DNA of 64,000 nt. Source: Polytrichum commune (lineage: Eukaryota > Streptophyta > Polytrichopsida > Polytrichales > Polytrichaceae). Below, piece by piece: positions 1 to 64,000 of the stretch (position 1 is the stretch's first letter; each line of letters opens with the position of its first letter). The notes under the pieces are model-generated. The model saw only the letters and a list, made by a program, of their open reading frames with translations. It was not told where the DNA came from and made no database searches. A program made the translations under genes and the position numbers. The stretch lies in contig OX485808.1 in assembly GCA_950295325.1 (NCBI GenBank), positions 23,270,527 through 23,334,526 of the forward strand. Direction: 5' to 3'.

Positions 1-2224
1 GAAAATGCAATTGCCTTTCTCTACCATATTATATCAACACTATAATGGCGGATCAACCTCTCATAGTTGCATGCCAAAACATGTCTCGTCCGCCCATTGG
101 TCACTTGCAACTCCTTCATGCAATCCCGCACAAAGATAGAGGAATTTGTAACCACATGCGCCACAACACCAATTTGGTCTCTTGCGGGACATGCTACACT
201 TTCAAAGCCTAGAACTCTTGATCAAAAGTGTCAACAATCATCTCCATGTGTGCCATGGACGCTTGAGTATTGGCCATGCTCGAACACCAAGGGTAAAACA
301 AAACTTTATAGTTGATTGTTTTTCACTTTGTCCTAGGTTGCCATTTGAACACGTTGCACAATGTAGGACCACACTTTGGTCGAGTACCAAAAAACACTAA
401 GTTTGTGCCACCTTTCATGTGACCTTAGTTGCGAGGAGTGGTTGTCACGTAGTTGATTTGTGACATCTATTTCCTTAGATGAACTCCTCCGAGCATCTCC
501 ATTTGTCACTGAACCGTTATACTGCAAATAATACCATGCCCACACCAGTGGGAGAGTTTCCATCTTGAGAGGAGTTCTTGTCTTGTGTGTACTAGCGAGA
601 TTGTAGTACAATGCATCCAATGAGGTTACTATGAATAGGAGAAAAGTTCCTTAATGCTGCAATAAATTTTGACAAGAGAGATGCACTTTCTCTCACAAGA
701 GGAACTCCTCCTTCTGTCCAGGACCAATCCATGAATAGAGTGAATCCGAGATAGAGTGAAGCCCTTTACCTAGCCTACATGAAGGTAGTGGAGGCCGCTA
801 TGAGGTGGCGCCACTAATGACACCTAAAATTGTCACTCCGTGGGCCTGGACACTCCTACACCATGGGAAACAGTTCAAGGTAGTAAAGTGTAAACAATTG
901 GAGGTGTTTATGGGTTGCCATTGAAATTGCTATAGACTTGCCATTGAAATTGGCAAGTGATCGACTATCCCGATCTCTAGGGATAAAAGAGTATGTCAAT
1001 TTTGTTACGAACATGCATTGGAAAATGAGGTACACTATGTGTTGGAGTACACCCTCTACAACTCCACTAGAAATAAGTTCCCTTCCCTATTTCAGAATGT
1101 AGTACGAGGTAGTCTCAAGTCTTTCTTCCATTGGACCATTATCTTGAGTACTTCTAGTCCCATAAGCTTTATGGTTGTCTGGAATTTACAATCAATCTTT
1201 TTTCATTGCAAAAGATTAAACTACACGGCTATGATAGAGGCTCCACAATGAGGAAACAACCTGGAAACAACTCAATGCTTAGCAATAGATGTGCAAGCCC
1301 AACAAAACATTATGAGGTGAGATGTGTTTCCTTTCTGCTCTATGCCATGCAAACCACCAAGTCGAAGATGGGGGGCCTTCACACATATGCCACTTCAACT
1401 TTGCTTTTGCATTGTATCATGTAATCGATGTTTGGGGGCCAATTACTGGCTGCAATGTGGGATCGGCTCTTGCCGAGTTGCATAGCAACTCGGCGAAAAA
1501 TTGGTCCCATGTTACAGCCAGTGATTGGTTCCCAATCGCCAATTACCAGGCAAAATTGGGTTTTAGAACCTTATTGCTCCCACAACGACCAATTCAACAT
1601 GTTAGAAAGGAGGATGAATAAATATGACTTAGAATCTTTCTCTAAACGGACCACTAAGAAATTGACACGTCAACAACATGGCTCCAAAATTTGAATATGA
1701 ACAATTTGCTCCCATCAACATGCTCTCTCGTTGACCACTTACATACTGCAAGTTTATACGATACGAACTCTCTGGTGAGTAAAAGGAACACATAAAAGAA
1801 CCAAAGATGGACTCGATCACCATGGCGCTCATGATTATGGAGTTGCTATCCTTGAACATCCTAGATGGCATGTTTATTGCTTCATTATTGCTAGGCCTCT
1901 TCACGGTCTCCATTGCCCATATCAATAATGGGGGAGAACCGGCAGTTAGTAACAAATGAACCGGTTGAGTTTGGGAAATAACCGGTTGAAGTTCAAGACT
2001 ACATGAAAATTACCGATCATTTTAGAGGAATTTATAGAAGAATATATCCCCAATTTAATAAAGGAAAACTGGAGGATGCGAACATGTAACCGGCTGGACT
2101 TGCAAACACTAGGATCTCAACCGATTATGCCCAAAATTTCCCCGATCATTGGCCCATATCCCTCTTACTATGGGCTCATGAAAGAGGCTAACTAGGATTC
2201 CACACAACTGAATCCAAAGAGGAT
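1..2224. other. AT-rich non-coding stretch
   Basis: I see no gene, RNA or clear transposon end here. Open frames are short (under 110 codons), lie on both strands and show no recognisable motif. Confidence 0.5.
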
Positions 2225-2988
2225 CACTACACTAAATATTGTATTTAGTGGCACTTACTATTTGGAGTTATGCAATACTATAACTATAGTAATCTCCCGC
2301 TTACCTACGCATCTCGGTTAAGTGCGCAATTTTTTTTGACAAAGATTAGGGTTCATACTTTATTGTTTGAACATGTCATGCAGAGTCATTTGCCACGAAT
2401 GTATGAATTTTTTACACTCGACATTCAATGTCAGTTTGTTAACGTTTTGTTGAAACATCTCAAACAATCGTCGTAGTTCATCGTAAATCTGTCTAGCTTC
2501 CGTTTGAGCATCGGAGCAAAGCAATTGGTTGTCGATGTCAAGGATAGTGCTCTGTAGAGCTTCAAAACCTTTGAAATCGGTAGCACTTTCAAATTCGACA
2601 AAATGCCTCAATAGGGCTAGATTTTGTCATCGATAGGTGGTTCTTCTTCAATTCGCATCTCTTCCATAACTTCATCAACGTCCTCCAACATAACAACACA
2701 ATATTTTTCATTGCTTGCATCATCGATATTTAACAAACCCCTCATTTCTTTTGGTTCAATGCAAATCTGCAAAGTACGCACTAACGGCTCCGGTTCAAAG
2801 TGCGTACTTAAGCGGGAAATTACTGTATCTAATGTATATCTCATTTTTGGGGGTCAACAAAATTGGTTGTTTGTACATTATAAAACATCAACATATATAT
2901 TTGATCTATTTTTACTTTAAAATAGAGAGCTATCACATTTCGTAACTCCAATTAGTAAGTGACACTACATTCAATATTTAGTGTCATC
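2225..2988. mobile_element. TIR element with CACTA-like ends and a decayed coding core
   Basis: The left end reads CACTACACTAAATATTG and continues into GGCACTTACTATTTGGAGTTA. The right end is its imperfect inverted copy (TAACTCCAATTAGTAAGTGAC, then CAATATTTAGTG). The inverted repeat is about 45 bp long. The outermost bases on the right have decayed (GTGTCATC instead of GTGTAGTG), so the right border and target duplication are uncertain. The same end sequence recurs near 30025 and, with variation, at 41869 and 42432, so this is a dispersed family. The CACTA start suggests En/Spm-type ends, but no matching 3-bp duplication is visible. Confidence 0.5.
2360..2844 (-). pseudogene. Decayed ORF inside the TIR element, possible transposase tail
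   Basis: Two consecutive open frames occupy most of the space between the inverted repeats: 75 residues (2617-2844) and 83 residues (2360-2611). They are in different frames and separated by a few bases, as expected for one reading frame broken by an indel. The first ends in an acidic stretch (EDVDEVMEEMRIEEEPP); the second is helical and ends near the left TIR. I do not recognise the family. Position inside the TIRs suggests the C-terminal part of the element's own protein, but acidic tails are common and the case is weak. Confidence 0.3.
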
Positions 2989-2991
2989 AAC

Positions 2992-3190
2992 ATAACTTGA
3001 AAAAACCTTTAAGAAAAAAAGGAAGACCCCACTTTGACAATGAATAAGATCTCACATGAACTCCAAAATTCACAAGGAAATTGGGTTACGGGCTTGATTT
3101 AGATTACCCAACCATCTTGTACTAATCACATGTTCCAAACCGTATGAGAAATGGAACCACTTAAGCCCCGTCTTAGGTCTACCTTAGGGT
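2992..3190. repeat. Family A dispersed repeat, partial copy
   Basis: It shares the phrases 'TTTGACAATGAATAAGATCTC', 'TTGGGTTACGG', 'CTTGTACTAATCACATGTT' and 'ACCACTTAAGCC..GTCTTAGGTC' in the same order with copies near 9720-9990, 13330-13530 and 40100-40270. It immediately follows the TIR element. No coding potential is seen. Confidence 0.55.
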
Positions 3191-3650
3191 TTGAGACTCC
3201 CACCATTTAATTTACAAGACCTAGCTAGAACCTCCACCCAAAAAGCTCCATTGACACCAAATGTCATCTACTTTATACTTTTAAGTCCACAACATTCGGG
3301 GTGTCGGACTCCCAAATGTCCTTTCCCGACGAGGACGAACATCGGGAACTCCGCCACCAAAAATCTCTTGGGGCACGGTGGGCATGAAAAAGGGCCTCCG
3401 TCCCCGACCCATCCCGAAAAGGTGCGACCAAAGCACACGGCCACACTTGCTAGCCTATCTATCCATCCCCCTTCGGTTGGTTTTTTAATCCGGCTACGCA
3501 CCGGTCGTTTGCGAATCTAAAATTTATGGGCTCGAATATTCCATGATGATTCCGTGGTTTTGTGGACGAACTAGTGAGAAATATGGATGAGATTGCCAAC
3601 TTTTGGATAATTGTGTATGTATTTGGATAAGCATTTGTATGATCATAATA

Positions 3651-4187
3651 CAGTCTACCCTCTATAAATGTTAACCCTCGGGAGTGGATCAAAGTTAACA
3701 TTTATAGAGGTGTTAACAGTTAACAATTATAAAATTACTTTTTTGAGCAATATACAAATCTTAACATTTATAAATATAAGCAATTGTGAAGAGTCCTTGT
3801 GAGAGAATACCATTCATAAAATTGCAAACCCAATCAAAACTTTATTCAATATCAAGTTTACAAATCACGGGTGAAGTATGAATCAATGGTTCTTTGGTGA
3901 GATTCATCTGCATGCACAACTTGCAAATATTTCTCAATCTGCACCAACAAACCCACATACTTGGACACATCACATGAACGTGATTCCATGTACCTTTTAT
4001 CATCCATATTATGGTTGTATTTCATTCGTTAACATTTATAGAGTCAAATTTACAAAGAAGGGAGTACCATTTTGTTAACAGTTAACACATTTAACATTTA
4101 TAGTGTGCAATATGTGGGGAGTAGAAGAAAGTTAACATTTAGAGTGGGTTAACACTTATAGGTGTAACATTTATAGAGGGTGGACTG
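3651..4187. mobile_element. pogo/Tigger-like MITE (Tc1/mariner superfamily)
   Basis: The ends are CAGTCTACCCTCTATAAATG and, inverted, CAGTCCACCCTCTATAAATG. Both are directly flanked by TA (3649-3650 and 4188-4189), the Tc1/mariner target duplication. Sub-terminal copies of 'AACATTTATAGAGG' occur in both orientations at each end, as is usual for pogo/Tigger ends. At 537 bp with no transposase, the element is non-autonomous. Confidence 0.85.
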
Positions 4188-4205
4188 TATGTGGCTTTTG
4201 TTACT

Positions 4206-4537
4206 CAACTACACAAAATATGATATTTAGTGTTTGATTATATTTAGTGTTGTTACCACTCTACCATGCTCAACACTAATTTTCAATTCTTTGACAATTA
4301 GTGTTAGACATAAATGTGCCGCTACTTTCCCTACTGCCACTTCTCTTATTATATCCCTTTTTTCATATCCTTACTAATACCAAATTCAAACATGTAACTT
4401 CCACATATTACCATAGTTGATATTTAGTGTTTGAATTTACATTTTTGTTACTTACTTTCATAGGATTATTGATATTTAGTGTATGCGTTTGTATTTAGTG
4501 TATCAAATACTAAATATCATTTTTTTTTTTGTAGTTA
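4206..4537. mobile_element. Possible small TIR element
   Basis: The left end 'AACTACACAAAATATGATATT' and the inverted right end 'AACTACAAAAAAAAAAATGA' followed by 'TATTTAGTATTTGA' form an imperfect inverted repeat of about 30 bp. The motif ATTTAGTGT occurs several times inside. No clear target duplication was found. Confidence 0.35.
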
Positions 4538-4669
4538 TAGCCAATGCTCCTCCCTTCAAATCTTGAGATATAAAATTGCTAATACTCTTGCTATGTAAAG
4601 TAAATTTCTCCTCTAAATGCTTGCTTTGAAGGGTTCACTCTTCAAGGTTATAGGGTGTTGATTGAAGTT

Positions 4670-5960
4670 TGAGACGACTAAAGGTGGAAAAAACTTTTAT
4701 TGCTCAAATGATTAGAGTCAAATGGAACTACAATTTACAAGATCAAGTGAAAATATGAAGCATGGTGGAGAGAGCTCTATGGGTTTGAAACTTTACTCCA
4801 AATTTTGATTTTTAACCATGGCTCACCTCTTGTTGTGTGCCTCTTAGGGTGCCCTTAAGAGTTGTAAATCATTGTTCGATTAGTGGAACTAGAATTTACA
4901 AGATTAAGGGAACTCTTTAAGCATGGTGGAATGTCCCATTGTTTTGAAACTTTGAACCAAAATTTGATTTGTCAACTTGGCTCATCTCCTCTTATGTGCC
5001 TCTTAGTGTACCCTTAAGAGTTGTGAATTGTATTTCTATTAATGAAACTACAATTTACAAGATTAGGTGAAAACTTGGAAGCATGCTGGATAGTCCCATT
5101 GGTTTGAAACTTTGAACCAATTTTGAAGATTCACCATGGCTTACCTCCTGTTATGTGCCTCTTAGGTGCCTTTATGATAAATTGTCATTATGTTAACGGA
5201 ACTGCAATTTATAAGAATCAAGGAAACATGGGAAGCTCGGTAAAAAGTTCCATTGTTTTGATATTTTGAACCAAAATTTGATTTTTTGACGTGGCTCGAC
5301 TCCTCTTATGTGCCTCTTAGGTAACCCTTAAGAGTTGTAAATTTAAGTTCCATTCACAGAACCACAACTTTCAAGATTAAGGGAAAACTGGGAAGCATAC
5401 TGAAATATCTAGTTGTTTTGAAATTTTGAACCAAATTTTGGTTTTTCGACATGGCTCATGTTATGTTGTGTGCCTCTTAAGGTCCTTTTATGGTTTTAAA
5501 TTTTTGTTCCATCAATGAAACTAAAATTTACAGCTCTTAAGGGAACCCTAAAAGCATGGTGGAATGTCTCGTTGTTTTGAAACTTTGAACCAAAATTTGG
5601 TTTTTTGACTTAATCACCTCCTCTTGTGTGCCTCTTAGGGCACCCTTAAGAGCTGTAAATTGTAGTTTTATTAACAGAACTACAATTTACAAGATTGAGG
5701 GAAAACATGGAAGCATGGTGAAAAATCTTGTTGTTTTGAAACTTTGAACAGAAAAATTGATTTTATGACATGGTTCACCTTCTCTTGTGTGTGTCTAGAG
5801 TGACCAAGACTATAAATTACAAGACTGAAGGTACCTTCGAGAGCATGCTTAAAAATCGTGATCTTGGAAAATTTGAAACCAAAATTTAATATTTCAGCAT
5901 GGCCCCGTTTTTCATGTGTGTCATAGTTTATTTCTAGGACTTGTAAATTTTATCTTTGGA
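4670..5960. repeat. Tandem array, ~160-bp unit, about eight diverged copies
   Basis: The phrase 'TTTGAAACTTTGAACC' or a variant recurs near 4783, 4943, 5103, 5257, 5416, 5576 and 5735, a period of about 155-160 bp. Each unit also carries 'GTGTGCCTCTTAGGGTGCCC', 'AAGAGTTGTAAAT' and 'ACTACAATTTACAAGATTAAG', plus a short inverted repeat around the last phrase. Copies are visibly diverged and the last one is short. The period is close to nucleosome length, typical of plant satellite monomers. Confidence 0.8.
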
Positions 5961-7439
5961 AAGAGAAGATATAATTTACAAGATCTAAGGCGATCTTGAA
6001 AGTGTACTAGAATGTTCCATTTTTGCAAATACAATATCTTTGATGCAAATACAATACCTTTGGATAATGATGTGTTTCCCTTAAGATATTTGAAGAGAGA
6101 TGTTGAAGCTTGAAGGCAATCCAATTCATCGCTTCTTCACCAAACTTGTGTGTTTGGATAGAGTGGTAGGCTTGATTATTTCATGTAGATTTGACAATTT
6201 TTTTAGATGCAAGAAAGAGAGCATGCTACATCATAGAGGAATTGTAGAAGGATAAATAACTGATTTTTCTTCTTCTAGAAAATAGTAGAAAATGACAAGA
6301 ATAATAATAATTATTATGTAAAAAGAATGTGCAAATAGCAAATTGTCACATAGTGAACCCCAACGTGAACATTTGTATTAGTTAGATGATGATCAAGTGA
6401 ATAGATGCAGAACAATTGTGTCCCAACCAAGCATTTATGTGAAAGACAATGAGGACAAAGTGAGCTATACAACCCAAGATTCATCGAGCACATAAGAATC
6501 TCACGATTTGCAGAGCTGCAATAAGGTGCATCACTTTTCATAATTGCACAACCATTACTCTTTATTCCCAAAAGTTGTATTTCACTCGAAGTTATTGTGG
6601 AATACTGGTCAGATATTGCAATTGATTATATCCCACTTTGTTTGAATTTTCTTTTGTGTATCTCACTCACCATGATGCTTCCATTCTTTTATTTGCCTTT
6701 CAGAAGAAACCAATGAGAATTTCTCTAGGTTTCCTAAGATTTTGTATTGCAAAAATATGGTGGGATTTCAACGAGTTGCCATTGTGTTTTTCACTTAATA
6801 CATTTTTAACGGTACACACTAAACTTTACATTATTTCCCGTTCTAATCCCTCCCTCTTTATTGTGTTGCAATATTCAATTGGATTTTGTCATCCCCCACT
6901 TAATGTTAGTTAAGGTTATTAGAATCGATGTATTCTACATCATGTTGGTTTTCCATTCAAATTCCAAGTCTGAATTTGTTTTCAAAAAAGTTGTGCAATA
7001 TCCAAGGTGGATGTTGAGGCCTTGGACAAATACCTCAATCTTACATCAACAAGCATGCAATTCATGAACATAAAAATGCCATGGAGAGGTGGTAGAGAGA
7101 AGGATTCCAAATTGATGGAAATCTTAATTGAGGCTTTAACAATTTATGCATTTGTCATCCTTGATGCTTACACATGTTTAGATATCAATGTGGTTTCTTC
7201 ATGGTTCATATAGATTTATTGACCTTCTCAACGTTTAATTTTCATGGTCTTGATGTTCAAGATAAACTACTTTAGGAGACAATAGATAGTTGACAATGTC
7301 ATCCACTCTATGTTTGATTGGATTGCATATGACTGGATATGATTGAATATGACATTATATCCGATCCAAATTTAAACTGCATTGGATTTTCCATTCTATA
7401 TGCATGCAATTGTATTTTATAGTTCCATAGGAACCAAAT
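5961..7439. other. Non-coding stretch, nothing recognised
   Basis: Only short open frames (up to 91 codons on the plus strand near 6640-7210) with no family signature and no repeated structure that I could see. Confidence 0.4.
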
Positions 7440-8115
7440 TTTCTCAACTAGGTGCGGACTATATAAATATCAACACTTTGGCAACTTTTAAATTTTTTCA
7501 AAATGTCTTTTATTTTTCTCAAATGCGTCACACATGGCCGTCATATTATTTTCCATGATTTTTGAAGTGATTTTGTAAAATTTACATAGAAAAAATTGAA
7601 AGTCACTCTCAAATCAGAGGGTACACTTATCAACATTTTGGTAGATTTCAAGTTTTCTCATAAATTCCTTTATTTTTCTCAATTGCGTTAGAAATGGCTC
7701 TCGCAGTGTTTCCCAAGGCTTTCGAAGTGATTTTGAAAAATCTCCAAAAAATTGAAATTTGTACCCTTGGATATGAGAGTACAAATATCAACATTTTGTA
7801 GCTTTTAAAATTTCTCCAAATTTTCTTTTATGTTTCTCAAAATGCTTTACAAATGGCCCTTGTAGCATTTTCTAGGGGTTTTGAAGTAATTTTCAAAAAC
7901 CTCCAAAAAAAAATTGAAATTTGTACCCTTGGATCCAAGGGCATTAATATCAACATTATGGTGACTTTTAGTTTTCTTCTCGTAATTATTTTTCCCTCAA
8001 ATGCTTTACAAAGAGCTTTTGAATTATTTATGAGTGTTTTGAAGTGCCCTTGACAATTCTCCAAGAAGTGTAAATTTGTATTCATGTTGCCAAAGATACA
8101 AATATCAAAAATTTT
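7440..8115. repeat. Second tandem array, ~159-bp unit, about four copies
   Basis: 'ATCAACATTTTG' and variants recur near 7471, 7631, 7789, 7951 and 8106 (spacings 160, 158, 162 and 155). The unit also contains 'TTTTATTTTTCTCAAATGC', 'TTTGAAGTGATTTT' and 'AAATTGAAATTTGTACCCTT'. The sequence is unrelated to the array at 4670-5960 although the period is the same. Confidence 0.8.
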
Positions 8116-9529
8116 GTGACTCTAGAGTTGGCTCAAACTCTCTCACTGCTCACAAGTTACTGCTCATCGGTCACAGGATAACACTCCCCACTTTACCATA
8201 GTAAAGGACTCCCTCTCTGTGGTCCACTCTCTAGTAGAATCACTTTAAGTTGTGGATCCCATGATCAAAACTAACATCTTACATTACACAAGGCTCTACA
8301 TAAAAAAAGTTGAAGATTTTATTTGATCAAAGCTTGAGAGATATTGATAGTGATTCATTGATGAAGGTGTTGAACTCTCCCCTCTGAGTTGCATATTTCA
8401 AGTGGCAATAAAGTTGAAAGTGGAAAGAGAATCCATACATCAATGATAATGAAAACATGCGAACATCTTCTTCTTTTTAAATGAATAAATAAATAAAATC
8501 ACATCTAGCTTGTTTAGAGGTGTCTATAATGGGAACATGTGGTTTTGCTCTTATTGAAGTGAAGTTCTAGTGTTGATGGATAGAACAATGTACAACCAAT
8601 TCCCTCATGATGTCGAGTCCAATCTTTCTCTCAACGTTAACCTCTCTTTAATCAAGCTAATTACACAACGTGATGAGTATGATCAATAGTTGGAGTTTTC
8701 ATCAACAACGCAAATGTTATTACTTATTGCTAAATTCCACATATGTATAAGTTAATGGCAAGCCTTTCATGTCACCTTGTTTTACTCCATTATATTTACT
8801 TGACAACTCTAGATACATTCAAACCAAGTCAAGGGGTTCACATTATAGTGTGGACCCATATTGATTTTATTGCCCTCTACCTATACATGGATTTAATTGC
8901 TTATCCAAAGCTCGGTGTAAGGGAGTGTAATAAAGTTTTCAAGAAAGACCAACCAAAATAAGGCAAGTGATGTTTTAGAAGTAATAATCATTTTATGGCC
9001 ATAGGAAATTGAACTTCAAAGTTTCAAACTTGTGTTGGGACATTCTCCATTATAGAATGCACCAATGCCATTGCAATGCGTTGGTTCTAGTATAATCCAC
9101 ATACAAAAAGCATCTTTAACTCATGCTCTTGAAAGCTATTCACATGTGAATGGACATCTAGGTGGCGAGAGGCAATTGTTGCATACAAATGTATCTCTCA
9201 TCCATTCATGTTAAAAACATATCCATTGTAGATTTCTGTGGTTGGTTCATCTCAATTATGTCCTTCATGACTAATTTGGCAGCTCTGAAGATAACTATGG
9301 CATCAATTGAACTAAAAACAAAACAAACAAAAAAACAAATACCATGCTACATATTATTCCTTGGCATTTTTTTGTTGGATGAATGAGAGGTATCCTCAAA
9401 TGCGATAACTCTCACTTGCCCTCTCAAGTCTATACCCACACATGCTATCTTTTCATTTATTTTCTATAGCAAGATTATTTTTGTGTAATGCTTGGCTTGG
9501 GCTTCTAAGATTCACATGACTTGAGGTAA
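8116..9529. other. Non-coding stretch, nothing recognised
   Basis: AT-rich sequence with short open frames only; no transposon ends or tandem structure seen. Confidence 0.4.
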
Positions 9530-9990
9530 GCATGCCTAATTCAATTACATATCTTTAACGGAAAATCAAGTTATATGTGAATGGCGTGTGGTCAGATGTG
9601 GATCTAAGAAATGGACAAACATAAAATTATGTGTGTAAAAGAAAGTGGACTACATGGTCAACATTTGTTAATAATTCCAAGCTCAAGTATCAACACAATT
9701 GAAGTTACCTATGTGATCATAGTAAGATAAAAGAGAAACTTCAGTTTGACAATGAATATACGGTTCTCATTGAGCTCCCAATCTTTTTAGGAAAATAAGT
9801 ACAACCTCAATTTGGATTTGCATGGGATTTGCCAGTCATGTTGTAATAATCACGTGTTTGATATCCTTGGGAAAGTGCACTAATTTGAAGAAGAAGGAAA
9901 GGAGTGCGTTCTTTAGGCTCACTAATCTTATTAGGGTGGATAAACATACGGCCTCATATGGTTCGTCATCTTTGAGAGCCTCCTAGATGG
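9530..9990. repeat. Family A dispersed repeat
   Basis: Shares ordered blocks with the copies at 11160, 13190 and 39880: 'CTAATTCAATTACATATCTT', 'GTGTGGTCAGATGTGGATCT', 'AGTTTGACAATGAATA', 'AATTTGGATTTGCATG', 'AATAATCACGTGTTTGATAT' and 'GGGAAAGTGCACTAATTTG'. No terminal repeats were resolved. Confidence 0.55.
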
Positions 9991-10279
9991 ATGCAACAAT
10001 CAATTGAGTATCTCAAAATCTCAAGCAACGAGCGAGAGAGAGAGAGAAAGAGAGTATTTTTAGTTGTTTTTGACACTGAAATTAGTTTTAAAAATCTTGA
10101 ATTAGTCTAGTCCAAGTCATTTGAGATGAATTAGCCACAAAACTACTGAAAGTCGAGTTTTAATGTTGGATGGATGAGAGATAATCTCGTACACGATAAA
10201 TACCCTCTCCCTCTCTCCCAAAGACACCCAATGTCGCCAACTCATCTCTAGCTTTCAAGCATTGTGTCCACCTAAAAGG

Positions 10280-11010
10280 CAACCAAATTAGTCCACATTT
10301 GAAAGAGGGAAAACAATGGGTTGTTGCGTACTACACGAACAATAATAACAAGCCACCACCACATGGTGGGGTGTCGTTCCACTTTTGCCTAGCTCGCTTC
10401 TAGAACCTAGAACGATAAGTTTGGTCCAACACACAAACTTGAAACACCCGAAGAAGGAAAGGAAAGGTGGGTGGATTCCGTTCACTCGCACGGAAACGGG
10501 TCCCCCGAAATCTACCCCACGGGTACATTCCAAAGACTTTACCGCCCGAGTTTCTTAGTCCGCCCCGAGAATTGTCAATGAGGTTGCCTCCGACTTGCCC
10601 CACACACCACCACGACTCGCCTTCGCTTGGCCTCCCGGAGGCAATTCCGAGGCGTTACCGATCGATCAAGGGCGTCGTGTGCCTTGGTTCTTCCTCCCAC
10701 TCTAGATTCACCATGCACATTCCCCCCCCCCCCCCCCCCCCCCCGCCCTCCGATTGGTTGCATATTGGGGGGGGGGGGGTTGAATAATGTTCCTTGGGCA
10801 CGGGGCCCCACTTCCAACCCCACGGCACGATCATTTTGCCTTGACCCCAACAATCCAAAAAGCCCTTTCTCTCCCCCATCGTGGCAACAAGCCCTCCCCA
10901 CGACCTAATTGGTGACTCATGATTCCCTTTTCATTTCCCGTTCCCTTCTCTTTCGTTTCTTCCCTCGGCCTTGAATCCAACCCTTCCTTTCGTTGACCGT
11001 TCACTTAAAC
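10280..11010. other. GC-rich island with long poly-C and poly-G tracts
   Basis: Composition shifts sharply from the AT-rich surroundings to CpG-containing, GC-rich DNA. It contains a run of 23 C (10722-10744) and one of 13 G (10767-10779) only 22 bases apart, which could pair as a hairpin or form G-quadruplex/i-motif structures. Overlapping open frames in several phases here are low-complexity proline/glycine products of the homopolymers, and I do not call them genes. Nothing marks the ends of a mobile element. Confidence 0.6.
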
Positions 11011-11159
11011 ACCTAGTAGGAAACTCACCAACGCATCAACGAATCATTCAGTTATTTGTCCACAACTTGTCGACTAGATAGTTTGTGAGAGCCGCCTCGT
11101 GCTGTCGAAGACTGCTAAGCATCCTCAAATATAAATATGTATATATTCTATGTTTCTTT

Positions 11160-11470
11160 AAGAAAGGATTGGGGTGCCTAATTCTGTGATTGATCTTCAA
11201 CATACACTTTTAATTGAATGGTGTATGGTTGGGTGTGAACCTAAGAACTCGTACCAAAAAACATGTGTTAAAATGAGATGTGAATACATGTTGAAAATTT
11301 GTCAACCACTTCTAGGTGCAATAGTAAACATAATTGAGGAAACCTTTATTCCAATCGTAACCTATAACCTATATACGAGTTCACTAACTTAGAGAATCTT
11401 CGATTTGACAATGACTAGGAATTTCATGTGGACTTTGAAATTTGAGAATACAACCTCTATAGACCCAACG
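11160..11470. repeat. Family A dispersed repeat
   Basis: 'GTGCCTAATTCTGTGATTGA', 'GAATGGTGTATGGTTGGGTG' and 'AACATGTGTTAAAATGAGAT' match the copy at 39890-40020 ('GTGCCTAATTCGGTGTTTGA', 'AAGTGGTGTATGGTTGAGTG', 'ACACGTGTTGAAATGAGATT') over its full length. Confidence 0.65.
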
Positions 11471-12064
11471 TGTGCAACCAAAACAATTTTGTTCAAAAAG
11501 ATTGTAACTCTGGTTGTTTATAGTTTGTTTTTCTCAAATGTTCTTTTCAAGGATTTTTTCACTTAGGTAGAGGGTTGAGCACTTGATCTAATATTTAATG
11601 ACTAGCATTTTGTACTAAAATATTTAAGTTTTTTAATTTAAGTGTATTTTTCGTATAAGGAAACAACTAGGTTATTCATACGACAATTTTGGCCCATTCT
11701 CCACCATCTTATGCAACATATAATTTTTAGCCACTCGAAGTATTCTCAAGAAAACTCAGTTGGTTTTTCTTACAATGTTTTTCTAAAGGAAAATGCTTCT
11801 AAATCAGTTTCATGAAAATCAATCGCAATACAACAAACTCTAACTGTGTGCACGTAGTCTGAAATTCACACTTTACAACTTTATGATTTATTTTGTGTGT
11901 TGAAGATAATAGAAATGCACATCATATATGGTATATGCACCCCAAAACCAACATTAACCTATAAACCAATATTATGCACCACAATCATACATTTGGGTGT
12001 CTGAAAAGTATGATAAATGTACAAAAGTGTTGGTTTTGGGCATGCTTTGACCTTTTGGTTTTGT

Positions 12065-12255
12065 CACGGGGAGGTCACTCCATTGTAAAGTTGAACAACC
12101 ACGTGCGAACACTTCACATGTAAAAAATCCTACTTTTTACATAAAGCATCACCAAAATGAGTCAAACTTTTATCAATTATTTTTCATGTAATATAAGGGT
12201 AGCAAACTTTGTTCACACGTGGTGTTCAACTTGACAATGAAGTGACCTCCTCGTG
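12065..12255. mobile_element. hAT-type MITE, copy 1 (191 bp)
   Basis: The TIRs are CACGGGGAGGTCACTCCATT and, inverted, CACGAGGAGGTCACTTCATT. The element is flanked by the identical 8-bp duplication GGTTTTGT (12057-12064 and 12256-12263), the length expected for hAT transposons. Sub-terminal segments carry CACGTG palindromes within 'AACCACGTGCGAAC' and 'CACACGTGGTGTTC'. The same structure recurs at 31109-31527. There is no coding capacity. Confidence 0.85.
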
Positions 12256-12263
12256 GGTTTTGT

Positions 12264-13189
12264 GTCCACGGCTTCAACCTTTTGCGATCTTGTTGAAACT
12301 AAGAAGCATGTTTTGGGCTATCCCTCCCCAAGACGTAGGCAAGTGAACTTGCTTATCACCTCCAAAAGCTTGATCACGAAGCTTCTTTCATGGTCATCCT
12401 CCTCTCTACATCATGAAGTGCACACCTCTCGAGAGATATTTGATAGTTTCATCACATCGAGGTCATATCGTGCCTTGCAACACTTCACCATCCCATGATA
12501 ATTTTAGTCAATATCATCAAATTACTCATCAAAATTGATGATATTCCCGATTATGCTCAAACATTCAACCAATCCAACGTCTTATTCAATATGTGGAGAA
12601 TCGAATGTATTTCTAACGGTGCGGATGATAATCTTTTGATGTTGCCTCGCAATTTCTATTTTTGAATGGTTCCCAAGCAACCTATGTAGATGTTATTCTA
12701 TAACAAATCTTAGAACTTACTCTACTTCTCATGTCCTTGTAGGCATTGAACCTCTAAGTACTGAAGCAATTTTTAGCTTTCATACTATAGATTATTGATT
12801 TATTTTTAAACAGAAATCTTGGATTCAAAAGACATTTCACCTTACTTCATGCAACTAAATGATTTTTTGAAATTAAAACTACATCTATATGATTATAATG
12901 TTGAAATATTCATTATGACCTTCATAAGTTGGGCTATAAAAATTTGACAAAAATAAGAAGAGAAGAGCTAATGACATGACATAGTCGAGGATTTCAAAGT
13001 CATCGTGAACCTATGTGTATTCAGGCTTTAAAATTTCCTTAAAAAAAAAAATCAAATCAAATGTGAGAATTTTAACCAAAAACTCGATACACTGATAATT
13101 TGTTATCATGCAATCATGGTAACACTATAGACCTTCTTATTACTACGTGCGATTTGGTTGCCACATATTAGGGAGGTTTGAGTCTATTT
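12264..13189. other. Non-coding stretch, nothing recognised
   Basis: One 81-codon open frame (12253-12498) overlaps the MITE end and has no recognisable motif. No other structure seen. Confidence 0.4.
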
Positions 13190-13620
13190 GACTATAATGT
13201 GGTTCGGTGTGACTCCAAGGACAAATTTAAGAATGACATGTGTAGACTACATGCTTGTATTAAGATAGCTATTCTATGCTCAAGAGTCAACCTAATTGGA
13301 GGGACTTGTATGACCATTTGATGAGCACAAGAATCCTCATTTGGGTAATGAATGAGATATTATTTATCATATGAGCTTCAACTCTTATGAGGAAAGTAAC
13401 TAAGGCCCCAATTTGGATTTGTTAAGCATCTCATACTAAGTTAATTGCATGTTTTCATGTCGTTGGGAGAAAGTGGACTAGTTGGAAAAAGCAACTAACC
13501 ATTTAAGACCCACCTTACCTTAGTGTACACCAATTGGGGACCAAAAGAACATGCTTGACTTACACCATGTCTTCTTGGCACGATATCCCTAGCTAGGCTA
13601 TTTTTTATATCCTGTAATGA
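13190..13620. repeat. Family A dispersed repeat
   Basis: Carries 'GGTGTGACTCCAAGGACAAA', 'GACATGTGTAGACTACATG', 'CCCCAATTTGGATTTGTTAA', 'GAGAAAGTGGACTAGTTGGA' and 'AACCATTTAAGACCCACCTT' in the same order as the copies at 2992, 9530 and 39880. Confidence 0.55.
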
Positions 13621-13968
13621 CTCACTCGACATGAATCACAATTGCCATCAATGCCCACAAATACAAAAATAGCTTTTCTAGGTACACATGTTGGTTGCAT
13701 AGTTCCTCTTCCTCCGTACATGTCCAACCATTATGTACCTTATCGGTACATGTTAGAGCCGCCGCTTTTGGACCGTTGCATGTTTGTGAACGATAACAAT
13801 ATCTTACGATTTAGGAGGGGTAATGTTTGCATTGAAGAGAGTCTCTTACAAATCACGTCAAGATTATATCCACACACACGTTGCAATTGAATTCAACATC
13901 TTGACATGGAAGGGAAAATAAATAAATATTATTTTTATTTTTCTTGTATAAGAATGTGATAGCAAATA

Positions 13969-14271
13969 CTCCCTCTGTCCCAAAAGGATTGTCCCATAAT
14001 GATTGTCTTACTTTCCAGATTTTTTTTTGTCCCAAAATGATTGTCCAGTTTATCTGCCCGGCTAGAAATTTGAGGCTCAAGTCAAATATTTTCGTCCCAA
14101 ACTTTCTATAGCAAGAAGAATCTTTCGACACCGCAACTTCCGGGGGCGATTTAGAGTAGTTGTTGTTTTATTTATTTTAAGACTCATACTTACAGCTACT
14201 CGGTCAATGATCAACGGGCCTTAATCTCGCCAAAGTTAGAAACATAGACAATCATTATGGGACGGAGGGAG
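13969..14271. mobile_element. Stowaway-like MITE (Tc1/mariner)
   Basis: The ends are CTCCCTCTGTCCC and, inverted, CTCCCTCCGTCCC. The inverted similarity runs on into 'ATAATGATTGTCT'. TA dinucleotides flank both ends (13967-13968 and 14272-14273). The 303-bp length, terminal CTCCCTC and TA duplication are the classic plant Stowaway signature. Confidence 0.93.
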
Positions 14272-14273
14272 TA

Positions 14274-16856
14274 CTCGTCAATAATTTATAGTAAGGATTG
14301 ATTTCATGAAGTTGTGTCCTAAGGCTTGCAAACCAACTTATTTACAACATAACTTGAAAACCACTTGAAGCAAACGTAGAAAATTAAAAGTAAAAAATAT
14401 ATTAAATTAAATTAAATTAAATTAAAAATTCTATCCTTAATCGAAGAAACATGCCAAGAAATAATTGAGCTGTTCTACTAACATGTATAGTTCTTGAGAA
14501 ATAACTAACGGTATAGTTACCAAAAAAACATCTTTTTCATTTTCTTTTCTCTAAGGCCATATTGGGGCTTACTTGATGTTTGGATATTAGGAAAACTTGG
14601 ATCCTCCAAGTAGGTTTTAGAGGTGAAAACGAAATTACTTGCAAAGTATATGAACGTTACAAATTTCTATACGTAAGTTGAGCAACCTAGATCATAGAAT
14701 TTCTTTAAGACTTTGAGTAACAATAAGGTGACATCAATTTAGGCCTAATGAAGGAGGTCGATGTCATCTCAAGCCACATAGAGGAGGACCTATATAGTGT
14801 TGAGTTCATTGACCTAAGCTTGGGATGAGGCCCAAATCCATAAATCCCCTCTTCTTGACCTACAACTTAACGTTCCTTGAGTTTTGGGTCATTTTGACAT
14901 TTGTCTATATGTATAATACGTTCACATGATAGATGATTCTAATTTTGGGATTCAAAGGATATTCCCCTAGAACTCATGGTGTCGAGCCTTCTTTTTGCCT
15001 CTTCACAAATAACTTTGTTAAACAGTTTTTTTTCATAAGGAAATCAAGCGTACATTTGTTTAAATGTGTGGCTCTAGAAGGTGCACTATATGATAACTCC
15101 CATCACAATTAGCTCACATATTTTAAGTGTGGAGAATACACTAGTAAAAAATGTTGTCTTAAACAACATGGTTCCAAACCGCGCAATATGAACCACTTGA
15201 GATGAAGGGGCATTTCTAGGAGGGCTATGAAGAAATGCGCATACTCGTGGGTCATTTTTCATATTTGTAAATACCTAGTATAATCTCAAAATTGACTTTA
15301 CATGTTCTCAATATACCTTATATATATATAACATTTTATTATTTGAAACATAGATAAGATGTTGTCTATCACCACACTACCATTTCAAAGTAGAATCCAA
15401 TACCCCTTCTCCCCCCTCCCCCCTCCCCTCCCAAGGATTTCAATCAGATGCTTGTCAAAACGACATGTGCTCACACTCAATATTACTCTATATTAAATTT
15501 CATGCCATAGATGTACCAACAAAGTCAAAATAAATTGATCAATCTTTGTGTAGCATCTTCTAATGCTTACAAATGCAAGGAAACCTAAGAGAACACAACA
15601 AATAAGAAAACTATTTACCAAACAATAAGATAGGACCTTGACCCTGGGCAAGTTCATCCCAACCAACATCTAATGATGCATATTAAACCCAACAAGAAGT
15701 TGTACTTAGCACGCTGCTACTACTTCTCAAGTTTGTATCAACAATAGAGGATACAACATTCAAAACATTGCATCCATCCACTCCTAAACATTAGTTCTAA
15801 GAAAGGGTTCAAGAAACATGCAATCTTTGATGATCATAATTTAACAATGAGTCATTGAGTCCAACACAAGACAATACTATTTGCAAATATCAACTTAGAC
15901 TAAAGATTCTTCCCAACACTAGGAACACAATGGTCAAAATGGTTGGTCAAAAGTTGTAGGGAGAGAAAGAAAAAGTTTAGTGCTCATGACACATGCCAAC
16001 TCTCACATAAAGCCTTACCATGTAGGACTCCATGTAAGTTTTTTCATTCCTTCAAATTTCCTTAGGTCCCTTAGGTCCTCGAGGTCTGGTATAAAGTGAA
16101 GTGAGATGATTTTGGCAAATGAAATTTTTAGATTTCATTGGTCATAGGTGCTAGTGTAAAGCTATGGGGTATACACTTATTTTCCTAATTAGTGTGGGTA
16201 ACCATTCCGAGTTATGTGTTGCAACAACTCTTTACCGACATTACCATTTTTACCAACTAAGTTACATCATATTCTTCAGTGTGCATAGTGAGTACTAATG
16301 TTATTTGAGTAAATAATGATACTCTTAGTAAAAAAAATATCACAACACGTACTCTGAATGGTCACCCACACTAATTAGACAAAATAGTGCAGTGCCCTCA
16401 TAATATTTTCCCACTTAAAAAAATTGAGACCAAAAACCCTTTAAATAAGTACACCATGCAAGAGGTGAGAACATTTTGATTCATACAAACATGAATGATC
16501 AAAACTAACATGTAAAGGGCATGTGAAGGACTTACTTATACTTACCGTAGCTCTCTAGCATATTGGGCACCTTTCTGCCTAATAATTAATTAAAGTGAAA
16601 AAAGAAGTTAAGCAACCCATAAAATAATATTGTAAAATTGGGCAAATTAATTTAAAATAAGTTAGACATACATTCCCGTTTTTTATTTTTTATTTAAATT
16701 TTTTTATGGTAGTGTGTTAGCATGACTTGTGGAGCAAATCCATGCTTGTATTGTTTTTAGACTGTGAGCGGGATTGATGCCACGTGAAGACATACAGTTG
16801 AAGTTATTTAATGCTCCTTTGTTGGATTCTAGTGAACGTCACTTGCATTATTATGA
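14274..16856. other. Non-coding stretch with short simple repeats
   Basis: Contains an (ATTAA)n-like run (14400-14425), a C-rich low-complexity patch (15408-15430) and otherwise unremarkable AT-rich DNA. No open frame worth reporting. Confidence 0.4.
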
Positions 16857-17561
16857 TTTTAGGCACTCTTTGAATGTTAGTTCTTATTTTTAGACACTCA
16901 ACAAAATCAATTTCCCATCAATTTACGCACCTTGAAAATTAATTATTTCATGCCCAAGCTGCTAGAACTACGGTATCTCCCCTTCATCCATGATGGAGGA
17001 GTTTACGTAGATGCCATGAACCCTAACCCCATAATCCACATTCACATACACACAACTATATAACATGAAATGGGTGGGTGGATGGATGGATGGATGAACG
17101 AATATGTGGAAGGCTAGGCTTCGAGAACCTATGACGTTTTTGTTGCCTTTGGGCTCCCAGGAGGACTTAGGGTTGACAACTAGAGGGGGTAATTTTGGGG
17201 GCCTTTTGGGCGAGGCTTTTATTTTAGGCACTCTTTGAATGTTAGTTCTTATTTTAAAACACTCAACAAAATCAATTTCCCATAAATTTACGCACCTTTA
17301 AAATGAATTATTTCGTGTCCAAGCTACTACAATATCTCCATGATGGAAGAGTAAATGAACGCCACGAATGCTAACCCCATAATCCACATTCACATACACA
17401 CAACCATATAACATGAAATGGGTGGGTGGATGGATGAATGAATGTGGAAGGCTAGGCTTCGAGAACCTATGACATTTTTGTTGCCTTCGGGCTCCCGGGA
17501 GGACTTAGGGTTGACAACTAGAGGGGGTACTTTTGGGGGCCTTTTGGGTGAGGCTTTTATG
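16857..17561. repeat. Tandem duplication, 365-bp unit, two copies
   Basis: The segment 16857-17221, starting 'TTTTAGGCACTCTTTGAATG', is repeated at 17222-17561. All internal landmarks return in order: 'ACACTCAACAAAATCAATTT', 'CATAATCCACATTCACATAC', 'GGTGGGTGGATGGATG' and 'GGACTTAGGGTTGACAACTA'. The copies differ by point changes and small indels, including the number of GGAT units and an internal deletion. Minus-strand open frames of 87 and 143 codons across the copies share sequence only because of the duplication. Confidence 0.9.
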
Positions 17562-18732
17562 TCGGAGGAAGCACAAGGCGTGATGTGAAAGGGGTAACCA
17601 AGGTACAAGGATACTTGGCCTCGGCCACCCCGTCCCATGATGGCTTGCACCACCCCTCCCCTTGCTCGGCCAATCCCCACGCAATGTGCATTCCATTGGT
17701 CCCTCCTCCAACCGACTTTGGTAGGATTGGTCGGCCCGACCATTCCATCCCTTTTATTGATCTTTCTACTAGAGGCCTTTACCAAATACACGAAAGGTGG
17801 AAATGATTTAGGGAGAGGCATTGGAATGGAGTAGGTTTAAGGAAGGTTGCTTTGAACCAACATGAAGTGATGTTTCATTCATGTGGAGTTATGGGGGTGT
17901 GTACAAGGTATTTAGAAAAAATAGTTTGTAATATCTATGAGGGTGGAGTGCAAGAATGATTTTCAGCTAATGAAATGAAACCGATTTTAGCGTCCGGGAA
18001 GTCAAAAGGCTCGTGGGATTGAAAGTACATCATGATGTTGTCGAATTGGTTACTGCTCTAGTTCCTGAGTGGTGGAGATGTAGTAGCCTCTGTGAGGTAG
18101 AGGCTAATGTCGACTTGATGGTCTAATTGAAAGAAGGATTTGAGACTCCCTAATACTACATTCTCAAGTAGTGGTGGACACCCTCTACTGGGGTTCTACA
18201 GGGGACACTCCAACACAAAGCGTGCCTCACTTTCAACTACATTATGAAAGCAAAAGTGGCATCATTTATCGTCTTTAGAGACACGCATAGTCGACCACTA
18301 TCTAGTTTCAATGTCAAGTCAATGGGAAGCAATGTTTGAAGGTTTGTGAGTTGTGAAATCTTACTTCCGGTGGATACAATGAATTTGACCTTTAAAGCGA
18401 GTCTTCCCATGCATTCAATGTTGCATACGCCTTCATCTTCACCACGTCCTCCTTCTTTCGGTTTCATTGCTTTGTTTCTTTATGCCATCCTCTCCTTTAC
18501 AATAAATGCAATGCGCATTTTTCTCAACATATTTTGTTCCCAAAAAACAAGGTCTCCACACATATTGTGTGAATTTTATTTTTATTTATTTTTATTTTTA
18601 TTTTGGTGAGGATCAATTGTTGGCATGTAAAACACAATCACCAAAAGCAAAAACCTTGAACTAGGGCCCTCGGGAATGAATAAGAAAGCAAACCAATGAC
18701 CATAGGCATATGTTTGGGACTCAAACTGGCAC
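17562..18732. other. Non-coding stretch, partly GC-richer
   Basis: The part near 17562-17800 is GC-richer with several short overlapping frames on both strands, none recognisable. The rest is AT-rich; nothing else seen. Confidence 0.4.
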
Positions 18733-18735
18733 TAA

Positions 18736-19282
18736 GGGATTGTTTACATCATGGACCATGAAGTCGCCCCTTGCTCCTCTAAAATATGTGACTGGTTGTT
18801 GAAGTTGTCCTGGGACCATTTCGGTTTAAATCAAGAAAAATAATGTAATAGTGAACATGGAACTTGAGGTCTCCAAAAGGCCTAGTTTCAGACCTACATT
18901 ATCCAGGGTCATGGTCCTATGAGTTTTGCGGTGGGAGAGGCAAAAGAGGTTCTCTCACTGCAAATGTCATGGGACCATAGAGAAATGTTCAAAATTATTA
19001 TTATATTTCAAACATTTCCATAGTTATGAGGAAAGAAAGGAAGAAGGGGAGAAAGTTAAACATTAAGAAAATTCCCAAAACTATCATTTTTTTGACATAT
19101 CTCAAAAAATTAGAACATCCAATTTTTGATGCATGGTCACTTCTAATTAGGGGTTTACACCTAGTCAAGGACCCAACGGCTTTCAAAAATGCATTTTTAG
19201 AAATCGGACCATGAAAGTGTGACCATGGAAAAATGCCCTTTGACATGGGGCAACTTCATGGTTCATGATGTAAATCAACCCC
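18736..19282. mobile_element. Harbinger/Tourist-like MITE
   Basis: The TIRs begin GGGATTGTTTACATCATGGA and, inverted, GGGGTTGATTTACATCATGA, with similarity continuing through 'CCATGAAG(T)..GCCCC'. TAA flanks both ends (18733-18735 and 19283-19285), the 3-bp PIF/Harbinger target duplication. Length 547 bp, no transposase. Confidence 0.85.
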
Positions 19283-19779
19283 TAAGTTTGCTCCTTTAAG
19301 CAACCCATATCTCAAACACAACAAATAACGGCAAAGGCCTTCATAAAGCTTTGTTGTGCATTCCCAAATCAAAACAATCATCGTTTTGTATTTTAGATAC
19401 AAATTTAAGATGAAAAGTCATTGAAAAAGTCGAAGGGAAGAATGTCTTTCTCATGTGTGAAGCCTAAACTCCCACCCCTTAGCGTCGTAGTCCTGGTGAG
19501 AGCCTATGGTTCACACTCACTTACCACTGTTCACTGAACCTTGACATGTGTGGAGTTTTCCCCGATGTCACACAAAATCGCCACTTCCATTACATAGCAC
19601 AAGGTACAAGCATTGAGAAATGTTCTTCCTAATCTAATGCTCGTGCCCACTAAGCTAACCTAAATGATTAAAAACCATAACACTACGAGTTATGGCTCAA
19701 AAGCTACCTCAGCCATTGAAACCATTTCCCTAATCTTTACTAAACCCCCACTTAGCCTAGCCTAATTCCCTAATCTAAT

Positions 19780-20510
19780 CCATCAACACCTGCAGCCACC
19801 CCTTCAGGTCCCTAAAAGTACCAGCCTCGGACATCAGTCCTGCATGGCCATCTCACAGTCTACGTTGTTTGCCCTCCCGGCAGCCCGTCATTGCCCGTCA
19901 CTGGGCTTCCGGCCAGGAGATGGCCTCAGAGGCTTCTTAGCCTCCGAATCGCACAACCAGTCGCCCCTGTGTTCCACTATCATCCGGCAATGGGCACCTC
20001 CCATACCCATGCCGACAGCAAGGCTTAATTCAGTCTCCCCAGCGCTCAAGTCTTCAATCACACCTGTCTGAACCGGTCTGCGAACTTCCTGGTTGGGAGT
20101 CCAGAATTTTTTGCCTTCGAACCCAACACTGAATTAAGGCCCACGATTGAACAATCCTGAGTTCGCCTCGTCAGTAGCAATTCCTGCTACCTCGCAAAAG
20201 TATTCATCAGCTCTCAGAATGCTCTCACCCACTGAGTTGTCTACATTGCTATTTTTTCCCCTCGTCGTGTAAGTTGTGCTTAATGCAGCCATCCCGGCCG
20301 TCTCCCTTCGGCACTGCCCAACCTTCTTCCCATTTCTCCTGCTTCCCAATTCCCTTGATTCACTATATAAAATCCAGCCCATTCCTGTAGCTTCGTCGTT
20401 GGCACCTGCCGCCTCCGTTCGGCATTCGGTGCAGTCGGCATTCAATACATTCGAGAGAGAGTATGATAGCGGCCGCATCGACTAAATTGGTGTTCCCTAG
20501 ATCCGGGATT
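19780..20510. other. GC-richer island with a TATA-like motif
   Basis: A CpG-containing block in AT-rich surroundings. A CTATATAAAA motif (about 20361-20370, plus strand) is followed by a C/T-rich stretch. Frames of 75, 69 (plus) and 114 codons (minus) overlap here and none has a recognisable domain. It could be a solo LTR or promoter fragment, but I could not find terminal repeats or a target duplication. Confidence 0.35.
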
Positions 20511-22081
20511 CACTAGGTCACATTGACCCCATCCATGAATGAACACTAGCCCATCCCAATTCGAACACTCACCCTAATCTAATTCTAACAACACCCAACT
20601 CTCTCCTCACAACAAGTCCCCCTCAATGATTTTTCACGTACTCTAATTGAACATGCTTCCTTCCCAACCCACTAAAACACATTAGCTCACAGTTAAATTC
20701 AACTTCAACCCAAAACCCATGCTTGCACTCTTTTTAAGTTTTTGAGTAATTCAAATAATTTCAAATTCAAATCCTAACAACCTTTAAGGTTTAACACTCG
20801 TGTGAGCACCTTATTTGGGCTTACATCATGTTATCGGTCACCGGTCCTCTTATTCATGTTGGTTGTTGAACCTATAACAATATCTACATTTTGTGCACAT
20901 AATCCAATCTTGTCATGACACGTGTCTTTTTATGTTCATTTTTAACTACAAGCTTTACCATATACCACTCCAATATAGATGTCTGAGTGAGATGACTGAC
21001 CACATAATGGCCACATCCCATTCTCTCATTCCTATCAAATGGGATAGTGGTTACTGTGGCTATTAGGTATTAGAAGTGTCTCCATCCCAAAATAATAACT
21101 CCACCATGTCCACAAAGCTTCAATACAAGAGTTTGGGGGAAAGCGACTTAAAACAAGACACACACACATATATATATATATATATAGTGGTAATTGAGAT
21201 ATATGAAAACATATACTATACTCAAAATCATGTTGTCCATGATGTGTTGTGTTGGACTCAAGTTATTAAAGATTGGAAAGTGTCTTAGTGCTTATTAAAT
21301 TTTAGTGCACTTTTCCCAAACGATTTCATCATTGCTTTTAAGAGCGGGCTTCCCAAAATAAATATGATTTCTTATCAAAACAAAATAAGAAGAAGCCACA
21401 CTCAAAAATCAAGGGATGTTGTTGTCATGTGACAATGTAGAGCAAGATCATCACGCACCAACAAAGTTTTCAACTTGGAATCTATTGATCTAGAAAATGC
21501 GTAGGTATTTCTATTGAAGCACAATATAACTAGAGATCAAATTGCACAAGCAAACACATATACACAAAGGTATGTGAACAATGCTTGGAGTGAGATGGTC
21601 ACCCTCACCCCTTGTCTTCCCCTTTATTGTATTTTTCCTTTTTGATTCATACAATGTATATGGGATATCTCAACTCCCACTTCCCACAAACCATATGGGT
21701 TTATTCAAACCTTATTCGCTCTTAAACCTCTAACAATGACCATCGCATGACTACAAGCAACATAACGCTCTACCTTCAACAACAAAAATCTAACACCCAA
21801 CACAATCACAACAACCTCTTTGAATTTTAACAGCAATGTGTGGAAGTTCTATGGGACATGGGAAGCATCGTCAACTATGGAATGCGAATCCTATTGGGAG
21901 CTCAATCTGAATTTGAGTCTCCTTGCACATGGTTTCATTGTTTCAACGATGTTAGGGGTTCCTGTTGAACCACATGACACCACCGCATGGACCCCGTTTA
22001 GGTTGTCCACCATTTTCGCTAGTTGAAGTGGAGTGGACATAAGAGGTTCCAACACCACCACTCGTAGTTGCTAATAATGTC
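20511..22081. other. Non-coding stretch with a TA microsatellite
   Basis: A (TA)n run lies near 21168-21187. Otherwise AT-rich sequence without recognisable genes. Confidence 0.4.
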
Positions 22082-22581
22082 ATGGTGGAGGCTTTGAGGG
22101 CTAAATTGGTGAAGTGCAATTCAAACCATGAACGGAAATTGGAGGTGGTCCGATTGGAACACACGAACGAGGTCCAATGGTCGAGGGTCCAAATTGAGGA
22201 GTTGACCATTCTTGCAAGAATAAAGAATGAACAACAAGGTTTAACCAAGCGGAGACGTAATTGAGGTTATGGATGGATACTCAAGGGGGGGGGGGGGGGC
22301 AGGGACACGTGTCGTCAACAAACCTAGAGATAGGTAGGGTTGATTACGCTAGGGTAATTAGGAGGAACCAAATGTTGGAGGATGACTACACGGGCATGGT
22401 CACATCCACCCTCCTATATGCAATGCATGAGAGGGAGTTGATGGACGAGCTTGAGAAACTTAGGAGTCCATGCAAACAATGGCCTAATCGTCAACTTCTA
22501 TTCACCTCCTGGCCTCCAGTGGACTTCATGTACCCCGACGGGTGTCTGGTCGATGAGCAACATAACTCTAGCATTGATTGA
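22082..22581 (+). pseudogene. Coiled-coil-like coding remnant, family not recognised
   Basis: Two overlapping plus-strand frames of 60 and 106 codons follow one another (22082-22264 and 22261-22581). Both are rich in E, K, R and L (for example RLEHTNEVQW and HERELMDELEKL) and look like helical or coiled-coil segments. The second contains a run of 15 G (22285-22299) read as glycines, whose slippage would explain the frame change. Further frames downstream (22849-23094) could belong to the same degraded gene. I do not recognise the family and cannot exclude chance frames. Confidence 0.25.
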
Positions 22582-23582
22582 AAAGTGAGACCCAAAGATG
22601 AATTGCAATAGGCCACTATGCTATCATCTCACATTGTAGTACCTCCAGCCATACTAGCCTTGTTGTGGACATGTGTCCCTGCATGGATCAAGGATGGGAG
22701 TTTGTGACATATGTATCAAACCTTAAGGACTTGAATGCACATGAATTATTGGCTTTTGCAGTCATATGGTCCGTCCAAGTTTCTTGTTGCCTCACATGAT
22801 GCAAACACATTGTTGTCCTTCGTGCAAAGTGAGACGATGACTTGAGATATGGAGCACATGTTGGACATTGAGAGTTGTAATGCCTATGCAAACAAACAAA
22901 CAAAAATCACTTGGAAGGTGTCATTCAATGACACTGAAATTCACATTAGGTTGAGCAAATGGAAATACATCAACGACCTTATGGACATTTCGGACGGAGC
23001 CAACAACCCAACATGCAAGACATGCTCCGTCATTCCCAATTGCCGAGGTTGGCTACTGGGAGACAGAGGCAACATAGTTGTGGGCCCTCAATGAAAGTAG
23101 GTGTGAGTTGAGATGCCAAACCCTTCAAGCACAAAGTATGAACGGCACAAGCCGCAGCCCTCCCATACCATTGCATACACACTCCAAATTTGAATAGTTT
23201 TTTGGTCACATAGTACCCATATAGACCTAGGACTATGATGTAATATATTTGATCCAATTATACTTAATGTGTGAATAGTAATTTTGCATACTTTATAAAT
23301 TATCTTGTGCTCACTACGACATTTGAGATCAATGTCACTCTATTGCCGCTCATTCTGATTTGCTCTAGAGTTGGGTCCCACAAACATGTAATGAATTCAT
23401 GGACTTCAACTTCAATTGCTTGGAAGTCCGTGCTTGGAAATTGATATGAGTATATTTTATAACGATTGACATATTTGTCCAATAAAAAGAAGTATGAAGG
23501 AATGGACATCTGTGCTTTCATTGTATACTTGTAATCATACAATGTATATTACCCACATTCCAATGTACATATGCATATGTCC

Positions 23583-23613
<31 letters not shown>

Positions 23614-24285
23614 TGCATATGTCCAAGTATGATTCATATACTAAATTCCCACCAGATTGGTAGGGTTGATCTTATACTCTTTGTAAACTCAATATTCCTT
23701 TTGGTGTGTGGTGAATCTGTTGGACCCCCAATGGACTGGAAGAGGCATGAAATGTTCTAGGGTTTGATAGAGCCGCCACAAGGTCTAATTTTTTTCTTTC
23801 GGAAATATAAATTTTCCCTTTCCTGAGAACGTCTCAAAGGTCCTTTGAACAAATGCCATGAGAAAAGCTTCTCTTTGTCACCGATGCGGCATGCCGGTCA
23901 ATCTTGGGGTCCAAGTAACCACACTGGAGATGATCAACCTTTCTCCTTGTTAATCGTACCCAATAGAATTCATTGAATGTTTGAATGGGTCATAACATGT
24001 TGCGCAAGTCATCCTCATTTCAAATGTTCTCCACAACCTCTTTGGGTGAAAATTTATCCACTTCATCCATATTACATATCTTTGGACTAATTACATGTGG
24101 CCTTTGTCACTCCAATCCCAGCCATAGCAAACCTACAGACTCACCAAACCACAAATGATTTTGGGCAATGTATGCGAGGCATACAAGGTCCTCGAAATCA
24201 CTAGTTAACAAGGCGGGTTCCTCATGGGCATGACACACAATTTTATATGGCGTTGCATGCGTGAGCTTAGGGAATCAAGCTTTGC
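22582..24285. other. Non-coding stretch with a trinucleotide repeat
   Basis: An (ATA)n repeat lies near 23586-23610. Frames of 71-81 codons are present on both strands without recognisable motifs. Confidence 0.4.
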
Positions 24286-24287
24286 AA

Positions 24288-24570
24288 AGGCAACTGCCTT
24301 GCATGGACAATTGCTTCAAAGCAGTGAATCGGCTTGGATGATTGCTTTACAACAGTCAATTGACCATGTCAACTGCATTAGAGCAATCAACAATCTTGGA
24401 TGACTGCTTTGGAGTAGTCAATGGTCTTGAGCAACTGCTTTGGGGCAGTCAATGGCCTTAAGCGACTGCTTTGGGGTAGTCGACGACCTTGAACGACTAC
24501 TTTGGAGCAGTCAACAATCTTAAACAGCTGCTTTGGAGTAGTTAATGGCCTTGGTCGATCACTACACAAT
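24288..24570. repeat. 31-bp minisatellite, about nine units
   Basis: 'ACTGCTTTGGAGTAGTCAAT' followed by 'GGTCTTGAGCA' and its variants repeat every 31 bp. Each unit contains a short inverted repeat (GACT..AGTC or ACTGC..GCAGT), so each could fold. The 60-codon minus-strand frame in it is a product of the repeat. Units are contiguous, with no spacers, so it is not a CRISPR array. Confidence 0.8.
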
Positions 24571-27500
24571 ATTTGACATAGGCAGTCGATTTTTGCCTAA
24601 TAATCGACTAGATATTGGGATGAATTGGAGTCTTAAATAAGTCACATCACACATTGATCGCCCATAATTATTATAGTGGAGGCATATATGTAGCAAACCC
24701 CACCTCACTTTGGCCTCATTCCTAAGCTCTCCATTGGCATAGCTTGTTTTAGCAAGCTTTGCATATGGGGAACAAATGGGGAAGGGTGGTTTATGGATTT
24801 GGTCTATATTAGGCTATGCTATCTTTGAGAAGGTGGTGGAGTCTGGGCTTATCCTCGGTTTTCCCGAGGACATAGTAGCCAAACATATTGTGTACAAGGT
24901 GATGGAGCCTATGATGGTTGTCACACCAAATCCCTCCCAAAAGATCGACCGCAATGTTTCATTGAGGGATTTTATGGTTCTCCTATGTATTTATAAATAC
25001 ATGGAGACTGACAAGGCTTGGCACCTTCATTTTAGCATGAGAAAAGTGCACAATGCAATTTGATTGGCTTTTTTTAATAGTAATCACAAATTCCTTGGAG
25101 TGAGAGGAACAATATTTCTTGACAAAGAAATTTGCAAATATTCCTACAACCAAGTTATTTTTTAAGCATTTGGTAATTGATAGTCATCCCAATTGAATGT
25201 TGAGTTAAACATGCTTAATTGAACAATCTAGAGATCATACGACTTCAATACATTCGAGACATGCTTCTAGAAAATACAGTATCATGATTGGCATCCTGTC
25301 AAACTAAGGAGATGCATCAACTATTGGATTTGTCCTTTACAACAACTTATCCCGTGAGCATATAGTAATGGATCAATATTGTTTCTAACTTGCTATTTCA
25401 ATCCAAGCTAACACATTATAGTGGCATTACATAGCTTGTGGATGGAATGTGACTACTTGCAACATGTATTCCCCCATGTGACACCAATTTTCATCGCCAT
25501 ATCATTATATGATTATGGCATTATAATTTTGAGTGAACCATATTTTGTATTGGCAATACACATTGTATTTATGTAGGTAGATATACTGTTGGTTGATAGC
25601 AAGATGGGTGTAAAATGCCCAATAATCTAAAAAAAATAAACAAAAAGGCTTCAGCGGTCCATAAAGACATAGTACGAAAATCTAGGCCACTATGCAAACA
25701 TATATTTCATTATGTGAGCATATACCATATTCCACAAAGTTCATTAGTTAACGACCTACAACAACTGCCATGCAAACAATTGACTAGGCAAGTCGACTAT
25801 TGGATAGTGGTCTGCTACTTTGGTGGATTGTCACAAACGACTATTGGGCTAAAGTCAACTTCTCCAATTGCAACCCAATAGTTGACTGCTACTTAGTAGT
25901 CATTTACCCTAAGTTAATTGCCACCTTGCAGTCGACTAAAGGTCTCTTTCGTTGTGACCATTGGATGCAACCACATCCAATGATCAAGACCGAGGAGATC
26001 AGCCCCATGGGGTATGAGACCCTCCCAACCTATACATAAGGTGGCAGGTCACATTGACCTCACTTTTAACCACCCCACCTCAACGGGACATTGGGCCCTA
26101 GCATCCCTTGCATACTTTGCGCAATGTATGAAGAGGGTCAAGGAGAGTTGGAAGATTGATGATATAGTAGAACCCTTGTCAAATTTGGGTTGGATTTTTG
26201 TGGCATTGAGGTGTGGATACAACCATATCCTTGAGCATGTTCAATTTGTGCTTTTAAACACAAGCCTACCATGTTTCTAAACACAATGGCGGAACATAGT
26301 TGAATAATAAGAGATGATGAGCCAGAGGGTTTCACACATGGTATTTGAACAACCTAATAAAAGGCAAAGGCATTCAAATGTGGGATCAGGTAATTCTATG
26401 TGGTCGGAACCAAACTTAACCCCCCGTTCAGAAGGTAGTGCGTCCATCCGTCCGTCCAATTGTCCATGCCCACTTGTGCAAGCAATAAGGACCTTCAGAG
26501 GCCTCAGGGTCTTCTACTAAGAGTGGGAAACCAAAGGTAAAATTTTCATAAACTTTAACAAACAAAAAAAATCCACAACGCCATCATAGACTAATATGTG
26601 CACAACGATGTGGATGACATCAAATAGATTTTTTTGGATAATATCCGGAAGATCAAGTGGCCGATCACATGAAGAAGTCGATTGAGGAAGTCATTTGATA
26701 TGTAGTGGATGAACCCAAATAAACTAAGAATCAAAATCTTTCATATTTTGACTCTCGGGTGAATAAAGCCCAAAATGGAGTTTTTAACCTCAAGCAATTG
26801 GTCGATAATGTTTTCCCACCCCCAGAGCGGGTGAGGTGATGACCCCTTGGGTGGCAAAAATGCGGGCGTTGCTTATGTGGTGGAAAGCTTAGGCCAAAGC
26901 GTTGTCCAAGATGGGCAACAAAACAATTTCTTGAAAGGAACTTAAGTTGGAAAAATAGTTAAGGGTGTCCTACCCATGCTAATTATTGTGGTAAAGGTGG
27001 TTGTTGTGTGTGTGGGGGGGGGGGGGTACGGGAAGACTGTCAAGGTGAAGATTGAGGGTGACGAATGTCTATCTTCAAATATTGCATGGGCCCAAAAAAC
27101 TCCAAAGACCACCGATGCACATGCAACTCAAATTGAAGGCAATGCCAAGGCATTCGTTTTAAAGAACTTGCATTTTGGATTTCTCAAGTTTTGGTTGATC
27201 AACAATGAGACCAATGAGGACAACACACTTTGATGGAACGGGGGAACTCTACGAGAAATGTATATCCAAGATAGAGCGCATCAACCAATTGACAATGTCA
27301 TGTTGATGAGTCCAACCAAATGGTAATGATGGGACCAAGTTGAAAGATTTCGGAAGAAGAGGGTAAAATTGTCATGGGCTTTAATATGGCTCGTGTTGGA
27401 ATTGCACAAGGAAAATGTGCAAGACAATAATCTTTCCATATGCTTCATTGGGAGTCTGACGGAAGCATGAAGATTGAAGTGTGCAATTGGGGGAGCACGT

Positions 27501-28399
27501 TGCACACAGGTGAGAATGTTGAATTATCATGGCATGTGGATACTGAATAGGGTACAAAATTTTGAAATTTAAAAACAAAATTTAAAAACAAAATTTAAAA
27601 ACAAATTGTGGTGGGTCGCACCCAAGTTGTTTAGGGTCTAGAGTAAGAAACATTAAGATCCATCCAAATATTACAGTGAGGCTAAGAGGTTTTTTTTTGC
27701 GGTCGGCAAACTTGCACGGCAACTTTGTGACCAAGGTCATGACTCAATTCTCATTCTCTATGCTATAGAGGGTTATAATTTTGGACCATGGCCCTATAAT
27801 TTTTGTGCAAAGTCGATGAGGGGAGCCACATTGACTTCGCTACCGTAAGACAACAAATGCAGATGGACCATGTGAGGTGGGATGAGCCGTGGATTGTTGA
27901 AAATCCAAGGTCAAGGATAGTATTAACCCTTAAAGGACAATGCAAGCCCCACGGGCTTGGTATTATTTTGGGAGAATCTTGTTCAAAACTTCTACTCCAT
28001 TGCACCAAATGGGGTTTTTAGAATGCCAAATCGAGCACCTTAGCAATATCTATACTTCTTTAGAATAGAGCTTATGTAAATTAATTGGTTAATCATGCTT
28101 AAAATGAATTTTAAAAGATATTTTGGGTGTGGTATCGGGAAAGCATATGTCGTTTAAGGGTTAAGAGTGGTTAGTTTTATGTAAGGGGATTGTCATAGAT
28201 TTAGTAGGCATGTACCACTCACATGAACTTCTTTGTTAAAAAATTGAGTGTTTCTCACCCTTTGTTATGATACTACAACTTTCTTTCTTGAATACAAACA
28301 ATTGTTGGTTCCTTCTCCCATTTTCCATAGTGTTTCCATAATTGATGTTTCCTAAATCCATATGCCACAACATATAACGTTGACTACTAAATATGCAGT
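24571..28399. other. Mostly non-coding; scattered short plus-strand frames
   Basis: Plus-strand frames of 68-95 codons near 24776-25063, 26014-26280, 26976-27233 and 27803-28021 contain protein-like stretches (for example VKESWKIDDIVEPL and HVRWDEPWIVENP). They may be pieces of one heavily decayed gene or element. None shows a domain I can name. A G13 tract lies at 27014-27026, and 'AAATTTAAAAACA' repeats about three times near 27566-27605. Short relatives of the 24288 minisatellite motif occur near 25790-25940. Confidence 0.3.
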
Positions 28400-28800
28400 C
28401 GGATCCCTAATTGACTGCTACGGCAGTAGTTGACTCCTTAATCAAATGCTAATGGGTATATTAGACTCCCTAATTGATTGCTAAGTGAGCATGCGATTGG
28501 AGAAGGTTTATAGCTACTATGGAAATCAACTAAGGAGATGATTGCTCAAATAATCAATCAACTAGAGGGCCGACTACTTATGTGCAATCAATTTTTGTTG
28601 TGACAATCAATGGCAAAGTCAACTGCTTCCAATAGTAGTTGACGTTCTAGTCAACTGATCAAATAAACAATCAACTGGAGGGTTGATTGCTACTTAGAGC
28701 AATTGAGTAAAGAGCTGATTTCTAATGTGTAATCAATCTCTTCCATTAGCAATCAACTAGACACTGACTATTGATGTGCATTCAACTTTTTTGGTGATGT
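28400..28800. repeat. Degenerate minisatellite-like region
   Basis: Loosely periodic copies of 'AATCAACT', 'GATTGCT' and 'GTAGTTGAC' in both orientations, in sequence related to the minisatellite at 24288-24570. Periodicity is too worn to give a unit length. Confidence 0.4.
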
Positions 28801-30024
28801 TGTAAAAAAAAAAAGACTTGTGGTAAATAAAATTGTTGCCACAATAACATCCTCTCAGTGTCACACCCAAATGTGACACAATGTGGTGCCACCACGTCAC
28901 TTGTGATGTGACATGATGACCAGAGGCCATGTCATTTGTGGCATGATGTGATGGCTAGAGGCCGCGTCACGTTCATTTTCACATCCATGGTATTTATAAT
29001 GACTATTTCTCTTTTTATTTATACATGTAGGGTATAGCAATTTGACGATATTTTTGTTTTCAACAACATTTGGGTACAAATATCATGTAAGAAGTTTGAT
29101 ACCGTTGCAAAATCATTCTAGTATCAATATGGTCTAGAGTGGTCTTGACCCAATAATGGCTCGAATATACAAAGATTCCCTCACCTTGACATACCCACCA
29201 AATATTGTATTTGATAAGTATTACAATTTTGACTACCCACATGTGGGTTCTTTCATAAGAGTATTGATGTTGATCATTGATACCATGCATTCACCTATAT
29301 ACCATTTAACCAACACTAGTTCAAACTATGACTTAATGTGTATTCCTCATTATAGATTTTCTAATAGTATTAAAAAAAAACATAATGAACCTAAACCCAA
29401 ACACAAGTTGCAACCTCAAAACATTTCAAATCAATAAACTATAAGCATGTGAGCTTGGAGTTGTTCAAGCTCACAAGGCTCTTCTAGACACTCATAGAAC
29501 CATTCTCACAAAAATTCACAAAATATGTTTAGATCCTTCATCTTTCTTTCATTTTTTTGTTTCCCTCAAAGTCACAAGTAAGGTCATAGTATATAAATCT
29601 TGTAGACTGCTTAGTGAGAAGAAAATGTAATGTGGAGCCAAATGTGATTCTTGAACCTCGCAATGCAATTTTGTAGTATTAGATCAAATTTGGACCATAT
29701 ATGGGAAGAAAACGTAGCCTGGACCATTTATGGGATGTGAACACAACTCATCTATTGAACAATATTATGTTTGGCAAAACAAAACTCCTCCAAATGAATG
29801 ATTCTTCCTCATCCCCAAGTTACAAGCGACGTTACATATCACAAGGCCGCTTCATCAACCTTTTCCTTTTCCTTTTGTGATATCTTATTTAAAATACCTC
29901 ATAAACTTTTAGTGCACTTGAACCTAACAAGGGAAGTTCATAGCCTATGTGTGGGCAGACCCTTCAGAGTAATGCAATTTTCTCCTTGGATTTGCTCATA
30001 TACTGCGACCTAGTCTTCTAAACC
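28801..30024. other. Non-coding stretch
   Basis: A short direct repeat near 28885-28975 ('ATGTCATTTGTGGCATGATG' and variants) about 40 bp apart. Nothing else recognised. Confidence 0.4.
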
Positions 30025-30400
30025 CACTACACCATTTAAAGTATTTAGTGTCGCTTACTATGCGGAGTTACACAGAGCTATAACTTTTGCTAAGAATGTA
30101 GTTTTTTTTTTACCAAGTAAAGTCATTTTATGGTGTATTGTTATCCCTTTTTAATATGACATGCTTGGTTAAGCAAGAAAGTGTCATATTATCCAAATGT
30201 CGTATTCACGATAATATGACAATTTGGCCTCACATGTCGTATTATTGAGGTTTTTCAAGACAATGGTGTATTTTGATGAAAAATGTCGTTTTGTATACAC
30301 AATGAAGATACACATGTACGAAATAAAAATTTATATTGAAGAAATGTGCTTTCAACATCACACAATATGGAGTTTTTTTTGAATAAAAAAGCAATGTCCC
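30025..30400. mobile_element. CACTA-like end and pogo-like MITE fragment
   Basis: A CACTA-like TIR (CACTACACCATTTAAAGTAT, then TTAGTGTCGCTTACTA) starts at 30025 and resembles the left end at 2225. From 30138, after a TA, 'TTGTTATCCCTTTTTAATAT' and repeated 'GTCGTATTATTGAGG' match the ends of the pogo-like MITE at 60570-61322. I could not find the matching right end, so this is reported as a truncated or mosaic piece with an approximate end. Confidence 0.45.
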
Positions 30401-31100
30401 ATCATAATGTCTTCACCATATCACACACTACAAAAGTAACAATTCATTGTCTTTTGATGATGTTTGTTGATGTTGGATATTGACATCTTGTTCGAATTAT
30501 TGTTAACAGGCCACATGTTCATCACATTTGCAATTAAAAACTCCAAAGAATGCTCCATTACAAAATTTGATAGTAAATGGGCATACTCATAGGGATGAGG
30601 AAGCTTTGACTATTGGTGTTGGTGAATCATCCACATCATTCTCCTCCATTGGCTCTTCATTCAAATCTAAACCCAAATAAACTTCTCTACCCCATGCCAA
30701 ATTTGCCAATTTAGCCATGCCTTTAACACATCCCTCCCATCACACCATTCAAGATCAAACCTAAGCTGTGAAATCAATCTTTGCAAGTGCAATCCAGGAA
30801 TCAATCGCAATATTTATGAGAATATTACCCAATTATCCGAATCATTGGCTTATATCTCTCCCCTAATCCAACTCCAAATCTAAACATAATATGAGGAGGA
30901 AAGGAATCCTTATACCCAAAATTCCTAACCCAACTGAATTTTCTTCAAGTACCAAATGCTAGCTCACTACCAAAACTCTAACATGAAACTACACCCACGT
31001 TAGATGTTACCGGAATTCCAACACCTATTATTAGAATCTTCCAATACACATGAATGCATTCCAGTAACCCCATCAACATGTTTCCTAATTAACAAAACCT
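30401..31100. other. Non-coding stretch, nothing recognised
   Basis: AT-rich sequence with no open frame of note and no terminal repeats. Confidence 0.4.
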
Positions 31101-31108
31101 CTACCCTT

Positions 31109-31527
31109 CACGGGGAGGTCACTCTATTGTCAAGTTGAAAACCACGTGCGAACAAAGTTTGCTACCCCTATATTATATGCCATAGATAATTTTAAAAATT
31201 ATGATATTTTTTCAACATATACATATCCATTGATAATATCTTTTGTATATTTTTTGAAATTTTTAGTCATCTCCATTTTTTCTAGTAATTTGTTTAGTTC
31301 AATTTTGCTTCATTCTAGTTAGAAATGGTATGTTATCTAGAAAAAACAAATTATCAATTTTGGTTATCAATTTTTACTATGTAATAGATACCATGTATAT
31401 GTACTCATGGATTTTTTTATTTTATTTTTATAAAATTTTGACCCATTTTGTTGATGCAACTTAGAAAAAGTAGATTTTTTTTGTTCACACGTGGTGTTCA
31501 ACTTGACAATGGAGTGCACCCCCCGGG
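31109..31527. mobile_element. hAT-type MITE, copy 2 (419 bp)
   Basis: Starts CACGGGGAGGTCACTCTATT and ends with the inverted partner (ACAATGGAGTGCACC, then CCCCGGG). It is flanked by the identical 8-bp duplication CTACCCTT (31101-31108 and 31528-31535). It shares both ends and the sub-terminal CACGTG segments with copy 1 at 12065-12255, but has a longer AT-rich centre. Confidence 0.88.
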
Positions 31528-31568
31528 CTACCCTTCAAACACCTTCACAAACACTCACCCACCAATTA

Positions 31569-31962
31569 GGGCCGGTTTACACTACGGTGGAGAAGTCCAC
31601 CGGCCATGAAAAAAAGAGTGTTTCTCAATTGTGATTGGTCGAAAATGCAACTCTTGACCGGTGGGTGTTTACACTAGGTGAAGAAAACAATGGTGGTGAA
31701 CTTTTCTCATGGATGATAAATTGACATGGCCGCCTACATGGCAGCACTTTTTGGAGTTGGGCTTCTCCGGAGGAGGAGTTTCTTGTCCGGCCTCAAGAGG
31801 CCGGACAAGAAACTCCTCCTCCGGAGAAGCCCAACTCAATAACAATATTTTATTGCCTTTAATTCTTCTCCGGCACATCCACCATTTGCCTCATATAACC
31901 ATGTCTTGACCAAGCATTCTTGACCGACCGGAGGCCTTCTCCACCGTAGTGTAAACCGGCCC
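31569..31962. mobile_element. Harbinger/Tourist-like MITE with a perfect internal foldback
   Basis: The TIRs are GGGCCGGTTTACACTACGGT and its inverse, continuing perfectly through 'GGAGAAG'. TTA flanks both ends (31566-31568 and 31963-31965), the PIF/Harbinger duplication. Inside lies an 84-bp perfect palindrome (31754-31837: two 41-bp arms and a 2-nt loop). No transposase. Confidence 0.9.
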
Positions 31963-32245
31963 TTAGTGTAAGTAAGCCACCTCCACCCAACCTCCATCCA
32001 ACCTTCAATCAAAACTAGGGAAGAAATTTGAATCAACTACTTCAACTTACTTGAATCTTCTCCTGTTTTGCTTCAACCTTCATCCAATCCCAAAGATTCA
32101 AAAATGCAACATATGTTCTGGAGCCAATGTTTGAAACAAATAACTTGAGTTAAATTAAGCTAACCCACCGATGATCATAATTCATGTTCTTCTTCCAATT
32201 TATTTTGTACTTAGAGCAACTCCCTTGATCCCAGGGTGGGTTCCA

Positions 32246-32960
32246 TCACTTATACACATTAATTACCTCTATTACATGAAAAAATGATCCTAAAAATGTC
32301 ATAATACTCACTATATATAAGAAAACACATGGAATAAATATCTTATGTATATATTGTAACATAATTATTGTAACATTACAATGAAAATTGTCATAACATA
32401 ACATAGCAACGCATAATTTTGTAACTTGTAACATAACATTATAACAATGTAACTTAAGAAAAAATTGATGGAGCATCGATAAGCTTTCAAACACTTTTGG
32501 AAAAGAATATCTACATGAAGAAATGAGGGTGATAATAGTAGCAAGAGTGAAGCATGGGTGCACACACCAAATGTATGAATATTAGAGATCACAACAACAT
32601 GAACACCAAGGATGACAATAAACATGTATAAACTATGAACGTTGATGAGGGTATGGTATATGTTACAACAATACAATATGAAATATACATTGAAGAACGA
32701 GGGGAACAATTGTAACAAGAGCAAAACATAGATGCATCTACCAACATGAATATCAGAGATCATAACAACATGAATACCAAGGATGACATACAAAAACTTT
32801 GAAGATTGGCAAGAATATGGAATATGTTACAACACTACATTGTGGATGCACCATGTAGGATCAACAAGGAGGATAACAAGAAGAACAAAGCATGACCTCC
32901 TTCACCAACAAATAGCGCAAATGATAATAACATGCAATGAGAAATGCGAACATTGGTGGA
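32246..32960. repeat. Tandem direct repeat, ~172-bp period, 2-3 diverged units
   Basis: 'AGAGATCACAACAACATGAA' (near 32583) returns as 'AGAGATCATAACAACATGAA' (near 32755). Flanking phrases such as 'ACACCAAGGATGACA', 'GGTATATGTTACAAC' and 'GAGGGTGATAATAG' also return in order. Upstream (32350-32460) is a TAACAT-rich low-complexity stretch. Long minus-strand frames here (105 and 142 codons) follow the repeat and carry no domain. Confidence 0.55.
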
Positions 32961-34129
32961 TGATCCATTATAGTTTATGATAATTGAATACATGTCTGTG
33001 GGAACAACAATTCTCCTTGAATGTTGGTGGGAGTCCTTGGCATACAAATTTACAAAGGGCCTCAATATGTACTTCTTTCTTAACCACAAAATCTTGCACT
33101 CTTGCCCATTGAACATATGTGAAACGCATTGTGTTCTCAACTCTTGCACATGTCCCCCTACTTTTCAAGCGATTATCATACTTCTAGTTCAAATTTGAGA
33201 ACATGAAAATTCCCTCCGAAGGCAATTGAATAGCATTTGAGCTTTTGTAGTTGTGATTTGTGCAAGGTTTGGTAAACACCTTAATATGTTGTTGTTGTTG
33301 CACTGCCCTCCACCTCTACACAATGTCCCACTGTTAGAGTTTCAAACAACACCTCTACAGTCCCTAAAGTGCAAGCCATTTCATTGTTTTACCTTTCAAT
33401 TTCACACACACAATGTTTTGTAGAGCTTAGCAAAGCGAGATTCCTACCATCATCACGTGCAAGTTGCACCAATATTTCATTGTTGGGTCTTTATTTTACG
33501 GAGCACAAAACCACAAGAGATCCATTGGAGAAGAACATTGGTGTGACCCTTTGTAAAGACCGGAGTTCAAAATATTGGCGGCACAATTTGAAATGCTATA
33601 ATGACCCGCATGATGGATGACGGGAGGGGATCCCATGAGTGGAGCCATGATGCCTCCATGATGGCATGCATGTATTCGAGCACCATGGGATGGCCTCTCA
33701 TTACATGTGATGTGCCTATAATGGCACCTTAGCAACCTCCACATATAACAATCAACGTGTATTGCCACCCTAGCACCCGATACAACAGGCCCTGAGTTGT
33801 ATTTAGAGTAGCAGTGTGTGAACCCACTAAACAAACGTGACATGCGTGCATGCGAGCTATGCAACAGTGTTGGCTAGTAGGCACATCGAGAGTTGGGCTT
33901 GGTTTATAGAGGATTGGGTTAAGTAATGTTAAGGGAATCCCCCCCCCCCCTAGCGCGCGCACCACCCAAACTAATCATGGATAAATGGCACGTAGTTTTG
34001 ACCCCGAAACTTAAATTTAAAGGGGGTAATGTGTGGAATAGGAAGTGCAGCCAAAAGGAATGAGCGTTAATTTGATAAATCTAGAAGAGAGTCATGATAA
34101 TTAAATCTTGATATGCTACATTCATTGTT
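32961..34129. other. Non-coding stretch
   Basis: Open frames up to 122 codons (33496-33864, minus) without recognisable motifs; a C12 tract at 33939-33950. Nothing else seen. Confidence 0.35.
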
Positions 34130-34805
34130 GAGATTGACAATAAATGTCAAATGTGCTTAAGTGAGATTCAAGAAGCACATCAATTTTGGAATTGTAGGAT
34201 TGCCTTAAAAGTTTGGGACTTCCTGGTGGATATCATCAACTCTATGAAAGCAAGAAACATATAGAATGGGCCTTGGAGACCCTTGGATTGACAACATGAG
34301 GTTTTTTGTAACAAGATCCTCACTTCTCTTAGCAAATATTCAAGACTTTGATCACTCTTGCGGGTCATCACGCTTTGGAGTATCTTGGTGGAAAGGAATG
34401 GCCTAACATTCAACTACTCTTGGTGGGATATTAAGAAAGTGCACCACACTTTGGCAAGGGCTCTTAGATTATGTTGGAATTGCATGGGGACAAGCGCTCA
34501 AGGATGCTTATAGAGTTGCCATCTATGATGATGCCCTCGGTAACTTCAATCAAATTTGGGGAGGGCACAAAGTCCTCTATCAAAGGACAAACACTAGACA
34601 AGATGGAGTGGAATATTAAAGTGCCCAGTGTGGGCTTAGTTGATCACGCTTAGGTTGTTCTTACTTAGGGGGGGGGGGGTGGTTTGGTTCCATCAAGTGC
34701 ACCCAAGAGTGTTGCCACGCTCTTGGTTTTGGGTCCCAACAACCTTGTAATGTGTTTTTTGAGTAATGGAATAAATGTTTCATCGATCTTAGAATAAAAT
34801 AAAAC
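34130..34805 (+). pseudogene. LINE (L1-like) 3' remnant with zf-RVT motif
   Basis: In the plus frame starting near 34136, a C-x2-C-x7-H-x4-C motif (CQMCLSEIQEAHQFWNC) is followed by 'IALKVW' and, after stops, 'VITLWSILVERNGLTFN'. This is the zinc-binding C-terminal tail typical of plant LINE reverse transcriptases (C..C..H.FW.C, then LW.iW.eRN...F). Several in-frame stops show that it is dead. A G12 tract (34668-34679) and a 3' untranslated-like tail ending in A-rich sequence follow. No RT catalytic domain was found upstream, so the copy is 5'-truncated as is usual for LINEs. Confidence 0.65.
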
Positions 34806-35050
34806 AACGATTGGATTATTTTGACTTGCCTATAATATCATAGGACTTCCTTCACATGAGTTGTTAGCTCTAGCCCACAAAACTTGAACAAGTAAACCTG
34901 GTCCACATGTGCCATGCCTCATTGTTGACTGCTTGTACATTGTCCTATGTGACAAAAATCCTCCTTCTCATGCAAAGAAGTTGGAGATTCTAAGTTGGAG
35001 TCATGTTTACAAAAACAATAGAGGTAGGTTTGAAAGCTGATTATAAAGTG
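34806..35050. other. Non-coding stretch
   Basis: Nothing recognised. Confidence 0.4.
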
Positions 35051-35130
35051 TCTTCATCTGCACACGCCTTCATCCGCACACGTCTTCATCCGCATACACC
35101 TTCATCTGCACGCGCCTTCATCCGCACAAC
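35051..35130. repeat. 16-17-bp minisatellite, about five units
   Basis: 'TCTTCATCTGCACACGC' and variants ('CTTCATCCGCACACG', 'CTTCATCCGCATACACC', 'TTCATCTGCACGCGCC') are repeated head to tail. Confidence 0.8.
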
Positions 35131-35463
35131 TCCTTGCCGGGTCTTCAAGTATTACATAACCATCTAATAATGATAGCTAATCAATATTATTCTAACTCCT
35201 AGGAGTTACTTTCCTTCCTTAACTAGGCAATGAGCCTTAACTCAAAATGTGAGCGGTTTGAGTGGCTCACAGTGCTAGAATATCAATGTTGTTATAACAA
35301 TTTAGGATAGTTTTCTATTTTCTTTCTTTTTTTCTTCATGTTGACGTAGGATAGATTATGACACGGAATGTACCTATCAAAGAACGACAAGCATGTTGGT
35401 CATTTTTGGTGGACAAAACAACATGTAGTGATGTCATGTTTTCTTCCTTAGAGAGTCACCGTT

Positions 35464-35500
35464 ATTATTATTATTATTATTATTATTTATTATTATTTCA
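35464..35500. repeat. (TTA)n microsatellite
   Basis: About ten consecutive TTA/TAT trinucleotides with one interruption. Confidence 0.85.
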
Positions 35501-35615
35501 TCATGTTCTTCATCATCAACAAATGGTCTACATAGTTGCTACGGAACTTCACCTTATTTTACGTAATAAACACAAACTCACAAAATCATAACATTTCTTG
35601 GTTGGCAAACTGTGT

Positions 35616-36026
35616 TCATGGGCCAACCAATAAATTCAAGAGTCCAATAATGGAATCCCAAAGCTTCAAACTGAATTTAAAGCCAAGGCAGGTGAACACA
35701 CTCATCAGCTGAGTAATGTTATGATGAGCGATACAAACATATTTGCAAGGTACCCACCTCATTGCAATCCACACTATGTATAGGTTGGGCAATGATAGCC
35801 CCGTGTGAAGTAAGAATTTTAGGAAGTTCAACAAAGTTTGGATGTTCCTACATAGTTCCTTCCCTAGACTATTTGGAGGGAGAGAATTGACCTTGTGATT
35901 CATCCAGTCATGTAGGATGTGTAGAATGTCCATCAAGTAATTTGGGGTGCTTTGCTTGACTATAGTAGATTTGAGTGGCTTAAAACCCTTGTTGACCCTC
36001 AAAAAGACTTGGACGTTGCCCATCAC
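35616..36026 (-). CDS. Hypothetical ORF, 136 codons, unknown
   Basis: This is one of the longest uninterrupted frames outside the retrotransposon (136 codons, ATG start, predicted basic and hydrophobic). It has leucine-rich helical stretches (LHILHDWMNHKV; IQTLLNFLKFLLHTGLSL) but no motif I can name. Codon composition does not stand out from surrounding non-coding DNA. It may be a chance frame or an exon-sized remnant of a mobile element. I assign no function. Confidence 0.2.
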   Translation of the reverse strand: MMGNVQVFLRVNKGFKPLKSTIVKQSTPNYLMDILHILHDWMNHKVNSLPPNSLGKELCRNIQTLLNFLKFLLHTGLSLPNLYIVWIAMRWVPCKYVCIAHHNITQLMSVFTCLGFKFSLKLWDSIIGLLNLLVGP

Positions 36027-39000
36027 AACATCCTTGATACTATAGAGGGCTCTTTATTCAATAACAAATAATCATTTTTCCCTCAACTCTTGTTATGTGT
36101 CAATTCTACATTGGTCGATATCATCTTTCAAACCCACATGGAAAATACATTCCGACACTAGTAAAGATGAAATAGACCACCTTCTACGGCAAGTTTGTTG
36201 TTATCTAGCCCACCATTGTCGTGAATATGTCTCCTTGCAAGATAGTGGTCCTTGGCCGGGGAGTTGTGCTCTTTATTTCTTTGAGCAACTAGCCTTGCCA
36301 ATTTGGCACACCTAATAAATGATATAATGACCATAAGAAATGAAACTCACCGAGGCTAAGGGCAAAGGACCAACTACTAAAGTGGATGTGATGACCTACC
36401 TTAAGGCATGCTCCAAGAAAATTAGGGATTATGGTACTAATTTTGGTTTCAAATAAAAAGTTATGATAAATAATGTGATATATATATATATATATATCAT
36501 GTGTGTGTGATTTATTCCTTGCATCCCTATAGTGTGGTCAATATCATATAACATGGCGCACGAAAATAATGTGCAACGTTAGTTAAAATTGCTAGGTGTT
36601 TTAAAAGTTTCACTTCTAGTTGTGGGTAAGGTTTCAATTAAGAGCAATTGAGAATGTGAATGAAAAGAGCATAAAATCACTTCCTAAGTCCATGAACAAG
36701 CAAGAAAACAACAAAGATCGACATGCATGTGTTTCTTAAAGGTACATGCAGCTGATTTTTGAAAGATTGTTGCTTTAAATTGATAAGAGTTAGGAGGTGG
36801 CCTTGGTGTAGTGATAAAAGGTCATGGTGAATCTACAAGATAGACTATTTGTTTGTGAAAAAAAGGTAATATTTGAAGGAGTTATCATTTATTTTTCCTT
36901 GGACCTCTCTTCGACCCCCGATGTTGTATAATGTGGGATGGTAAATAGTGTGCACCTATTGTATTATCCCCAATCATTATGGTGAGGATTCCTAGCTATT
37001 AGTGTGGCCCACAATATATACCCGAATTAGTGCAATTCATTGCATTTACACCCTCCCAAGTTCATAAGGCAATGGATAACCTACATTGACGTTAACCTAG
37101 GTTGCCTTCATGAATAGGTTGCCTCTTTACCCATCACAATAACCTAGGGTCACAATCAATTCACAAACTTACAACTTTGTTTAACCACGTTGAGATACAT
37201 GTATGTATTTTAATATTGTGCATATAAATACTTAAATGGTGTGGATTGTTGATAAATGAGCATTGGCAACCTAATTCCACATTCCAATGTAAATGATAAC
37301 AAAGCTTTACCCCTTAAAATATGTCAATGACAGACAAGATAAGGGAGACGTGTGTTATTTGGAACCTTTTCTCCTTGCACCTACTTCTTGTAGAATATGA
37401 AACATACAATTGATGCAAGTTGATTAGTAAATCCAACCGTACCGGAAATCACTTGCCTTGTAATTTTTGGAGGTCATATGCATATCTTACTCATTATTCC
37501 ATTGACAACCTAAAGTTGGAGATGGTTTAGTCTTTAGGTGAACTGAAAAATCTCAACCATGCTCAACAAGAAAAATTGGCATCTTTTGCATAGGTACATT
37601 TTAGAATTTAGATTAGAAAATTCAACGAAGTTGTTGTTCGGGCCTTATAGATGTGGTAGTGTAGACTTCACATATGTACATGATAATGATAAGTAATAAT
37701 TCCGATAATTGAGTTTTTCATGCAAAGAATCTAGATTACAAGAAAATTTGATGAAGCCGATGTTTGGGAATGTCAACATGAACCGGTTAACTGCATATAA
37801 GTAAGTCTCATGCAATATAGATGTGGTAGTTGGAGACTCCACATATCTCATGTTCAACCCTAGTTCATCTCATTGATATATTTAATTGTTTAAATAATCT
37901 ATACAGTATTGTATTTTACAATCAAATAATAACATATAATTGATTAATATTTTAAACCACATGTATCCACCATCCTTTCGATACTCTTTTCAATGATAAG
38001 GGACATCATTTTTTGCAAAGATTTTGAGGATGCAAATCTCAATATCTTAAATTCAACTAATTGTCCCAGTTCCAACTTCTCTCAAACTCACTCAACCCAT
38101 AACAAATACACCAAAACTCTTTGGATTTTATTTTCCACGACCTACATTGTATACCATCAATGGTTGGAAGGGGACGATCGCAGAGCCTTTAATCATCAAA
38201 ATGAACATTCTTGTGCTCATTAAGTGGTCGCATAAGCCCCCCCCCCCCCCACCAAACCATGTTGACGATTGCACCTATTATGATTAACATAAATTGAAGA
38301 TGCAATCCAATACATATGCCTTGTTTATTTACATTCTTATTAGATCCACACCTAACCACATACCACTCAACCATAAGTGTCTCGATGATGGCAACGTGGG
38401 AAATTAGGTACGTCTACCTTAGATACCTAACTTTTTATGATATCCCAACAACGTCAAAGTAAACACATAAGAATGATTGTTTTTAAGAGGGAAGACGAGC
38501 CTTGAAGGATGTGCCTCACCAATCTACGCTATAGACCCACCTAACTTAATAGCTAGACCCAAAAGGCCAACAAATATCGCCCAACTTGAATGCAATGATT
38601 CCCCAAACTATTTCATCATGTGCTCATCATGCTCGTGCTTGAGGGCCTCGCATCATCTCCCCATTTTGTTTGTCACTTGTCCTTTTTTGTTTGTTTGCCA
38701 GCCCGGCCCATTCCCCACCCGGCTTTTGCGCACGGAGGAATGAACTCACTCCAAGGACTTTGTCCACAAGCAAGCCGTTGCAACGGTATAACTTACTACC
38801 TCAAATTGAAAACGTAAAACTCCCAAAAACTCTATAGTAAATAACACATATTCATGTACCCATTTGTAGAATGGCGTTAAGTTTTGTTGAACTAAGTTAT
38901 TTGTCGTGCTCAAAGGCAATCATAAGGTGTGTGGGTGTTATTCAATTGTTTTTTTGTTTTGTTTTCTGGAATCGGACCCTGTAATTTGATTGGTGCGAGG

Positions 39001-39052
39001 ATCGAAGGAACAAACACCATAAAGAGACACATGAAAAGAGGTTGGGTTTCTT
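36027..39052. other. Non-coding stretch with microsatellite and C tract
   Basis: (TA)n at about 36480-36497 and a C14 tract at 38237-38250. Frames of 60-88 codons only, none recognised. Confidence 0.4.
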
Positions 39053-39850
39053 TACAAGTCGATTAATCACTCCACACTCGATAGTGAACACAATTGGGAG
39101 GTCCCACGTATTTAGCTACGAAATTAACAAGCATGCACTTCCAATAACCGTAACAAAATCATGGGAGATCCAATATTTGATTTGATTTTTGTTGATGTTT
39201 CGTCATGGATTTGCTCGCGCAACATGAGGTTCGTTGCGTAAATCTAATCAGTAGAAGTTGTAGAACATTGAAAACAAAGCGAACAACACCCACATACCTT
39301 AAGTTATATCGGACATGAAGGGGAGAGATGTTGTGATGCATGCTCAGCTATCCAACAAGCATATATTTACAATGGCCTATGAGTATTTTATGAGAGTGTA
39401 GATAAATTAGCACTAGAAATAATGTATGTGGGGTTTGTTTGGTTATTTGTGTCAAATTAGATACCCGTATCTGAGCGGTGAGTGGTTGATTGTGGTTCTA
39501 AGAACATACATCATAAAGGCACGTGTTTATAAGAGATTATGTTCTCAAGTTTTGTTAACTACTGTACACTCAATTATCAACACCATTGAGGTGACTTGTG
39601 TGTTCATTTAAGGAATCAATACGTATGCACTTCTAGAAACCATAACTCAACCATGGGATATTTGAGTTTCAATATGATTTTTGTGGTTGTTTCATCATAG
39701 ATTCACTAATGCAACACAATTTTAGAGACTTAAATATGATCAATAAAAGATGGAGAGCAAGAAAAAGCAACTAATATACACATGCATAGTACTTTAAGTT
39801 GAATGGGAAAGGAGTGTTAATATAAGTTCCTTTAGCTCCCAGTTTGTAAT
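39053..39850. repeat. Direct duplication, two diverged copies ~490 bp apart
   Basis: The segment near 39070-39340 ('ATGCACTTCCAATAACCGTA', 'AAATCATGGGAGATCCAATA', 'TTTCGTCATGGATTTGCTCG', 'ACATACCTTAAGTTATATCG') is repeated near 39610-39800 with the same order of landmarks ('ATGCACTTCTAGAAACCATA', 'CAACCATGGGATATTTGAG', 'TTTCATCATAGATTCACTAA', 'AGTACTTTAAGTTGAATG'). The second copy runs into the family A copy that follows. Confidence 0.65.
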
Positions 39851-39879
39851 TGAATCATGTAATTAAGAATAACTTGCGA

Positions 39880-40290
39880 GTCCAATATTTAAGGTAGATG
39901 TGCCTAATTCGGTGTTTGATCTTAACCATACACTTATATTCAAGTGGTGTATGGTTGAGTGTGAGTCTAAGAACAAACACCAAAAAACACGTGTTGAAAT
40001 GAGATTGGAATATATATTCATAATGGGTTAACCACCCTAGGCACAACAATCAACATAATTGGGGGGGGGACTACCTATATGATGCTTCAATAACTCACAA
40101 AATCTCTAGTTTGACAATAAATAGGATAAGCTATTCATACACGTTCTAAAAGTTATGAGGAAAATGGGTACGGAAAATTAGGATTTGCTAATCTTCTCGC
40201 ACTAATTGCGTGGTTCATATCTTATGAGAAGTGGGTGCAAAGAGAAAAGTGGCCGTTTAAGACTTGCTTATCCTAGAGCGGTCTTTCCTT
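39880..40290. repeat. Family A dispersed repeat, long copy
   Basis: Carries 'GTGCCTAATTCGGTGTTTGA', 'AAGTGGTGTATGGTTGAGTG', 'ACACGTGTTGAAATGAGATT', 'TAGTTTGACAATAAATAGGA', 'AATTAGGATTTGCTAATCTT' and 'GTTTAAGACTTGCTTATCC'. Together these link the 5'-type blocks seen at 11160 with the 3'-type blocks seen at 2992, 9720 and 13330, so this copy best shows the full family. Confidence 0.65.
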
Positions 40291-41868
40291 TACATCATTG
40301 TGCAAGAGGAAGATGATGTTCAACATACAAATGCCAAGTGTCATGTCTTTGCAATTTAGTATTTAAGGGGGAAGATAATATTGAGCTTGCTAATGGCAAG
40401 TATCATGTGTTTAGGGTTAAGGGTTAATGGGTTGACCACTATGTAACCTAGGCATAAACCTCATAATATTATTGAGCATACTAATGCCACAATGTCATGT
40501 ATTTACATGAATGGTTGCGTTGTTGATCATTAGTGTGACCTACACATAGTCCTCATAATAGGGTTGATGACACTATCATGTTGGTGACACTAGATACCAT
40601 GAACAATGTAGTGCAAAGGAGGAGATTGTCCTTTTGAAAAGGGTTGATCTTGTACCCATGTGCATAAAATTGCCCTCATTTCTCAAACATGCAAGTGTTG
40701 CAAGGACTAACCTACTTGAGAGTCATTTTTCCTACTTGCTACAAGCAATTATTCCACATGTTGGTCCAAGTGCACCTACAAATGATGCGTTCTCTCCATT
40801 GTTCCCATGGTTCAAATGAAGCAACGAGCAATAAAAGATTGTATTTCCGTCGCTTTTAGTTCCCATGCTTATAACTATAAACATGCACACACGCAGATTA
40901 TGTATATGTGTGTGTGCCCCACATTGGAATCTTATTGCTCTTTGTGTCCCGCCTCCCCCAACCACCACCACCAATCTTATCAAGGTAAAGGAGGTCTAGT
41001 TATAACCTACTCCTCTTAAGTTTGTTGTTAATTCAACCTAATTATGTGAGTCTAAATGAGGGTTTAAATACTAATTATGAAGCAAGAATTGGCTTTGTAT
41101 TCTAAAAATTGCATTATAGAAGTGGACTACATTTTGCACCTTACGTGAGAGTAGGCGAGGGGTGGGGGAGGAGCCAAAAGAGCAAAGAAATCTTGACATG
41201 GGCTTGCGTACTATCTCAATACGTGGGCCTTGTTCCATTTGGGGTAATCATATTGGAAAGCCCCATAAATGGTTCAAAAGTAAATCATAGCAACCAATGA
41301 TAGTCGGAGGCAATACGGGGTATGAGAGCTATGGATAACACTAGGAAAATCATGCACTTGCCTTGAACAATTATGACCATCAAAACTAGATTGAAGGATT
41401 TTTTGGACAATCAAGGGTCAATGTAGCAATCGTAATGTTAACTAGTTGCATGTCCTTTAATTTCCTTAGTTACTTCAACCCTACTTGAATATCCATGTTT
41501 TTTTCTTTGGAACACATATCTAATCATAATATAGAAACGACTTGAACACAATGTTTATGAGGGAAAAACGAAGACCCAACAAATGCACAACAATCCATGT
41601 TAACATGTGACTTCCAAACACCAGTACCATCAAATGTTATACTAGTCATTTATGAACATTTTTTTAAACACTTTCTCATCTAATCTTTGACATAGTCATT
41701 CTAAGGGTATGTGACCTTGTGTGAAACATAGTGAGACTACCACTCATCTCTCAATTAATGAGAGAGTTTAAAATACATCCTTGGTCATGCTTTAATATAC
41801 TAGCATTGGGAAATATCATTATATTCATTTAATTCATTCATTTAACAAATCCTTTGGTCTCTACGCCA
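40291..41868. other. Non-coding stretch with dispersed short repeats
   Basis: Near 40360-40620, variants of 'CATACTAATGCCAAGTGTCATGTATTT' in shorter pieces recur, and 'ACACTAGATACCATGAACAA' resembles the right end of the TIR element at 42405-42432. No gene seen. Confidence 0.4.
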
Positions 41869-42432
41869 TTTATAGTATATAGTGTAATGTATACTATTGG
41901 TGAACAATCCAAACTAGACGCCTAGAGGCCCATTAGTGTCACATATGCTAATTGTCAACATAAATAACTTTTAAAAGTGCATTCTTGTTTATGGTATTTA
42001 TGATAATTAAAATAACAAAATGAAATGCTTGAGATGATAGTTTTATGTTTTAGTATGCAAGAGGAAGATATTATTAAGCATACTTATGCTAAGTGTCAGG
42101 CATTTATTTTTTTCTATGCAAATAATATAAAACACTCTAGTGGCAAGTGTCATGTATTTACATGTTTATATGCAAGAGGAAAATATTGTTGGGGCATAAT
42201 TATGCCAAGTGTCATGTATTTGCACTTGTGGTCAACTTGTTGACCATTGTGTACCCCAAGGATAGAACTCATAATATTATTGAACATACTAATAAAATAC
42301 TAGTAAACGCATTAACACCAAGTATCACGAGCTTAATCTAATGGTCAAGTTGTTGGCGATTAGTGTAACCTAACATAAACCTCATAATAGGGTAAGTGAT
42401 ATTATTGCACATGTGGCACTAAATACCATAAA
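41869..42432. mobile_element. CACTA-like TIR element with internal short repeats
   Basis: The left end CTCTACGCCATTTATAGTAT and the inverted right end CACTACACCATTTATGGTAT, then TTAGTGCC, form an inverted repeat related to the ends at 2225 and 30025. Inside, 'GCAAGAGGAAGATATT', 'CATACTTATGC' and 'AAGTGTCATGTATTT' recur several times. Target duplication not resolved. Similar internal sequence appears near 40330-40620 and the right end near 58880-58930. Confidence 0.45.
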
Positions 42433-42795
42433 TGGTGTAGTGTAGGAAGCCCCTTAGGTACCAAGTTTAGAATGTCAACATGGTATCACGGCTCTTCACT
42501 ATTTCAAAGTTTAGCCCCAAAACATAATGGACCCCATGGGAGGAGAGGGAAGCTAAATGTGAGCGATGAGGAATGAGTGGTGAGTAGTAACATGTGAGTG
42601 ATTACATCAAATTTAGTACTTGTGCACAATTTTAGGCCATCTATGCTAAAATAACACCCACTGTATTGCAATTTGTATTTGTACAGTACTATAATGTTGT
42701 TTGAGCAAGAGTGAAATGGGATTAATCACCATTGATATTTGAAAAACTATCCGTCCATTGTTAATTTTAATTTTAAGAATCCACACCAATACATG

Positions 42796-44230
42796 TCACT
42801 TGTTGACATTATCAAACATGCGGCTAAACAAAACACTTGAAACACTACTCACTTCTACAACACTAGCAAGTTCAAGTAGTCGCATGATTTCATTCAAGGT
42901 GAGCATAGGAGCGTGAATGAATTTGTCACTATTGTAGTCAACCTTGCACAAAAATCTAAGCAGATTATATAGACGTTTACAATATACCCATTTGCCTCTC
43001 TTTCCCAAAGCTTTCAAGAACATTTTTGTGAAGTCCAAGCATGTGCAATGTGGGATGTCACCAATTGTGACATGGTAGGAGCTCTACTCCTTGAAAATCA
43101 CATTGATTATCATTCCGAATCGAGGGTATGGAATGGCACTGACTCCAATTACACAGTGACCGTCCATGAGTCCTATGTTCTCCCATTTGTTTTTGTGATA
43201 TGTTTGGTGATGCTAGATTGCGATGCATTGCGTTGGAGAAACATGGAACTTGGGTGGGCAACATGGTTTAGGGGCACACTGAAATGCGACCAATGGATTG
43301 GGAGTGTCACAATTAATGAAAGCCTTTGACGTGGTGAAAGCACGTCCTTCTGATGCAATTGAAACCCGGTGTCTTCAAGATCCAACACCTCCTCCTTCGG
43401 CACATTGATACCTACCTTCACTAACCATGTGCTAGGTACTATGAAGCCAGTCCAACGCATACTTCTTAGTGTTGCCACTCACACAATACTTGATGTCATG
43501 AGGGTAAAACCAAAACCTATCTTCCACATTGTTGGTGGAGTAGTACTCCTTCATAATCTTGTATGTTGGAGCAAAGTTGTCATGTTTGCTAGATCCAACT
43601 TTGGATTGCACAAAGTTCATGTATTGACTTGCATCACTCAACATCTTTTAGCGGAATTGGGTGACAATCTTGCAATACTTCACTTGGAAGATGGGAACTC
43701 GGTCTCCAACACCGATGTGGTATGAGACATACCATGCTTTGCATAATTCAAATGACACCTCTATGCATGTCCTCTTTGCCTTAGTATTAAGGTGAAGAAT
43801 TGAATTATTCACCCTGTTAAGTTGATGCAAGTTGCAATCAACATTGGGCGACAAGTCAAACTTTTGTTTGGTGGATCCAAACAACTCCGATCTTTCCAAG
43901 GCACAATCCCTAGTGTTAAGATCTTTTGCCCTGGATAGGACTTCATAGCATTTGCAACCAACATGGGATTTCCATACTTGGCAACGACGTTCAATTTTGA
44001 AGATGCTTAATGGGCCCTTTATCAAAAGTTCTCCCTTTCAACCACGGCATGTAATCAACAATATACATGGAGGCTCTAATGAAATCGTCAACTATTGCTT
44101 TGTATATGCAAGTCGTCTTGTTGTTGGGTTTTTGAAGCCACTTGTTGTGCACCGTCTTTGCAAGGTTACATGTTGGCATTTATGCACATTCATTTACTAT
44201 CATATCATGCAAATAATATATAAATTATAG
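42796..44230 (-). pseudogene. Frame-shifted gene remnant, family not identified
   Basis: A chain of overlapping minus-strand frames can be followed from about 44179 down to 42796: 43991-44179 (with CNLAKTVHNKWL), 43809-43994 (YGNPMLVANAMKSYPG), 43648-44025 (DLNTRDCALERSELFGS), 43432-43644 (EDRFWFYPHDIKYC), 43173-43478 (EEVLDLEDTGFQL) and 42796-43038 (LTLNEIMRLLELASVVEV). Frame changes occur where one ORF overlaps the next, as expected for one gene with several indels and stops. It lies next to the old gypsy remnant but has no retroviral motif. It could be the C-terminal part of a transposon-encoded protein; I cannot name it. Confidence 0.45.
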
Positions 44231-44569
44231 TGGGCAGTATATATGTCCAAGATGTTCAAAGTAAAATAACATTTGATAATACATTTTAATAATGCACTTA
44301 CAATATTCATATGACCACCCATTGATTGTAACGGAGATGCCATAATTCAAAGCACTCAAAGAGAACAAGTATGTTATCTTTTGTCACAGCTCCGGAGAAC
44401 ACTCACCATGAACTTATCACATGATATTTTGTTTCAACCTCATTCATTGTTTTTGCGTCCTTGTAATCCTCGCATAGTTGTTGGTGTTGAAACTACAATG
44501 ATAGTTTAATATACTTCTGCATCACCTTTTTTATATATAGTTTAATAATACATGTAGAATAATAAAAAT

Positions 44570-46033
44570 GACCATAGGTATCACAACACTTGGATCAACA
44601 CATCCGATCTCATGTGGTTCAAATACAAATGTCTTGCCATGACATGAAAGCATCTCCTTAAAACCTTGCCTCTCAACATTAGTAAATAAATATGTCATTT
44701 CTAGTCTTCAATCCATCTAAATTTGAATACGTGAACTTATGTCTTATCTTCCTTGGATCCCTCATATTTGGTTGCATCGAAAATTTTCCTATTTTCTCCT
44801 CACAATCCAAAAGTAATGACAACGATACCATCTTCATTTTCTTCGCCACCGTTTTATATTTTGTTTTTACCCTCACTTCATGAATCGATTCCTTCAAATC
44901 AACGAAAATCTTAATCTCCCCAAAAAAATCCTTAGAACAAATATTTACAACTCCATCACCTCCATCACACCCATAATCTAGCAACGTTTGATTTCACCCA
45001 TAGTATCTTCAAACATGTTTCATCAACCACTCCATAAATGTCTTCATCTTCGCTGAGTTCACCTTGCACCCTCAATTTTTGTTCAAGATCTCTAACAAAG
45101 CATTTCTCCATTTTCTTCAAAGCATCCACCTTCTTGAATAACATAGAGCCATTCCTCAAAAACATAGTATCTTTTGTACTTTTACAACTAGGTATGAGTT
45201 TTTTATTTCATGCACCATTGCAATCCCGTCCTACAATAGCATAAGGCAAAAATCCATTGGATTCTCTACTTCCTTGAACTCTTTCATCATCTTTGGCATA
45301 GGTTGCTCCTTCAAGCCATCCCAATTTTTCTCATGGTTCATATAAACCGTCAAAAATTGAACAGTCTTCTTCCCATCTTGACTTCTAATCCTTGTATATG
45401 CGGATCCATCATTCATCACCTTTGACTTCATTCTACAAGCTAGAATGTATGGTTAGCCTAAAATAATAAGATAAGTAGACATGGCTTGAACAAATAAATA
45501 GTATTCACACCCAACATTTCCTATTATCACCTCTATATTTAAACATGCTTCATACAATTCTCCCCGTGAGTTGTTTGCCGCTCGAATCAACCATCCGTGA
45601 TTGGTATCAATAGAGTATCATTTTTTTCATACAACTTCTTAATGCCAAATTGATATCCAATCCATAATCGATCAATGTTACTATCGGCTCTTCAAAATCC
45701 CCTAACTTCACCAAAGTCTCTATCGTAGTCCTAACCAATGATTCCAAAAATAATGGCTCTGATAAGAATCCAAACTTTTATATCACTCATTTTCAAATTT
45801 CATCCGAAACATTTTGTTGTAATGATGGACTGTAAATATCATTATCCCTCATCAACCTCGTTCTTTGTATATTTGACAACATCATCTCCGGCAGTGTTTG
45901 ACGTTTATTCAATAATGACCTCATGAAATTCACTCTTTGCATTGCCATGAATCTCTCCAATGGTGAATTCTACATTTCCATTCAAAATTCGTCCTTCCAA
46001 TATTTTTTTGAATTTGTGGCAACTTCAATGTCC
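44570..46033 (-). pseudogene. Old Ty3/gypsy remnant, downstream half (protease and pre-RT)
   Basis: On the minus strand, below the insertion point, frames read the end of a Gag-like ORF, then a retropepsin-like region with TLIDYGLDIN (DYG in place of the usual D-S/T-G), LIPITDGW and YPIILG-like pieces. A segment with SAYTRIRSQDGKKTVQFLTV follows, then an acidic linker and, near 44570-44700, FKEMLSCHGKTFVFEPHEIG, which resembles the stretch before the reverse transcriptase in gypsy Pol. Stops and frame shifts are frequent, so it is dead. The RT itself was not found downstream. Assignment to Ty3/gypsy rests on motif order and family memory. Confidence 0.55.
46030..46033. repeat. Target-site duplication, left copy (GTCC)
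   Basis: GTCC directly precedes the left LTR and is repeated at 55835-55838 directly after the right LTR. Deleting the element plus one GTCC rejoins the flanking reading frame without a shift, which confirms the borders. Confidence 0.85.
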
Positions 46034-46569
46034 TGTCGTGTAAACTAAGATCGTTAAACACAACAGATCGAGTGTCGTCGTCAACATCAATTAGCAAAAT
46101 AAAATAGCAAACTAAAATGCTAAACAACCACCTCTTCAAGATGAGGGTTTCTCTCTCCAAGCTTAAGAAACTAAAATGTCTCCTTACAAAGCTTAAGAAA
46201 CTCTAAAATTCACACACAAGAGTCAAGCTATCTCTCACTCCACGAAGGGAGAATCCAAGAATGCAAGTGGTGGAGAAAGAATGCAAAGGCTTTACTCATA
46301 ATCTACTTCACCATAGCCATGAAAAAGCAACAACAAGCTCTCTCTCTCAAAACACACTCACAAGACTTGACTTGACAACAATGGCAAGTCAAGAGGCCTT
46401 CCTCTCCATACAACCCCAATCCTATGTGGAGTTCATCCATGGAGTGGATGAACAACTAACTAGGACTCCCAATGGAGTCCGTTACTCATCCCAACACACA
46501 TAGACTCCTAGTGGAGTCCATTTACTCCTAAATTGACGTGACTTAGCCCCGATGTCACCTCACGTGACA
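46034..46569 (-). repeat. 3' LTR (full form, 536 bp)
   Basis: On the element's strand it begins TGTCACGTGAGG and ends ACACGACA, giving TGTC...GACA termini. It consists of a 429-bp core (46141-46569) shared with the 5' LTR and a 107-bp terminal block (46034-46140) that the 5' LTR lacks. A second copy of that 107-bp block lies just inside it (46572-46678). Confidence 0.85.
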
Positions 46570-46571
46570 GC

Positions 46572-46678
46572 TGTCGTGTAAACTAAGATCGTTAAACACA
46601 ACAGATCGAGTGTCGTCGTCAACATCTATTAGCAAAATAAAATAGCAAACTAAAATGCTAAACAACCACCTCTTCAAG
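46572..46678 (-). repeat. Extra copy of the 107-bp LTR terminal block
   Basis: Identical to 46034-46140 except for one base (CATCAATT versus CATCTATT). It abuts the 3' LTR through two bases (GC), so the local sequence GACAGCTGTC looks like a joint between the end of one LTR and the start of another, as in two-LTR circles. Confidence 0.85.
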
Positions 46679-46690
46679 TGCCCCCACTAG
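46679..46690 (-). promoter_or_regulatory. Polypurine-tract-like sequence
   Basis: On the element's strand it reads CTAGTGGGGGCA, the kind of G-rich tract that primes plus-strand synthesis next to the 3' LTR. Here it abuts the extra 107-bp block rather than the LTR's TGTC end. Confidence 0.5.
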
Positions 46691-47003
46691 CAGATAAGGA
46701 GCCCCTCCAATCGGCTAGGAACACACACACTCATCGATAGAGTTGTTGAACATGATGAAGTTGTTGCTACATCTATACATATTCAATTGGGTAGTGGTAA
46801 TCTAGGGAATTAAACTCATGATTGAGAAAGTAATCCAAGAACTATAGGCTGGGTGCAATTTGAGCCCCATCCTTAATCGCCTTCAATAAGTTATGTTGAA
46901 TTCTTGGATAACTCTTTCAATGTGATTTTCAATCCCATAAAATTTCCAACCAACTAAATAACAACTTCACCACTAAAACATGTGGTAAACATCCACAAAA
47001 TCC

Positions 47004-48278
47004 TCAATCATGACCATTAACGGCCACGGAATGAGAGGCTTTCTGACAACGAGGACAAACCCAATTGCCAGAAGGAAGAGTCAAAAGGGGAGGTGTCAAA
47101 CATGCCATGTGCCATCCACGTTGACATTGGTCGCACAATAACATTGTTGCAGCTCTTGTCTTCTCTCCACAAACATAACAAGGCAGACCCTGTGGTACAA
47201 CCGCCAACTCGGGATGCACAGAGCCGTCGATGGGAAGGTGACATGGAGCACAATTCTTTGAATGCTCACGACATTCCCGTCCATCCTTGCCTTCAAGCAA
47301 TAATATACCACTTGGCAAGACATCTTTTACCCGTAAAATCGTGCGCCCAGCCTTGACATCCAATGTCGTAGGCGCCTCCCGTTGCAAGTAAACATAATTC
47401 CCTTTGGAAAATCTACGAACCTGAGGTCGATAAGCTCCACTGCGGATCTGGACATACCGTAATGTATCACGATGTTGAGCAATATTTAAGTTCTCCATAG
47501 CCATAGGCATGGCCTTTTGGAAGAACGTTGCTTGGTCATGAAGACATTGAGCCCAAACATTTGGATCATCCAAGTTTACCACGGGAGCCAATTTCTCTCG
47601 CACCGAGCTAGGTAAAATTGGTTCCCGTCCATACAAGAGTTGGTAAGGACAATAGGATGCCAAAGATGCTTGCCTGCTGAAACGATAACCCATTGCTATC
47701 CATGGTAACATTAAGTCCCAATCGCGATGGTTGCCATGAACCAATCCATACTTCCGCAAACTGCGCTTAACCGTCTGAACAACTCGTTCAGCTAAGCCAT
47801 CTGCCTCAGGGTGATCTCTAGAAGTTGTTCGATGATCAATCAAAGCCTTGGTACACAAAGCCTCGAAAGATCCAAGGAATTTTCTCCCTTGATCTGTCAA
47901 CACCTCTGCAGGTGCTCCAAACCGTGCCAAAACTCGATCAAGAAATGCCATAGCCGCCAATTCTGAGGAATTTTGGGGAAGAGCCACGAGTTCAATCCAC
48001 TTACTAAAATGCTCCACCATCACAAGCACATACTTGGAACCACGTGGAGTGATAGTAAGCGGTCCGGCAAAATCCAAAGACCAACGATATCCCAAGTCCA
48101 TAATAGGTAAAGGCTGAAGTTGAGGTGACAAAGTATTAAAACTTGACCTGACCCGGTCACATACTTCACACCGAGAAACATAAGTGGCAACCTGTTGATA
48201 CATACCAGTCCACCAATATTGGTTGCGCAACATAGAGTGCGTCCTTCGCACTCCAAAATGTCCAAGCTCCTCGTGCAC
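47004..48278 (-). CDS. Integrase with C-terminal PHD finger
   Basis: It inserts the cDNA into host DNA. It has 424 codons in the same frame as the RT ORF, directly after the TAA; the first codon is GTG, so this is a continuation of Pol rather than an independently started gene. The N-terminal zinc motif is H2, H7, C37 and C40. The catalytic DD35E triad is intact at D69 (SLDFAG), D129 (LTDQG) and E164 (GLAER). From about residue 290 a conserved linker (ILRVKDVLPSGILLLEG) leads to a C4HC3 PHD finger (C367, C370, C382, C385, H390, C393, C408, C411) with the usual tryptophan before the last pair (NWVCPRC). PHD fingers commonly read histone H3 tails, so the domain may steer integration, as chromodomains do in chromoviruses. 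That role is inferred. Confidence 0.93.
   Translation of the reverse strand: MHEELGHFGVRRTHSMLRNQYWWTGMYQQVATYVSRCEVCDRVRSSFNTLSPQLQPLPIMDLGYRWSLDFAGPLTITPRGSKYVLVMVEHFSKWIELVALPQNSSELAAMAFLDRVLARFGAPAEVLTDQGRKFLGSFEALCTKALIDHRTTSRDHPEADGLAERVVQTVKRSLRKYGLVHGNHRDWDLMLPWIAMGYRFSRQASLASYCPYQLLYGREPILPSSVREKLAPVVNLDDPNVWAQCLHDQATFFQKAMPMAMENLNIAQHRDTLRYVQIRSGAYRPQVRRFSKGNYVYLQREAPTTLDVKAGRTILRVKDVLPSGILLLEGKDGRECREHSKNCAPCHLPIDGSVHPELAVVPQGLPCYVCGEKTRAATMLLCDQCQRGWHMACLTPPLLTLPSGNWVCPRCQKASHSVAVNGHD
47046..47180 (-). other. PHD finger domain (integrase residues 367-411)
   Basis: Spacing C-x2-C-x11-C-x2-C-x4-H-x2-C-x14-C-x2-C, with MLLCD before the third cysteine and GWH at the histidine, matches the canonical PHD pattern and not a RING (wrong order) or a retroviral zinc knuckle. 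Confidence 0.92.
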
Positions 48279-48281
48279 TTA
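48279..48281 (-). other. In-frame TAA between RNase H and integrase
   Basis: The frame runs ...R-A-S-L-V-R-TAA-V-H-E-E-L-G-H... with no shift. The following bases (GTGCAC) do not fit a known read-through signal. In gypsy elements RT and integrase normally lie in one polyprotein, so this is most simply a point lesion in an otherwise intact copy. Confidence 0.7.
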
Positions 48282-50135
48282 CCGTACCAAAGAAGCTCTT
48301 TGATCTGGCCTTGGAACGATGCGCCTCGTTCCGTTCGGCCACACACGAAATAACAAGTTGTTTGCCCAACGAAACCTTGTTATCCGGTGACTAACTCTAT
48401 CTCGCTCCATAGCAGATAGTCCAAGAGGAAATATCCCTTGTTGAAGTTTGTACAAGACCGCCTGGTCTTCCCACACATCACTAACAACGAGAGATTTATC
48501 AACCTCCTCATCATGTTCTTCTACAAGGATCTCAGCAGCCAATCCCGACATCATTGTGAGATATGTGGCAGCATGCCAACCCGGCACTGCCTCACGATCA
48601 CAATCTCCATGCCACCTGGCTCCAGTTAAATCCTCATCTGAAGGACTTGGATTGCGAGACAATCCGTCTGCATCCAAGTTGGCAATTCCTGCTCGGTGAA
48701 CAACTTCAAAATCATATTCCTGAAGTAACAATGCCCACCTAGCAAGTTTCCCGGTGAGCTTATCTGATTCCATAAGCCATTTTAAAGGCTGATGATCAGT
48801 CACCAAAGTAAACTTTTGCCCATACAAATAAGGTCGAAAATGTGCAATGGCCCAAACGGCCGCCAAGGCCTCGCCTTCATAAGAAGAATAATTAGATTCA
48901 ACACTATTATTGCTTCTAGATGCATAAGCCACCACATATTCCTTTCCCTCTTCATCTTTCTGTGTCAAAACCGCTCCCAATCCCACTGTACTCCAATCCG
49001 TGTGCAATTGAAAAGCTCTAGACACATCCGGGCGTCGAAGCACTGGCACTGAACCGAGCCTCTGCTTCAATGTATCAAATGCCTGTTGTTGTTCCCGACT
49101 CCAAATCCATGGTTGGTCTTTCCCCGTGAGAATGGTAAGAGGTTTGGCAATCAAACTAAAGTTTTTGACAAACCTCCTATAATAATTTGCCAATCCTAGA
49201 AATGCACGAAGCCGTGGTACATCACTAGGTGCGGGAATTTTGTGCAAAGCATCCACCTTCGCCTGTTGCACACCAAGACCGCCATGAACAATCATGTGGC
49301 CTAAATAGGGCAATTGATCATGGAAAAACTTACATTTTCCATGATGTAAACGGAGTCCCCACCGTTGAAGTCGTTCAAATACCGCTTGCAAATGCCTCAC
49401 ATGATCATGTGGACTGTTACTAAAGATGATAACATCATCAATGTAACATCTAGCAAACGGCAAACCAGCCAATAATTGGTCCATCACCCGCTGAAATTCA
49501 GCTGGTGCATTCTTGAGACCAAATGGCAGAAATTTCCAATGATAAAGTTGATCCTTGCCATCTTTATCAATTCCCCAAAATGCGGTCTTCACCCGATCAC
49601 CCAACAACAAAGGTAATTGGTGATAACCAGACCTCAAATCCAAAGTGCTGAAGATTCTAGAAAATCCTAGTGCATCAAACAACTCCTCCGGCATCGGCAT
49701 TGGATATCGATCCGACTTGGTCTTGCGGTTGACTGGACGATAATCACCACACATCCGTTTTTCCGTCCAGTTGCCAAAGATATCCTTCTTTGACGGCATA
49801 ACCGTGGCACAAGCATACTCTCCATTGGAGAGTTCAATCAATTCCGCTGCCAATAACTCTTGACATCGAGTTTGAACACCCAACCTTTCAGAGGTACTAA
49901 GTCTGTATGGCCGTCTGAAAATAGGGTGGTCGTCCTCGAGTTGAATACGAACAGGTTTACCTTTATATCCTTCAAGATCATGAAGACTAAAGGCAAAACA
50001 ATTACGGTAAGAGCGAATAAATGCCCGTACCTTTCGTGCTTCGGCACCAGTAAGCTTTGGCCGCACTTCAATTGACCAATCGTCAAATTCCGTGGTTTCC
50101 TTCTTCATAGAAGGATTGCCAATTGGTGCCAGCAC
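48279..50135 (-). CDS. Reverse transcriptase and RNase H (Pol)
   Basis: It copies element RNA to DNA. It has 618 codons, continuous in frame with ORF1 across a TAG, so it is expected as a read-through fusion; the first listed codon is GTG and I do not take it as a true start. The RT region (about residues 70-290) has CGDYRPVN, STLDLRSGYHQL (first catalytic Asp at D166), FLPFGLKNAPAEFQ and the YIDD box at 231-234. The RNase H region (about 372-495) has HTDWST (D380), YEGEALAAVWA (E420/E422), TDHQPL (D447) and NLDADGLSR (D490). All expected catalytic residues are present. The C-terminal part (about 500-618) is the linker towards integrase. Sequence and order are Ty3/gypsy. Confidence 0.95.
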   Translation of the reverse strand: MLAPIGNPSMKKETTEFDDWSIEVRPKLTGAEARKVRAFIRSYRNCFAFSLHDLEGYKGKPVRIQLEDDHPIFRRPYRLSTSERLGVQTRCQELLAAELIELSNGEYACATVMPSKKDIFGNWTEKRMCGDYRPVNRKTKSDRYPMPMPEELFDALGFSRIFSTLDLRSGYHQLPLLLGDRVKTAFWGIDKDGKDQLYHWKFLPFGLKNAPAEFQRVMDQLLAGLPFARCYIDDVIIFSNSPHDHVRHLQAVFERLQRWGLRLHHGKCKFFHDQLPYLGHMIVHGGLGVQQAKVDALHKIPAPSDVPRLRAFLGLANYYRRFVKNFSLIAKPLTILTGKDQPWIWSREQQQAFDTLKQRLGSVPVLRRPDVSRAFQLHTDWSTVGLGAVLTQKDEEGKEYVVAYASRSNNSVESNYSSYEGEALAAVWAIAHFRPYLYGQKFTLVTDHQPLKWLMESDKLTGKLARWALLLQEYDFEVVHRAGIANLDADGLSRNPSPSDEDLTGARWHGDCDREAVPGWHAATYLTMMSGLAAEILVEEHDEEVDKSLVVSDVWEDQAVLYKLQQGIFPLGLSAMERDRVSHRITRFRWANNLLFRVWPNGTRRIVPRPDQRASLVR

Positions 50136-50141
50136 AACCTG

Positions 50142-50150
50142 TGATTGCTA
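50142..50150 (-). promoter_or_regulatory. Read-through signal: UAG followed by CAAUCA
   Basis: ORF1 ends TAG-CAA-TCA on the element's strand. The six bases after the stop fit CARYYA, the context known to make UAG leaky (the tobamovirus replicase type). The frame continues unbroken into RT for 618 codons. This would make Gag-PR-DNMT the main product and Gag-Pol a minor one. Confidence 0.75.
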
Positions 50151-53100
50151 GTCCGTGGAGAGGGCAACACCTTTGCCCCCATCATCTGCACTTGAATCCA
50201 AATGCGTATCCTCTCCACTACAATCAGTTTGTGTAGCTAAATAGCTACCCACATATGAAGTATCACCAAGAAATAGAAGTGGAAACATTTTATGGGCCTC
50301 CAACTTCCCAAACTCTTGGGCCAAAGCCAAAAAAACACGTTGGGCTCGAAGCTCTTCCGCAACATAAAGTTTCAAAGGAAATAATCCCTCGGTGTCATTG
50401 ACCTCAATGTGATCCTTGGATTGCAGCTCCATTGCCCCCTGACCATTGTTCTCTGCCCTCAGAGTACGCAATTCGTCATTCATACGTTGTTGAGCAGCAA
50501 GACAAATTCCAATTATCCACACAATGCTGTTAAGATCCATAGTTTGCCCCAATAGGAAACGTCTCTGACCTTCCTGAACCCCGTGAGCAGCCGTGGTACC
50601 TGTAAGAAAACCCATGGTGCGTTCCCGCTCATCTGCCGTAGGCTCCTCATAAGTTTGGGTTTTTGAATCCCAAACCATGCCAGGTCCACGAGATCGAAAT
50701 GCAAAAGACTGTGGATATGTCACAAAAGTAGGTAGTGCACCTCTTGGAATGCCCACCTTATTAATTAATGCAAATGGCAAGGTGTCATCCTTGGTAACTG
50801 CCAAGGAAACACGATGATCATCTAAAATGTCATCCACTTTGCGATCCATAAGGCGGGGAATGCGGGCAATCGCCGCTGAAAGCACCCGAGGTGATACCAA
50901 GTTGGTCCAAAACCAACGAGGCCGATGAGCAAAGGATCCCAAAGATGCAGCATCCAGAAATGTTGGAGTACCCAGAATTTGGTTAATGTACTCACCATCC
51001 TTCACCACTTTGTGCCGGGTATCACCCAATAATGGTACATTTTCGAAAATGTACCCTGGCGGAGTTGATTGGTGGGTAAACCACCATTGCGTCAATCGCG
51101 TCAAATCCGCAAACAAACTAGACCTAGGATCATCCAATCTCTGGCCAGTTCCTGCCCGCGAATGGCCTTGACAAGGCCATCCTGCAAGAATCAAATCCAC
51201 GTGGCCCAACCTTCTCAAATCCTCATCACTAATCATAGTGACATCTTGAGGAAGTTGACCACAACATCCATGAATGGCAGAGGCTGACAATTGTGCGGGG
51301 TATCTCAACAACAATTGTTGGATGTGGTGTCGGACGGCTCTGTTGGCTGCATACCCATTGTCCACATGAATATATCGCCAAACTGTAATTCCAGCTTCCA
51401 ACACTGCCGCCAAACCTGTGCCAATGCCTCCAAAGATCTCCACAAGGACAATACCTTCAGGTGATGGTTGCCAACGAATGGGTTGAGCAAAAGAAAATGA
51501 GGATAAAGTTGGAGGTGCCTCTCCAAGCTCCAAATCCGCTACAATGTGTCGACAATGGTCGGATAACTCCTTAGGAGTTCGCCATGGTGGAGGTGGATCC
51601 TTGAAATGTCGAGCAGGAATTTGAAAAGATGGTAAAAATTGTTGTTCTGCCGCATTACAAGTGTAGTCCATTGTTTCCTCCAATAAAACTGGAGCACAAG
51701 GCAAATCTGCAACTGAACCGCTGCAACCAAACATTGCCTCCGCAACCATAGTCATAGCAGTGGCTGCAAATGTGACGGGAATAAATACCTTCCTGCCATC
51801 TCCAGTGGACCATCCCGGTCTAATCCATGCCTCTTCCGTCCAATTATCCAAACCAAAGCCAAGTGGGTAAAGAGCTTGCTGACCAACAAGTATATCATAG
51901 TTGGTAGCATTAGTAACAACACACCTCATTGACAAATGAGTGTAAGTAGGCCCTGCCCCCACATGAAAAATCAAACGTAGAGGTGCCTTGGTGTAACCTG
52001 TTGCACGTTCAGTGCCCCCTACTGAAGTCACAATAGTGAATGGACAAGGATCCAAGCTTGCTGGCGTCAATCCAAGACTGTCAGCAAGTCCTTTGCCAAT
52101 CATAACCGGTTGAGCACCGGAATCCATCATAACTCTCAGTGGTGTAGCACGGATAGTGGGCATATCCGTACGTGAAACGACAAACAAAGATTTGTCGTTT
52201 ATCAGCCGTACAACTCCTGGTTGCAAATTATGCCGTTCGCGAGCAGGCCTTGCAGAAATGTCTGCAAGATATGCCGCTCCGGACGCATAATTCGCAAACA
52301 ACGTATCCACTGCTGAAATTGATGCTGGAGGAATATCAGTTTGCTTACCAAAAGCAATGATCGCCGCATCCGCAAGACTCGCTCGCAAATTGGCTAAGTC
52401 CTCCACCTCCTCAGCCACAGGTACGTCAACCACAGCTTGGGATACTTGAAGGGATGGCAAATCCGCCTTACCTTCTAACATTCTCCCAGCTAAATGAAAA
52501 ACTGTAGCAGGCTTGAAATCCGAAGCCATAAACTCCGAACCCGAGAAAATTGGCATATGGAGAATTTTATATGCCAATGCCTGCGTAACATCCTTCGAGA
52601 TGGAATCCCCATCTCTCAAAGGTACAGGGTTTTTAGCCCCAACAACAGTGGTGTCTACCAATCCAAATGAAAGAGGTAAACGTGCTTGACCAATTTGATC
52701 AGCTGGTCCGGCATGGCGAGGATGCAGCACCTCGTTGCTACCACCACTCGTGGAAGCCACCGCATCTGCCAATGTTTGTGAGCGAGTAGAAGCCGCCGCC
52801 ACCACCTCTCCAGCTGCTCCAAACATATACATGTCCGAACCCGAGGTGCCACCACCCACATGCGGCTCATAAATTTGAGCAATAGATGCAGAAGATTTGA
52901 GCTTTTGCTCAAGCTCTGCCACCTTAGCCTCAAGACTCTGCTCCCTTGGAGACTTTCCAGTGACATAACTGGCAGGCCGCATCTCAGGATGAAGTAGGAA
53001 ACAATGATCCACATCGTGATTAGTGCCACCACAATGGCTACATTTCAATTGTCTCTTCTTAGAATTGTCCCCTGCCCTTACTGGTTCCATCTTTTGTTTT

Positions 53101-54245
53101 AATTTTCCCAAAGGCTGAGTTTTCTTCTTCTTAGGACAATTGGGATCATTCTTCGAATGACCAGCTTCTCCACAACCCCAACAATGCAAAATCTTTTGCT
53201 CCTTGACGAGTTGAGTCTCAGCTAAACTACTAGTAGCTGTGACAATTCTTCTTGGTTTCGGACTCTCTGTCATCCAAGATACCATATCCGTGGCATCATG
53301 TTGGCAAAGAGCCCGATCACATTTCTCAACCACGGCAAACGCTTGTGCAAGCGTAGCTCGGCCCTCGTAGTCGAGGATAATCCGAGGTGATGCCAACTCA
53401 AGTAGCCGCTTGTCAATCTTAGACAAAAATATTTTAACAAGCTGACTCTCAGCAAAAACACCTCCCGACTCCACAGCAAATCGCGCGAGTCGCGTATACA
53501 TGGTCCGTGGAGTATCATCCTTCTCTCGGCGGAAATCCTGGATGCGCTGCATCTGGTCTCGCCGAAATCCACCATACTCCACTTCCAAATGTGCGACAAA
53601 TTCAGTAAGGGGATTAAATGGAGGTGGTGGACCAACAGCCGTCAATGCTGCCTGTGTAGCACGTGCCATCCGTGAAAGGGTAGCCGTGCTACTGCCAGCC
53701 ACCAGTGGCCCAAATGCCAGTTCTTGGTCCTCAGACTCATCCGGTGGATCCTCCTCCTTTAAGGTGGGTGGAGCTAAGGTGGCAATCGCCCCATCTTTAA
53801 GGGCTGAAATAAGTTCAACCCGGGCCTCCCAATACTGCTCCACCTCCCGAAGTTGTCGCTGATGACCCTCCGTCCATCGTTCGTAAGTTTGGAGTGCCTC
53901 ATACTCCAAATGTTGAGGCAGAAGTTCAAAGGCATACCAATCATTGAAATTGGAAGACCTTTGGCGTTTCTCCTTAATCCAGGTACGAAACCGGAGTTTC
54001 CAATCGGACAAGGAAATTCCCCCAGCTCGACCTGAGAACCGATCACGCACTGAATTGTGGCGATCGTCCTCCATTTCGTCGAACGTGCCGACACTCCAAA
54101 TCCGAAGCCTACTGGTAGTGTCCAACGCCGAAATAGGCTCAAAAGCCTCGTTGGTATCTACCTCTGGCTCAAGATTTGTGGTATGCACGTCCTCCAAGTA
54201 ATCTGGTGATGGAGATCGATAATATCGGCTCCTAGTTTGCACCAT
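50148..54245 (-). CDS. Gag-protease-cytosine methyltransferase polyprotein
   Basis: 1365 codons from ATG at 54245. Gag-like, charged and helical region about residues 60-330 (FNPLTEFVAHLEVEYGG, then RRDQMQRIQDFRREKDD). Zinc knuckles at C355-C358-H363-C370 (six residues before the last Cys instead of four) and C402-C405-H410-C415 (canonical). A short coiled coil near 433-452. Aspartic protease with MMDSG (D708) and NYDILVG downstream. Then a DNMT3-like C5-methyltransferase, about residues 929-1252, followed by a 110-residue tail. Gag and protease process the particle; the methyltransferase would methylate cytosine in DNA. ORF1 is much longer than usual for gypsy Gag-PR because of the inserted enzyme. 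It has no internal stop and no decay of catalytic residues. Confidence 0.95.
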   Translation of the reverse strand: MVQTRSRYYRSPSPDYLEDVHTTNLEPEVDTNEAFEPISALDTTSRLRIWSVGTFDEMEDDRHNSVRDRFSGRAGGISLSDWKLRFRTWIKEKRQRSSNFNDWYAFELLPQHLEYEALQTYERWTEGHQRQLREVEQYWEARVELISALKDGAIATLAPPTLKEEDPPDESEDQELAFGPLVAGSSTATLSRMARATQAALTAVGPPPPFNPLTEFVAHLEVEYGGFRRDQMQRIQDFRREKDDTPRTMYTRLARFAVESGGVFAESQLVKIFLSKIDKRLLELASPRIILDYEGRATLAQAFAVVEKCDRALCQHDATDMVSWMTESPKPRRIVTATSSLAETQLVKEQKILHCWGCGEAGHSKNDPNCPKKKKTQPLGKLKQKMEPVRAGDNSKKRQLKCSHCGGTNHDVDHCFLLHPEMRPASYVTGKSPREQSLEAKVAELEQKLKSSASIAQIYEPHVGGGTSGSDMYMFGAAGEVVAAASTRSQTLADAVASTSGGSNEVLHPRHAGPADQIGQARLPLSFGLVDTTVVGAKNPVPLRDGDSISKDVTQALAYKILHMPIFSGSEFMASDFKPATVFHLAGRMLEGKADLPSLQVSQAVVDVPVAEEVEDLANLRASLADAAIIAFGKQTDIPPASISAVDTLFANYASGAAYLADISARPARERHNLQPGVVRLINDKSLFVVSRTDMPTIRATPLRVMMDSGAQPVMIGKGLADSLGLTPASLDPCPFTIVTSVGGTERATGYTKAPLRLIFHVGAGPTYTHLSMRCVVTNATNYDILVGQQALYPLGFGLDNWTEEAWIRPGWSTGDGRKVFIPVTFAATAMTMVAEAMFGCSGSVADLPCAPVLLEETMDYTCNAAEQQFLPSFQIPARHFKDPPPPWRTPKELSDHCRHIVADLELGEAPPTLSSFSFAQPIRWQPSPEGIVLVEIFGGIGTGLAAVLEAGITVWRYIHVDNGYAANRAVRHHIQQLLLRYPAQLSASAIHGCCGQLPQDVTMISDEDLRRLGHVDLILAGWPCQGHSRAGTGQRLDDPRSSLFADLTRLTQWWFTHQSTPPGYIFENVPLLGDTRHKVVKDGEYINQILGTPTFLDAASLGSFAHRPRWFWTNLVSPRVLSAAIARIPRLMDRKVDDILDDHRVSLAVTKDDTLPFALINKVGIPRGALPTFVTYPQSFAFRSRGPGMVWDSKTQTYEEPTADERERTMGFLTGTTAAHGVQEGQRRFLLGQTMDLNSIVWIIGICLAAQQRMNDELRTLRAENNGQGAMELQSKDHIEVNDTEGLFPLKLYVAEELRAQRVFLALAQEFGKLEAHKMFPLLFLGDTSYVGSYLATQTDCSGEDTHLDSSADDGGKGVALSTD
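50490..51461 (-). other. DNMT3-like cytosine-5 methyltransferase domain
   Basis: Residues about 929-1252 of ORF1. Motif I (SAM binding) VEIFGGIGTG at 935-944; motif IV with the catalytic cysteine, AGWPCQGHS, C1025; motif VI YIFENV with E1068; motif VIII-like AHRPRWFWTNL near 1106-1116; target-recognition region to about 1200; ERTMGF near 1208; motif X RRFLLGQTMDLNSIVWIIG near 1228-1246. Order I-IV-VI-VIII-X is not permuted, which excludes plant DRM. There is no BAH or chromodomain, unlike MET1 and CMT. Phrases such as FGGIGTGLAAVLEAGI, FENV and HRPRWFW resemble DNMT3. The enzyme looks active. The product is 5-methylcytosine; sequence preference cannot be read from here. Confidence 0.9.
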
Positions 54246-55403
54246 AAAATAATCACTTGAGTACCTGCAACTATCTACAAGGTAATGGCAACCTGCACCT
54301 GTTGCGGGCTATCTAAATGGCAATCCCTTGCCAAATGCCAAGTGTTTATGCCCCCAGAATTCCAAAATTGTGCAAAGGTTTGAGATTGGTAATTAAAATG
54401 AAAAATCAGCGTTGAAAAGGCTCATTTCCAAGGTGATTATGAACTCCAATCAACAAACTAAGTGCACCAATGGACTCCTAGGAAGATTTCACACAAATTA
54501 GGCTCAAATTTCACTCCAATCGGAGTTAATTTGCTCCCAAAAACAAAAATCAGCGTTGAAATTAGCAATTTCAGCAATGATTTTGACTTCCAATCAAAAA
54601 TCCAATTACACCATTGGATTCCTTGGCAAATTTCACACAAAATAGGCTCAAATTTCACTTCAATCGGAGCTAGTATGCCCCCAAATTTGTGCCTCAAAGT
54701 TTGTGACAATGAAATGCCAAATTTGAAAGTGAAAGTAAAAAAATAAAAAAAATCCGGTTTATTTAAAAATTTAAATTAAATTAAATTAAATTAAAACAAA
54801 ACAAAACAAAACAAAAAATTAATTAACTTAATTAACTTAATTATCCTAAATTAATTAACTTAATTAACTTAATCTAATTAAATTAGTTAACTTAACCTAA
54901 TTATGGAATTAATTAACTAAAGGGGAAATTAATTACCTGCAAAAGGGGAAGGGGGGCCAAGCTGGCGCCGCCCGCCCCCGGCCCGGGATTTTGCCGCCTT
55001 CGGTTCAGAATGGGAGCTCCAGGAGCTCCAAGAGTGTCCGTGGAGCTCCGGAGCTCCAAAAAAAATTAAAAAAAATTAAAAATTCGAATTTTAAGTTTGG
55101 TTTGTGTTTGTTTGTAAACTTAAAAAATTAAACTTTGCTTTTACAAATTGCAAGCAAGAATGATGTGACTTGAGAATCTTGAGACCAAATGGAATCTCAA
55201 GATTCAACCATCAACACTTGAAGAAAACACAAAGAGACAACAAAAGAAAAATGGGAAGATTTCTCTCAAAATCTTCTTGAGGGTTGCAAGAAATGACAAA
55301 CTAAGCTTTCAAACACTTGTATCACTCATTTGCTCTCATTACTGGGCCATTCTGGCTCAGAAATACAACCAAGAATGAAAAATTTGAACAATTGTTGTCA
55401 AGT
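54246..55403 (-). other. 5' leader of the retrotransposon
   Basis: About 1.16 kb between the 5' LTR core and the Gag start, with no coding frame of note. It contains a ~136-bp direct duplication (about 54400-54540 and 54540-54690, sharing AAAATCAGCGTTGAAA and AGGCTCAAATTTCACT), a TTAAATTAA/AACTTAATT low-complexity stretch (54755-54930) and a GC-rich block (54945-55060) with repeated GGAGCTCC boxes that can pair with one another. A packaging or ribosome-entry role is conceivable but not shown. No tRNA-complementary primer site was identified. Confidence 0.7.
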
Positions 55404-55834
55404 ATGAGGGTTTCTCTCTCCAAGCTTAAGAAACTAAAATGTCTCCTTACAAAGCTTAAGAAACTCTAAAATTCACACACAAGAGTCAAGCTATCTCTCA
55501 CTCCACGAAGGGAGAATCCAAGAGTGCAAGTGGTGGAGAAAGAATGCAAAGGCTTTACTCATAATCTACTTCACCATAGCCATGAGAAAGCAACAACAAG
55601 CTCTCTCTCTCTCAAAACACACTCACAAGACTTGACTTGACAACAATGGCAAGTCAAGAGGCCTTCCTCTCCATACAACCCCAATCCTATGTGGAGTTCA
55701 TCCATGGAGTGGATGAACAACTAACTAGGACTCCCAATGGAGTCCGTTACTCATCCCAACACACATGGACTCCTAGTGGAGTCCATTTACTCCTAAATTG
55801 ACGTGACTTAGCCCCGATGTCACCTCACGTGACA
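55404..55834 (-). repeat. 5' LTR core (431 bp), lacking the 107-bp terminal block
   Basis: On the element's strand it starts TGTCACGTGAGGTGACATC, with a CACGTG G-box in the first dozen bases and AAGTCACGTCAA a little further on, both bZIP/bHLH-type elements known from plant promoters. It also has GGACTCC/GGAGTCC inverted boxes and a CT/GA-rich stretch. It ends CCCTCAT followed by ACTTGACAACAATTG, where the 3' LTR instead continues CTTGAAGAGG. No clear TATA box was seen. Confidence 0.85.
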
Positions 55835-55838
55835 GTCC
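55835..55838. repeat. Target-site duplication, right copy (GTCC)
   Basis: Matches GTCC at 46030-46033 on the other side of the element. Confidence 0.85.
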
Positions 55839-57728
55839 GATTATAGTTTGTATGATCTTTCAACTCCTTCATCTCTTCATTTTTCTTCAAGCACTGCTTC
55901 AAGTTGTGATCGTGCAATACAAGCATGAACCGACAAACTATCAACCGGATCATCCCATCATGTTCTTTGGGGAATAGATTCACTAGTACTAAATAACACC
56001 TCCTAAGAAAATGTGTCTTTCAAACCATATGACCACAAAGAATTACATTGTGGACATGAATCAAAATTTGAACCATATATCAATCCAATAACGTATATGA
56101 ATGCACCCATATCTAAGACATTATCCACTAATATTTTCATTTCACATTTACCAAATTTTGTCCTCAACTGTGCCCCACTTTCTTTTGAATTATTTTTTTC
56201 CTCTTAAAAAGAACAATATATTTGCACAATGTATCTATAAAATTATCACATTTTTTTGTGCATGGTCTATACTATTGCACCACATGCAATGAAACAATAT
56301 CCCTTCTACTAGTCCCAATAATGGTTTTGACAAATGATCATATGTTTAACCTTACTTTTCAAGTCTTACAAATTTAAACTTCAAATTCGTCATGTCTTTT
56401 AAAGTCATCCAAACTCAAATCATCACTCTTTGGAATCACATTGGAATATCTCTCAAAAGTTTGTTTGTGAGGAGTGAAAGTAAAAGCAACGTCATCACTT
56501 ACAATGGTTTTATCTCAACATCATTGTCTCTTCGTAAATAATGAAACTGCTTCATCAACGTCCTTCCAATCCATCTTCAAACCTCGTTTCTCCTTGCATT
56601 ACTTTAAAAGAGGTTCGATCATCTTTTTCAATCAAAGATCCATCACTTGTACAAACAATTTTGTCTTCTCTAATATCAATGTCATCTTTTTGGATACCGA
56701 CAATTATGCAAATTGATTGCAAGAGCTACCGCAATCTCAAAGCTATTGATCATTTCAACCTCCAAAATACAATTCACCTCCATATTTCTTGCATAGCAAC
56801 GAAGGTATTTTGTCACATTACCTCCATCAAATTGGTCCTCCTTATTCATAACGGATTGCAAAGTTATAGAGGCCAATGCTCCATTATGTTGTATACCTTG
56901 TTGTTGTTACATGTAAAAAATAAAAACTTAAAACATCTCTAGTAATCTTACGTCAAGTCTCCCATACTACCACCTTGACCCGCCATCAATTTTTAACTTA
57001 CAAATACATTTTCTCACAAAACCTACATTCCGGACATTTACATCGGATTCACCAAAATATGTCTCGTTGTTTGTGTTTGTCTGAAAGCACATGGTTTTCA
57101 GAAGTAAAAAAATGTAATTTAAATATTTTATAAAAAAACAAGTTGATTTCTAAGGATTCATTTTTTTACAAAAATATCTCGATTATATTAAATATGACTT
57201 TTTGTTATAAATTGAAAACTAATTTCATGGATCACAATATCTACTTAAATATTTAAAACAAAAACATCATTTCTTCATTCAAACTAAACTTTCAATCTTT
57301 CATTCAAACTAAATTTCTAATTTTTCATTCAAATTAAATTTTCACTCCTTCATTCAAATCAAATTCTTTATCTTCACTCAAACATCATTTTATCACACTC
57401 AAACTAATTTCATCACTATTCATTGCAATCAGCCAAACCTCACTTCTTCACTCATGCATTATCACTTGTTATTTCTATCACTCAAGTTTCTGGCATTCCT
57501 CATGCAATGTTCTTAGGCCTCTCACCAATAGTCTTCAGTGGTCTCCAAAGCTTCGTCAATGTTCTCCACCGCTCGTCTAAGGTCTTCCTCACTTCCAAAC
57601 TCCTCCAAACTTATAATGTCCCACCACCATTCTTTTATCTTAAATGTTGTTTTTACCCTTGTCTCTTTTGGCCAATGCAAAACCATTGGGGTTAGGGCAT
57701 CAAAGACCCCTAAGTGGCTAGGTAACAA
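55839..57728 (-). pseudogene. Old Ty3/gypsy remnant, upstream half (Gag)
   Basis: Minus-strand pieces of a Gag-like protein: 57522-57728 (GSEEDLRRAVENIDEALETT), 56682-56876 (QFDGGNVTKYLRC, then EVNCILEVEMINSFEIA) and, next to the insertion, a lysine/glutamate-rich stretch ending KDHTNYN. The last frame continues without a shift as RTLKLPQIQ on the other side of the young element (46033 downwards). Stops, gaps and AT-rich filler (57000-57420) show long decay. It is older than, and interrupted by, the methyltransferase element. Confidence 0.5.
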
Positions 57729-57959
57729 TTATTGTTATTGTTGCTGCAAGTAAACCTCAACCTTTGGTAACCCTAACTACAAGTCCTACCTACAAAGTTT
57801 TTCCTACCAAAACCGCCCGGTCTTGAACTCAAATCCGATTCTTTATTAAACAACTAATTAAAACATGATTACTACAACATCATACTAATTTCCATCTACA
57901 TACATATTGAAAATAAGAATAACACACATAAATGCCTACGTTTTAATTAGTGACTAGCC

Positions 57960-58790
57960 CACATCACGACAACGATCGGTGGGTCATTACCTTCTCGGTC
58001 TCGCCCGCCATTGATGCGGGCGACAACAACTTCGTCATGTTGTAGAACCGGTTGTTGTTCATCGTGCAATAGAATCAAGACATCTAGGTGTTGATCGCCT
58101 CACTCATCAACATGTTCAACATCAAGGTCAACCAGCCAGATATGGACGGTGACAAGTCAATGCGCATAAAGGTTGACGAGGTGGTCACGCACATCGCGGA
58201 CCAAACTCGTTCCCGAGGCATTGCCACGAGCGTTTGCACACCATCGGTAAAAAGGTCATTGTCAAGAAGATCGCTATGTATGTGATGAAGTTGATCGCCG
58301 GCCTCAATGGCGTGAAGGCAAAGCGCGACGGTGCCAATAAGGTCCCCTAGCATGATGTGTTGCTTGTGTTGCCCACTCAGTTGGTCAAGCTATGCCACAA
58401 CACATTCCTCCGTGAGGTGCTAGAGCCGTATTGTGAGCATGTCTCCAAGGTTTGGCTGGAAGACAAGGTTGACCATATCAAGGTGGAACACTGAGATCTG
58501 CACAAATTCTATAGCAAGGACGCGATCACGCGCGTCACCATCAACAAACACAACATATAGTGTGACATTCAACGACGCATGGGACGTTGCACCTAGCCGA
58601 TTCTAGGCCTTGTGTTTGTTCTGCGGCGGGTTGGCCACCATCTTCGCCAATACGATGGCAATTGAGCCAGACTTCCCATTCTCAAATGGGAGATGGACGA
58701 GAGCCACACTGCCCTCATGCACATGTCGCTCGAGGGGATCTTTCAGGCCAAATAGCGCTCCATGTTGCAATCACTGATTGAGTGATCCAT
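57960..58790 (+). pseudogene. Decayed hAT-like transposase tail
   Basis: A GC-richer block whose plus-strand frames, read with several frame changes and stops, give VDEVVTHIADQTRS, KLCHNTFLREVLEPYCEHV, FCGGLATIFANT and ILKWEMDESHTALMHMSLEG. The last two resemble the C-terminal region of hAT-related transposases in which a conserved 'atvfpnta.vEsdFS' block is followed by 'LSLEGI'. At least three frame changes and five stops are visible, so it is non-functional. No TIRs or 8-bp duplication were found. The family call is tentative. Confidence 0.4.
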
Positions 58791-59364
58791 AAACCAATCT
58801 TGGCGTCGTCCATAAACTAGCTCAGTTTCTGTAATGTATGGATTTCCATATCTTTAGGAAGCTTGCCTAATAAAGACCTCATAATAGGATAAGCAATGCA
58901 ATTGCACATGTGGCATTAAAATACCATGGATAGTATATTGTACATGGAAGACCAACCCATACATGGGTTACTTGGAGGCAAGGCTGCAACCATCCAACAA
59001 GAACCAATGTATGGGTTGGTTTGCCCTCCCCCTAAGGTACTAAGAGAACTAGAATGTCGACATGGTGTCCAAACATGTATTATCCAAACAAGCTAATTAT
59101 ACTCCATGTCACTTACAATACAAACAACTAAAAATGGAATAAGGTACACCTAATATATATGTGTTTTGGTATGTTGAAGTGTGAATTGGGCCTCTTAAAT
59201 ATTGAGAGAGGCATGATGGCAACCCATTAGGAGTGCCATGAATGAGCGACGCTTCACCTCAATCAAAACCGCAAGCTCATTTGCGAACCCATAGTGGATT
59301 TATCCTAGATGCCTAAAGATAAAGAGGTCGAATTCCATCCCTTAACCCTTGGATGGACGAGGTT
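58791..59364. other. Non-coding stretch with dispersed repeat fragments
   Basis: 58870-58935 resembles the right part of the TIR element at 42360-42432 ('CCTCATAATAGG', 'TTGCACATGTGGCA', 'TACCATGGATAG'). 'CCAACCCATACATGGGTT' at about 58951 and 'ATGTATGGGTTGG' downstream form a short inverted repeat. No gene seen. Confidence 0.4.
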
Positions 59365-59373
59365 CTTCTCTAT

Positions 59374-60204
59374 GGCGGACATTAAGTTCGCCCATACGAA
59401 CTATGGGGGATGTCAAATCTGGGCGGGGGCAGCCTCCAAGGAAATTTTTGAACCCGACCGAAAACTGCTGCCCGCCCCGCCCAACTTCGAAAAAAATATT
59501 GCCCTTGCATTCTTGAAGGCTGCTTGACTACAAATCCCATATATATTGAGTGCACTTCGCCTTCAAGGTCTAAACTCCAATATATATGTGCACTTCCAAT
59601 TAGCAATTCATTGGGATTTCACTCCGGAAATGAAACCATCAATGAAGCACGTAATTAACTTGGAGGTCAAATAAAATTACAAAATCCTCATTAACATTGA
59701 GGTTATAATATTTATGACTTACCATATACTGAATTGGTTTGAATGTGTATGAATACTTGTGAAAGTAGGCGGCGTTACTAAAATATTATAAAATATACAT
59801 ACTATACCAGCACACTAAATTTAAGTGTCATTTTAGAATGACAAAGACAATTTCAAATGGTAAGTCATAAATATTATAACCTCAATGTTAATGAGGATTT
59901 TGTAATTTTATTTGACCTCCAAGTTAATTACGTGCTTCATTGATGGTTTCATTTCTGGAGTGAAATCCCAATGAATTGCTAATTGGAAGTGCACATATAT
60001 ATTGGATTTTAGACCTTGAAGACGAAGTGCAGTCAATATGGGATTTGTAATCAAGCCGGCCTTCAAGAATGCAAGGGCAATATTTTTTTCGAAATTGGGC
60101 GGGGCGGGCAATAGTTTTTGGTCGGGTTCAAAAATTTCCTTGGAGGTTGCCCCCGCCCGGATCTGACACCCCCATAGTTCGTATGGGAGAACTTAATGTC
60201 CGCC
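59374..60204. mobile_element. Mutator-type foldback element with 350-bp TIRs
   Basis: The ends are GGCGGACATTAAG and its inverse, flanked by the identical 9-bp duplication CTTCTCTAT (59365-59373 and 60205-60213), the Mutator/MULE signature. The arms 59374-59725 and 59857-60204 are inverted copies almost throughout, leaving a loop of about 131 bp. Differences between arms are mostly transitions, several at CpG. No transposase; the 72-75-codon frames inside mirror each other because of the arms. Confidence 0.92.
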
Positions 60205-60569
60205 CTTCTCTATACTGTGGTTGGCCCAAATTATAATGTTCTTTTATTAGAATTATTATTATTATTATTCAATATAGCTACCATGCAGTATTACCATATT
60301 GGATTAGAAGTTATATGCATACTTGAAAATTTCATCCCAACAATAAGAGTGTTAGTACTAAGGGACAATTGCGGTGTGCTCATATCATTATACCCTTTTT
60401 TGGCATAGTTCCATGTGTCAAATAGATTCTTGTATTTTCACCAACTGGAGATGGTCTTTGCCTTAGTGGACTAGACAACCTATAAAATACATTCATTGCT
60501 TGGAATAAAACACAAGGAGGAGTTTCGGCAAATACTCGGTCCAGATACTTGAAACATTCACTATGACTA

Positions 60570-61322
60570 CTGTTCTCCCTCTTTAGTATGACACATTTGA
60601 GAAACACAAAAAGTCGTATTATCGAGGTTTCGTCTTCTCATTAATATGACAAATGGCATAAAGTTGTCGTATTATTGAGGGAATACAACAACATAAGTAA
60701 TATGAGCTTAAAATATATGTACAACGAGTTTAAGCAATATAGATGGTATGAAATAATAACTTGTAACTCCAAACAAATACAAATATTCTCAAGAACTGCT
60801 AAAATAAGAGTCCAAAGATCTTTGGTGTTGCCTACCCAAGTTAGCAATTATCATCTTGTGTACATTCCCTACTAACCTTTGAAAGTTGATAATTTCATTA
60901 ACATCAAAATATAAATAGTTCTCTAATAAGAAACTAGACAACAATGATGCATGACATTAAGCATCAAGATATTGATGATACTATATCACCCATGTATAAG
61001 GCAACATACTAGGTAGGAGACCACTCTAACCCTAACCATGTCCATTCTACACTAGTAACCCTAATTATCATTTAAGTTCCCAATGATAAATGAAGTTCCC
61101 AAGTAGTTCCCACGTGAAAACGGATGTATTTTAGATGTACATAACATAGATGAAAAATAATTTTAGCATTAACTACCTATTTAATATGACAAAACAGGGA
61201 TTCTAAAATGTCGCATTATCGAGTGTCGCAATCGTATAAAAGAGGGAGTTTTGAGCTAAAAAGTTTGGTCGCGCAAAAACGTTTTGTAATATCGAGGGTG
61301 TCGTATTAATGAGGTTAGACTG
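60570..61322. mobile_element. pogo-like MITE, second family
   Basis: The right end, inverted, reads CAGTCTAACCTCATTAATAC; the left end is a diverged CTGTTCTCCCTCTTTAGTAT. TA flanks both sides (60568-60569 and 61323-61324). Sub-terminal 'GTCGTATTATCGAGG' and 'AATATGACA' repeats occur in both orientations near the ends. Related sequence is present at 30138-30290. No transposase is seen. Confidence 0.75.
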
Positions 61323-61324
61323 TA

Positions 61325-61999
61325 CTAAATAAACTTGAAAAACCACAAAGAGCTCTCTAATATCTAACAAACTTGGAAGATTTACCTAGTAGGCCGCCAA
61401 GTTCCTAACTTAATTCTATCGGTGAGTGATGTGCTTGAAATGACCAACCGGATTTGTTTGGGATATGCTTCTTCATTGACACAATTGGTGTACTAAATGT
61501 CAAGAGTGTTTTTTTTAACAATGAGATGACAACACAACAAGTTTTTTCTTCTTCTAATAGTTAGAGTCATCGTATTGATACATAGATGAAACGTAGGGAA
61601 AAAACCGGCTCGAAACACATTGAGTTCAGAGGTGAAGAAGCACGAACAAATCGTCTTAGTATATCAAAGCAGATTGGGTCTTGTGGAAGTTTAGGAATTC
61701 GTTCACATCGACGTTTCGCTTATATCATGATTTTATGTCCACCGTTGCTCAAGTTTACAATAAGAAATATTGTTCACAGTATTATTTCCATTGATTGTAT
61801 GTCGTTGTCCCAACCATACACGACAACTTTCTATACGTCAACTCCAAGTACACGTGAATGGGATTCCCAGATTTCGAGAGATGTTTTGTGTCATTTAGAC
61901 CAAACTGTCCTCTGTAAAATCCAATTTTACTTGAATCTCATTTTACAAGATCATGTTTGCTATAAGCCAATGCATTGGTACTTGGTTCGGATACTTTCA
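61325..61999. other. Unassigned stretch with a 175-codon frame
   Basis: A plus-strand ATG frame of 175 codons (61586-62113) is among the longest outside the retroelement. It has no recognisable domain, an odd composition (many S, I, R) and its end lies inside the direct repeat at 62003, so I do not call it a gene. Confidence 0.3.
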
Positions 62000-62002
62000 C
62001 TC

Positions 62003-62395
62003 ACTTTCTCTTTTTCTTTTTGGACACAAATTGAATACTCAATTGCAAGAGAGGAATCAAAACACAACCACCTTGAGAGAACCAATGCAACTCGAGGGGA
62101 AATCAAGAAGTAATGCCCAATTTCATTCACTTTGATGAACGGCAAACCCACTCTTTGGCAAGGCTGAGGATAGTTTTGTGTCCATGAAACCATAACACAA
62201 AGAGAAGATGATGAAGCAAGTGGTGTTTGTGCAATTACGCAATTTGGGAGATTTTGCGCTGAAATTTTGCTTTTATTGTTTTTTGGGCACAAATTGAAAA
62301 TTCATTTGCAAGAACGGAACCAAAATACAACCACCTTGGGAGATTCAGCGCAAACCGAGGGGGCATCAAGAGATAATGCCCATATGGGGCCTTTG
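62003..62395. repeat. Direct repeat, two ~125-bp copies 266 bp apart
   Basis: 'GGACACAAATTGAATACTCA', 'AACACAACCACCTTG' and 'AATCAAGAAGTAATGCCC' near 62019-62118 return as 'GGGCACAAATTGAAAATTCA', 'ATACAACCACCTTGGGAGAT' and 'CATCAAGAGATAATGCCC' near 62285-62382. Confidence 0.7.
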
Positions 62396-62397
62396 GG

Positions 62398-62945
62398 TCA
62401 CAATAAGACATTTGACCCCCCCCCCCCCACCCCCAAGTCATCTTGGTAGGCAACGTCTGGGGCCTTTTCCAAATCTGCGAGGGTCCGTTGCCACTCAATC
62501 CTACCATAATCCTGCAATGCGTCCCAAACGACTCGACGCGTTTTCTCAATGGGCCATTGCAACGCACTAAACACCATATCATTCCGTTGACACCAAATTG
62601 ATCCACGGAAGACCACTCCTCAAGAAAACCAGACGCAGCTGAACCGTTTCAATGTCTTGCACAAAGATTGTTTATAACGAAAATTTCGAAGGAATGATGT
62701 TGCGCCTTCCACGGAGCCTCTTCTTCTTCTTCCACTACCTTAATTACCATAGACTTAAAAGAAAGATCACCACAATGACCACCAACCTCCTTGAGCCTTG
62801 GAATGAATGAATGAACGAGCAAGTATTGTGTTTTAATGCATGCTCCACATAGGACAACCGATTTGCACGAGAACCTCGAACCCAAATAGCTAGGTGTAAT
62901 AAGTAGTCTATGGTCAAGACCGCATTCAAGAACAAAATTGGGCAC
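62398..62945 (-). pseudogene. LINE 3' remnant
   Basis: The minus-strand frame 62398-62616 reads FRGSIWCQRNDMVFSALQWP, then VVWDALQDYGRIEW. This is the W..RN...F...QWP..K....VWD...DYGR..W pattern of the C-terminal tail of some plant LINE reverse transcriptases. Upstream on the same strand two more frames (to 62945) overlap in different phases, suggesting indels in the same remnant. A C13 tract (62416-62428) truncates the homology. No catalytic RT motif is present. Confidence 0.55.
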
Positions 62946-63619
62946 TTGTTGTCTCGACCTTCACTTCAAAACAAGCGGAGTTAAAAGCGGGGTTTGTTTC
63001 ATCCTAAGAATGTTGGTGCATCGGCCACCATATATTCCACGGAGAATGACATGCAAGGGTCCGTCCGTTGGGGTACCTGAACCGCTATATATGTTAGTGG
63101 TACCTTACTATGGACTCAAAACATTAAAAAATAAATGAGAAGATGTCAAGCCCGGCTCGGAGAATGTCGTCATTAATGATGGAATTGTTCAAAAGCCAAG
63201 TTTACATGCAAAAGCCGGGCCGGACAATAGGAGGAGCACGGAATGATCGCCCACTTCTTCTTTTGTCCCCACATTCCCATCTTAGCTACCTAGCTACTAC
63301 ATGGTAACAACCATCAAGCCATTGTAATCATCTATACGCCAAGCCACACAAAACGAAGCCATGGAATGAATGTTAATGCACGACTCCCCCCCCCCCCAAA
63401 AAAAACCTAAGGGAGAATACTTTAATGGCCCTCAATGACAACGGTTGCATTGTTTATAAAGCTAACTAGGATGTTATGCATGAGAAGGAAAAGAAAAAAG
63501 TAGTAAATTATGTTGAGTGTACGGCCTTAGCCCATTCAAGGGTGCCAAGTCACCACCGGCCCCGCCAAAGCGTGTGCATGACCAAGGTGGGTGGGTGTGT
63601 GGGGTGGGGCGGGGGGAGA
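62946..63619. other. Non-coding stretch with homopolymer tracts
   Basis: C12 tract at 63386-63397 followed by a run of A, and a GT/G-rich patch near 63583-63620. No gene recognised. Confidence 0.4.
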
Positions 63620-63735
63620 GAGGCTTGGTGTGTCTAATTCGGTTACTAATCTTGATTAGACTCTAATATTTGAGTGGTATGTGATTAGGTGTGCTTCCAA
63701 TAATGGATATCAGAAAGACTTGTGTTCAGCCCCTA
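63620..63735. repeat. Family A dispersed repeat, fragment
   Basis: 'GTGTCTAATTCGGTTACTAA', 'TTTGAGTGGTATGTGATTAG' and 'AAAGACTTGTGTT' match the 5'-type blocks at 11170 and 39900. Confidence 0.5.
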
Positions 63736-64000
63736 CATGTCCAAGAATCCAAAACATGGTTGCCAGCGTTCGTCAAAGATAAATCTCTCAAGGCAAACTT
63801 TTTATTTTTGGTTTTTATTTCTTATTTCTTATTTCTTGCAACTGGACATAATATAATTTTGCGCCGTCTAGAGCAAGCGGATCGAAATATTATATCAATG
63901 ACTCTAAGATACACATTTTGAAGTGGTTGGAACCCTCAAGTTTCCTTTTGTTACAAAATTAGCTATTTTGGGAAAGTAACAATGTTGAGTGACATGAATA

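Follow-up and report, generated by a model that had tools for sequence, protein, structure and literature searches.

A Gypsy-type retrotransposon of Polytrichum commune with a DNMT3-class methylase domain, split repeats and a candidate leaky stop

Why a genome parasite should bear the mark that silences it is a question raised in 2018 (PMC5890265). It returns with a 9.8-kb retrotransposon on the minus strand (55834-46034) of the window, the 64,000-nucleotide stretch of Polytrichum commune DNA analysed here. The window lies on contig 6 of the 407.8-Mb assembly (406 Mb in seven contigs) in which all genome searches were done.

Translation of positions 50490-51461 on the minus strand gave 324 stop-free codons; the plus strand there contains many stops. 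The encoded domain comprises residues 929-1252 counted from the first Met, corresponding to 950-1273 of the 1386-codon stop-to-stop frame, and matched Pfam DNA_methylase with E-values of 2.5e-10 (whole ORF1) and 2.9e-11 (domain alone). Motifs I (FGGIGTG), IV (GWPCQ), VI (FENV), VIII (HRPRWFW) and X (LLGQTMDLNSIVW) follow each other in the normal, unrearranged order, and the DRM-type order, with VI-X ahead of I-IV, is absent. Profile and fold comparisons placed the methylase nearer to DNMT3A/B than to bacterial, DNMT2 or DRM enzymes, with DNMT3A/B as the nearest structures, at 25% identity and with a few DNMT3 entries scoring no better than bacterial enzymes. Motif order, profile and fold thus agree with the first-pass annotation, which had proposed a DNMT3-like methylase with motifs in normal order at this place: judged by its sequence, the domain is a DNMT3-class cytosine-5 methyltransferase with all catalytic motifs. 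The same genome yielded 123 scored matches, and named plants contain relatives, so that a chance similarity is excluded. A viral origin of the methylase gained no support, as no relative of P0001 was detected in viral contigs in a search for close relatives, and the twelve best viral structure matches showed at most 22% identity.

Table 1. Features of the element and its flanks (positions in the window)
Feature	Position	Strand	Remarks
Target-site duplication, left	46030-46033	.	GTCC on +; matches 55835-55838
Split repeat B2	46034-46141	-	108 nt; outer 3' end, ending ACACGACA
Split repeat A2	46142-46569	-	428 nt; 98.6% to A1
GC dinucleotide between B1 and A2	46570-46571	-	ACACGACA-GC-TGTCACG
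Split repeat B1	46572-46678	-	107 nt; 99% to B2
Polypurine tract	46679-46688	-	AGTGGGGGCA; adjoining B1
PHD finger	about 47180-47046	-	C-terminal on integrase; Pfam PHD 6.1e-11
Integrase (H2C2 + rve core)	48278-47004	-	424 codons; Pfam Integrase_H2C2 3.9e-15, rve 1.8e-13
Premature TAA in integrase zinc-binding domain	48281-48279	-	Reading-frame inspection
Reverse transcriptase-RNase H	50147-48282	-	622 codons; Pfam RVT_1 1.2e-30, RT_RNaseH 6.4e-39
Candidate leaky-stop signal, Gag-protease-methylase/Pol boundary	50150-50142	-	TAG-CAATCA (UAG-CAR-YYA); copy alignments
DNMT3-like cytosine-5 methyltransferase domain	51461-50490	-	Translation, Pfam, profile, fold
Aspartic protease	about 52154-51870	-	Pfam weak, 5.6e-4, below its cut-off
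ORF1: Gag, aspartic protease, methyltransferase, C-terminal tail	54308-50148	-	First Met 54245; 1386-codon frame
Putative self-primer binding site after A1	55403-55389	-	ACTTGACAACAATTG; 13-nt complement in A1
Complement of putative primer site	55647-55635	-	Inside A1, expected near RNA 5' end
Split repeat A1	55405-55834	-	430 nt; outer 5' end, starting TGTCACG
Target-site duplication, right	55835-55838	.	GTCC on +

From 5' to 3' the element consists of A1, an untranslated leader, ORF1, TAG, reverse transcriptase (RT)-RNase H, TAA, integrase-PHD, a purine tract and B1-A2-B2. Its three ORFs share one frame, split by the TAG (50150-50148) and the TAA (48281-48279). Gag was assigned by position and motifs only, two zinc-knuckle-like motifs being read by eye in this part of ORF1, and the Gypsy assignment of RT, RNase H and integrase is based on Pfam and homology. 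Gag, protease, RT, RNase H and rve integrase occur in Ty3/gypsy order, and a Pfam scan of the three ORFs (E 0.1) revealed no tyrosine recombinase but the rve integrase instead. The annotated Gypsy-type element is borne out by this domain set and order, as is the position of the methylase between protease and RT inside the Gag-protease ORF, of which it is the last enzyme domain. The unbroken state also claimed for it holds for the methylase frame, but not for the window copy, whose integrase has a premature TAA. Hand counting showed at least 19 of the 71 rows of our own-genome RT search to have a 1047-codon pol frame free of the TAA, with no stop inside the match. The methylase frame is therefore intact, the window copy itself is not, and open pol frames are present elsewhere in the genome.

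Many pol proteins of relatives also contain PF00628, as does the integrase end here (47046-47180), where plant chromoviruses have a chromodomain. The leader between A1 and gag contains two tandem 144-nt units that are 78% alike (54395-54682). No tRNA and no Rfam family was detected within the window. Outside the element, at 59380-60200, lies a fold-back DNA element, a near-perfect palindrome around a 131-nt centre with arms of 183 nt (98% complementary) and 115 nt (93%).

A search of the genome for the methylase (123 scored of 577 candidates) revealed matches of 86-100% identity, some of them partial; 66 of the 123 were stop-free, 15 of these within the 1386-codon frame (hand count). Twelve places new from a Pfam search (123 scored of 353 candidates) were fetched. 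Eleven belong to a second subfamily, with 62-65% identity to the window in the methylase and 84-86% in the RT (the RT match of L085 is broken), and the twelfth, L089, has the rearranged motif order of a DRM-like host gene. The DRM class is reported to be known only from streptophytes (PMC12344493), so that L089 marks the host as a plant. Among the 123 scored of 353 candidates, a list filled by element copies, no host DNMT3 gene was seen.

Selection was analysed in 50 copies, made up of the top 30 and a further 20 picked as less alike, leaving out for each part those with 30 or more gaps in it. Pairwise pN/pS was 0.36 for the methylase, 0.43 for the 3' Gag-protease part (44 copies) and 0.34 for the 5' RT part (46 copies). 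Per-site ratios for singleton changes were 0.94 (Gag-protease), 0.80 (methylase) and 0.74 (RT); for changes common to at least five copies they were 0.26, 0.20 and 0.12, and no stop was common to at least five copies in this set. Methylase changes found in 2-4 copies gave 1.04, i.e. no constraint, a value that is compatible with young groups of dead copies but does not count as support. The Fisher p for the methylase was 9e-7 and is only a guide, since the copies share ancestry. The domain is stop-free in 34/50 copies, and motifs I, IV, VI and VIII are intact in 45, 46, 43 and 47 of the 50, decayed ones included, as well as in 11/11 subfamily-2 copies. Between the subfamilies omega was about 0.09 for the methylase, with dS near saturation, and 0.066 for the RT. 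Shared changes at 0.20 of neutral and private changes at 0.80 indicate that purifying selection keeps the methylase in two subfamilies and that inserted copies decay.

Family members without the domain were sought through the RT, among 71 scored rows of 2769 candidates that represent the closest RT relatives only. A listed methylase lay at most 3 kb upstream in 60 of them; of the other 11, six had DNA of the whole domain, two (L056, L059) had part of it and three (L051, L052, L054) were cut off by unrelated DNA inside the 2.6 kb fetched. The stretches read thus contained no clean methylase-less element. Together with shared changes far from neutral in the dN/dS-type comparison across copies, this supports the selection to keep the domain that had been proposed beforehand.

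Among relatives with a species name, the best are from bryophytes (Marchantia, Calypogeia, Riccia and Sphagnum). Identity of the window protein with P0002-P0010 was 69-76% in the methylase, 69-78% in the protease and 50-79% in Gag, with lower values in the linkers; the corresponding values for P0014 of Marchantia were 49%, 40% and 25%. The Marchantia polymorpha proteins P0014 and P0016-P0025, annotated only as hypothetical, are Gag-methylase proteins like that of the window, with 43-49% identity over residues 900-1280 in a comparison of the proteins alone. The methylases of P0167 (Sphagnum) and P0014 are 73% identical (196/269), each being 47-49% identical to the window, which may reflect either slow vertical descent or transfer between hosts. 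Other domain orders were seen in P0126 (RT-RNase H-methylase) and P0094 (methylase-RT in one ORF), a hint of repeated capture or of shuffling. A tree of the relatives with one DNMT3A piece showed long branches and says little about the origin of the methylase. P0147, with 76% identity to the window methylase, is assigned to a bacterial MAG (Obscuribacterales) and is probably plant DNA in that MAG.

The stop codon between methylase and RT showed strong conservation. ORF1 ends with TAG-CAATCA in 48 of the 50 subfamily-1 copies and with TAG-CAACCA in one (one was not alignable); in subfamily 2 it ends with TAG-CAATTA in 9/11 and TAG-CAGTTA in one, the last copy being frameshifted with an earlier stop. 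All hexamer variants after UAG in both subfamilies conform to CAR-YYA. Plant work identified UAG-CAR-YYA as the essential hexamer for tobamovirus readthrough, and describes 32% readthrough for the wild-type context in one assay (PMC2754532). The element follows the same stop and hexamer rule; unlike in the tobamovirus, the candidate signal stands between Gag-protease-methylase and Pol of a retrotransposon. For an LTR element of Verticillium whose gag and pol are separated by UGA, the authors sought CARYYA and reported it absent (PMC3441728). Pol might instead have its own translation start, or the stop might be plain decay: residue 14 of ORF2 is a Met, and readthrough itself is a prediction from sequence. 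However, UAG is found in 49/49 alignable subfamily-1 and 10/11 subfamily-2 copies with variants that obey CAR-YYA, and only 27 of 1321 codon-aligned 9-nt windows in subfamily 1 are equally invariant, which makes a stop without readthrough very improbable. With a leaky UAG, the methylase would be made in excess together with Gag, and RT-integrase would be confined to a minority readthrough product.

The repeats have the layout A-coding-B-A-B, i.e. split direct repeats A1-B1-A2-B2, and two whole terminal LTRs are absent. In nine other subfamily-1 copies A1 and B1 were present in 9/9, A2 after B1 in eight and B2 after A2 in seven. Both subfamily-2 copies (2/2) display the same layout with unlike sequence, repeat A measuring 334 nt in L094/L095 and at least 238 nt in L092/L093. 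We dropped an ordinary-LTR reading of the repeats, as A-coding-B-A-B was found in the window and in other copies. B1 is preceded by GGGGGCA in 10/10 subfamily-1 copies (one with an extra G) and by GAGGGGGGGCA in 2/2 subfamily-2 copies, and GC stands at the B1-A2 junction in all nine subfamily-1 copies that have one, window included, and in the subfamily-2 copies read. In both subfamilies B1|A2 reads as the element's outer ends with two bases between them. Duplications of 4 bp flank 7/7 subfamily-1 copies with both ends in hand, among them the window and L076/L077, which has A-coding-B only; in the subfamily-2 copy with both outer ends in hand the duplication is GATG. That ordinary LTRs were rearranged once, with no different replication route, would suit the Gypsy type of RT, RNase H and integrase. 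It is nevertheless most improbable, since the layout occurs in the window, in full in 7/9 other subfamily-1 copies and in 2/2 of subfamily 2, and an element with like repeats has been described from Klebsormidium (PMC5890265).

A1 and A2, compared across about 430 bases, show 0-1 mismatches in 7/9 fetched copies and four in L078/L079; L076/L077 has no A2, and the window shows three mismatches and three gap positions. The near identity in most copies argues that the family has jumped recently. In L074/L075 some 130 nt of repeat A occur twice in A1 and likewise twice in A2; replication must have carried this change from one repeat to the other.

The 13-nt complementarity between the putative primer site and A1 was matched by one of 3060 control 30-mers in subfamily 1 and is present in 9/9 other copies of that subfamily. 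Subfamily 2 has 15 complementary nt in L094 (0/3060 controls) and 13 in L092, and site and complement differ in step between the subfamilies, on both sides. This is strong evidence, though not proof, for self-priming by the element's own RNA. Self-priming has likewise been inferred for the Gypsy elements Tf1/sushi and Tcn1 from a primer site complementary to their own RNA (PMC6317226); the window element differs from these by its PHD finger in place of a chromodomain, its split repeats and its methylase. Since the purine tract adjoins B1 and the putative primer site adjoins A1, the LTR of reverse transcription would be B-A, with the integrated ends inside it. Opening a two-LTR circle at B|A yields exactly A-coding-B-A-B; from a one-LTR circle A-coding-B results.

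Elements of this kind have been known since 2018, when de Mendoza et al. described KnitGypsy-Dnmt3 of the green alga Klebsormidium nitens with Gypsy domains, DIRS-like repeats and signs of selection (PMC5890265). By this published description, rather than by sequence, it resembles the window element in its Gypsy domains, its DNMT3-class methylase without DRM rearrangement, its repeats of DIRS-retrotransposon structure and its purifying selection (Ka/Ks < 0.2); its methylase is reported in the Pol ORF, whereas that of the window ends the Gag-protease ORF before the tobamovirus-type stop (PMC5890265). SymbioDIRS-Dnmt3 of Symbiodinium likewise combines a retroelement DNMT3 with A-coding-B-A-B repeats, but has a tyrosine recombinase instead of an rve integrase and its methylase within the RT ORF; two of its copies were found to methylate CG de novo in yeast (PMC5890265). 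Split direct repeats A1-B1-A2-B2 are also described for PAT and Ngaro, and DIRS-group elements encode a putative methyltransferase (PMC4157794, PMC3266345). Unlike PAT, DIRS and Ngaro, the window element has an rve integrase, 4-bp target duplications, TG..CA ends and a purine tract. DIRS/PAT elements are not known to have target-site duplications. According to a 2025 study of DNMT evolution, DNMT3 occurs in retrotransposons of streptophytes and dinoflagellates, classed as LTR Copia and DIRS (PMC12344493). Our searches of the open-licence literature brought up no paper that deals with a bryophyte element of the KnitGypsy-Dnmt3 kind, or with a leaky stop or a self-primer in such an element. The candidate leaky stop, the split repeats with 4-bp duplications and the putative self-primer go beyond the first-pass annotation.

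We consider it slightly more probable than its negation that a leaky UAG, a Gag-like methylase excess, self-priming, a circle cut at B|A and cDNA methylation belong to one life cycle. Read from the sequences are the domain, its class and the purifying selection on it in both subfamilies, together with UAG-CAR-YYA, A-coding-B-A-B, the 4-bp duplications and the primer-like complementarity; the remaining steps we infer. Most ribosomes would halt at UAG, yielding Gag-protease-methylase, and a minority would read through and add RT-RNase H-integrase-PHD. The methylase, in Gag-like excess, would be released by the protease and carried inside the particle. Pairing of the RNA 5' end with the site after A1 would prime reverse transcription, plus strands would begin at the purine tract ahead of B1, and the resulting linear cDNA, BA-coding-BA, would join its ends to a circle. 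Integrase would cut this circle at the B|A junction (ACACGACA-GC-TGTCACG), leaving A-coding-B-A-B with TG..CA ends. Most likely the methylase would act on the element's own cDNA before or at integration, and the new copy would arrive marked host-like. Singleton C-to-T changes amounted to 84/282 sites for CG, 85/303 for CHG and 362/1286 for CHH, compared with 0.08-0.14 per site for other changes; the singleton spectrum revealed an excess across all contexts and no CG-specific one, and so neither supports nor excludes self-methylation.

The methylase could also serve self-restraint, marking new copies for early silencing by the host so that damage is reduced and the lineage survives. The domain is kept despite the host's own DRM-like gene L089, and the C-to-T excess in all contexts fits copies methylated after insertion. 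De Mendoza et al. already discuss this possibility along with methylated cDNA, hiding and slower transposition (PMC5890265), so that the earlier suggestion of hiding from the host or limiting damage to it is not new. A copy that silences itself, however, gains nothing without strong cis benefits, and the family has jumped recently, with 0-1 mismatches between A1 and A2 in 7/10 copies, window included; we regard self-restraint as unlikely. Alternatively, the domain might mainly bind nucleic acid or act on RNA, in packaging or priming, with DNA methylation secondary. Its location in the Gag polyprotein near zinc-knuckle-like motifs and the negative yeast test reported for the Klebsormidium relative (PMC5890265) would agree with this. 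Yet motifs IV, VI and VIII persist in 46, 43 and 47 of 50 copies and in 11/11 of subfamily 2, and the nearest structures are DNMT3A/B, which leaves such a role quite unlikely.

Methylation of cDNA may also be viewed across element classes. A putative methyltransferase accompanies a tyrosine recombinase in DIRS/PAT, DNMT3 accompanies one in SymbioDIRS, and in the Gypsy lineage split repeats and DNMT3 occur with a DDE integrase. From these we draw the doubtful but possible rule that retroelement methyltransferases go with split or internal repeats, which would stand for a circular DNA intermediate whatever the integrating enzyme. The integrase here would then cut the circle at the internal B|A junction, the methylase would act on the circle, for instance protecting it, barring self-integration or marking it host-like, and one and the same selection would have brought unrelated methylases into different element classes. 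Symbiodinium, with its methylase LINEs, provides an exception to the rule.

For a retrotransposon, integration by a Gypsy-type integrase in an element whose repeats are laid out as in DIRS would be an unusual route, and the stop signal would set the amount of methylase relative to RT. The genome of P. commune offers many near-identical copies, two diverged subfamilies and motif-broken beside intact methylases. The function of the methylase is therefore testable within one genome, by comparing how copies that have a working methylase are methylated with how copies that lack one are.
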